This document shows, piece by piece, positions 1-20,519 of a stretch of DNA of 20,519 nucleotides. Positions within the stretch are counted from its first letter, which is position 1, and every line of letters starts with the position of its first letter. The stretch covers positions 1 to 20,519 of the IMG/VR virus record IMGVR_UViG_3300022822_000585, one strand, 5' to 3'. Below the pieces are notes generated by a model. The model was given only the letters and a program-made list of their open reading frames with translations, did no database searches and was not told the origin of the DNA. Both the position numbers and the translations under genes were made by a program. The stretch comes from a virus.

Positions 1-594
1 TTCTAGTGCATAGCTAGCGTGCAATGCCATCCAGATTGCTCTAATATGCTCTTTTTCTGAAACAACTTCGCCGAGTTCTTTACGGCAGTTAATAACGTGC
101 AACTTGTCATAGTAGTTGCCTACTGAACTTGCCATTCCAACAATTTCTTCTGTGTTGTGGATTGTGTTAAACACATCCTTAGGCACGTTATAGATATTGC
201 GGATAATATGACTGTAACTCTTGCTGTGAATGTTAGTTTCAAAGAAACCCCAGTTGTACATTAGCGCTTCAAGTTCAGGAAGGCTGCATACAGGAGCAAA
301 TACCTGTGTAGGACCTCTACCCTGAAGGCTATCCAAAGCAGTTTGGCGAAGTAGGTTACTAGTAAAAATATGCTTGACAGCATCGCTGGCCTCCTTAAAG
401 TCGTTACTATCTTTTGTGAGGCTTACTTCTTCTGGTTGCCAAAAGAAACCACGTGCAGTTGCATCAAAGTCTGCTATCTTCTTGTATTTGACTTCTTCAA
501 AACGTTGGATGACCACCGGACCAGCTGGGTCCAGAAACATCTTGCGATTCAGATAGTCTGTTGGTTTAGATAAATCGTACTGTGCTTTACTCAT
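1..594 (-). CDS. nrdB: Ribonucleotide reductase class Ia small subunit (R2), N-terminal part, runs off left edge
   Basis: The di-iron/tyrosyl-radical subunit of aerobic ribonucleotide reductase, which generates the radical used by NrdA to make dNTPs. I translated 198 codons from ATG 594; the C-terminal half lies outside the window. Visible R2 hallmarks are TALDSLQGRGP around residues 85-95 (Asp88, matching E. coli Asp84), then ETNIHSKSYSHIIRNIY at 119-135, with a metal-ligand Glu119, His123 and radical Tyr127. The E. coli motif is ETIHSRSY, so there is one extra residue between Glu and His here. The start is supported by a strong Shine-Dalgarno (AAGGAAG, about 9 nt upstream). The later metal ligands cannot be checked. 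Upstream is a decayed endonuclease tail; the partner nrdA is 7-10 kb away in the same direction. Confidence 0.96.
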   Translation of the reverse strand, partial: MSKAQYDLSKPTDYLNRKMFLDPAGPVVIQRFEEVKYKKIADFDATARGFFWQPEEVSLTKDSNDFKEASDAVKHIFTSNLLRQTALDSLQGRGPTQVFAPVCSLPELEALMYNWGFFETNIHSKSYSHIIRNIYNVPKDVFNTIHNTEEIVGMASSVGNYYDKLHVINCRKELGEVVSEKEHIRAIWMALHASYALE

Positions 595-613
595 TATTAT
601 TTTCTTCCTTAAT

Positions 614-880
614 TTAATGTTTATGAAATCTTGATAACCCCATTGGGTTTGTTTCTTTTTGGCAAGTGATACAACATAGTTTAATTTTAGCAGGATTACT
701 ATTTATAAAAATATGATCGCCTTTGTCCATTTGTTCTCGCATCCATTTTGCATGATTAATACCATGTTGCTTTTTCCATTCTGAATTAACAAAATGATGA
801 GTTCCTGCTGCTACTCGGTCCGAAGCTACGCTAGTACCATCTGGCCGCTTTAATAAATTATGTGTTCCTTCTGCTACTAG
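614..880 (-). pseudogene. Remnant C-terminal part of a phage homing endonuclease
   Basis: This frame has no start codon of its own but reads for about 88 codons to a TAA at 614-616. It encodes LVAEGTHNLLKRPDGTS, then VAAGTHHFVNSEW, and a cysteine-containing end (KLCCITCQKET, then GLSRFHKH). GTH-F repeats followed by a Cys-x-x-Cys ribbon are typical of the C-terminal ends of Seg/HNH-type phage homing endonucleases (from memory of the family). The preceding gene runs into it in another frame at an A7 run (881-887 on the plus strand as T7); removing one A would join the two as NNKKLVAEGTHN. I read it as an endonuclease remnant fused to, or left behind, the upstream gene. A sequencing indel is also possible. 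Confidence 0.6.
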
Positions 881-1133
881 TTTTTTTGTTATTTTTATCC
901 TGTTGAGTTAATTCTATAGTATTCCACACATTTCGATTGTGCGTTACCCTGTCTTTTAGTAATCTCCAAGTTTTTTCTTGGGGTGTTTCTGTCCACGTAA
1001 AATACAGACTGTTTAGTGGTGGTCGACCAGTTGATTCGTCATATAATGTTTGGTGTTGGAAGTAGTATTTAAGCCAAATCTGTTTTCCGCTGGTCATACG
1101 AGTCGGAAACAGCGCAAATTTTTTACTTTCCAT
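858..1133 (-). CDS. Small conserved phage protein, probably frameshifted at its 3' end
   Basis: A 91-aa protein starting MESKKFALFPTRM, with a dense aromatic middle (IWLKYYFQHQTLY, STGRPPLNSLYFTWTETPQ) and ending RVTHNRNVWNTIELTQQD. The style matches a small protein common near RNR genes in T4-like marine phages, but I know of no function. Its ATG overlaps the stop of the upstream gene (TAATG), pointing to translational coupling in the glyA operon. The last residues (KKTSSRRNT) come after an A7 run and look out of frame: the alternative frame continues into an endonuclease-like tail. The true C-terminus is therefore uncertain, either ending near residue 80 ancestrally or extended by the endonuclease segment. 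Confidence 0.8.
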   Translation of the reverse strand: MESKKFALFPTRMTSGKQIWLKYYFQHQTLYDESTGRPPLNSLYFTWTETPQEKTWRLLKDRVTHNRNVWNTIELTQQDKNNKKTSSRRNT

Positions 1134-1336
1134 TAAGTTGCAAAGTGTTGACGCACTACTGCTAGTTTGTCCTCATACTCTGCAATCTGTGCAATTTCAG
1201 CTTCTACTGCCGACATCCAGTCAGTGTGGTCATGAATAGCCATGGGATTGTGCAGCATGATCTCCACATTCATCTTGTGTTTTTGAACCTGTGCCGAAAA
1301 GTGTGCTTGCAATGTTGTTAATAGTTGATCTCTCAT
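1133..1336 (-). CDS. Small conserved phage hypothetical protein
   Basis: A 67-aa soluble helical protein, MRDQLLTTLQAHFSAQVQ at the start, with a central LHNPMAIHDHTDWM followed by a Glu/Ala-rich helix (AVEAEIAQIAEYEDKLAVV) that could form a short coiled coil. It is joined to glyA upstream by an ATGA overlap and to the next gene by TAATG, so all three are probably translated from one message. I do not recognise a known domain. Small proteins with an HDHTD-like segment and a helical tail occur in T4-like aquatic phages, which supports this being a real gene rather than a chance frame. Confidence 0.8.
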   Translation of the reverse strand: MRDQLLTTLQAHFSAQVQKHKMNVEIMLHNPMAIHDHTDWMSAVEAEIAQIAEYEDKLAVVRQHFAT

Positions 1337-2484
1337 TTTGAATCCCTTAGTATGTTAACCATTCTGTTGGCCAGCTCTTTGAACCACGCTTCGTCATGAC
1401 CGCGAGTGGTTTCTGCTGCTACACCAATACGCACACCTGATGTCTCAACAAAGCTTCTTGTGTCGCCAGGCACTCCGTTTTTATTTGCAGTGATACCATT
1501 TGCTTCCAACAAGTCAGCAAACTCGCGTCCACTGTATTGTTCTTTACGCAAGTCTATAGTCATCATGTGACACTGAGTCCCACCAGACACAATATCAACA
1601 CCGGCATCCATAAACGTTTGTGCCATTGCATGTGCATTGATACGGATACGTTTGGCGTACAACGTAAACTCTGGCTGCAATGCTTCGTAGAAACACTGTG
1701 CCTTGGCTGCAATGATGTGCATCAATGGACCGCCCTGTGTGCCTGGGAAAATAGCACTGTTGATCAGTTTGGAGTGGTCGGGATCATTCCATAAAATCAT
1801 GCCGCCACGCGGGCCGCGCAGTCCTTTGTGTGTTGTGGTTGTTACAATGTCAGCATGGGGGAACGGGCTGGGATACTCGCCGCCTGCGATTAGACCTGAA
1901 TAGTGAGCAATGTCTGCCAACAGCAGAGCACCCACGCTGGCTGCAATCTCTTCAAAACGGGCCCAGTCAATCACTTGACTGTAAGCACTGGCGCCAGCAA
2001 TCACCATTTTAGGTTGAGTGTCCCATACCAACTGTGCCACAGCATCGTAATCAATTAGTCCCTGTTCATTGACTCCGTAACTGTGTGAGTTGAACCAAGC
2101 GCCGCTGGCATTGACTTTGGCACCGTGACTTAAATGCCCACCACTGGCCAAGTCCATACCTACAATAACATCACCTGGCTTTAGAAATGCCTTGAATACT
2201 GCTAGGTTAGCATTGGCACCGGAGTGTGGTTGAACATTAGCAAAGGAACAATTAAATAGTTTGGTGGCATACTCAATAGCCAGTAGTTCTACCTTGTCTA
2301 CTTCATCGCAGCCATTGTAATAACGCTTGCCTGGCAGTCCTTCTGCATACTTGTTTGTGAAGATACTGCCACAGAGTTGCATCACTTCATCACTAGCAAA
2401 GTTCTCACTGGCAATCAGTTCAACTGTGTCTGCTTGGCGAATGCCTTCTGCAGATAATATACTTAAAATACGTTTATCAATCAT
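1333..2484 (-). CDS. glyA: Serine hydroxymethyltransferase
   Basis: A PLP enzyme converting serine plus tetrahydrofolate to glycine plus 5,10-methylene-THF, the carbon donor for thymidylate synthesis. The 383-residue protein carries the family signatures: LIASENF (23-29), NKYAEGLPGKRYYNGCD (44-60), QPHSGANAN (85-93), DIAHYSGLIA (191-200, with PLP-contacting Asp191 and His194) and TTTTHKGLRGPRGG (215-228), where Lys220 forms the internal aldimine. It is about 34 residues shorter than E. coli GlyA; the loss is at the C-terminus, which ends soon after ANRMVNILRDSK. A perfect sigma-70 promoter lies 38-66 nt upstream, and the gene leads a small operon towards nrdB. In a phage it most likely supports nucleotide synthesis together with RNR. 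Confidence 0.97.
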   Translation of the reverse strand: MIDKRILSILSAEGIRQADTVELIASENFASDEVMQLCGSIFTNKYAEGLPGKRYYNGCDEVDKVELLAIEYATKLFNCSFANVQPHSGANANLAVFKAFLKPGDVIVGMDLASGGHLSHGAKVNASGAWFNSHSYGVNEQGLIDYDAVAQLVWDTQPKMVIAGASAYSQVIDWARFEEIAASVGALLLADIAHYSGLIAGGEYPSPFPHADIVTTTTHKGLRGPRGGMILWNDPDHSKLINSAIFPGTQGGPLMHIIAAKAQCFYEALQPEFTLYAKRIRINAHAMAQTFMDAGVDIVSGGTQCHMMTIDLRKEQYSGREFADLLEANGITANKNGVPGDTRSFVETSGVRIGVAAETTRGHDEAWFKELANRMVNILRDSK

Positions 2485-2521
2485 TTTAGTTGTTTTCTCA
2501 TAATGTCTTGCTCACTATATA

Positions 2522-2550
2522 ATTATACATTTTTATTCATCTTGTGTCAA
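2522..2550 (-). promoter_or_regulatory. Perfect consensus sigma-70 promoter upstream of glyA
   Basis: On the minus strand TTGACA (2550-2545), a 17-nt spacer, then TATAAT (2527-2522): all 12 consensus bases with optimal spacing. The predicted start is near 2514-2516, about 30 nt before the glyA ATG. It needs only host RNA polymerase, so glyA and the genes leading to nrdB could be expressed immediately after infection. Confidence 0.85.
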
Positions 2551-2599
2551 CATCCCAAGTGAGTTTTCCAAAAATCAGTTTAACTAAGTCTGCATTCAT
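2537..2599 (-). other. Possible 20-codon ORF resembling the N-terminus of cytochrome bo3 oxidase subunit I
   Basis: A short open frame between coq7 and glyA encodes a 20-residue peptide containing LIFGKLTWD before stopping at TGA 2537-2539. From memory, CyoB (cytochrome bo-type ubiquinol oxidase subunit I) proteins begin with a very similar FGKLTWDA-type segment. The last codons overlap the -35 box of the glyA promoter. No good ribosome-binding site is visible. It may be a relic of a captured host gene or chance similarity. Confidence 0.25.
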
Positions 2600-2619
2600 A
2601 TTGTATCTTCTGTATATAG

Positions 2620-2645
2620 GTTCCGTGCAATAACTGCACGACAAC
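2620..2645 (-). other. Hairpin in the coq7-glyA intergenic region
   Basis: A perfect 6-bp stem CGTGCA / TGCACG with a 5-nt loop, extended by GTT / AAC pairs across a small bulge. No T-run follows on either strand, so it does not look like an intrinsic terminator. It sits between coq7 and the glyA promoter, just downstream of a late-like box AATAAATAC (2681-2674). It could be an mRNA processing or stability element. The rest of the 216-base gap (2485-2700) holds only the promoter and short ORF listed separately. Confidence 0.35.
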
Positions 2646-2700
2646 AATGGTTTATTTTAAGTATTTGAATGCGTATTTATTCATATCTCAGTGTTTGTAC

Positions 2701-3327
2701 TTATATTCTGTAAGCGACAGTAGTCATAATCTTACTAACTGCTTTCATGACAGATTTAGCACTTTTAGGAAGTTCTGTAGCGCCAGCGTGTACCGCTGCG
2801 GCGCCGTGTGCTGCTTCATCTTGTTTCATCTGTGTTATAATAACTCGACTAGCGTGATCATTCACAGGCAATTTCGACAAGTGATCTGCCAGATGCTGTT
2901 CCACTTGCCTTTCTGTTTCTGCTACAAATCCCAAACTTTGAGCATCGCCGCCTATTTTACCAGCTGCGTACCCCATTGCAAATGCTCCAATGTACCAAAT
3001 AGGATTCAGTAGGCTAGGCTTACCTCCCAATTGGTCTAATCTCTGCCGGCACCATACTAGGTGATCTACTTCTTCTCGACCTGCTTTTTCAAACAGGTTT
3101 TTAAGTGCAGAGTCTTGAGTGGCTAGGCATTGTCCACTATACAATGCTTGGGCGCACACTTCCCCTACGTGATTCACTCGCATTAATGCTGCACTGTGAT
3201 TGTTTTCTTTTTCAGTCAGTTCGGCAGTATCGGCTTTGCAAGTTGGTGACGATCTGCTAGCATAGGGTTTTGAAAACAGTGTGCGCAGGGCACAGTCAGC
3301 GGCGATTAATAAATGGTCTATATTCAT
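2701..3327 (-). CDS. coq7: Coq7-type demethoxyubiquinone hydroxylase
   Basis: A ferritin-like di-iron monooxygenase that hydroxylates 2-polyprenyl-3-methyl-6-methoxy-1,4-benzoquinone in the penultimate step of ubiquinone synthesis, acting at the inner membrane. The 208-aa protein has the family ligand set: MRVNHVGEVCAQALY (Glu56), REEVDHLVWC (Glu86, His89), AETERQVEQHL (Glu139) and QDEAAHG (Glu171, His174). SLLNPIWYIGAFAMGYAAG (105-123) is the family's hydrophobic segment, and the protein ends in MTTVAYRI, as many betaproteobacterial homologues do. Its ATG lies 7 nt after the fpr stop, so it is co-transcribed with fpr and AOX. All ligands are intact, so an active enzyme is expected. Its presence next to a quinol oxidase suggests the phage manipulates the host quinone pool. 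Confidence 0.95.
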   Translation of the reverse strand: MNIDHLLIAADCALRTLFSKPYASRSSPTCKADTAELTEKENNHSAALMRVNHVGEVCAQALYSGQCLATQDSALKNLFEKAGREEVDHLVWCRQRLDQLGGKPSLLNPIWYIGAFAMGYAAGKIGGDAQSLGFVAETERQVEQHLADHLSKLPVNDHASRVIITQMKQDEAAHGAAAVHAGATELPKSAKSVMKAVSKIMTTVAYRI

Positions 3328-3333
3328 ATCTTA

Positions 3334-4080
3334 TTATGTATCCACGAACGCTCGTTCGATTATGTACTGCCCTGGGTCACGCAAACTGCCTTCTTTCATA
3401 CCTTGTTGTTCACACCACAGCATGATTTCTTTATTAAAAGCCATGTTTCCGCACAGCATGATTTTGTCTTGTGCAGGGTCTATTGCCAACTTACCCGAAC
3501 TTAGTTGAGTCGTGATTCTGGGATCGCCCTGACCAGTAACCACAGGTTGATAATCCATCAGACTTTTGATTGTGGCATGTAGCTCACCGGATCTGTGATG
3601 ATCCAAGAATGCTGTGTGCAACTCACGGCGATATGCCAAATCTGCTGCATCTCTTACGCTGTGTACCAAATGAATCCGAGACCAAGTTTCCAAAGTTTCC
3701 AAGTCTTGAATCAGACTCATAAACGGTGCTAGACCAGTGCCAGTGGCTAGTAACCATAGTTCGCCGCCTTTGAGTAAAGCATCATTTCGCAGTGTGCCAG
3801 TAGGCTTGTCACCTATAATGACTTGATCGCCTATCTTGATATGTTGCAATCGACTGGTCAATGCACCATCGGCTATTTTAATACTGAGAAACTCTAGTTC
3901 TTCACTCCAAGGCGGACTCACCATACTGTAGGCTCTGCGAATACGTTTTCCTTCGTGCATAACACCAATTAATACAAATTCGCCAGCGTTAAATCTAAAT
4001 GCAGAGTTTCTAGTAGTCCTTAAACTGAAAGTTCGATCACTCCAGTGATGTACAGCAGTGACTGTTTCTTCAAATATCAT
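3334..4080 (-). CDS. fpr: Ferredoxin/flavodoxin-NADP+ reductase
   Basis: A bacterial-type FAD enzyme passing electrons between NADPH and ferredoxin or flavodoxin. Counting from ATG 4080 (248 aa): FAD-binding RRAYSMVSP at 48-56, DGALTSRLQ at 71-79, and the NADP(H)-binding glycine-rich LLATGTGLAPF at 110-120. The C-terminus GQYIIERAFVDT matches the Fpr group whose tail stacks near the flavin. A GTG six bases earlier (4086) is in frame, but the ATG has the better-placed GGAA. It lies between AOX and coq7 on the same strand. Possible jobs are feeding Fe-S assembly, reductive repair of the NrdB radical centre through a host ferredoxin, or supplying the Coq7 reaction; the sequence cannot choose among these. 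Confidence 0.95.
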   Translation of the reverse strand: MIFEETVTAVHHWSDRTFSLRTTRNSAFRFNAGEFVLIGVMHEGKRIRRAYSMVSPPWSEELEFLSIKIADGALTSRLQHIKIGDQVIIGDKPTGTLRNDALLKGGELWLLATGTGLAPFMSLIQDLETLETWSRIHLVHSVRDAADLAYRRELHTAFLDHHRSGELHATIKSLMDYQPVVTGQGDPRITTQLSSGKLAIDPAQDKIMLCGNMAFNKEIMLWCEQQGMKEGSLRDPGQYIIERAFVDT

Positions 4081-4104
4081 TCGCACTATTCCAAATAATT
4101 TGTT

Positions 4105-4707
4105 TTACTTTTTAGTATCGTAATCGTCAGCATACGCATGGTTCACTTCGCTGTGTCCTTGTTCATCGGCCCTTACCGCTATTATAACATCTCTAAGTCT
4201 AGCGTCAACAGGTAAATTCCAATAATCGATGGCTAATTGTGGTGCAGGCACATTGAGCTCTGGATTGGAATCAACCTGGGCCAGATAATCTGTGTAACTG
4301 ATCACTGCTTCTTCTTCAAAATAGCCCACAATCCTATGTGCTGTGCGGGGGAAGAATATATAGATGAACAAGAACACATGCCAGAAAACAAATTGCGCCA
4401 CAAGCACCAACATACGTTCAAACCAATTAGGTTTGACGATTTCAATAAATGTCATCAAGTGCATACGTTCGTTTTCTGCCTCAGCTAACAACATTCGAAT
4501 CTTGGGACCATATCCTGTTTTCATCTGACGTAGACTTTTAAGATGCGTCCACATTCCTGCAACCATGCCAGGCACGGCTGCTACTGTTTCTAGTACAACT
4601 GCTCTGTGTCCGTACTGTTTTAGAAAGAATGTATCTGCTACCCAGCGCAGCATCATAGTAAATCGTTTTGCGTTGCGGTCGCTGATAGTAGTAGGGATAT
4701 GATGCAT
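4105..4707 (-). CDS. aox: Alternative oxidase (cyanide-insensitive quinol oxidase)
   Basis: A membrane-bound di-iron quinol oxidase that reduces oxygen to water with electrons from ubiquinol, without pumping protons. The 200-aa sequence contains every family motif: LETVAAVPGMV (Glu40), AENERMHLMTF (Glu80, His83), GYFEEEAVISYT (128-139, one of Glu131-133 as ligand) and RADEQGHSEVNH (Glu182, His185). A hydrophobic stretch at 100-119 fits the membrane-embedded helix. LPVD and PAPQLAIDYW match mitochondrial/proteobacterial AOX rather than the plastid-type PTOX of cyanophages. The N-terminus is short, with no targeting peptide. The ATG follows directly on the aldolase stop (TAA-ATG), so translation is probably coupled. 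Confidence 0.96.
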   Translation of the reverse strand: MHHIPTTISDRNAKRFTMMLRWVADTFFLKQYGHRAVVLETVAAVPGMVAGMWTHLKSLRQMKTGYGPKIRMLLAEAENERMHLMTFIEIVKPNWFERMLVLVAQFVFWHVFLFIYIFFPRTAHRIVGYFEEEAVISYTDYLAQVDSNPELNVPAPQLAIDYWNLPVDARLRDVIIAVRADEQGHSEVNHAYADDYDTKK

Positions 4708-5364
4708 TTAATATTTTCCACTTGCTAACACAATTTTGCAAATATGTTCCAATCTCTCTACATGTTCATACGCCCGCCATGGTGTTGTGTCAATAGCAAC
4801 AACACCGTGTCCTTTGATACCTACGATGTCATAGGCAGTATTACCGTCTTTATCTAGTTCTAAATTCCAGTGGCATTGATCTGCAAGTTCCTGACTGATA
4901 GGAGCAACATCTCCTACATTAGGCGCAACTCGAGTATAGCGATTAAGTTCTGGAAACGCATCACTAACTGTGCTTAAATTAATGCCAGCATGCATTGCTG
5001 CAATACAGTAAGTAGGATGTACATGTACAACTACTCGAACTTCACCCGCATGTTGGCCCATTTCTTTTTGTAAGCCAAAGTGCAATGGAATCTCACCGCT
5101 TGGTGTTAAGTTCTTACTAATATCAGTATAAGGTAACTCTTGCCAGCTATAGTTAATGGCAGCAGTACCGTGACCACTATGTATAGTTTTATCAATACCA
5201 ATCTTTTTAAACTGATCAGGTTGCAGAGTCTGCTTTCGGACACCACTAGGTGTAATGTAAAAGTGGTCTCTATCGTGATGGCGAATACTCACGTTGCCGT
5301 CACGGCTGGTAATCCAATTGCGTTTATACGCATCTAACATCACATCACATATTGTTTCTAACAT
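4708..5364 (-). CDS. Class II aldolase/adducin family protein (fuculose-phosphate aldolase-like)
   Basis: A 218-aa Zn-dependent class II aldolase fold, close in length to E. coli FucA (215 aa). Motifs: TSRDGNVSIR (19-28, phosphate loop), YITPSGVR (37-43), SGEIPLH (89-95, catalytic Glu91), VVHVHPTY (112-119, Zn ligands His114 and His116) and IKGHGVVAID (183-192, third Zn ligand His186). All metal ligands are present, so it should be active, but the substrate could be a sugar phosphate (fuculose- or ribulose-type) or a methylthioribulose-phosphate-like compound. The start at 5364 avoids 75 bases of overlap with iscA. It sits 4 nt after the iscA stop and abuts AOX, so it belongs to the same operon. 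Confidence 0.92.
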   Translation of the reverse strand: MLETICDVMLDAYKRNWITSRDGNVSIRHHDRDHFYITPSGVRKQTLQPDQFKKIGIDKTIHSGHGTAAINYSWQELPYTDISKNLTPSGEIPLHFGLQKEMGQHAGEVRVVVHVHPTYCIAAMHAGINLSTVSDAFPELNRYTRVAPNVGDVAPISQELADQCHWNLELDKDGNTAYDIVGIKGHGVVAIDTTPWRAYEHVERLEHICKIVLASGKY

Positions 5365-5368
5365 TACT

Positions 5369-5695
5369 TTATACTCTAAAACTTTCACCGCAACCACACC
5401 GGTCACGCTCGTTGGGGTTAGTAAATTCAAACCCCTCATTCAATCCATTGCGTACCCAATCCACAACTATTCCGTTTAGGTAGGGTTCATCTTTGGTGCT
5501 TATTAATACAGCAAACTTAGATTGAGCATAATTTGTTACACCCTCCTCGTACTCGATGCTGTCTACATATTCTAACACATATGCCAATCCACTGCAACCA
5601 GTAGTTCTAACTGCTATTCGAATACCCACACCCTTGCCACGGCGTTCTAAATTCTGGCTAATTCGTTTACTTGCTGTTTCGGTTACGGTAATCAT
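5369..5695 (-). CDS. iscA: Iron-sulfur cluster assembly protein IscA
   Basis: An A-type Fe-S/iron carrier of 108 residues. The three conserved cysteines are at TTGCSG (Cys34) and in the C-terminal CGCGESF (Cys100, Cys102), corresponding to E. coli IscA Cys35/99/101. FTNPNERDRCGCGESF supports IscA rather than ErpA or HesB types. The ATG directly follows the iscU stop (TAG-ATG), with an AAGG inside the end of iscU as Shine-Dalgarno, indicating tight coupling. HesB/IscA-like genes are well known in marine phages; pairing with a full IscU is less common. It may load Fe-S clusters or iron on phage or host enzymes in the operon. Confidence 0.96.
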   Translation of the reverse strand: MITVTETASKRISQNLERRGKGVGIRIAVRTTGCSGLAYVLEYVDSIEYEEGVTNYAQSKFAVLISTKDEPYLNGIVVDWVRNGLNEGFEFTNPNERDRCGCGESFRV

Positions 5696-6088
5696 CTATC
5701 GCAGCCTTGATTGCTTTGTTTTGTAATCTAAAATTGCTGCTTTAAGACTATCTTCAGCCAAAATGCTGCAATGAATTTTTACGGGCGGAAGCGCCAACTC
5801 CTCTGCAATCTGACTATTTTTAATAGTGCTTGCTTGATCCAATGTCAATCCTTTTATCATTTCTGTTACAAGGCTTGAACTTGCAATTGCACTGCCACAT
5901 CCATATGCCTTGAACTTTGCATCAATTATAATATCTGTCGCTGGATCAACTTTAATACTTAACTGTAAAAGGTCACCGCATGCCGGTGCTCCGACGAGTC
6001 CAAAACCTACATCACTATCTTTTTTATTAAGAGTTCCTACATTTCTGGGGTTCTCATAATGGTCCACCACAGCAGCTGAATAAGCCAT
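5696..6088 (-). CDS. iscU: Iron-sulfur cluster scaffold IscU
   Basis: A scaffold on which IscS builds [2Fe-2S] clusters. The 130-aa protein is complete: PACGD (Cys37, Asp39), YGCGSAIASSS (Cys64), the chaperone-recognition motif LPPVK (100-104) and KIHCSILAEDS (His106, Cys107). N-terminal YENPRNVG is also typical. All ligands and the HscA-binding motif remain, so it could plug directly into the host Isc machinery; no phage IscS or HscA is seen here. Its Shine-Dalgarno (TAGGAG, 8 nt upstream) lies within the last codons of the preceding HNH endonuclease, so that insertion left iscU translation intact. Confidence 0.97.
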   Translation of the reverse strand: MAYSAAVVDHYENPRNVGTLNKKDSDVGFGLVGAPACGDLLQLSIKVDPATDIIIDAKFKAYGCGSAIASSSLVTEMIKGLTLDQASTIKNSQIAEELALPPVKIHCSILAEDSLKAAILDYKTKQSRLR

Positions 6089-6089
6089 T

Positions 6090-6695
6090 TTAATCTCCTA
6101 TTATAGATTGTACTACTTCCATCGGTTGATCAAAATGCCATTTACGACGATTCTCTTCACCCGTTATAAACTGTATATTATTTCGTTGTCCTAACAATAT
6201 AGGATCTATTCCTAACTTAAACCCTTGCATTATAGAAATAATGTGATCTAATTGCAAGTCTGTAGGATGTTTCCCACAAGTTGGTATCTGCTCTCCAGCC
6301 TGTTTCATTTTTTTAAGGGTTCTATATGTTGCGTACCTGACTTTGCTTCGATACAGTTTTAACAAATCAGTTTGCGGATTTTTTAGTCTTAGATTATTAG
6401 TCTTACCTTCCCAGTTAGGATTATTTTCGCCCTTCCATTTCAGACTTTGTGTTTCACTGGACAATCCCTTATTCCAGCCCCACCCTTTCTTTAATCCTTC
6501 TGTATTCTGTTTGGCTTTTTGTTCTTCTGTAAGTTTGATACCTTTGTTCCATGGTTCATACTCTCCTCGGTTCAACGGGTTTTTGCATTTCTGAGAACAA
6601 TAATCTAAAAATCGTGGACGAGTTTCAAATTCACTCTTACAAAATAAACACTGTTTAAAATTACCATACTTGTTTTTCATACAAATATTTATCAT
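6090..6695 (-). CDS. HNH homing endonuclease with NUMOD3-like segment
   Basis: A 201-aa free-standing homing endonuclease. Residues 16-37 form a small Zn-finger (CLFC...CSQKC). Residues 49-98 carry NUMOD3-like DNA-binding repeats (PWNKGIK, WNKGLS, KWKGENNPNWEGK). The HNH nuclease follows: LQLDHIISIMQGF (148-159), GID at 162-164, RNNIQFITGEENRRKWH (171-187). It is inserted between sodB and iscU, 18 nt after the sodB stop. A late-like box AATAAATA (6718-6711) overlaps that stop, suggesting late expression as for T4 endonucleases. No clear Shine-Dalgarno is visible; Met6 (6680) is an alternative start. It is a mobile element, unlikely to help the metabolic genes around it. Confidence 0.93.
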   Translation of the reverse strand: MINICMKNKYGNFKQCLFCKSEFETRPRFLDYCSQKCKNPLNRGEYEPWNKGIKLTEEQKAKQNTEGLKKGWGWNKGLSSETQSLKWKGENNPNWEGKTNNLRLKNPQTDLLKLYRSKVRYATYRTLKKMKQAGEQIPTCGKHPTDLQLDHIISIMQGFKLGIDPILLGQRNNIQFITGEENRRKWHFDQPMEVVQSIIGD

Positions 6696-6710
6696 CTTGG
6701 CGCACCCGCT

Positions 6711-6718
6711 TATTTATT
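6711..6718 (-). promoter_or_regulatory. Candidate late promoter for the HNH endonuclease
   Basis: AATAAATA on the minus strand (7 of 8 to TATAAATA), overlapping the sodB stop. T4-type spacing would put transcription start near 6705, ten bases before the endonuclease ATG. It lacks the CT that follows most other boxes here. Confidence 0.4.
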
Positions 6719-7316
6719 GGTTACTTTGGCTGAGTACGACATTTATTGTTCTCCAGTTTATTATCTTCCAGATGTTCTGCAAGTATTTCTTTTTGTCTGC
6801 TTGATAGTCCAGGGCCCATGCATGTTCCCACCAATCAATCAACAACACAATGTCATTGCGTACTTCGTGGTTCACAATAGTTTTGATCTTGCCATCCTGT
6901 GCCAAGTACACCCATCCACTACCTTGTATCTTCATGGCCACAGTTTCGACTTGGTCTCGGAATGCATCATAGGTTTTATAATGCTGTTCGATAAACGCTA
7001 AACTGGCATCGTAAGGTCTATTAGCACCTTGTGGTGCATGTAATTGACCAAAGTATATGTTGTGCAGAAATGCGCCGGCTTCATTGAAATCAGCATCGCC
7101 TTCGCCTTTGTTGTAACGATCAACATAGCCCTTATACAAAGTGCCGTAGTGATAGTCAAGAGTTTCTTTGCTCTTGACAGGTGCCAAATCTGTAGGTTTG
7201 TAAGGCAAAGGCAAATGAAACAATTTGTCTTTTTTTCCTTCTAGGAGGACATTTCTAATAAAATTATAAGCCATTATAGTTTGTCCAGTCGGTGTCAAGA
7301 GTTGGAATCCATCCAC
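6714..7316 (-). CDS. sodB: Fe/Mn-family superoxide dismutase
   Basis: Dismutes superoxide to oxygen and hydrogen peroxide. Numbered from ATG 7316 (200 aa), the four metal ligands are His56 (LDYHYG), His85 (FLHNIYF), Asp161 and His165 (LIDWWEHAWALDY); GSGWVYLAQDGKI (132-144) is the usual core. Outer-sphere positions are atypical: Gly81 four residues before His85, as in MnSOD, and His150 where Gln or Ala is usual, so metal preference is uncertain. The protein has an N-terminal extension before LPLPYKPTDLAP. ATG 7316 has AGGAG but only 3 nt spacing; an internal ATG at 7274 (MAYNFIRNVLL) is an equally reasonable start. It lies between nrdA-b and the HNH insertion, upstream of the Fe-S genes. Confidence 0.92.
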   Translation of the reverse strand: MDGFQLLTPTGQTIMAYNFIRNVLLEGKKDKLFHLPLPYKPTDLAPVKSKETLDYHYGTLYKGYVDRYNKGEGDADFNEAGAFLHNIYFGQLHAPQGANRPYDASLAFIEQHYKTYDAFRDQVETVAMKIQGSGWVYLAQDGKIKTIVNHEVRNDIVLLIDWWEHAWALDYQADKKKYLQNIWKIINWRTINVVLSQSNQ

Positions 7317-7384
7317 TCCTAAAATATTTTATCATATTCATATATGTCCTATTACTTTACTTTCATTAGTATAACATTTTCCGT

Positions 7385-8401
7385 TTACAACTTACAAGAT
7401 AAACAATCTTCCTCGTCATCAAAGTTAATTGGTTCTAGCATAGTAGGCGCATCGTCTGCAGCCATCTTGCTGCCTGCTTTGTTAATTAAACTGTAGTAGA
7501 AGGTCTTAAGGCCCCATATATGCGCCTGCATCAAGTTCTTGGCAATTAATGTAGTTGGCACTTTACGATTTGGAAAGTGTGCTGGATTGTAGAATGTGTT
7601 AGTACTAATACTTTGGTCAGTGTAGGCCGCAATAACAGCCGCTGTCTTAATGTAACCAACGCAGTCTTTCTGCTCCCACATCAGCTGATACTTGTTCTTC
7701 AACTTGTTATATTCGGGAGCAACTTGCGTAAACGATCCTGCTTTTGATTCTTTAGTGGTAATTAAACTCATTGGCATTTCAATACCATTGGTACTGTCGA
7801 TAACCACTGAACTAGACTCAACAGGAGCAACTGCACCATTGGTAGCATTGCGCACACCGTGGATTAACATTTCTTTGCGTAACGTTTCCCAATCTAATTC
7901 AGGAGTAAAGTCGGTTAACTCGTTAACGCCCTTAGCACGTAGTTCCCAAGGAAATATTCCTTGACCGTAACGAGTATGGTCGCTGTCTAAACACTTACCA
8001 CGCTCTTTAGCTAGTTCAACTGACATTTCTGTTAAGTAGAATGACTGGTGCTCTTGCCAGCTCTTAACCTCAGCCAGTGCATCTTTCTCACCGTACTTAA
8101 GGCTGCGCTTGGCATGCCAGTATGCTAGGTTAGTAATGCCAATGCCCAATGGGCGAATCTCATCGTTACTGAGTTTACTCTGTATCGACAAAAAGTCTTG
8201 ATAGTCAAGAATGTTATTTAGGCTACGATGTAGAATTCTACAAGCTCTACGCATATCCTCTGGGTTCCGGAACGCTCCCCAGTTCATAGATCCCAAGGTA
8301 CACAGGGACACTCTGCCCTCGACTTCATCAATTTCATAATACTCGTATTCGTCATCTAGTTCTTCCGGTAGACATTCTATCTCTTCATATAATGCGTTCA
8401 T
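7385..8401 (-). CDS. nrdA: Ribonucleotide reductase large subunit, C-terminal fragment (NrdA-b)
   Basis: The downstream half of a split class Ia NrdA, 338 aa. VSLCTLGSMNWGAF (31-44) holds Cys34, the equivalent of redox Cys462 of E. coli NrdA. APVESSSVV and the GLKTFYYS segment (radical-transfer Tyr pair, E. coli Tyr730/731) follow, and the C-terminal CLSCKL (Cys333, Cys336) is the thioredoxin-reducible tail. The first 29 residues are extra compared with intact NrdA and strongly acidic (13 Asp/Glu, no Lys/Arg). A proper start exists: AGGA six bases before ATG 8401, placed just after the endonuclease stop. It must assemble with NrdA-a to be active, since the catalytic Cys439 equivalent is in the other piece. 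Confidence 0.95.
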   Translation of the reverse strand: MNALYEEIECLPEELDDEYEYYEIDEVEGRVSLCTLGSMNWGAFRNPEDMRRACRILHRSLNNILDYQDFLSIQSKLSNDEIRPLGIGITNLAYWHAKRSLKYGEKDALAEVKSWQEHQSFYLTEMSVELAKERGKCLDSDHTRYGQGIFPWELRAKGVNELTDFTPELDWETLRKEMLIHGVRNATNGAVAPVESSSVVIDSTNGIEMPMSLITTKESKAGSFTQVAPEYNKLKNKYQLMWEQKDCVGYIKTAAVIAAYTDQSISTNTFYNPAHFPNRKVPTTLIAKNLMQAHIWGLKTFYYSLINKAGSKMAADDAPTMLEPINFDDEEDCLSCKL

Positions 8402-8409
8402 TGTTCATC

Positions 8410-9141
8410 CTAGTTATTTCTTAAAAGTTTGCCATGTTTTATCAAAAGATGTCTACTTATTCCAGTTGCATCTATTGCCTCAACTAATGTGTTATATGTA
8501 ACATCATTATATTTTATTTTTGGGTCAGCATTGGCTCTTTTTGCTTTTTTTACGCCATCACTGTTTATTTTACTTTTTTCACTATCTGTTAGATATTGTT
8601 TTTCCTTAAACTCATATATAACATTTCTGTTGTTAGTAAGTTTACGACACTTATATCCTTTATAGTGTCCTCTATTGCCTCTTGCTACAGCACTCATTGC
8701 ACTAGCATTTAATCCATTATTTCGACAAAATTCTAACATATTTTCTAAAATTAAATGTTCGCCGGTTGGAGTAGTAATTTCCCAAGTATCTGTTAGTTTT
8801 GCTTTTTGTTCAGCAGACATTGGAAGATTTTTATTGCCGCCACCATCAATGCCGTTTTCTTCAATTAGGTTTGCCCAAATTCTTTCACCGTCTGTGTTCC
8901 TAGCATTTACAATATTATTTTCTTTGCTAAAATTAATAGCAAATTGATATATCTGGTCTTTGTTCTCAAATAATTGACACCATACTGTTTCAACTTCGGT
9001 GCCGTGTTCTTTAAGATGCCTTTTCCAATAAGTACCAGACCCTAGATATTTTATAGGGTCTTTTCCGGTAGTTTTACAAAGATATTTCAATCCAGTAATT
9101 TTATGTTTCTTAATCATTAGCCACGTGGGTGTAAAAGTCAT
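8410..9141 (-). CDS. Free-standing homing endonuclease splitting nrdA (GIY-YIG/Seg-like with NUMOD1/IENR1 motif)
   Basis: A 243-aa protein inserted between the two nrdA halves. Its N-terminus (residues 8-45: LMIKKHKITGLKYLCKTTG, KYLGSGTYWKRHL) and EERIWANL-type and GIDGG segments (to about 100) match a family of phage Seg-like homing endonucleases distantly related to GIY-YIG enzymes; assignment is by resemblance only. Residues 132-168 (NMLEFCRNNGLNASAMSAVARG, GYKCRKL) fit a NUMOD1/IENR1 helix-turn-helix DNA-binding repeat, with a second partial one near the C-terminus. Members I recall usually have YFGKT where this has YLCKT, so nuclease activity is uncertain. A hairpin covering its ribosome-binding site and a late-like promoter in the loop suggest T4-style timing control. 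Confidence 0.85.
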   Translation of the reverse strand: MTFTPTWLMIKKHKITGLKYLCKTTGKDPIKYLGSGTYWKRHLKEHGTEVETVWCQLFENKDQIYQFAINFSKENNIVNARNTDGERIWANLIEENGIDGGGNKNLPMSAEQKAKLTDTWEITTPTGEHLILENMLEFCRNNGLNASAMSAVARGNRGHYKGYKCRKLTNNRNVIYEFKEKQYLTDSEKSKINSDGVKKAKRANADPKIKYNDVTYNTLVEAIDATGISRHLLIKHGKLLRNN

Positions 9142-9149
9142 TTATTATT

Positions 9150-9193
9150 CCTAAAGTACATTGTAGTTATTTATCATTACTATGTACTTTAGG
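9150..9193 (-). promoter_or_regulatory. Ribosome-binding-site hairpin upstream of the endonuclease
   Basis: A perfect 12-bp inverted repeat, CCTAAAGTACAT (9193-9182) and ATGTACTTTAGG (9161-9150), with a 20-nt loop. The 3' arm ends in TTTAGG, so in transcripts reading through from nrdA-a the Shine-Dalgarno (TAGGA) for the endonuclease at 9141 would be buried. No T-run follows, so it is not a terminator. The layout copies the I-TevI control known in phage T4. Confidence 0.75.
9168..9175 (-). promoter_or_regulatory. Candidate late promoter inside the hairpin loop
   Basis: GATAAATA, 7 of 8 to the T4 late box. With T4 spacing (+1 six bases beyond the box) RNA would start near 9162, leaving out the 5' arm of the hairpin and exposing the ribosome-binding site for the endonuclease. 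Confidence 0.55.
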
Positions 9194-9202
9194 CACGTTT
9201 AA

Positions 9203-10678
9203 CTATGATATCTTTCTGATCTTAACTATATCATTAGACTTGTTTTTCATAAACTCATCTACCTTATCTTTTTTAACACGAACTGTCTTTCGTGTTGGAT
9301 CCAGGCGTTTGAATGATTTGGTTGGTAATAGAATCTCACAACACAAGTTACTTTGATAAATCGCATGATATTCAGGATTGAAAGGCCCTTGGTTCATTAC
9401 ATTATCAATGAATACAAGATATATTCGACCTGTGTCCGTGCGTTCCTTCAAAATACCACTCTTGAACACTTCTTCAGCACTCATAGTCTTTTTACGTAGA
9501 CCTTTCTGCTTTTCGTACTTGACATACAGTTCTTCAAACAAAGAGGTATCTCTGTAGAACGCTTCATACAAGTCAGGTACTTCATTAGGGTCAAAGAATG
9601 TTATTTGTTCTTTGTTCTTGAACCGTCTCCAGAAGAAGGCAGAAAGAACCACTCCGTAATCCATATGTCGGACTCGAGTTTCTTCAGTGCCTTGATTATT
9701 TTTAAGCACAATAAGATCATCAAACTGATGATGCCAAATAGGATAAAACACTGTAGCACTAGCATTACGAATTCCACCTTGTGAACATGAACGCAAATCA
9801 CCAAACCATTTCTTTAAGAACGGTATCATGCCTGTGTGTTGAATTTCCCCGCCACGAATCGGGGCACCTAATGAACGTAGACGTCCAATTTCTAAACCAA
9901 TGCCAGCACGTTTGCTAGCATACTTTGCCATCATCTCACCAGATGCAAAAATACTATCCAAGTCATCATCGCTACGAATAAGAACACAGCTACTAAATTG
10001 CTTAGTAGGAGTGCCCAAACCGGCCAAGACCGGAGTTGCAAGAGTAAAGAGTCCATCACTAGCTGCATTGTAATATTCTTTGATGTAACGCATACGTGCG
10101 CCGCTTGGTTCTTCTTTGTGAAAAATCGTAGCAGATGCAACCATGTATCTAATCTGTGGAGTTTCGTAAATTTCCTTTGTTGCACGATTACGTACCAAGT
10201 ACTTTTCAATTAACTGTTCAATGGCTGCATATCCATACTGTTCATCTTTTTCATGATCCAGCATGTCATCCATCTTGTTCCACTCGTCTTGACTGTACCA
10301 GTCTAATAATTCACTAGTGTACAGGCCAACAGCAACATTCTTCTTTACAATTTCGTAAAGGTGGGGAACTTCATATGACTCATATACATTCTTCCTCAAC
10401 ATTGATAGCCGCTGTTTACCTGCTACATATTGATAGTTAGTATGTCCTACATCGGGATTTTGTTCTACATCGATTAGGTCAACAATAGCACGTAATGTGA
10501 TACCGTCAATTTCTTCTGTTGTTATGTTATCGTAAAAGTGCAATTGCGCTTTAATCTCAATCATTGACTGACTGACATCTGCAATACCTTTACATACTTT
10601 TGCGATCTGTGCCTGCCACTTCTCGATCATCAATGGCTCTTTCGCTCCACTTCTTTTTATTACCGTAATCGTTGTCAT
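9203..10678 (-). CDS. nrdA: Ribonucleotide reductase large subunit, N-terminal fragment (NrdA-a)
   Basis: The upstream half of split class Ia NrdA, 491 aa. Residues 1-90 are an ATP-cone (VIKRSGAKEPL, TTEEIDGITLRAIVDLID), so ATP/dATP activity control is likely kept. The catalytic barrel begins with TPTKQFSSCVLI (Cys231, E. coli Cys225) and has QSNLCCEILLPTK (Asn444, Cys446, Glu448, matching E. coli Asn437, Cys439, Glu441). Homology ends near FKRLD (456-460); the last 31 residues are foreign and basic. The matching C-terminal cysteine (Cys462 equivalent) is in NrdA-b. GAGG six bases before ATG 10678 is a good ribosome-binding site. Aeromonas phage Aeh1 is a known precedent for a split NrdA that works as two polypeptides. 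Confidence 0.96.
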   Translation of the reverse strand: MTTITVIKRSGAKEPLMIEKWQAQIAKVCKGIADVSQSMIEIKAQLHFYDNITTEEIDGITLRAIVDLIDVEQNPDVGHTNYQYVAGKQRLSMLRKNVYESYEVPHLYEIVKKNVAVGLYTSELLDWYSQDEWNKMDDMLDHEKDEQYGYAAIEQLIEKYLVRNRATKEIYETPQIRYMVASATIFHKEEPSGARMRYIKEYYNAASDGLFTLATPVLAGLGTPTKQFSSCVLIRSDDDLDSIFASGEMMAKYASKRAGIGLEIGRLRSLGAPIRGGEIQHTGMIPFLKKWFGDLRSCSQGGIRNASATVFYPIWHHQFDDLIVLKNNQGTEETRVRHMDYGVVLSAFFWRRFKNKEQITFFDPNEVPDLYEAFYRDTSLFEELYVKYEKQKGLRKKTMSAEEVFKSGILKERTDTGRIYLVFIDNVMNQGPFNPEYHAIYQSNLCCEILLPTKSFKRLDPTRKTVRVKKDKVDEFMKNKSNDIVKIRKIS

Positions 10679-10718
10679 CTACGCCTCAATCTTTATTGTC
10701 TGATATTTACCATTGATG

Positions 10719-11144
10719 TTACTTGGTCCACATCAGTCTGGTTTGAATTTTTTCTAACACATCAATGCTGCTAACTGTTCTATATTCGTAATTTATAACA
10801 TATGTGTTGTCAATTATTAACATATAGATAGGATCTTTTTCTTCCGGGGAAGTAGAAGTATGTATCTCAATTTGGGAGTTCATAAATCGCTGCGTTAACT
10901 TAATAGTATACAGCATGCCTATTACAATTGCAAGCTCATCGAAGTTTCCATTGGCAATTAGTGTCCAAGGATCGGGCCATTCTTCAGGATTTTGGTGATC
11001 TAGATAGTGACTAACAAACGGAGCATGACCCCAGAGATCAGCAACATCTTCAAAAGGAGTGTTGCTAGTTTCTAGTGTTTCTCTAAAGTGTTTCCAGGCT
11101 GTTAGTCTATCGTTATTATGTAGATTAAACACCGTAGGTAACAT
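10719..11144 (-). CDS. Conserved hypothetical protein of T4-like aquatic phages
   Basis: A 141-aa acidic protein with motifs I associate with a widespread but uncharacterised T4-like marine phage family: FEDVADLWGHAPFVSHYLDH, NPEEWPDPWTLIANG and LAIVIGMLYTIKLTQRF (a mildly hydrophobic helix). No catalytic motif is visible. The start at ATG 11144 overlaps the tail-fibre 3' end by 20 bases; an upstream extension to 11219 lies fully inside the fibre gene and reads poorly. It is followed 40 nt later by nrdA-a. Translation may be coupled to the fibre gene. The function is unknown. Confidence 0.85.
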   Translation of the reverse strand: MLPTVFNLHNNDRLTAWKHFRETLETSNTPFEDVADLWGHAPFVSHYLDHQNPEEWPDPWTLIANGNFDELAIVIGMLYTIKLTQRFMNSQIEIHTSTSPEEKDPIYMLIIDNTYVINYEYRTVSSIDVLEKIQTRLMWTK

Positions 11145-12717
11145 CAAAAGAGATGATACCTTCAAAACTCGGGTTCGGGTTTTGGTAGGATAAAACGACG
11201 GTGTCAACTGCACTGTCAAGATTAGGACTTGCTAATGCTGCTGAAAATTCTAATGCTGCCATTATAGATCCTCCTTCGGATATTACTGACGATGATGAAT
11301 ATTGATAATTATCAGTGATTGATACTTCAGAGCGGTCGTCTCCAACTAATAGAGTTAGTTCGCCTGTTCTAGTAAACACTCCCAAATTTAAAAAGTAACT
11401 TATAGTCATATACTTGTTAAATGCTGAGAATGCTGCCAATGGTGATGCATAGTCAACTACTTTGATTTCTAAGTTAATGCGTTCGTTAAATGAAACCTTA
11501 TCGCCGTTGTATACTTCGACTACTGCGGCATTAGCTTTTAATGACGCTTGTTGTCGATCACTAGAGCAATTTAATACTCTGTTGTTTGTCTTTTCTTCAA
11601 AGTAAACTATTGGAGTCTCTGGAGCACTTGCAGTTCCTATTCCGTTGCCGCAATTTTTAAATGAGCAATCTTGTAACAGTGTATTGATGCCGTTGATTGA
11701 TCTAAATGTACTGGCATAAATTTCCTCGAAAGTACAACTATCAATTTTCCAATTGGTCAATTGTCCGGTTTCGCCTTCGACATACACACTGGTATTGTTA
11801 TTAAAAAACTTAGTATTGATAAATTTAATAACTGACTCAGTTCCTGTCGGGTCACCTAATACTGGTGCAACTGTTTGTCGACATTTTGCACCGATGCTGA
11901 CATTTTCAAAGATACAAGATTCAAATGTAATATCTGTAGTTAGCACTCCAGCTTTATTATTATTCCAAAATACTGCGGCTGGTTCTAAAGTTAACGAAGA
12001 TACTGTATCAGTATGTATATCGTAGTTGCCTTTAAACAATACTTCAGTAAATTCACTAGATGCAACTCCGGAAAGTACTGTCTGTCCAGTTGTGCGTTGT
12101 ATTGTTAAATTGTCTACCTTGATATTTTGAGGACGAGTAGTATCATCACCACTTGAGAAGTCTACTAGTTGTAGTCCTGTAGATGTTATGAAAAGAATAT
12201 TATGTATGCTAAAGTTTAATACTGAGCCACGTTGTGTTTCTCCTCGAAGGATAATTCCGCTAGGCAGTGTTAAGTCGCTAGAGAAAATGTATTCTCCGTT
12301 TGGAACTACTAATACTTTCTTAAAGCCTGGATCAGCGTTTCTAAATAACTGTGTGGCAGCAGTTTCAAATGCAGTTACATTATCCGTAGACCCGTCACCA
12401 ACTGCACCGAAGTCTATAACACTAACTTCAATTTCGTCAATCTTACTTTGGAACCCACGAGGTACGCTAAGAGTGATTGAAGTGTCGTTAGAAGCAAACT
12501 GGTAACTAGATATTAGTGCTAATATGTTATCGTGCTCTGTGAGAATTTTAGTGTTGCCTACGTAGGGCGCACCTTCTAGAACACTGCCATTACCAATAAA
12601 CAACTCTTGACTGTCAACTGCCCAAGCAAATTCAGCAGAGCTTAGTTGCGGAACTCCACTGTTTGAATTTTTTTGTCCTCTACGGACCTGGATTTTTGAG
12701 ATTTGAATTACGGCCAC
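11125..12717 (-). CDS. Tail fibre/tailspike with pectate-lyase-like beta-helix
   Basis: A 530-aa receptor-recognition or depolymerase protein. Residues 1-62 (ISKIQVRRGQ, SAEFAWAVDSQELFIGNGS, GNTKILTEH) match the N-terminal virion-attachment segment shared by many T4-like cyanophage fibres. Residues 98-160 (VIDFGAVGDGSTDNVTAF, VLVVPNGEYIFSSDLTLPSG) are the classic start of a pectate-lyase-3-type right-handed beta-helix, and 190-400 contain many short beta repeats (NLTIQRT, FESCIFENV, IKFINTKFFNNN, LLQDCSFKNCGNG). The end (about 410-530) looks like a separate beta-rich tip domain. It starts at GTG with a strong AGGGG six bases upstream, 30 bases after a late promoter. Enzymatic activity against a surface polysaccharide is possible, not shown. 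Confidence 0.9.
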   Translation of the reverse strand: MAVIQISKIQVRRGQKNSNSGVPQLSSAEFAWAVDSQELFIGNGSVLEGAPYVGNTKILTEHDNILALISSYQFASNDTSITLSVPRGFQSKIDEIEVSVIDFGAVGDGSTDNVTAFETAATQLFRNADPGFKKVLVVPNGEYIFSSDLTLPSGIILRGETQRGSVLNFSIHNILFITSTGLQLVDFSSGDDTTRPQNIKVDNLTIQRTTGQTVLSGVASSEFTEVLFKGNYDIHTDTVSSLTLEPAAVFWNNNKAGVLTTDITFESCIFENVSIGAKCRQTVAPVLGDPTGTESVIKFINTKFFNNNTSVYVEGETGQLTNWKIDSCTFEEIYASTFRSINGINTLLQDCSFKNCGNGIGTASAPETPIVYFEEKTNNRVLNCSSDRQQASLKANAAVVEVYNGDKVSFNERINLEIKVVDYASPLAAFSAFNKYMTISYFLNLGVFTRTGELTLLVGDDRSEVSITDNYQYSSSSVISEGGSIMAALEFSAALASPNLDSAVDTVVLSYQNPNPSFEGIISFDVTYGV

Positions 12718-12726
12718 TTTATTCCC

Positions 12727-12754
12727 CTAGAAACTTCTATTTCTAGTATTTAGC
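12727..12754 (-). promoter_or_regulatory. Late promoter and leader hairpin of the tail-fibre gene
   Basis: GCTAAATACTAG (12754-12743) fits the local late motif TAAATACT, overlapping the exonuclease stop region. Right after it, CTAGAAA and TTTCTAG (12746-12727) pair as a 7-bp hairpin with a 6-nt loop, directly next to the AGGGG ribosome-binding site. A transcript starting near 12741 would lack most of the 5' arm, so read-through RNA could be masked and late RNA open. Confidence 0.55.
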
Positions 12755-13450
12755 TTATCTCAAAGCGTAATACTCTTCTACTTTGTTTAACCAAAGATCT
12801 TGGTACTTGTTAAAGTCTTTAGGTTCTAGTGTAAACTGTTGATATTCAAAAGCACGGCTACACATAAAGATAACACCCTTGCGAATGTCCGTGCCGTAGA
12901 CTTCGTTATGTGCTAATATATAAGCCATTAACTGTAAGTAGTAGTCTTCTACCCATTCAGCTTTCTTAGGCTTATTGGTCTGCTTGTGATCGCATACTGC
13001 TGGCTCGCCGTCGTGTACTCCTACTAGGTCAGTTGTACCCGAATACAGTCCAGGAAAGTACAAGCTCTGTTCCATAGCCCATACTTCGTTCATTTTACTC
13101 AGCCCATTCTTAATGATAACATCAGCCATCTGATTAGCCTGTACGTGAACTGGGTTGTTACCCGGTTGTCTTTGCTCGCCGATCAGGAATCGTTCTAGGT
13201 TGGCATGCATGGCTGTTCCGACGCCGGACGCTTCGGTTACAATCTGTTGTGCTTTAGCTTCGCCGACTCGTTTCTTCCATTCATTCAAATGAGTCATATC
13301 CTTTGTTGCTGACAGGATAGTTGTAACGCTTGGAAGGCTTTCACCGTCTGGAGTTTTGTAAACACGCTTGCGAGTAACTGGATCGTTTACTTGGACACAG
13401 TTTTTATATTGGTACCGTTCAACGAACGGTGGTGGAGAAATAGTATTCAT
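12755..13450 (-). CDS. PD-(D/E)XK exonuclease, RecB/Cas4-like
   Basis: A 231-aa nuclease with the RecB-type motif order: GVGTAMHANLERF (77-89, His82), MEQSLYFP (126-133, Glu127), GTTDLVGV (138-145, Asp141), VCDHKQTNK (152-160, Asp154 and Lys156) and YYLQLMAYILAHN (170-182, Gln173 and Tyr177). This is the full active-site set. Cas4-type iron-sulfur cysteines are not evident. Similar genes in T4-like marine phages are called exonucleases; roles could be recombination or host DNA degradation. Unlike its structural neighbours it has its own sigma-70 promoter with a palindrome over the -10 box, and the ATG is only 7 bases from that box, with no Shine-Dalgarno. It is probably an early, possibly leaderless message. 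Confidence 0.9.
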   Translation of the reverse strand: MNTISPPPFVERYQYKNCVQVNDPVTRKRVYKTPDGESLPSVTTILSATKDMTHLNEWKKRVGEAKAQQIVTEASGVGTAMHANLERFLIGEQRQPGNNPVHVQANQMADVIIKNGLSKMNEVWAMEQSLYFPGLYSGTTDLVGVHDGEPAVCDHKQTNKPKKAEWVEDYYLQLMAYILAHNEVYGTDIRKGVIFMCSRAFEYQQFTLEPKDFNKYQDLWLNKVEEYYALR

Positions 13451-13486
13451 ACTGTATATTATACAGTAAAAATACTATTCGGTCAA
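13451..13486 (-). promoter_or_regulatory. Sigma-70 promoter with palindromic operator for the exonuclease
   Basis: TTGACC (13486-13481), 17-nt spacer, TATAAT (13463-13458): 11 of 12 consensus bases. The -10 box is the centre of a perfect palindrome, ACTGTATAATATACAGT (13451-13467; 8-bp arms about one central base), which abuts the start codon. It resembles a LexA site (CTGT-N8-ACAG), but the internal spacing is 7, so another repressor, host or phage, may bind. Confidence 0.8.
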
Positions 13487-13493
13487 CCTAGAT

Positions 13494-13880
13494 TTAAACT
13501 TTTGGCATTGTTTGTGACGCAGCCATCTGACCTGCTGCTGCTGAATCGGCAGTTTGGTCTACTTGATCTTGACTTGTCTCGCCACTTTGTTGTGGACTTT
13601 GTGCTTGGTCGTCTGGTGCGCCTGGAACTTTTAATGTAATCCCGTCATCATTAAAATCTTTAACTAAAGATTGTAACGCAGGAGTAGTGTCAAACATCGA
13701 CTTAAATGTTTCGTAATCTGCAGCAAACTCGAAACCGTTAGCTTTAGCGACCTGTGCTAATCCATTCCAGTTTAGACTAGCTGAAGCTTTCTTGCTAGCT
13801 GCACGTCCAATGTAATTCCTAAGAATCATTATGAACTTGTCAACTCCGGAATCACTATCTGCGAATTCAAAAAATCTCAT
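13494..13880 (-). CDS. Hypothetical protein, T4-like phage structural cluster
   Basis: A 128-aa protein: a folded first part (MRFFEFADSDSGVDKFIMIL, RAASKKASASLNWNGLAQVAK, ADYETFKSMFDTTPALQSLV, FNDDGITLKVPG, residues 1-88) and a low-complexity Gln/Ser/Asp-rich tail (residues 89-128) that is probably disordered. The ATG overlaps the stop of the preceding gene (ATGA). MR-F-EF starts recur in this cluster (MRAFEFLREA in the ligase-like protein), and such peptides are common for T4-like marine phage structural or assembly proteins. No enzymatic motif; possibly an internal or core protein, but that is inference from position. Confidence 0.82.
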   Translation of the reverse strand: MRFFEFADSDSGVDKFIMILRNYIGRAASKKASASLNWNGLAQVAKANGFEFAADYETFKSMFDTTPALQSLVKDFNDDGITLKVPGAPDDQAQSPQQSGETSQDQVDQTADSAAAGQMAASQTMPKV

Positions 13881-14149
13881 CTTACCGCCGCCAGTTGTTT
13901 TTGCAATTCTTGTAACTGCTTTTGTGTTGCAGCGATTTGAGACTGTATCCCTTTCTTTTGCTCAGCACGAGCTAACGCTTGTTGTGCTTGCATCTTAGCA
14001 TTTGCCTGGGGATCTTGAGCAACAGGAGCTGCGCCTGGAGCTGCACCCGGTACAGGAGCTGCACCCATTGCAGGAGCTGCACCCATTGCAGGAGCAAGCT
14101 CTCTAAGTCTAGAGTAATCACTCTCTGTAGTTATGCTAGATAGTCGCAT
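13877..14149 (-). CDS. Small Ala/Pro-repeat and coiled-coil protein
   Basis: A 90-aa protein in three parts: a short N-terminal segment (MRLSSITTESDYSRLREL), a repetitive Ala-Pro-Met-Gly-Ala-Ala stretch (about 19-45) encoded by tandem 18-bp repeats, and a Gln/Lys/Ala-rich helix (about 50-90, QSQIAATQKQLQELQKQLAAV) that should form a coiled coil. The ATG is one base after the upstream stop (TAA-A-ATG), and the stop overlaps the next start. It lies between the large acidic protein and the 128-aa protein, so they are made together. No known function; a linker or oligomerising accessory virion protein is a guess. Confidence 0.8.
   Translation of the reverse strand: MRLSSITTESDYSRLRELAPAMGAAPAMGAAPVPGAAPGAAPVAQDPQANAKMQAQQALARAEQKKGIQSQIAATQKQLQELQKQLAAVR
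14053..14095 (-). repeat. Tandem 18-bp repeat encoding an Ala-Pro-Met-Gly-Ala-Ala unit
   Basis: Two full exact copies and a partial third of an 18-bp unit (plus strand caggagctgcacccattg) within the 90-aa gene, continuing into diverged copies to about 14024. The unit is six codons, so copy-number change keeps the frame. Slippage-prone, likely variable between strains. Confidence 0.8.
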
Positions 14150-14150
14150 T

Positions 14151-15356
14151 TTAGCCTGCTAGTACTTTTAACAAACGGCTACCGCGATCAATACTTTCTC
14201 GCTGGGTACGGCCCATTTCTTCGGCACCACCTGCTGCTGCATCGGCTGCACCAAACTCGTCGTCCATATCCATACCGTCGCCTGCATCATCTGGATTCAT
14301 TGCGTCTGGTTCAGCAACATCGCCCATTTCTGGATCTTCAGCACCTAACATTTCCGGTGACTGTTCTTCGCCAGTCAACGCACGAACGCTAGTGCTTAAT
14401 GCTTCGCGTGTAGCCTTTAAATTTTCTAGTGCAGATTGGATTGCTGGTGCGCAAGCTGAGATAAAGTTCTTAGCTGCTTCCTGTCCCATTTCGTCACGGA
14501 TGCTGTCACCTAGTGTTAGTAGTGTGTCATTTTCCATGCCGCTTAATTCTTCAATCCAACGGCCAACTCTGTCAACCATTGTTTTTGCTGTGACGATTGC
14601 ACTAGCCTGTTGGATTTCACCTTCTCTTAAATTGCGCATATTATCTCCTGTTTGTTCAATGCTTTCGTCATACTTATCGTGCTTGTCACGGATAGTATCT
14701 AATTTCTTTTCACTAGCACCTTCACGGCCTGCTTTGGCCAATGCTTTCATACCGTCCTTGCCATACTTCTCATTGCCCTTAGCTGCGCGGTTCATATCGC
14801 CTTCTTCCACGCCTTGCTCGACACCTTGTTGACTTAACATATCAATTGCTTGTTTGGCCGCTTGTGCCATCATTTCTGGATCGCCTTCGGCATTGGCACC
14901 TTCTTGGCGCATAAATTGATAGGCTTGGCGAAGTGTTTGATCTTTACTGCGTTTTACATCATTGAAATAATCGCCTAGTTCATCAGCAACATCGTCGATC
15001 ATGTCTTCGCCTGCTCGGGCACCATTGTAAATATTTTGTATCGCTGACAACACAGCACTTCTAAGATCATCAACCCCTTCTTCTCCTACAGTGCCCACAA
15101 TATACTCTGCTCTATCCATAATTTCTGCCACAATAGCATCGTGCATGAACTGAGCTTGCGAAAGAGCTTCGTTTTCAATATTTTCGTTGAATCCACCTTC
15201 TGTTCGGGCAGTGTGAATTTGTGTACGTAATTTATTACGTGCATCTTCCAGCTTAGGTGTATCGAAGCTTTCTAGGTTTAGTTTTTGTCCAAATGTTTTA
15301 GCTAGACTTTCGTTTAGTTTTTTAGCACTTGTTTTAAAAAGATCTGTTGTTTTCAT
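14151..15356 (-). CDS. Large acidic virion/core-associated protein of T4-like phages
   Basis: A 401-aa mostly helical acidic protein. Segments such as LNLESFDTPKLEDARNKLRTQI (28-49), QFMHDAIVAEIMDRAEYIVG, and near the C-terminus ALTGEEQSPEMLGAEDPEMGD, DDEFGAADAAAGGAEE and RTQRESIDRGSRLLKVL match, from memory, a T4-like marine phage protein annotated as virion structural or prohead core. Residues about 180-235 (MNRAAKGNEKYGKDGMKALA, then KKLDTIRDKHDKYDES) look like a separate charged module that I have seen scattered in unrelated phage proteins. A late promoter AATAAATACTAC lies 25-32 nt upstream. It is followed at once by two co-translated small genes. A precise role is not assignable. Confidence 0.85.
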   Translation of the reverse strand: MKTTDLFKTSAKKLNESLAKTFGQKLNLESFDTPKLEDARNKLRTQIHTARTEGGFNENIENEALSQAQFMHDAIVAEIMDRAEYIVGTVGEEGVDDLRSAVLSAIQNIYNGARAGEDMIDDVADELGDYFNDVKRSKDQTLRQAYQFMRQEGANAEGDPEMMAQAAKQAIDMLSQQGVEQGVEEGDMNRAAKGNEKYGKDGMKALAKAGREGASEKKLDTIRDKHDKYDESIEQTGDNMRNLREGEIQQASAIVTAKTMVDRVGRWIEELSGMENDTLLTLGDSIRDEMGQEAAKNFISACAPAIQSALENLKATREALSTSVRALTGEEQSPEMLGAEDPEMGDVAEPDAMNPDDAGDGMDMDDEFGAADAAAGGAEEMGRTQRESIDRGSRLLKVLAG

Positions 15357-15380
15357 TTTATAGTATCCAGATTGATGTAG

Positions 15381-15388
15381 TATTTATT
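15381..15388 (-). promoter_or_regulatory. Late promoter for the acidic virion/core protein
   Basis: AATAAATA followed by CTAC on the minus strand, 7 of 8 to the T4 late box with the local CT extension. Transcription start would be near 15375, about 19 nt before ATG 15356. It overlaps the stop of the preceding gene. Confidence 0.65.
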
Positions 15389-15816
15389 CAGAAAGAAGAC
15401 AAACGTTCTGCTATAATTTTTGTTTTATCGGTGCGATTTCTGCTTTCTGTGTACTTTGCCCACAGCACATCTGCTTTATCGTAGTCTCGGTTGTTAGTTG
15501 CTAGTTGATATTGCGACCGCAGCAGTTGACTATCTACAAACCAACGGCCATACTCTTGATCTGCGTTGTAGATGTTATCTTGTAGTATAACATTTTTACG
15601 CCTAGCAAGCAAGTTTGCCAAGCTGATTGCGGCACAATTTAAACTGATTTCTTTATATTTTATTTCGCCATGTTGCCAAAGGAATTTTAAAGATCCTTCG
15701 CTGGTAATTTTAACATCGCCGACCAGAATGCCGTCTGCTACCTTGACAGGCAGAATTGGATTCTTTTGTATTGCAGAGCGTAATGTTTGCTCTAGGCGTT
15801 TAGAAATATCAGTCAT
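15388..15816 (-). CDS. Hypothetical protein, T4-like phage
   Basis: A 142-aa protein with an N-terminal helix (MTDISKRLEQTLRSAIQ), a beta-rich middle (KVADGILVGDVKITSEGSLKFLW) and a helical, aromatic C-terminal part containing NADQEYGRWFVDSQLLRSQYQ and YDKADVLWAKYTESRNR. This looks like a real conserved family of T4-like aquatic phages, without known function. Its start is unusual: the ATG directly follows the U-run of a strong intrinsic terminator, and the only purine-rich site (AAAGGAG) is inside the stem and more than 20 bases away. Translation may depend on a short leader ORF (ATG ATG ... TAATG overlap) or on late initiation near a GTTAAATA box at 15848-15841. Confidence 0.82.
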   Translation of the reverse strand: MTDISKRLEQTLRSAIQKNPILPVKVADGILVGDVKITSEGSLKFLWQHGEIKYKEISLNCAAISLANLLARRKNVILQDNIYNADQEYGRWFVDSQLLRSQYQLATNNRDYDKADVLWAKYTESRNRTDKTKIIAERLSSF

Positions 15817-15817
15817 T

Positions 15818-15841
15818 AAAAAAGGAGCATCATGCTCCTTT
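15818..15841 (-). terminator. Intrinsic terminator just before the 142-aa gene
   Basis: A 9-bp stem AAAGGAGCA / TGCTCCTTT with a 3-nt loop, followed by a run totalling six T on the minus strand, ends the transcript of the 79-aa gene. Only one base separates the T-run from the next ATG. In the plus direction the tail is weaker (TTTATTT). Confidence 0.75.
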
Positions 15842-15859
15842 ATTTAACCAAGTAGTTGA

Positions 15860-16099
15860 TTACGCCATCTTCATTAAGACTGCAATTGCTACTGATAATA
15901 TCCCTGCTACTACTGTTCCGGCTGTACCAATAATTACTTTGGTCAAACTCTTTTGTCCGTCTACAATATCTTTGTGCATGATATCTACTTTGCCTTCTAG
16001 AGTGATTAGACGTTCGTCTAATTGCTCATAACGTAGTGCGCATAAGTCTACATGCGCTTCAAGGCTTGATCTTTCTAATTGTGTTGTTTGCGATGACAT
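15860..16099 (-). CDS. Small coiled-coil protein with C-terminal membrane anchor
   Basis: A 79-aa protein: residues 1-50 are helical and charged (LEAHVDLCALRYEQLDERLITLEGKVDIMHKDIV, heptad-like leucines) and residues 54-77 are a hydrophobic segment (VIIGTAGTVVAGILSVAIAVL) likely to span the membrane. The layout of a coiled coil plus C-terminal anchor is like XhlA-type hemolysin/holin-accessory proteins, but with no firm match I call it only a membrane-anchored small protein. A late promoter (GATAAATACTGT) lies about 90 nt upstream, with a hairpin (GCTCG-GAG-CGAGC) in the leader and GAGGA about 10 nt before the ATG. A terminator follows it. A late, lysis- or envelope-related role is possible. 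Confidence 0.82.
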   Translation of the reverse strand: MSSQTTQLERSSLEAHVDLCALRYEQLDERLITLEGKVDIMHKDIVDGQKSLTKVIIGTAGTVVAGILSVAIAVLMKMA

Positions 16100-16130
16100 G
16101 TTGTTTGGGTATCCTCTTGTTAAGTCAAGT

Positions 16131-16196
16131 GCTCGCTCCGAGCCATATGCCTAAATTGTAAGTCGCCTATTGTTTGCCTTTGATACAGTATTTATC
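16131..16196 (-). promoter_or_regulatory. Late promoter and leader hairpin for the 79-aa membrane protein
   Basis: GATAAATACTGTATC at 16196-16182 fits the local late motif and overlaps the stop of the preceding gene. In the leader, GCTCG/CGAGC around a 3-nt loop (16143-16131) forms a short GC-rich hairpin whose GAGCGAG core is shared with the leader hairpin at 17837-17853. Confidence 0.6.
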
Positions 16197-16491
16197 TCTG
16201 TCGTGCAGATTCGTAGTCTTGCATCAGATTTCTAATGTCTCTTAGACTGTATTTTATTTCAACTAGTCCACTACCAGTAGTGGTATAGAAATTTATTAAA
16301 GTCTTAACCACATACATAACCCAGAACCACCAACTAATTGCTATCACTCCTATTAGCGTAATACCGATAATTGCAAGTAAGTTATTTTGATGACTAATTG
16401 CCCATAGAGACAATGCTAGTCCTCCAGACATCATTATGCTGGCAGCTATCATAACTTGTTGCCAGTGTAGTTTTTTTATTATAGTATTCAT
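16192..16491 (-). CDS. Small membrane protein with two transmembrane helices
   Basis: A 99-aa protein: a short basic start (MNTIIKKLHWQQ), two hydrophobic helices (about 13-32, VMIAASIMMSGGLALSLWAI; about 37-62, NLLAIIGITLIGVIAISWWF) and a charged cytoplasmic tail (VEIKYSLRDIRNLMQDYESARQR). I recognise no family; a holin or envelope-modifying role is possible from size and topology. No Shine-Dalgarno is present. Instead a late box TTTAAATACTAGT ends right at the ATG, with the 5-nt gap that in T4 puts the first transcribed base on the A of ATG, so a leaderless late message is predicted. Confidence 0.78.
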   Translation of the reverse strand: MNTIIKKLHWQQVMIAASIMMSGGLALSLWAISHQNNLLAIIGITLIGVIAISWWFWVMYVVKTLINFYTTTGSGLVEIKYSLRDIRNLMQDYESARQR

Positions 16492-16496
16492 ACTAG

Positions 16497-16504
16497 TATT
16501 TAAA
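16497..16504 (-). promoter_or_regulatory. Late promoter abutting a start codon
   Basis: TTTAAATA followed by CTAGT and then the ATG at 16491. It matches the local TAAATACT motif, and T4 spacing predicts transcription starting on the start codon. Confidence 0.55.
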
Positions 16505-16525
16505 CTCGATTACAAAAAATTAATA

Positions 16526-16921
16526 CTACGAGATAATTTCTACGTAGGTATTGGTATTGCCATTAGCTGTTTGAAACGCAGCAGGAGTTATGTCCGTAGT
16601 ATTTGCAAGATCAGGAATGACCGGCACACCATGCAGATCCTTAATCAATAAGCCTACTGGATTATTATCCTCAAGGAAAACATCGTCGCGCTCGCTGTCA
16701 AACTCCCAGGACCAATATGCAGCCTTGCCGTTAAATGGATCCGGCAACTGCCCTATGACCATTTTAGGATCAACTAGCCATTCTGGGTTGGCTCGTAATC
16801 CAATGGCCTGTATGAGACTGTTAAAGTTTGCCTGTTGGCTTAATTTTAGTTTATCAGTTTCACTACGGTCGGGATTCGTACGAGTGATATCAATCAAGGT
16901 TGTTATTTTGTATCGTGCCAT
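16526..16921 (-). CDS. Hypothetical protein, likely phage late protein
   Basis: A 131-aa protein, MARYKITTLIDITRTNPDRSETDKLKLSQQANFNSL at the start, then ANPEWLVDPKMVIGQLPDP, GKAAYWSWEFDSERDDVFL (aromatic and acidic) and GLLIKDLHGVPVIPDLANTTDIT. It appears globular with a mixed fold and no signal or membrane segment. I know no function, but similar small proteins sit among virion genes in T4-like aquatic phages. No ribosome-binding site is seen; a box CGTAAATA (16935-16928) ends 6 bases before the ATG, and an intrinsic terminator lies just upstream, so its message probably starts almost at the start codon. Confidence 0.8.
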   Translation of the reverse strand: MARYKITTLIDITRTNPDRSETDKLKLSQQANFNSLIQAIGLRANPEWLVDPKMVIGQLPDPFNGKAAYWSWEFDSERDDVFLEDNNPVGLLIKDLHGVPVIPDLANTTDITPAAFQTANGNTNTYVEIIS

Positions 16922-16940
16922 CAGATATATTTACGCAGAT

Positions 16941-16971
16941 AAAAAAAGGGTGGAAAATAAATTCCACCCTT
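16941..16971 (-). terminator. Strong intrinsic terminator after the 129-aa gene
   Basis: A 10-bp stem AAGGGTGGAA / TTCCACCCTT with a 6-nt loop, followed on the minus strand by seven T in total. It ends the late transcript of the two beta-rich proteins upstream. Confidence 0.88.
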
Positions 16972-16999
16972 CACTTCCTATTACTAGGAAATACTAAAA

Positions 17000-17389
17000 T
17001 TACTTAGCTGGTGTAAAGATTGCAATAGTAGAAACTGTCAACCCACCAATTTCCATATCAGCTGTAGCTGCGGTGAAATCGCCTGTACCTTGGATACGTA
17101 GGAATACAGTGTCAGTGGTTCCACTAACGAAGGCTGTACCGTCAACTGTACCAACACCGGCGATTGTGAATGCTGAGTCGCCATCGCCAGCTGAACCATG
17201 TGATGTTGTCAAGTAACCAGCAACTGATTGGATATCAGCGTCTGTTAAGTCTGTACCTGCCAATGAAACAATAACTGTTGTACCTGCATCAGAAGTACTG
17301 ATGACAGTTTTTAGTGCGTTGGCACCAAAAGTTGCTGCTGTACCGCCTGCGTTGTTAACTGTTTCTACTCTTGTGTATAAATTTGCCAT
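17000..17389 (-). CDS. Beta-rich small structural-type protein
   Basis: A 129-aa acidic protein rich in Thr, Ala, Gly and Val with only one Arg-rich end, no Cys, and alternating beta patterns (ALKTVISTSDAGTTVIVSLAG, AFTIAGVGTVDGTAFVSG, VFLRIQGTGDF, GGLTVSTIAIFTPAK). Such composition is typical of virion decoration or tail proteins. It follows the similar 134-aa gene by 20 nt, with AAGGA about 11 nt before ATG 17389, and a strong terminator comes next, so the pair is a two-gene late unit. The two are not obviously copies of one another, though both begin with MA-L and have a similar size. The function is inferred only from composition and position. Confidence 0.82.
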   Translation of the reverse strand: MANLYTRVETVNNAGGTAATFGANALKTVISTSDAGTTVIVSLAGTDLTDADIQSVAGYLTTSHGSAGDGDSAFTIAGVGTVDGTAFVSGTTDTVFLRIQGTGDFTAATADMEIGGLTVSTIAIFTPAK

Positions 17390-17409
17390 GATATATTATT
17401 CCTTTATAA

Positions 17410-17814
17410 TTATGCGAATACTGCTGCTGTAACTGTTGCTGATCCGCCTGTAGCTGCGTTGATCGCTGCTTCAAATAGACCGTAGCCTGCTGTGTCGTCA
17501 GTTGCAGTATCTGATGCTGATAGTGTGTCTTTAGAAACAATAACAATTGCTTCGTTAGTTGTTAACACTGCTGCGTAATAAACTTCAGCCATTCTTTGTA
17601 CACCTTGAATTGCTTTAACAAAATTGCTGCTAGAAATAGTTGGTGTTGTCTCAATGCCTGTTAACGTAATTTTCAAGAATGAAAGTTCACGTGTACCGTA
17701 AGCACCACCATTGTACCCGTCTGTGATTTTGAAGTTGTTAGCTGGTAAGTAAGCTGTTGTAATTGCTGCACCTGCATTGCTGTAGGTTTGTGCGAAAGAT
17801 GTTAGATCTGCCAT
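17410..17814 (-). CDS. Beta-rich small structural-type protein
   Basis: A 134-aa protein, MADLTSFAQTYSNAGAAITT at the start, followed by FKITDGYNGGAYGTRELSFLKITLTG, a central helix (NFVKAIQGVQRMAEVYYAAVL) and beta strands (EAIVIVSKDTLS), ending GGSATVTAAVFA. It is Ala/Thr/Ser rich, with no Cys or Trp. It is first in a late unit behind the best late promoter of the window (TATAAATACTAT), with an ideal AAGGAG Shine-Dalgarno 8 nt before the ATG, so high expression is expected, as for an abundant virion component. There is no family match I can name. Confidence 0.84.
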   Translation of the reverse strand: MADLTSFAQTYSNAGAAITTAYLPANNFKITDGYNGGAYGTRELSFLKITLTGIETTPTISSSNFVKAIQGVQRMAEVYYAAVLTTNEAIVIVSKDTLSASDTATDDTAGYGLFEAAINAATGGSATVTAAVFA

Positions 17815-17836
17815 AATATGTTCTCCTTGATTATAT

Positions 17837-17868
17837 GACCTCGCTCAGAGGTCGGCATAGTATTTATA
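17837..17868 (-). promoter_or_regulatory. Perfect T4-type late promoter with 5' leader hairpin
   Basis: TATAAATA (17868-17861) is 8 of 8 to the T4 late consensus, followed by CTAT. RNA would start near 17855, and a 6-bp hairpin GACCTC/GAGGTC with a 5-nt loop (17853-17837) follows almost at the 5' end. A hairpin there could protect an abundant late mRNA. Confidence 0.75.
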
Positions 17869-17888
17869 TCAAAGAGAAAAAATCATAT

Positions 17889-19004
17889 TTAATCGGCTCT
17901 AAACGGCGTCCAACGGTCACGTGGAACTAGCTTAACAGCGTTTGCTGTACTCATATAGCCTTCTCCGCCTTGTTTGCCGCCTGTACTAGCAGCAACATCG
18001 CCTCCTGCACTATCAAGCTCACGGATAATTTCATCCTTGGCTTTCATTAGCTCACGTACTAGATAAAATATATCTTCGAGTGCGCCTGCATTTATAGCTG
18101 CTAGATCGATAATCTTCTTCTGTTTAGCAGGACTAACTTTGCTAGTAGATAACCAGTTAAGGAATACCTCCGGAGCAATTTTGTCTAGTGCTTTGGCTTT
18201 ACTTTGATTATTAACAAAGGTATAAATGATAGTCTTTAGATCACTAAGTCCTGCAACTGGTGCTAGGAACTTGTCAATCAGAGCGCTTTTACTATTAGCA
18301 ATTTTTGCAATTGCTGCTAAGTTATCTGCATTAACTGCGGGCTGATGGTTAACATAAGTTTGACCTAATACTACTAATTGTGCATTAGAGTTTAGACTTG
18401 ACACATCGTTGAGATCATCGCCGTCTTTGTCTCCGAAACTATTTAATACCTTGTGTGCAGCAACTGCAATCTTGGCATTGGCAATTCTACGGCCCAGTTC
18501 GCTAACACCTTTCACTGAATAGGTTGTCTGGTTAGGAGTAAAACTCATCACCCCATTAGCACCTTCATACGGCTTACCTGGGTGGAATAGAATGTCACCA
18601 TAGATATAACCACGGAAGTCTTTGGGAGTACCTGCTTCGAAGATAGGCCATAGACTGGCCATATCGTTGGCAAACTTCTCACGCCACTCTTCACCCTTGC
18701 CTCTACTTAGGATAAACTGTTTTAGTTCTTCAGGGCTAGAGCTCTTGCCTTCTTCACGTCCCCAGTTATTCTTACCAACCATACGGAACGTGCCGTCTTC
18801 TTCACGTCCCCAATACACTGTTGGATTGCCGTCCCACTTGACCGTTACGTCTTTGGCATCTTGTGCTAGACTTTTAAGAATCTCAACAGCACGTTTAGCA
18901 CCACTAGGCTCTGTAAATACAAGATCCTCTAAGTGGTTAAACTCGCGACCAACTTTCTTCGGAGGAGCAGCTTCAGCTTCGCGCAGGAATTCAAATGCTC
19001 TCAT
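17889..19004 (-). CDS. Ligase-like nucleotidyltransferase candidate (KxDG motif)
   Basis: A 371-aa protein starting MRAFEFLREA. Residues 54-63 read TVKWDGNPTV: Lys56-x-Asp58-Gly59 matches motif I of the ATP-dependent DNA/RNA ligase and capping-enzyme superfamily, where Lys becomes adenylylated. Further on, FRGYIYGDILF (130-140) fits motif III, in which Asp137 replaces the usual Glu, and GVMSFTPNQTTYSVKG (151-166) lies where motif IV/V would be. The C-terminal half (about 170-371) is helical without known motifs. Related T4-like marine phage proteins are, as far as I know, of unknown function. The start at 19004 gives an ATGA overlap with the nucleotidyltransferase gene, so the two are co-translated. 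Confidence 0.85.
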   Translation of the reverse strand: MRAFEFLREAEAAPPKKVGREFNHLEDLVFTEPSGAKRAVEILKSLAQDAKDVTVKWDGNPTVYWGREEDGTFRMVGKNNWGREEGKSSSPEELKQFILSRGKGEEWREKFANDMASLWPIFEAGTPKDFRGYIYGDILFHPGKPYEGANGVMSFTPNQTTYSVKGVSELGRRIANAKIAVAAHKVLNSFGDKDGDDLNDVSSLNSNAQLVVLGQTYVNHQPAVNADNLAAIAKIANSKSALIDKFLAPVAGLSDLKTIIYTFVNNQSKAKALDKIAPEVFLNWLSTSKVSPAKQKKIIDLAAINAGALEDIFYLVRELMKAKDEIIRELDSAGGDVAASTGGKQGGEGYMSTANAVKLVPRDRWTPFRAD

Positions 19005-19822
19005 TTTGTTGCTTCCATCATTCTGCGGAACCACGCCGGCGTTCCAGTCATTGCACTTTCAAAAGATATAATATTTTCAGGTAATGTGATACCCTGTTTG
19101 CCCAATGTGTCTCTTGCACCAGCAATTAGCGCTTCGTAGTTAGGCAATTTTTTAATGTAATCTAAAATGCTGTCAACGCTCTTAACATCTTTTACTGTGG
19201 CTGTTTGCCCTAGTAGCACTTTGGCAATCTGGTTCCAGTCATTGCCATTTGGCAATAGCTCATCGGTAGTTGCACTGAGTAAACCATGCTTAGGACTGTA
19301 CTTTAATCCTTTTGCACGAGCAATTGAGCTCAACACAATGTGACGGTGTTCGCCACGGTAAGCACCTTGTCCACCGATCATTGATCCTTGTTGGAACAAT
19401 GGATTAGCTGAGAACATGAAGTCTGCTTGCACGAACCCATTTGCTGGATCACCACCAATTGGAGTTTTCCAATGCACGTTGTCACCCGTTAGTTTAACAT
19501 TCTCTTTGCCAAACTGTGCTATTAGCTTGTTGGCAAATTCTTTCTTGTCTACTTCATTTGCATCTACTGATAGGTCAAGATCACCACTACTGTTCTTTTC
19601 AAACGTGCCATCGGCATCTTCTTTGCGGCCAGTAGTACCTAACCATTTAACAGGCTTCTTATCATCAAGCTGCTTTTCTTTAGTAAAGTCCAAGCCTGTG
19701 ATTTTTTCAATATAGGCAACGGTACTTTCAACGTCGCCAGTGGCAATGCGCTGTGTTAGCGGTTGCTTGTCTGGGCCTTTAAAAATATTTCCGCCCTCTA
19801 GTAGTAGATTACTTTTTGTCAT
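19001..19822 (-). CDS. Polymerase-beta-fold nucleotidyltransferase candidate
   Basis: A 273-aa protein with a plausible pol-beta superfamily active site: LGTTGRK (61-67, glycine loop), then SSGDLDLSVD (78-87, Asp81 and Asp83 as the D-x-D pair) and GFVQADFMFS (129-138, Asp134 as third carboxylate). An N-terminal segment (MTKSNLLLEGGNIFKGPDKQPL) resembles those of nearby T4-like phage proteins, and the C-terminal part is helical. It could add nucleotides to RNA ends or modify a protein or small molecule. It overlaps the upstream 94-aa gene by 14 bases and the ligase-like gene by ATGA. Similarity to a characterised enzyme cannot be claimed without a search. Confidence 0.85.
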   Translation of the reverse strand: MTKSNLLLEGGNIFKGPDKQPLTQRIATGDVESTVAYIEKITGLDFTKEKQLDDKKPVKWLGTTGRKEDADGTFEKNSSGDLDLSVDANEVDKKEFANKLIAQFGKENVKLTGDNVHWKTPIGGDPANGFVQADFMFSANPLFQQGSMIGGQGAYRGEHRHIVLSSIARAKGLKYSPKHGLLSATTDELLPNGNDWNQIAKVLLGQTATVKDVKSVDSILDYIKKLPNYEALIAGARDTLGKQGITLPENIISFESAMTGTPAWFRRMMEATK

Positions 19823-20093
19823 CTGATTCCAGTAATTTCTTTGTTTTGCGTGATTCTGCTATCTTACGTATACCGCGAGTAAATTTAGCAGTATCTTGTC
19901 CTTTAATAGCGTTAATGAAACGGCGCTCCAGCTCATCTGCTTGATCTGCATCATAATGTTTATGCAGGCTTTCTAACAGATTGATTGCAGAGTTGATAAT
20001 GTTAGTGGCGCGACTTTCAAAAAGTCCGTCCTTGTTCCGTACTTCGGCAATTTCATTTAATTCTTGTAGGATAGATCTAGTTCTAATTTTCAT
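19809..20093 (-). CDS. Small conserved helical phage protein, first gene of the nucleotidyltransferase operon
   Basis: A 94-aa protein, MKIRTRSILQELNEIAEVRN at the start, with two amphipathic helices (SRATNIINSAINLLESLHKHYDADQADELERRF and AIKGQDTAKFTRGIRKIAESRK). Proteins with this INSAINL...ADELERR...KF-RGIRKI pattern are common in T4-like marine phages, of unknown role. ATG 20093 is preferred over the adjoining GTG at 20096 because GGA lies 7 nt upstream. It overlaps the nucleotidyltransferase gene by 14 bases, so it may be a partner or regulator of that enzyme. A leftward sigma-70 promoter lies about 45-70 bases upstream. Confidence 0.85.
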   Translation of the reverse strand: MKIRTRSILQELNEIAEVRNKDGLFESRATNIINSAINLLESLHKHYDADQADELERRFINAIKGQDTAKFTRGIRKIAESRKTKKLLESDDKK

Positions 20094-20135
20094 CACTTTT
20101 CCAAATTATAATGTATTTAACTATATTTAAAAGTT

Positions 20136-20164
20136 ATTATACAATAGTTTACGGTGCTTTGCAA
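20136..20164 (-). promoter_or_regulatory. Leftward sigma-70 promoter for the nucleotidyltransferase operon
   Basis: TTGCAA (20164-20159), 17-nt spacer, TATAAT (20141-20136): a perfect -10 and 4 of 6 at -35. It starts RNA near 20129, about 36 nt before ATG 20093. Weak late-like boxes (TTTAAATA, GTTAAATA) also lie between it and the gene. Confidence 0.6.
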
Positions 20165-20168
20165 CCAC

Positions 20169-20206
20169 TTGACAAATGTGCGGTTGCAGCGTATAATGTA
20201 TAAATA
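20169..20206 (+). promoter_or_regulatory. Rightward dual promoter: perfect sigma-70 plus T4-type late box
   Basis: TTGACA (20169-20174), 17-nt spacer, TATAAT (20192-20197), then one base later TATAAATA (20199-20206) followed by CTAA. Both consensus elements are complete. Predicted starts are about 20204 for host polymerase and 20212 for the late form, each giving a leader of about 55-63 nt. The downstream gene could be transcribed both immediately and late. Confidence 0.85.
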
Positions 20207-20266
20207 CTAAGTAGAAACCATGATAACGTTTCTACTGATAATACACACATTCAAAGGAAATAAAAA

Positions 20267-20440
20267 ATGTTTAAGAAACTAAAAGCACTCTTACAAGGAG
20301 TTGCAACTCGGTTTGACACATCTCGTCAACGCGAACTTGAACTCTTTATTAAGAGCAAGAACCCTACCTGCACAGCAGACCTAGAACAGCTAGTACGCAC
20401 GTACGAGCGCTCACTAAGGAGCTCACAGTATGGTTACTAA
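20267..20440 (+). CDS. Small basic phage protein
   Basis: A 57-aa protein translated by hand: MFKKLKALLQGVATRF at the start, then a helical charged middle (QRELELFIKSKNP) and ADLEQLVRTYERSL. The pattern, a hydrophobic amphipathic N-terminal helix followed by R-x-RE-x-E-x-(F/Y) and ADLE-x-x-x-R, recalls small proteins of the DUF3563 type found in betaproteobacteria, but this is resemblance from memory. AAGGA lies 8 nt before the ATG. It is driven by the dual early/late promoter, so it may be one of the first proteins made, with a host-takeover function possible. It overlaps the next gene by 11 bases. Confidence 0.7.
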   Translation: MFKKLKALLQGVATRFDTSRQRELELFIKSKNPTCTADLEQLVRTYERSLRSSQYGY

Positions 20441-20519
20441 AATTAAAAACTCCATCAAATCGTTCGGTTGTGCATTGTTCAATGCAATGATCATCAGTGG
20501 CGAAAGCCGTACTCAGCAA
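20430..20519 (+). CDS. Small phage protein, runs off right edge
   Basis: The first 30 codons only: MVTKIKNSIKSFGCALFNAM followed by IISGESRTQQ. The N-terminus is an amphipathic basic helix like that of its upstream neighbour, suggesting a pair of related small proteins, perhaps membrane-associating. AAGGAG nine bases before the ATG is a strong ribosome-binding site, placed inside the end of the previous gene. The end and full size are outside the window. Confidence 0.65.
   Translation, partial: MVTKIKNSIKSFGCALFNAMIISGESRTQQ

What the first reader, a model, noticed from the sequence alone, without database searches (positions are those of the whole stretch)
2701..7316. Phage-encoded quinol oxidase, ubiquinone hydroxylase, Fpr, SOD and IscU/IscA in one block
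AOX, Coq7, Fpr, class II aldolase, IscA and IscU are packed with 0-24 base gaps, with SOD next door, and all key metal ligands are intact. Cyanophages carry PTOX, a plastid-type relative of AOX, as a photosynthetic electron valve; this looks like the equivalent for a respiring host: Coq7 makes or finishes ubiquinone, AOX drains ubiquinol to water without proton pumping, SOD removes superoxide, and Isc proteins supply Fe-S clusters. NrdB, AOX and Coq7 are all di-iron enzymes, so the cluster may have assembled around iron loading. The role is inference.
Basis: partly seen in the sequence, partly recalled or inferred. Interest (0 to 1): 0.86.

Follow-up and report, generated by a model that had tools for sequence, protein, structure and literature searches.

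The report
Phage genes that rewire host respiration
An uncultured bacterial virus carries intact genes for a non-pumping respiratory oxidase and for finishing ubiquinone, and hundreds of other virus sequences carry the same oxidase, some of them beside genes for other parts of the respiratory chain, so many viruses may take over how their host cell breathes.

Summary
AOX, Coq7, Fpr, class II aldolase, IscA, IscU and Fe/Mn SOD are intact and packed in an uncultured phage fragment; three other assemblies match their overlaps with it at 99.96-100%, so it is not a chimaera. Corrections: an HNH-like ORF lies between IscU and SOD; the aldolase starts at 5364.

All 85 viral rows checked keep six di-iron ligands. 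Phage AOX are polyphyletic (AU p=1.6e-6), interleaved with Polynucleobacter, SAR86 and Pelagibacter-like genes. It is not cyanophage PTOX.

The block is not conserved as a unit: Coq7 passes its cut-off in 0 of 50 other AOX records (mostly fragments); two cousins lack the Fpr-Coq7 or the SOD-to-IscA segment at the matching place.

Beyond the finding: some AOX phages carry sdhB at or near the AOX start (two host origins, no sdhA found), ALA synthase, a SufT-like gene and, in one T4-like lineage, coxB-coxA-cox11. Likeliest reading: a phage-encoded quinol-oxidising branch in a modular respiratory kit, sustaining quinone-linked metabolism for nucleotide synthesis. Enzyme identities are strong; physiology is inferred.

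The parts
4105..4707 (-). alternative (ubiquinol) oxidase AOX, 200 aa
   Evidence: PF01786 249 bits; PDB T. brucei AOX 7e-44; AlphaFold model pLDDT 86.9 matches 5zdp_D TM 0.93, rmsd 1.7; six di-iron ligands
2701..3327 (-). Coq7-type demethoxyubiquinone hydroxylase
   Evidence: NF033656 equivalog 295 bits, cut-off 180; aligned to human COQ7 7ssp with all six ligand positions kept (positions recalled)
3334..4086 (-). ferredoxin/flavodoxin-NADP reductase (Fpr-like), GTG start
   Evidence: PDB 2bgi 5.1e-66; FAD and NAD domains; NCBIfam PRK10926 128 bits, below its cut-off of 390
4708..5364 (-). class II aldolase/MtnB-like enzyme, substrate unknown; start corrected from 5439
   Evidence: PF00596 92 bits; below the cut-off of each of the 17 NCBIfam models matched; weak PDB match to MtnB 4m6r, 4.8e-5; start by comparison with L021 and L004
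5369..5695 (-). A-type Fe-S carrier, IscA-like
   Evidence: PF01521; TIGR00049 over cut-off, TIGR02011 125.7 bits below its cut-off of 150.6
5696..6088 (-). IscU Fe-S scaffold
   Evidence: TIGR01999 199.4 bits over cut-off; phrog_8429
6090..6695 (-). HNH-like ORF (probable homing endonuclease) between iscU and SOD
   Evidence: no Pfam match; phrog_5104 (unknown function) 45 bits; HNH-like residues read by eye; a 49% relative sits between pieces of the iscU gene in L284 and L296
6714..7316 (-). Fe/Mn superoxide dismutase
   Evidence: PF02777 and PF00081 over cut-off; PDB 1ues 8.1e-23
1333..2484 (-). serine hydroxymethyltransferase GlyA; directly follows AOX in L005
   Evidence: PF00464 475 bits, NF000586 over cut-off; L005 order
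1..594 (-). NrdB, cut by the window end (366 aa in L002 and G002)
   Evidence: PF00268; full length
7385..8401 (-). NrdA, C-terminal piece
   Evidence: NF006578 258.8 bits, profile 450-760; uninterrupted 781 aa NrdA in L021
8410..9141 (-). endonuclease-like ORF splitting nrdA
   Evidence: phrog_2081 HNH endonuclease 38.8 bits; no Rfam match at gathering score
9203..10678 (-). NrdA, N-terminal piece
   Evidence: phrog_84 540 bits

Best explanation
The window is part of a phage metabolic island beside nrdA/nrdB. Its central gene makes an AOX that oxidises the host's ubiquinol with O2 to water without pumping protons. During infection this would keep the quinone pool oxidised whatever the membrane potential, the ATP demand or the fate of the host's own oxidases, so that quinone-linked dehydrogenases and the carbon flow into nucleotides keep running; nrdAB, glyA, a glutaredoxin-like protein and AOX then serve one need, dNTP supply. 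Coq7 would top up or finish ubiquinone; IscU/IscA would supply Fe-S clusters; SOD (and a peroxiredoxin-like protein elsewhere in this virus) would handle the superoxide and peroxide of a faster electron flow; Fpr would supply low-potential electrons. In some related phages part of the entry side of the branch is present too: SdhB is encoded at or near the start of AOX. SHOWN (sequence, fold, tree): enzyme identities, ligand conservation, purifying selection, phage setting, more than one exchange of AOX between phages and bacteria, sdhB-AOX adjacency with sdhB from two host groups. INFERRED: activity, expression, physiological role, and a Burkholderiaceae (Polynucleobacter-like) host.
For: Family, PDB and fold matches. 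Ligands 6 of 6 plus Tyr138 in 85 of 85 viral rows (window and near-duplicates included) and 80 of 80 bacterial rows; pN 0.07-0.23 against saturated pS 0.78-0.94 in pairs of the window AOX with 8 relatives. AOX in at least 547 viral stretches. AOX polyphyly, AU p=1.6e-6. sdhB 6 bases upstream of an AOX frame in L022, overlapping AOX by 8 bases in L325 and at the same place in G603, one small ORF away in L326. Phage SdhB falls with Polynucleobacter (L269) and in a clade with SAR86 (14 rows); the 10 cluster-cysteine columns are Cys in 30 of 30. A SufT-like gene directly before sdhB in two records, an ALA-synthase frame overlapping AOX by 11 bases in two records (one of them cut by the contig end), coxB-coxA-cox11 in one. 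nrdA/B within the fetched flanks (up to 10 kb) of AOX in 13 of 83 viral loci. AhpC-like and AhpD-like genes on either side of AOX and aldolase in L004 (both below their NCBIfam cut-offs).
Against: No expression or activity data. Coq7 and Fpr occur with AOX only in this one virus in what I searched, so their part in an AOX module rests on adjacency alone. No SdhB, ALAS or Cox hit in the contigs of this virus that I searched for them (L002 and L003). AOX sits in many unrelated places in other phages (near gp23, gp43, gp44, gp41). Linkage to nrd is not general: of 21 records with both AOX and nrdB, 11 have them within 7 kb, but 7 of these 11 are contigs of 15 kb or less; on longer contigs it is 4 of 14. 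Polynucleobacter genomes already hold AOX and Coq7, so a need for extra copies is not shown. SdhB was found in 1 of 83 viral AOX loci and ALAS in 7, so these partners are minority features.
Confidence: 0.6

Rival explanations
1. Antioxidant package: AOX, SOD, peroxiredoxin and AhpC/AhpD-like proteins mainly protect Fe-S enzymes and the RNR radical from reactive oxygen during infection; AOX prevents over-reduction of the quinone pool rather than feeding synthesis.
For: SOD in the window; Prx-like and Grx-like proteins in the same virus; AhpC-like and AhpD-like genes around AOX in L004 and both on the L021 contig.
Against: Of 83 viral AOX loci, by tblastn with these proteins, SOD is found in 1, Prx in 2, AhpC and AhpD in 1 each; sdhB, ALAS and cox genes do not fit a pure antioxidant role.
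Confidence: 0.2
2. Opportunistic mosaic: a hyper-variable region spread by homing endonucleases in which each host gene is kept for its own small benefit; there is no functional unit, and Coq7/Fpr/aldolase next to AOX is accident.
For: SOD-HNH-IscU-IscA is absent from the matching place in L021 and Fpr-Coq7 from that in L005; endonuclease-like ORFs lie beside iscU, inside nrdA and after an AOX 5' piece in L022; Coq7 over cut-off in 0 of 50 other AOX records.
Against: sdhB-AOX adjacency in lineages whose sdhB comes from two different host groups, ALAS-AOX overlap, the SufT-like-sdhB-AOX run and strong purifying selection on AOX suggest function.
Confidence: 0.3
3. One reading: NrdB, AOX and Coq7 were gathered because all need iron loading, with the Isc proteins supplying iron.
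For: Three di-iron proteins within 5 kb; IscU in 6 of 50 AOX records.
Against: IscU/IscA build Fe-S clusters, not di-iron sites (established knowledge); no IscU match in 44 of 50 AOX records, mostly fragments; I saw no di-iron loading factor among the window's annotated frames, though I ran no dedicated search for one.
Confidence: 0.08
4. Artefact: host DNA assembled into, or mislabelled as, viral contigs.
For: Most records are fragments; only 7 of 50 carry a T4 gp23 match; 50 of 83 viral AOX loci show none of the phage hallmarks I searched for; one MAG contig in the bacterial set (L151) is probably phage, so labels can be wrong.
Against: Matching assemblies of the window; complete circular phage C48C1 holds AOX, SdhB and IscU among T4-like genes; the 200.7 kb record G603 holds sdhB-AOX with relatives of gp17, 18, 20, 21, 23, 32, 41, 43-47 and 55; 33 of 83 viral AOX loci against 0 of 80 bacterial loci carry phage hallmarks (bacterial flanks shorter).
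Confidence: 0.02

Closest known systems
Cyanophage PTOX (plastoquinol terminal oxidase)
   Same: Phage-encoded non-heme di-iron quinol oxidase of the AOX/PTOX superfamily, hypothesised to help balance ATP and NADPH pools in the infected cell (passages of PMC3037559)
   Different: Different subfamily (30.7% over 57%, E 2e-3); plastoquinol and photosynthetic host against ubiquinol and, by inference, respiring Pseudomonadota
Prasinovirus AOX/PTOX (viruses of Micromonas and Ostreococcus)
   Same: Virus-encoded oxidase of this superfamily (passages of PMC12584671)
   Different: Large DNA viruses of eukaryotic algae; placed by that paper's tree near algal sequences
Proteobacterial AOX (Polynucleobacter, SAR86, Methylophilaceae)
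   Same: Up to 82% identity and the same ligands
   Different: Cellular; e.g. next to a ligA-like gene in L092 (read from the ORF)
Viral TCA-cycle and electron-transport gene families in Pacific viromes
   Same: Reports sdh and respiratory complex genes in viromes (passages of PMC4053976)
   Different: Gene-family counts; its main text has no occurrence of 'alternative oxidase' or 'sdhB', and the passages seen give no genome setting
Trypanosoma brucei AOX (3vv9, 5zdp)
   Same: Fold, TM 0.93, 43% identity
   Different: Mitochondrial, longer N-terminus

Membership tests
Alternative oxidase (PF01786) | Pfam score over cut-off | tested here: met
   249 bits, cut-off 22.7
Alternative oxidase (PF01786) | Four Glu and two His di-iron ligands and the active-site Tyr | tested here: met
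   85 of 85 viral rows; E80, H83 and N79 lie in the pattern that recruited most rows; ligand roles recalled
Alternative oxidase (PF01786) | AOX fold | tested here: met
   TM 0.93 to 5zdp_D, rmsd 1.7
Alternative oxidase (PF01786) | Cyanide-insensitive ubiquinol oxidation | not testable with these tools
   needs expression
Cyanophage PTOX | Groups with PTOX rather than AOX | tested here: not met
   E 2e-3, 30.7% over 57%; one PTOX sequence only, on a very long branch
Coq7 (NF033656) | Equivalog cut-off | tested here: met
   295 bits, cut-off 180
Coq7 (NF033656) | C-6 hydroxylation of the ubiquinone ring | not testable with these tools
   E. coli ubiF-deletion complementation is an established assay (passages of PMC5069965)
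E. coli-type Fpr (PRK10926) | Equivalog cut-off | tested here: not met
   128 bits, cut-off 390; closest PDB relatives are other bacterial ferredoxin-NADP reductases
IscU (TIGR01999) | Equivalog-domain cut-off and three Cys | tested here: met
   199.4 bits, cut-off 192.4; Cys read from sequence
IscA (TIGR02011) | Equivalog cut-off | tested here: not met
   125.7 bits, cut-off 150.6; TIGR00049 subfamily met
Fe/Mn SOD | Both Pfam domains over cut-off | tested here: met
   PF00081 34.3 bits (cut-off 27) and PF02777 73.9 bits (cut-off 20.9)
Phage auxiliary metabolic gene | Encoded in a phage genome, related to host genes | tested here: met
Phage auxiliary metabolic gene | Expressed in infection and changes host metabolism | not testable with these tools
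   no transcript data

The most novel reading that the evidence does not exclude
T4-like phages of aquatic Pseudomonadota carry a modular respiratory kit, assembled more than once from host genes: an SdhB swap-in or top-up (with a SufT-like protein or IscU/IscA to build its clusters) feeding ubiquinone, AOX draining ubiquinol to O2, Coq7/Fpr renewing ubiquinone, ALA synthase for haem and, in one lineage, cytochrome c oxidase subunits I and II with Cox11. Together they place the infected cell's electron transport under phage control, with a succinate-to-oxygen short circuit that is free of proton-motive control.
Probability: 0.4. Interest if true: 0.92.

Novelty: new variant of a known kind. 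Interest (0 to 1): 0.8.

Why it matters
Phage takeover of energy metabolism is best known for photosynthesis in cyanophages. Here hundreds of uncultured viral sequences, whose nearest cellular relatives are respiring aquatic bacteria, encode a quinol oxidase, and some encode a subunit of succinate dehydrogenase or of cytochrome c oxidase. If active, infection would change the oxygen use and growth yield of such bacteria without changing ATP in proportion, which bears on respiration budgets. It also makes direct tests possible: C48C1 is a complete genome with AOX, SdhB and IscU, and AOX, Coq7 and SdhB each have a simple complementation assay.

Tried and rejected
PTOX identity: rejected. Chimaera: rejected. 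AOX-Coq7 as a recurrent pair: rejected in what was searched; the three weak COQ7 hits are below cut-off and coincide with the AOX genes themselves. Coq7 hits in 'Acinetobacter phage MD-2021a' sit among kdp, tamB and glutamine synthetase genes, i.e. bacterial DNA; several SdhB and CoxA hits in the phage collection look like the same problem (not examined one by one). Group I intron in nrdA: no Rfam match at gathering score. Coq7 and Fpr donor: no close one; at most 59% among the matches listed for 369 drawn genomes of the class of G009 and 53% among those listed for 150 of its family. T4 late-promoter words (recalled motif): scattered matches only; the nearest one upstream of the block on its strand is at 8215, inside the nrdA piece. 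A Coq7 alignment for a tree failed and was not repeated. Literature: ten full-text searches listed no paper that, by title and start of abstract, describes AOX in a phage of heterotrophic bacteria or Coq7 in a phage; only 30 of 89 papers were listed, 15 of 153 and 15 of 1,200, and subscription journals and preprints are not held. No search was left for sdhB or cox genes in phages, so nothing is claimed about their absence from print. Five papers were seen as passages only (PMC3037559, PMC12584671, PMC7472177, PMC5069965, PMC4053976), the rest as listings.
Full report
WHAT IS THERE. The window is a 20519-base virus record, a fragment. No PHROG matched AOX, Coq7, Fpr or SOD at E 0.001. Two corrections: an HNH-like ORF (6090-6695) lies between IscU and SOD, and the aldolase starts at 5364 rather than 5439, as in its relatives. 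The island is flanked by nrdA, here split in two by an endonuclease-like ORF (7385-10678), and by glyA and nrdB. Farther on, another contig of the same virus has a glutaredoxin-like and a peroxiredoxin-like frame (below NCBIfam cut-offs).

NOT A CHIMAERA. The whole window is identical to part of 3300022841_000477; its first 4909 and 3684 bases match 3300005933_000684 (99.96%) and 3300022832_000129 (100%). Upstream genes are phage genes: an exonuclease (phrog_298), a tail-spike-like protein and proteins that recur in other viral AOX contigs (relatives of the window's structural or exonuclease genes in 25 of 83 viral AOX loci, the window virus included).

THE AOX. The protein matches Pfam AOX at 249 bits. 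An AlphaFold model from 41 window and locus sequences has mean pLDDT 86.9 and superposes on T. brucei AOX with TM 0.93, rmsd 1.7 and 43% identity. Glu40, Glu80, His83, Glu131, Glu182, His185 and Tyr138 are kept in 85 of 85 viral rows (the window and near-duplicates included) and 80 of 80 bacterial rows (one 73-residue fragment, L022's first copy, is under the length limit and was left out; Glu80, His83 and Asn79 lie inside the pattern that recruited most rows). Against eight relatives pN is 0.07-0.23 while pS is 0.78-0.94, i.e. saturated: the gene is under strong purifying selection.

HOW COMMON. One scan with the window protein found 11 viral loci. At E 1e-5, one of 50,697 GenBank phage records has it: the complete, circular phage C48C1, placed in Kyanoviridae, where it is annotated as hypothetical.

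WHERE IT COMES FROM. In a tree of 106 rows (near-duplicates collapsed) and a careful tree of 71 rows (PTOX, the long branches L011 and L013 and many bacterial rows left out) phage AOX do not form one clade; an AU test on the second rejects it (p=1.6e-6). Only the 80 closest hits of each collection went in, with the first-scan loci and C48C1. One bacterial-labelled row, L151, is probably a phage contig and was counted as bacterial; other bacterial groups are interleaved without it. The window clade holds a Polynucleobacter MAG AOX beside cell genes (L092, 82%); other phage groups sit with SAR86 and with Pelagibacter/Puniceispirillum-like genes. In related phage L022 the encoded SdhB is 79-84% identical to that of four Polynucleobacter genomes. 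A Polynucleobacter-like host is therefore likely for this clade, though the window's own Coq7 (up to 53% in those four genomes; up to 59% among the matches listed) and Fpr (up to 53% among those listed) have no close donor here.

THE BLOCK IS A MOSAIC. In L005 glyA begins at the AOX stop codon and Fpr/Coq7 are absent from between them. In L021 the aldolase begins at the nrdA stop and SOD/HNH/IscU/IscA are absent from that place; IscU-IscA lie about 40 kb away on that contig. So the cousins share an nrdA-aldolase-AOX-glyA-nrdB backbone in varying states, and the window virus has two extra segments. Among 83 viral AOX loci (flanks up to 10 kb, duplicates included) Coq7 and Fpr occur in 2, both this virus; SOD in 1, also this virus; the aldolase in 5 at E 1e-6, two of them this virus (a short stretch in L005 shows at 3e-7); nrdA/B in 13. 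Over whole records of 50 chosen AOX carriers, Coq7 passes its cut-off in 0, IscU in 6, nrdB in 21 and T4 gp23 in 7. Of the 21, AOX and nrdB lie within 7 kb in 11, but 7 of those 11 are contigs of 15 kb or less; on longer contigs it is 4 of 14. Most records are fragments, so absences are weak. Endonuclease-like ORFs beside iscU, in nrdA and after an AOX 5' piece in L022 suggest how such segments move (inference).

WHAT ELSE AOX PHAGES CARRY. In L022 a complete SdhB lies 6 bases before an AOX 5' piece, followed by a homing endonuclease on the other strand and then a full AOX. A scan with this SdhB found 29 viral loci. All 30 phage SdhB, C48C1 included, keep the 10 cluster cysteines (roles recalled). 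SdhA (PF02910) is found in 0 of 30 records, while the same model rings in 11 of 14 control genomes; AOX is found in 7 of 30. SdhB overlaps AOX by 8 bases in L325, lies at the same place in the 200.7 kb T4-like record G603, and is one small ORF away in L326; in C48C1, G607 and G608 the two are more than 8 kb apart. A SufT-like Fe-S gene (PF01883 over cut-off, TIGR02945 below) directly precedes sdhB in L325 and G603. The SdhB tree puts L022 with Polynucleobacter and the other 14 distinct phage rows in a clade with SAR86, so sdhB joined AOX in phages with genes from two host groups. In G607, which also holds relatives of gp17, gp18, gp20, gp21 and gp23, a 5-aminolevulinate synthase (567.6 bits, cut-off 338.55) overlaps AOX by 11 bases; G608 is colinear with G607, has the same overlap with an ALAS frame cut by the contig end, and has an extra run of coxB, coxA and cox11, all over their NCBIfam equivalog cut-offs. 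A second viral contig has a coxA 92% identical over the part present followed by a cox11-like frame. ALAS relatives lie in 7 of 83 viral AOX loci and 0 of 80 bacterial ones, SdhB in 1 of 83 (bacterial flanks are shorter).

MECHANISM. Established knowledge: AOX oxidises ubiquinol with O2 without pumping protons; Coq7 carries out the C-6 hydroxylation of ubiquinone synthesis (PMC5069965, passages); SdhB carries electrons from succinate to quinone; IscU/IscA and SufT-like proteins serve Fe-S assembly. I infer that the phage keeps the quinone pool oxidised and so frees carbon and nucleotide metabolism from control by membrane potential, with Coq7 renewing quinone and SOD/peroxiredoxin handling by-products. 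The neighbours nrdAB and glyA fit a link to dNTP supply. The main rivals are an antioxidant package and a mosaic without functional unity; both may hold in part.

KNOWN OR NEW. The enzymes are known families, and virus-encoded oxidases of this superfamily are known as PTOX in cyanophages and AOX/PTOX in algal viruses. Viromes have been said to hold sdh and respiratory genes. I found no paper on AOX in phages of heterotrophic bacteria in ten searches of an open-access library (listed in Tried and rejected, with their capped lists), which is not proof of absence. I file it as a new variant of a known kind: phage auxiliary metabolism aimed at aerobic respiration rather than photosynthesis.

Noticed in passing
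window 7385-10678: nrdA is split into two reading frames around an endonuclease-like ORF (8410-9141), with extra tails at both break points and no Rfam match; it resembles a gene-in-pieces RNR (recalled: phage Aeh1). The cousin L021 has an uninterrupted 781-aa NrdA.
   Followed up: partly
L328 3584-6472 (3300048036_000455); L330 (3300017908_000147): A T4-like phage contig carries coxB, coxA and cox11 as an insertion relative to its colinear cousin G607; a second contig has a 92% identical coxA. coxC was not searched for; none was recognised among the ORFs listed.
   Followed up: partly
L022 7874-10579: sdhB, then a 79-aa AOX 5' piece, then a homing endonuclease on the opposite strand, then a full AOX: AOX itself may be a homing target.
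   Followed up: partly
L284 298-1117 and L296 6606-7425: The iscU gene appears interrupted by an HNH-like ORF that is 49% identical to the window's ORF 6090-6695 next to iscU.
   Followed up: no
L150 and L155 (Pelagibacteraceae): Bacterial AOX follows frames that read by eye as methylcitrate-cycle-like (prpB/prpC), with nrdAB convergent downstream; AOX-nrd proximity exists in cells too (L150, L153-L155).
   Followed up: no
L151: A MAG contig labelled Synechococcus (AOX about 81% identical to a phage AOX, NrdA/NrdB related to the window's) is probably a misbinned phage contig.
   Followed up: partly
Acinetobacter phage MD-2021a records (L014): GenBank 'phage' records that hold bacterial chromosomal genes (kdp, tamB, coq7, sdhB, cyoB), so hits to them are not phage evidence.
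   Followed up: partly
OQ984149.1 26279-26830 and 43111-43818: Complete phage C48C1 encodes AOX and SdhB, both annotated as hypothetical proteins.
   Followed up: yes

Follow-up and report, generated by a model that had tools for sequence, protein, structure and literature searches.

A phage nrdA gene split by a probable MobE-lineage cassette with an exchanged nuclease head

Introduction

The nrdA gene of Aeromonas phage Aeh1 is the textbook example of how an endonuclease can divide an essential enzyme into two parts without destroying it. This nrdA-a / mobE / nrdA-b system goes back to Friedrich (2007) and Crona (2011), as outlined in three further papers (PMC2988022, PMC3653736, and PMC3267527). 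Biochemical work showed that the split Aeh1 NrdA is functional (PMC2988022, PMC3653736), and its active form is (alpha-a + alpha-b)2 beta2 (PMC3267527). The title of Crona (2011) ascribes the docking tails of the two halves to the mobile element. In addition, a hairpin hides the ribosome-binding site of mobE around a T4-type late promoter (PMC2988022). A mobE homologue also splits nrdA at the same place in the T4-like coliphages F2 and RPN226 and their relatives (MN864145, OL770073), where the GenBank label is just homing endonuclease between two subunit-alpha genes.

Here, we analyzed a freshwater phage from IMG/VR (record IMGVR_UViG_3300022822_000585, positions 1 to 20,519), in which nrdA is likewise present in two pieces. 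We refer to this whole stretch of 20,519 nucleotides as the window. A first-pass annotation of the window had proposed that the gene was split by a Seg/GIY-like intruder of a different type from MobE, possibly in an independent event at the same vulnerable site.

Results

An open reading frame check of the window confirmed the coordinates of nrdA-a, the endonuclease gene, and nrdA-b, all of which lie on the minus strand, as do all features given below. The nrdA-a gene (9203..10678, 491 aa) encodes the ATP cone, the all-alpha domain, and the first part of the barrel with C231 (E. coli C225), N444, C446, and E448, while nrdA-b (7385..8401, 338 aa) encodes the remainder of the barrel, including C34 (E. 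coli C462) and Y302/Y303 (E. coli Y730/Y731), and a C-terminal CxxC. The make-up of a class Ia NrdA is present, with its catalytic residues spread across both halves, and recomputing the residue numbers bore out the first-pass placement of Asn444, Cys446, and Glu448 in NrdA-a and of Cys34 in NrdA-b. Between the halves lies a free-standing homing endonuclease gene (8410..9141, 243 aa). The claim that nrdA-b has its own ribosome-binding site and start also held, as an AGGA (8408..8411) overlaps the endonuclease stop codon and stands six bases before the nrdA-b ATG. The gene for the partner subunit, nrdB, is represented by its 5' part (1..594), which is open at the window end and was recognized by its resemblance to the full gene in contig L008.

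In alignments with E. coli R1 structures, NrdA-a residues 4-458 matched 5-451, and NrdA-b residues 23-328 matched 451-751. The break thus corresponds to E. coli residue ~451, which lies between C439 and C462, and this agrees with the earlier view that one active site is common to two polypeptides. The insertion falls in the hairpin of the active site, in the loop that spans E. coli residues 451-457, and the Pfam barrel domain PF02867 is divided over both halves at profile position 222/223. Most of the nearest NrdA-a relatives were uninterrupted (76/80, with 4/80 split), and at uninterrupted nrdA loci the junction was exactly 28 residues in 142/142. The same junction was found in about 43 IMG/VR contigs, which carry the tail and/or head described below at the same place together with three types of endonuclease, or none. 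Because so many contigs show this junction, the break is not a product of chance or an assembly artifact.

Split and intact NrdA relatives differ by two charged tails, neither of which has a counterpart in the intact proteins. The C-terminal tail of NrdA-a (codons 461-491, 9206..9298) is basic, with a net charge of about +6, and the N-terminal head of NrdA-b (codons 1-28, 8318..8401) is acidic, with a net charge of about -13. The basic tail is related to the NrdA-a tails of Aeh1 and T4-like phages; compared with the Aeh1 tail, the version in L152 reached z 8.7 and that in L007 z 6.5 (p 2e-4), with only p 0.017 for the window's own tail. NrdA-b heads were acidic in all cases, and their similarity to the Aeh1/F2 heads was not significant against shuffles allowing for composition (p 0.1-0.5). 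The NrdA-a tail has a suggestive resemblance (p 0.001-0.3) to a motif at the C-terminus of the type-3 endonuclease, from which it may derive. In an AlphaFold model of L244 read through the junction, with stops as residues, mean pLDDT was 34, too low for a usable model, with no more than a hint that the tail forms strand-helix-strand and the head a strand.

A split intein, as in fractured genes, or a self-splicing intron could in principle restore a single NrdA chain. Phage RNR genes are known to contain both kinds of element (PMC3653736), and L151 has an arrangement resembling a split intein elsewhere in its nrdA. However, at the junction a stop codon is followed by a new start, the tail does not begin with Cys or Ser, and the 28-aa head lacks a terminal Asn before a nucleophile; moreover, what sets split proteins apart from intact relatives is charged tails rather than intein halves. 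We also found no Rfam match in the window to a group I or II intron around the endonuclease open reading frame. Lacking intein motifs and an Rfam intron, both candidates were rejected for the nrdA junction, and we regard a restored single chain as exceedingly improbable.

Estimates of pN/pS were about 0.13-0.21 for the halves, 0.24 for the tails, and 0.10 for the heads, the values of the halves resembling that of an intact control at near-saturated synonymous divergence. These ratios show that the NrdA halves, tail, and head are under purifying selection. A decaying gene, with halves as non-functional relics in a phage that relies on host RNR, would fit an insertion that falls between catalytic residues and a window that contains only part of nrdB. 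Yet ratios far below 1 in both halves, tail, and head, the lack of decay across about 40 contigs, and the retention of the split after nuclease loss make this very unlikely. Because of this selection, and because the split outlasts the nuclease, our analysis supports the first-pass proposal that the pieces would form a working enzyme rather than a gene in decay.

The leader of the endonuclease gene contains a hairpin (9150..9193; -17.9 kcal/mol, z -6.07) that is conserved in relatives and pairs the AGG of the endonuclease ribosome-binding site AGGA (9149-9152). In its loop is GATAAATA (9168..9175), a motif resembling a T4-type late promoter that may function as one, and ATAAATA was present in nearly all leaders examined. 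A covered ribosome-binding site alongside a late-promoter-like sequence matches the design of Aeh1 mobE, and these phages may use T4-type late transcription. Eight related records gave no match to Gp23, the major capsid protein of T4, although the controls of that search gave none either.

The endonuclease itself is composite. Its C-terminal DNA-binding half (aa 106-243, 8413..8826) is homologous to MobE of Aeh1 (34.6%, E 6e-22) and F2 (39.2%, E 8e-25), as well as to the GIY-YIG endonucleases of type 2 that occupy this site in other contigs (50.8%, E 4e-44). By contrast, pairwise comparison of the N-terminal part (aa 1-105, 8827..9141) gave no match to the N-terminal parts of the Aeh1/F2 or type-2 proteins, and weak HNH matches occurred in the Aeh1/F2 endonucleases only. 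This head shares 54-61% identity with the heads of other phage homing endonucleases (L092, L096), and its closest counterparts belong to endonucleases located outside nrdA. Its predicted fold is beta-beta-alpha-beta-alpha (pLDDT 92-98), and a comparison with viral folds returned GIY-YIG/Seg matches at probability 0.97-1.00, SegD/SegE-like proteins among them. A fold search of the endonuclease against the PDB yielded no significant match, nor did any Pfam nuclease model match significantly, PF01541 included. The protein reads WLM...KYLCK where type-2 and other relatives read FIY...KYLG/KYFG; Cys replaces the usual Gly of the YIG motif, as it does in several relatives. The evidence supports a GIY-YIG/Seg-like head, and an HNH head and two GIY-YIG heads are found on one homologous DNA-binding half. 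The type-3 nuclease has a different C-terminal half, yet the same tail and head surround it, and for that reason it more likely replaced another nuclease at a pre-existing split than made a new one.

The proposed type of intruder is therefore accurate for the nuclease head and not for the MobE-like C-terminal half. A Seg/GIY-YIG endonuclease that invaded the same vulnerable site independently of Aeh1 MobE, leaving accidental new ends, would account for a head that shows no relationship to the HNH head found in MobE and is nearest to heads from outside nrdA. It would not account for the homologous DNA-binding half, the Aeh1-related tail, or the mobE-type leader, nor for tails that are conserved across phages and under selection, and the type-3 nuclease probably entered an existing split with the same tail and head. 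We consequently disfavor an independent event and consider it improbable. Homology to Aeh1 holds for the NrdA-a tail and for the half of the endonuclease that binds DNA, but not for the nuclease head.

Tail, leader, endonuclease, and head together form a mobile unit of ~1 kb (8300..9316). Across the window, L006, and L090, this cassette was 98-100% identical in 60-base bins, whereas flanking nrdA bins were mostly 60-85% identical, and the edges of the identity tract lay at codon ~455 of nrdA-a and codon ~34 of nrdA-b. Near-identity amid diverged flanks shows that the tails and nuclease move together. Homing is itself recombination, and L006 has a second high-identity patch at nrdA-a bases 900-1080, both of which could point to ordinary recombination or chimeric assembly rather than cassette movement. 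However, both identity edges coincide with the insertion edges, the three contigs come from different IMG datasets, and L091 carries a more diverged version (nuclease 90% identical) with the same structure, which makes this reading decidedly improbable. In trees used to count transfers of the cassette, tests for a single clade gave p-AU 0.06 for NrdA-b and 0.74 for NrdA-a, values that fit more than one number of moves.

The split was kept after nuclease loss in three phage types. The halves are separated by a 7-base gap in L008 and L237, by a 45-base gap in L151, L232, and L236, and by 597 bases in L147/L244. The last of these bears a precise deletion scar, in which the type-3 leader is joined to QGRTL-stop, the last codons of the deleted type-3 nuclease.

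Discussion

We think it quite probable that a MobE-lineage endonuclease that carries a GIY-YIG head instead of an HNH one splits nrdA as part of a ~1-kb cassette that includes the tails, and that the halves re-associate. This explanation takes in the observed anatomy, homology, co-mobility of tails and nuclease, nuclease exchange and loss, and purifying selection, and cleavage, late expression, docking, and catalysis would proceed as follows. The shared C-terminal domain would recognize uninterrupted nrdA, and a cut there would lead to the cassette being copied in. The cassette would supply the first half with a stop codon preceded by the basic tail, and the second half with a ribosome-binding site and the acidic head. 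With its ribosome-binding site hidden by the leader hairpin and a late promoter in the loop, the nuclease would stay silent on early nrdA messages and be translated late. NrdA-a and NrdA-b could then associate via their oppositely charged tail and head, rebuild one NrdA barrel, and work with NrdB, as biochemical work has demonstrated for Aeh1. Because the tails would rescue the enzyme, the nuclease may be dispensable for nrdA function, and its exchange or deletion would leave a stable two-subunit NrdA.

We lean, by a little, toward a broader interpretation in which the frame of tail, leader, and head acts as a portable adaptor for gene fission and depends little on the nuclease it contains. 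Such a frame would house unrelated nucleases in turn, and loss of the nuclease would result in a permanent two-subunit NrdA docked by element-derived tails. If this is true, the frame would be a splicing-free counterpart of the split intein. The two short tails of opposite charge may also be of use as a tool for docking proteins non-covalently.

Fractured genes with split inteins (Dassa 2009, as cited in PMC3653736) resemble this locus in having an essential phage gene in two open reading frames with an endonuclease open reading frame between them. The window differs in having no intein halves, and its NrdA pieces would associate without splicing. The T4 Seg family of free-standing GIY-YIG homing endonucleases shares the GIY-YIG-like head, but the window protein has a MobE-like C-terminal half, and its insertion splits the target gene rather than lying beside it. 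Closer are F2, RPN226, and similar phages, which have a related tail, an acidic head, and a leader with ATAAATA and a hairpin, but an HNH nuclease head.

The precedent of Aeh1 was already known, and the likeness to it is extensive: the same gene is broken between the equivalents of E. coli C439 and C462, the DNA-binding half of the endonuclease is homologous, the basic NrdA-a tail is related, the NrdA-b head is acidic, and a hairpin lies over the endonuclease ribosome-binding site. The head of MobE is HNH, whereas that of the window protein is GIY-YIG-like. Beyond Aeh1, about 43 contigs form a natural series in which the nuclease has been exchanged or lost. Their sequences give direct evidence that tails and nuclease travel as one unit, and the series is material for testing how new protein subunits arise through selfish DNA. 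As far as sequence comparison can place it, the window split belongs to the same lineage as the MobE splits and differs in its exchanged nuclease head.

The split nrdA locus

In the 20.5-kb viral record, nrdA-a (9203-10678; 491 aa), an endonuclease gene (8410-9141; 243 aa), and nrdA-b (7385-8401; 338 aa) all lie on the minus strand. The first-pass annotation was right that nrdA is split here and that catalytic residues are divided between two chains. By recomputed numbering, N444, C446, and E448 lie in NrdA-a, while C34, Y302/Y303, and the C-terminal CxxC lie in NrdA-b, and a single barrel domain is divided across the two. The nrdA-b ribosome-binding site, AGGA, is six bases 5' of the ATG and overlaps the endonuclease stop codon. 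In alignment to E. coli R1, the NrdA-a match ends at residue 451 and the NrdA-b match begins there; therefore, the break falls in the C439-C462 loop. No Rfam family matched anywhere in the window.

Among the nearest 80 NrdA-a relatives in IMG/VR, 76 were uninterrupted and 4 were split, and junction length was identical in 142 uninterrupted loci (all those fetched to that point). Compared to these relatives, NrdA-a ends with 31 extra residues forming a basic tail (charge about +6), and NrdA-b starts with 28 extra residues forming an acidic head (charge about -13). We infer that the two proteins dock via these oppositely charged extensions. The tail of Aeh1, an Aeromonas phage with an nrdA-a/mobE/nrdA-b split, scored above all 5000 shuffles against the tails of related contigs L007 (z 6.5) and L152 (z 8.7), and reached only p 0.017 against the window tail. 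The NrdA-b heads were like Aeh1-type heads in charge, with sequence similarity that was not significant in a shuffle test.

A chimaeric endonuclease

Judged from sequence comparisons, the window endonuclease is a chimaera. Residues 1-105 were 54-61% identical to the heads of other phage endonucleases and had no match to MobE heads. The predicted model of this nuclease head has a beta-beta-alpha-beta-alpha fold (pLDDT 92-98), and its viral fold matches were GIY-YIG and Seg endonucleases, bearing out the earlier description of the intruder as GIY-like. By contrast, residues 106-243 matched MobE of Aeh1 (34.6%, E 6e-22), MobE of the T4-like coliphage F2 (39.2%, E 8e-25), and the type 2 endonuclease of related split loci (50.8%, E 4e-44). 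The proposal of an event independent of Aeh1 is not supported. These comparisons indicate that one homologous C-terminal half, which would recognize the nrdA site, carries three different nuclease heads at this place.

A mobile unit and related split loci

Between nrdA-a codon ~455 and nrdA-b codon ~34, a tract comprising tail, leader, endonuclease, and head, the window was 98-100% identical in 60-base bins to L006 and L090, which are records from different datasets, whereas bins in the flanking nrdA were mostly 60-85% identical. This difference indicates that the tails move with the endonuclease. The NrdA-b tree required 9-10 state changes, in agreement with scattered acquisition; holding the split genes in one clade was not rejected (p-AU 0.06 for NrdA-b and 0.74 for NrdA-a). 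A separate patch in L006 (nrdA-a bases 900-1080) was 97-98% identical to the window within diverged nrdA-a, which suggests independent recombination.

Using the endonuclease, the head, and two degenerate DNA patterns as queries, we gathered about 43 contigs that share the tail and/or head and its position in nrdA, including three, the window among them, that are mutually identical over their common stretch. Type 1 gaps hold the window's endonuclease (window, L006, L090, L091). Type 2 gaps hold a different GIY-YIG endonuclease whose C-terminal half is of the same kind (L007, L152, L227-L229, L233, L240-L242, L249, L255), and type 3 gaps a third with a different C-terminal half (L009, L148, L150, L231, L234, L238, L243, L245, L259), often alongside small accessory ORFs. 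Other gaps have no endonuclease and span 7 bases (L008, L237), 45 bases (L151, L232, L236), or 597 bases (L147, L244). In L147, a type 3 leader is fused directly to the final codons (QGRTL-stop) of a type 3 endonuclease and its accessory ORFs. This junction is a deletion scar, and the nrdA split has outlived its nuclease.

A short accessory ORF ending HFGVE(E)-stop lies 5' of nrdA-b in L009 (3784-4002), L147, L150, and L152, where it abuts or overlaps the nrdA-b start and provides its ribosome-binding site; its end persists within the 45-base gap of L151. A MobE-like HNH endonuclease gene lies 3' of nrdA-b in L007 (6274-7050) and L244, similar to T4, where mobE lies between nrdA and nrdB. In L151 (2-2495), nrdA is further divided at RSC|C: a short end resembling Int-N (CVTPDTWVEVLDEDNSIDK-stop) is followed by an unrelated ORF of ~390 aa and then by a stretch that resembles Int-C and ends in THN before SQGG. 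The arrangement resembles a split intein located upstream of the MobE-type split, in which case NrdA would come from three ORFs.

Leader and expression control

Base-pairing between CCUAAAGUACAU and AUGUACUUUAGG in the 61-base leader sequesters the ribosome-binding site within a hairpin (-17.9 kcal/mol, z -6.07), and the hairpin loop contains GATAAATA, which resembles a T4-type late promoter. This is the published design of the I-TevI, segB, and Aeh1 mobE leaders, which are silent on early read-through messages and open on late ones (PMC2988022); by analogy, the window endonuclease would be expressed late. In nearly all leaders from the split IMG/VR loci, an ATAAATA motif occurs at constant spacing from the nrdA-a stop codon. 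Folding was far above chance relative to shuffles in seven of eight leaders (z -3.3 to -6.9), marginal in the type 3 leader of L150 (z -1.9), and weak in several further type 3 leaders. ATAAATA occurs 9 times in the window (6.5 expected); eight of these copies lie on the coding (minus) strand, and several are immediately 5' of genes (15381, 17861), making them possible T4-type late promoters.

Neighbouring genes

Between nrdA-b and nrdB, a metabolic block (1333-7316) encodes superoxide dismutase, an IscU/NifU_N scaffold, class II aldolase, alternative oxidase, a flavin reductase-like protein, COQ7, and, both assigned by eye, an IscA/ErpA-like protein and serine hydroxymethyltransferase. The alternative oxidase shares 82% identity with the Polynucleobacter enzyme, suggesting a host similar to Polynucleobacter; nine other viral contigs carry genes for more distantly related proteins. 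A second endonuclease-like gene with NUMOD-like repeats (6090-6695; phrog_5104) is flanked by the superoxide dismutase and IscU genes and has two ATAAATA copies at its start (6686, 6711). A small ORF 5' of nrdB (614-742) is similar to the C-terminal end of an endonuclease of the GIY-YIG type that L008 carries intact at this position (8548-9237); the ORF is probably what is left of a second homing endonuclease.

Function and comparison with known splits

Between the window halves and those of other split phages, pN/pS was 0.13-0.21, similar to the value of 0.22 in the intact control; the extensions gave 0.24 (tails) and 0.10 (heads). Together with persistence of the split after nuclease loss, these low values argue strongly for a working two-subunit NrdA, and the original suggestion of a working genes-in-pieces enzyme is thus well supported.

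MobE-type fission of nrdA has been known as a kind since 2007. New here are variants with a GIY-YIG head, the demonstration that the nuclease and the tails constitute a single mobile unit, and naturally occurring fissions that lack a nuclease, with a deletion scar; we found no description of such variants, co-mobility, or nuclease-free fissions in the open-licence papers searched. Aeh1 is a precedent for an active split NrdA, with the form (alpha-a + alpha-b)2 beta2 (PMC3267527) and activity similar to that of one-chain enzymes (PMC2988022).

Follow-up and report, generated by a model that had tools for sequence, protein, structure and literature searches.

The nrdA gene in the window (the whole 20,519-nucleotide stretch of viral DNA analysed) is broken between the equivalents of Glu441 and Cys462 (E. 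coli numbering), and we consider it likely that a mobile homing endonuclease gene (HEG) cassette carries a split docking module that lets the broken NrdA reassemble. All parts lie on the minus strand. The nrdA-a gene (9203..10678) encodes the ATP cone, the all-alpha domain and the RNR barrel as far as profile position 222, followed by a basic tail (residues 457-491, KRLDPTRKTVRVKKDKVDEFMKNKSNDIVKIRKIS; 9206..9310). The nrdA-b gene (7385..8401) starts with an acidic head (residues 1-29, MNALYEEIECLPEELDDEYEYYEIDEVEG; 8315..8401) and continues with the remaining barrel (profile 223-522) and the C-terminal redox cysteines. Both ends are kept in split relatives. Between the two genes lies an HEG-like gene of 243 aa (8410..9141), assigned by its sequence likeness to homing endonucleases. 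The tail codons, the HEG and the head codons together make up a cassette (8303..9320) without counterpart in the intact relative L004, which has 46 bp there.

The first-pass annotation of this DNA had described oppositely charged ends at 8299-9310 and proposed that they form an electrostatic zipper. That span closely matches the stretch inserted relative to L004, and a recount gave the charges it had reported: 13 Lys/Arg against 5 Asp/Glu in NrdA-a residues 457-491, and 13 Asp/Glu with no Lys/Arg in NrdA-b residues 1-29. Its estimate of about 77 residues across the break was also correct, as NrdA-a Glu448 and NrdA-b Cys34 are 77 positions apart (76 residues between), compared with 21 positions between E441 and C462 in E. 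coli NrdA; intact relatives have 20 residues between the equivalents of Glu448 and Cys34 by manual count. The ends exceed what chance would give, since among the 27 window ORFs used NrdA-a has the most basic 35-residue C-terminus and NrdA-b the most acidic 29-residue N-terminus, and since sliding windows over these ORFs (overlapping, with the tail and head themselves included) were rarely as basic as the tail (22/5086) or as acidic as the head (3/5248).

We then surveyed split and intact relatives. Among the best 80 viral loci, 71 have an unbroken NrdA whose linker is short and which lacks both segments, six show the split and share the acidic head, and three stop short of the linker. Overall, 32 distinct split junctions were collected, 28 by a text-pattern rule and four from reading loci that the rule had missed. 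Junctions were told apart by the DNA of the ends and do not each stand for a separate virus; that of the window is represented by L001. The 13 NrdA-b matches whose contig lacks NrdA-a were not included, and loci with only NrdA-a (such as L134, L138 and L149) fall outside the count. Every junction has a basic tail, with a net charge of +3 to +11, and an acidic head, at -9 to -14; the opposite charge of tail and head is thus conserved across all 32. Tail and head together always comprise 67-78 residues. An HEG of varying type is present in 27 junctions, and the other five have none yet retain both ends. Searching the phage collection with the window tail gave no match, and the head query hit nothing but its final 13-14 residues, which are native. 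Neither solved structures nor genome contigs yielded a match to the tail profile, and a viral scan with alignment A3 returned 600 pattern stretches, none confirmed as a relative.

The tail and head could be functionless by-products of insertion, their stop and start codons being reached by read-through into the element. Any insertion into a reading frame adds residues, and both segments are lineage-specific relative to intact NrdA. However, pN/pS was 0.21 for the tail and 0.10 for the head, comparable to or below the flanking catalytic parts (0.15 and 0.20), so that tail and head are real protein under purifying selection. Moreover, the ends are conserved where the HEG has been replaced or is gone, and their total length stays in the same range in 32/32 junctions. 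We therefore regard this explanation as very improbable.

Charge is not the only feature maintained. In a 29-column tail alignment K2, K7, K8 and F14 are invariant and I4 and M15 nearly so, and the hydrophobic residues, as read from the alignment, appear to keep a strand-helix-strand-like pattern; alignments A7, A8 and A9, in which tails or heads were misplaced, were left out. The zipper as proposed, with two disordered, oppositely charged ends lacking a specific fold and tuned by selection within the lineage, draws on the charge counts in the window and on signs kept in 32/32 junctions, and the selection on the ends is in keeping with it. Against it stand the conserved spacing and hydrophobic positions of the tail, the tail of phage HY01 with a net charge of only +3, and the arrival of the ends within a mobile unit. 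Thus, a purely electrostatic zipper is unlikely and the term too narrow; because the tail keeps its hydrophobic pattern, a small, structured module for docking is the better fit. Within such a module, the opposite charge, as a constant feature, probably helps to orient and speed association, and a hydrophobic sheet common to both ends is probably required as well. The first-pass annotation had suggested structure modelling of the tail contact, and two AlphaFold models gave no readable contacts: that of the L097 barrel part (alignment A10, two intergenic stop codons read as Gly) had a mean pLDDT of 51 with an unusable core, and that of a 107-residue tail, linker and head module (A12) reached a pLDDT of 55 in one of five models. 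The only longer strands in the latter are tail 21-27 and head 84-90, which for this reason may pair with each other.

The arrangement has a known precedent in Aeromonas phage Aeh1 (nrdA-a/mobE/nrdA-b), where the barrel is split at profile 221/222 (222/223 in the window), the basic tail is recognisably similar to that of the window, the head is acidic, and the HEG, MobE, has a related C-terminal part. In contrast, Aeh1 belongs to another phage group, its NrdA-a is ~41% identical to that of the window, MobE is an HNH enzyme, and some of the window's relatives lack the HEG with the tails retained. The Tequatrovirus split NrdA of the HY01 type shares the site, the basic tail, the HEG and the acidic head, but its HEG is HNH/NUMOD-like and its NrdA comes from another phage lineage (40% identity). 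A tail HMM built from freshwater phages ranked the HY01 NrdA-a tail first (10.6 bits) and the Aeh1 tail second (8.5 bits) among 2721 ORFs, with the next ORF and the best shuffled sequence both at 5.4 bits. The heads of Aeh1 and HY01 were missed by a head HMM, both with composition correction and without it (they ranked 74th and 20th), so that a kinship of the heads across the three lineages is read from where they sit, their charge and the tail they are paired with. The Aeh1 tails are reportedly essential and act as interaction domains, a finding attributed to Crona in 2011. According to a review (PMC3267527), the Aeh1 alpha subunit consists of two chains, as does the RNR large subunit in class II NrdJa/NrdJb of gamma-proteobacteria, and another paper describes the Aeh1 split enzyme as active (PMC2988022). 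NrdJa/NrdJb resemble the window in having a large subunit of two chains and differ in RNR class. We know of no HEG or matching tails in that system.

The window HEG aligns over its full length with a GIY-YIG homing endonuclease of L090, and its C-terminal part (about residues 103-240) is common to Aeh1 MobE (30.6% over 170 aa, 8e-20) and the HY01 HEG. It has no significant Pfam match, and its front part, which Pfam does not assign to HNH, resembles the GIY-YIG type rather than HNH. Three weak HEG matches, two in cyanophages and one in a Vibrio phage, lie outside nrdA.

Judging from DNA comparisons, the cassette moves between nrdA genes. Relative to L004 the window has 8303-9320 as one block of extra DNA, and HY01 has 933 bp (tail, HEG and head) in place of the 29 bp of T6, their nrdA halves being ~96% identical. 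Both pairs show the pattern of a free-standing HEG, which one allele carries at a site where an otherwise similar allele lacks it, and tail, HEG and head differ as one block between relatives. In L176, NrdA-a is 50-52% identical to that of four phages with the same tail, while its 127 bp of tail DNA is 92.9% identical to that of L166 (other nrdA matches, 66-71%). This disparity suggests transfer of the tail into L176. The earlier idea that the tails evolved in place is not supported by these three cases, in which the ends arrive with the mobile cassette.

In our model, the cassette consists of the nrdA-a 3' extension, the HEG and the nrdA-b 5' extension, with the charged ends as its coding flanks. 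The putative endonuclease would cut uninterrupted nrdA at codons between Glu441 and Cys462, and repair from an interrupted copy would insert everything between the homologous flanks, so that tail and head codons would be copied together with the HEG. The basic tail (predicted strand-helix) and the acidic head (predicted strand) would be the halves of a small docking module which, following the Aeh1 precedent, would join NrdA-a and NrdA-b, each contributing part of the catalytic residues, into one alpha chain. Once present, the tails would be hard to lose, and the HEG can be exchanged or deleted while the ends stay under selection, as the junctions with a different HEG or none show.

A possible but doubtful alternative is that some phage NrdA proteins natively contain an insert domain, of which the ends are the two halves, that HEGs broke genes already holding it, and that Acinetobacter phages show its ancestral, unbroken form. 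It is a view on origin, and the docking mechanism could hold as well. The first-pass annotation had named the same segments inside intact NrdA as evidence against its zipper, and Acinetobacter phages and Stenotrophomonas phage RAS14 do carry a single-chain segment of 61-71 residues at the same site, similar in length to the split forms, although a relationship between this segment and the tails is no more than suggested. MAFFT aligns parts of the single-chain insert with the split ends, 73 records match the Acinetobacter-type insert (68 over at least 80%), and a viral scan with alignment A11 found only four loci, all Acinetobacter-phage-like. However, sequence similarity is weak, neither Acinetobacter phages nor RAS14 are among the best eight matches of the tail HMM, and from T6 to HY01 an insert-free gene gained tail, HEG and head at once.

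HEGs often sit in introns and inteins, and L101/L007 carry a split intein at another nrdA site; RNA or protein splicing might therefore remove the ends and leave a single-chain NrdA with a normal linker. A group I or II intron around the HEG was rejected because Rfam gave no match in the window nrdA region at E <= 1; ten loci likewise gave none at gathering scores. A split intein at the junction was rejected because no intein family was found in the window NrdA-a or NrdA-b by the method that detects one in L007. Intein splicing motifs comprise a Cys at the start and His-Asn before the following Cys; the tail start has no Cys and no His-Asn precedes the Cys462 equivalent. With selection on the ends at the protein level as well, splicing is scarcely credible.

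The docking module may nevertheless be compared with the "fractured genes" that Dassa reportedly described in 2009, split inteins whose halves flank an HEG. In both, an HEG and two flanking coding halves rescue a broken host gene, but there the halves splice, whereas in the window nrdA the two chains would stay separate. It is an evenly balanced question whether tail and head form a split docking module that is portable, the non-splicing counterpart of a split intein, which moves between distantly related nrdA genes, partners with at least three nuclease kinds and outlives the nuclease, so making essential coding sequence a harmless landing site. If so, tail and head could serve as a natural, orthogonal heterodimer tag. 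In the literature searched, this kind of split was already known, with the Aeh1 reductase as a single curiosity; its spread, the nuclease exchange and the persistence without an HEG appear to be new. The same split with the same kind of ends now occurs in at least 32 distinct junctions from several phage lineages, where the nuclease may be a different one or absent. A general route can thereby be tested, in which mobile genes would enter essential coding sequences without introns or inteins by bringing a docking pair, and the natural tail/head variants offer material for separating charge from fold in assembly.

Finally, in a NrdA core tree of 66 rows the split state is scattered, with at least eight changes, four of them forced by starred branches. 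This was a quick tree with long-branch warnings, including L007 and L086 with a shortened NrdA-a and leaving out duplicates, ten rows from named phages and any row in which either part fell short of 280 residues; gain and loss of the split are not separable in it because precise replacement by an intact allele could scatter the state too. Tail and HEG also occur together: the Aeh1 tail query (residues 1-31, 51.6%) hits 31 enterobacterial records, exactly those that match the window HEG at E <= 2e-14, and with two Aeh1 records they make up all 33 HEG-matching records at that threshold among 50,697.

The nrdA gene of the window, a virus record of 20,519 bp, lies on the minus strand in two pieces, nrdA-a (9203-10678) being followed by a 243-aa open reading frame (8410-9141; a homing endonuclease gene, HEG) and then by nrdA-b (7385-8401). 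The match to the RNR barrel profile divides cleanly at positions 222/223. The catalytic residues are shared out between the two chains: from the SNLCCE motif NrdA-a contributes N, C and E, and NrdA-b contributes the active-site Cys that comes next, the YY pair and the Cys pair at its C-terminus. The first-pass annotation had proposed that a basic NrdA-a tail (residues 457-491) and an acidic NrdA-b head (residues 1-29) form an electrostatic zipper; when we recounted them, its charge counts and spacing were correct.

Among the 80 nearest viral loci, 71 have an intact NrdA with a linker like EILLPTKSFKRLDD..GRIALC, six have a split NrdA bearing the window's acidic head, and three are cut off. The window aligns with the intact relative L004 from 9321 upward and from 8302 downward, and between these flanks 1018 bp (8303-9320), containing the tail codons, the 243-aa frame and the head codons, replace 46 bp. 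The split locus L133, which carries another HEG type, resembles the window in tail and head but not in the HEG. On these alignments, the tail and head are additions relative to intact NrdA and arrived as one block.

With respect to splicing, the nrdA region of the window had no Rfam match at E <= 1, ten loci had none at gathering score, and no intein family was found in the window's NrdA-a or NrdA-b. L101 and L007 do bear a split intein, at a different nrdA site, so these phages mend two breaks of a single gene in two different ways. Their NrdA consists of three pieces (L101, reverse complement 7369-10451; L007, 1-2604): a short N-intein-like end (DLRSC/CVTPDTWVEV...) is followed by a 381-aa frame and by a C-intein half joined to SQGG, and the tail/head break then lies 45 nt ahead of NrdA-b. 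The same C-intein half is also found in L086.

Searched as a DNA pattern, the head residues EELDDEYEY turned up in 35 viral contigs, in every case as an NrdA-b head; this pattern, tail/head alignment scans and two named-phage cases gave 32 junctions with distinct DNA at the split ends. A HEG is present in 27 of the 32, of the window type in three, of the GIY-YIG types of L090 and L108 in 13 and nine, and of the Aeh1 MobE and HY01 types in one each; the five HEG-less gaps measure 7, 45, 36 (from coordinates), 216 and 597 nt. In all 32 junctions, net charge runs from +3 to +11 in the basic tails and from -9 to -14 in the acidic heads, and tail and head together measure 67-78 residues. A second tail type, VAMGTT...KLKKLK, pairs with a head that ends in DEDAARIS wherever a freshwater locus shows both, save the divergent L176 (YEDTSRIS). 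A family of small frames (63-96 aa, MNE.IK.LA...) recurs within the break in nrdA, frequently next to the HEG (gaps of L011, L091, L099, L107-L109, L111, L133, L134 and L141).

Tail and head are protein under selection: in first-type split loci, the tail (35 codons from 19 sequences) has a pN/pS of 0.21 and the head (31 codons from 16 sequences) one of 0.10, compared with 0.15 and 0.20 in the catalytic parts that flank them. These ratios come from simple pooled pair counts, with synonymous sites near saturation. The charge is constant across junctions, and the tail has spaced hydrophobic residues and a fixed Phe, which suggest a fold besides the charge. AlphaFold hints, at low confidence, at a strand-helix in the tail and a strand in the head.

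The nrdA genes of Escherichia phage HY01 and phage T6 are ~96% identical in DNA on either side of the site, where T6 has a short, uninterrupted linker and HY01 has, in place of 29 bp, 933 bp encoding tail, HEG and head; PEC04 is arranged like HY01. The NrdA-a of L176 shares 50-52% identity with four NrdA-a proteins carrying the same tail, yet across 127 bp of its tail DNA the identity to L166 reaches 92.9%, and its short gap retains a stretch resembling the HEG end. In a tree of 66 NrdA cores, a sample picked by likeness to the window and in which gain and loss are not distinguished, the split state requires at least eight changes, four forced by starred branches, and the window's nearest row is the intact L004 (91% identity). 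These comparisons indicate that the block of tail, HEG and head is mobile. Most likely, the endonuclease would recognise codons of this NrdA loop, repair would copy the whole block, and the interrupted gene would yield two chains whose ends dock; for the window phage, we infer such docking of NrdA-a and NrdA-b. T6 has a HEG between nrdA and nrdB, where HY01 has none, its HEG being inside nrdA. Both HY01 NrdA pieces (L150, 1193-4364) are open reading frames, yet the record has no CDS for them; the split gene can be overlooked by annotation.

The principle of a split with tails is already known from Aeromonas phage Aeh1, and Crona et al. are said to have found in 2011 that its tails are required for activity. 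PMC3267527 describes the Aeh1 alpha subunit as two polypeptides, PMC2988022 describes the split enzyme as functional, PMC3653736 has Aeh1 as its nrdA-a/nrdA-b case, and PMC10448857, on splits of this kind, still writes of "at least one instance". Aeh1 NrdA divides at profile position 221/222, with the tail ...MLFKVKKSEVDKF... and the head MIEHERIYEVYEDEEYTTVEIEV.... A freshwater-tail profile ranked the HY01 tail first and the Aeh1 tail second of 2721 ORFs, at the right place and with scores exceeding the next match and shuffled sequences; a head profile search did not recover the Aeh1 and HY01 heads, which are 46% identical to each other. Strong matches to the window HEG occur in 33 of 50,697 phage records, Aeh1 twice and 31 enterobacterial accessions, the latter being, on a by-eye comparison, the same 31 that match the Aeh1 tail query (residues 1-31, 51.6%), with the nrdA region inspected in two of them. 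No report of tails in other phages, tail transfer or HEG-less forms was found in the literature searched, which covered few subscription papers and is weak evidence of absence.

Acinetobacter phages and Stenotrophomonas phage RAS14 have, at the same site, a single-chain NrdA insert of 61-71 residues (intact NrdA with such an insert in the same loop: L151, L156, L158-L160); 73 Acinetobacter phage records match, 68 of them over at least 80% of the query. The insert's length fits tail plus head, and parts align. It is possibly a joined form of the tail/head module, in which case tail and head would be halves of one domain.

Elsewhere in the window, respiration-type genes occupy 2701-5439 of this phage: COQ7 (2701-3327), an FAD/NAD reductase (3334-4086), an alternative oxidase (4105-4707) and a class II aldolase (4708-5439). 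An Fe-S biosynthesis protein (5369-5695) and, by eye, an IscU-like frame (5696-6088) follow; a frame with an HNH/NUMOD-like look but no Pfam match (6090-6695) separates the latter from an Fe/Mn superoxide dismutase (6714-7316).
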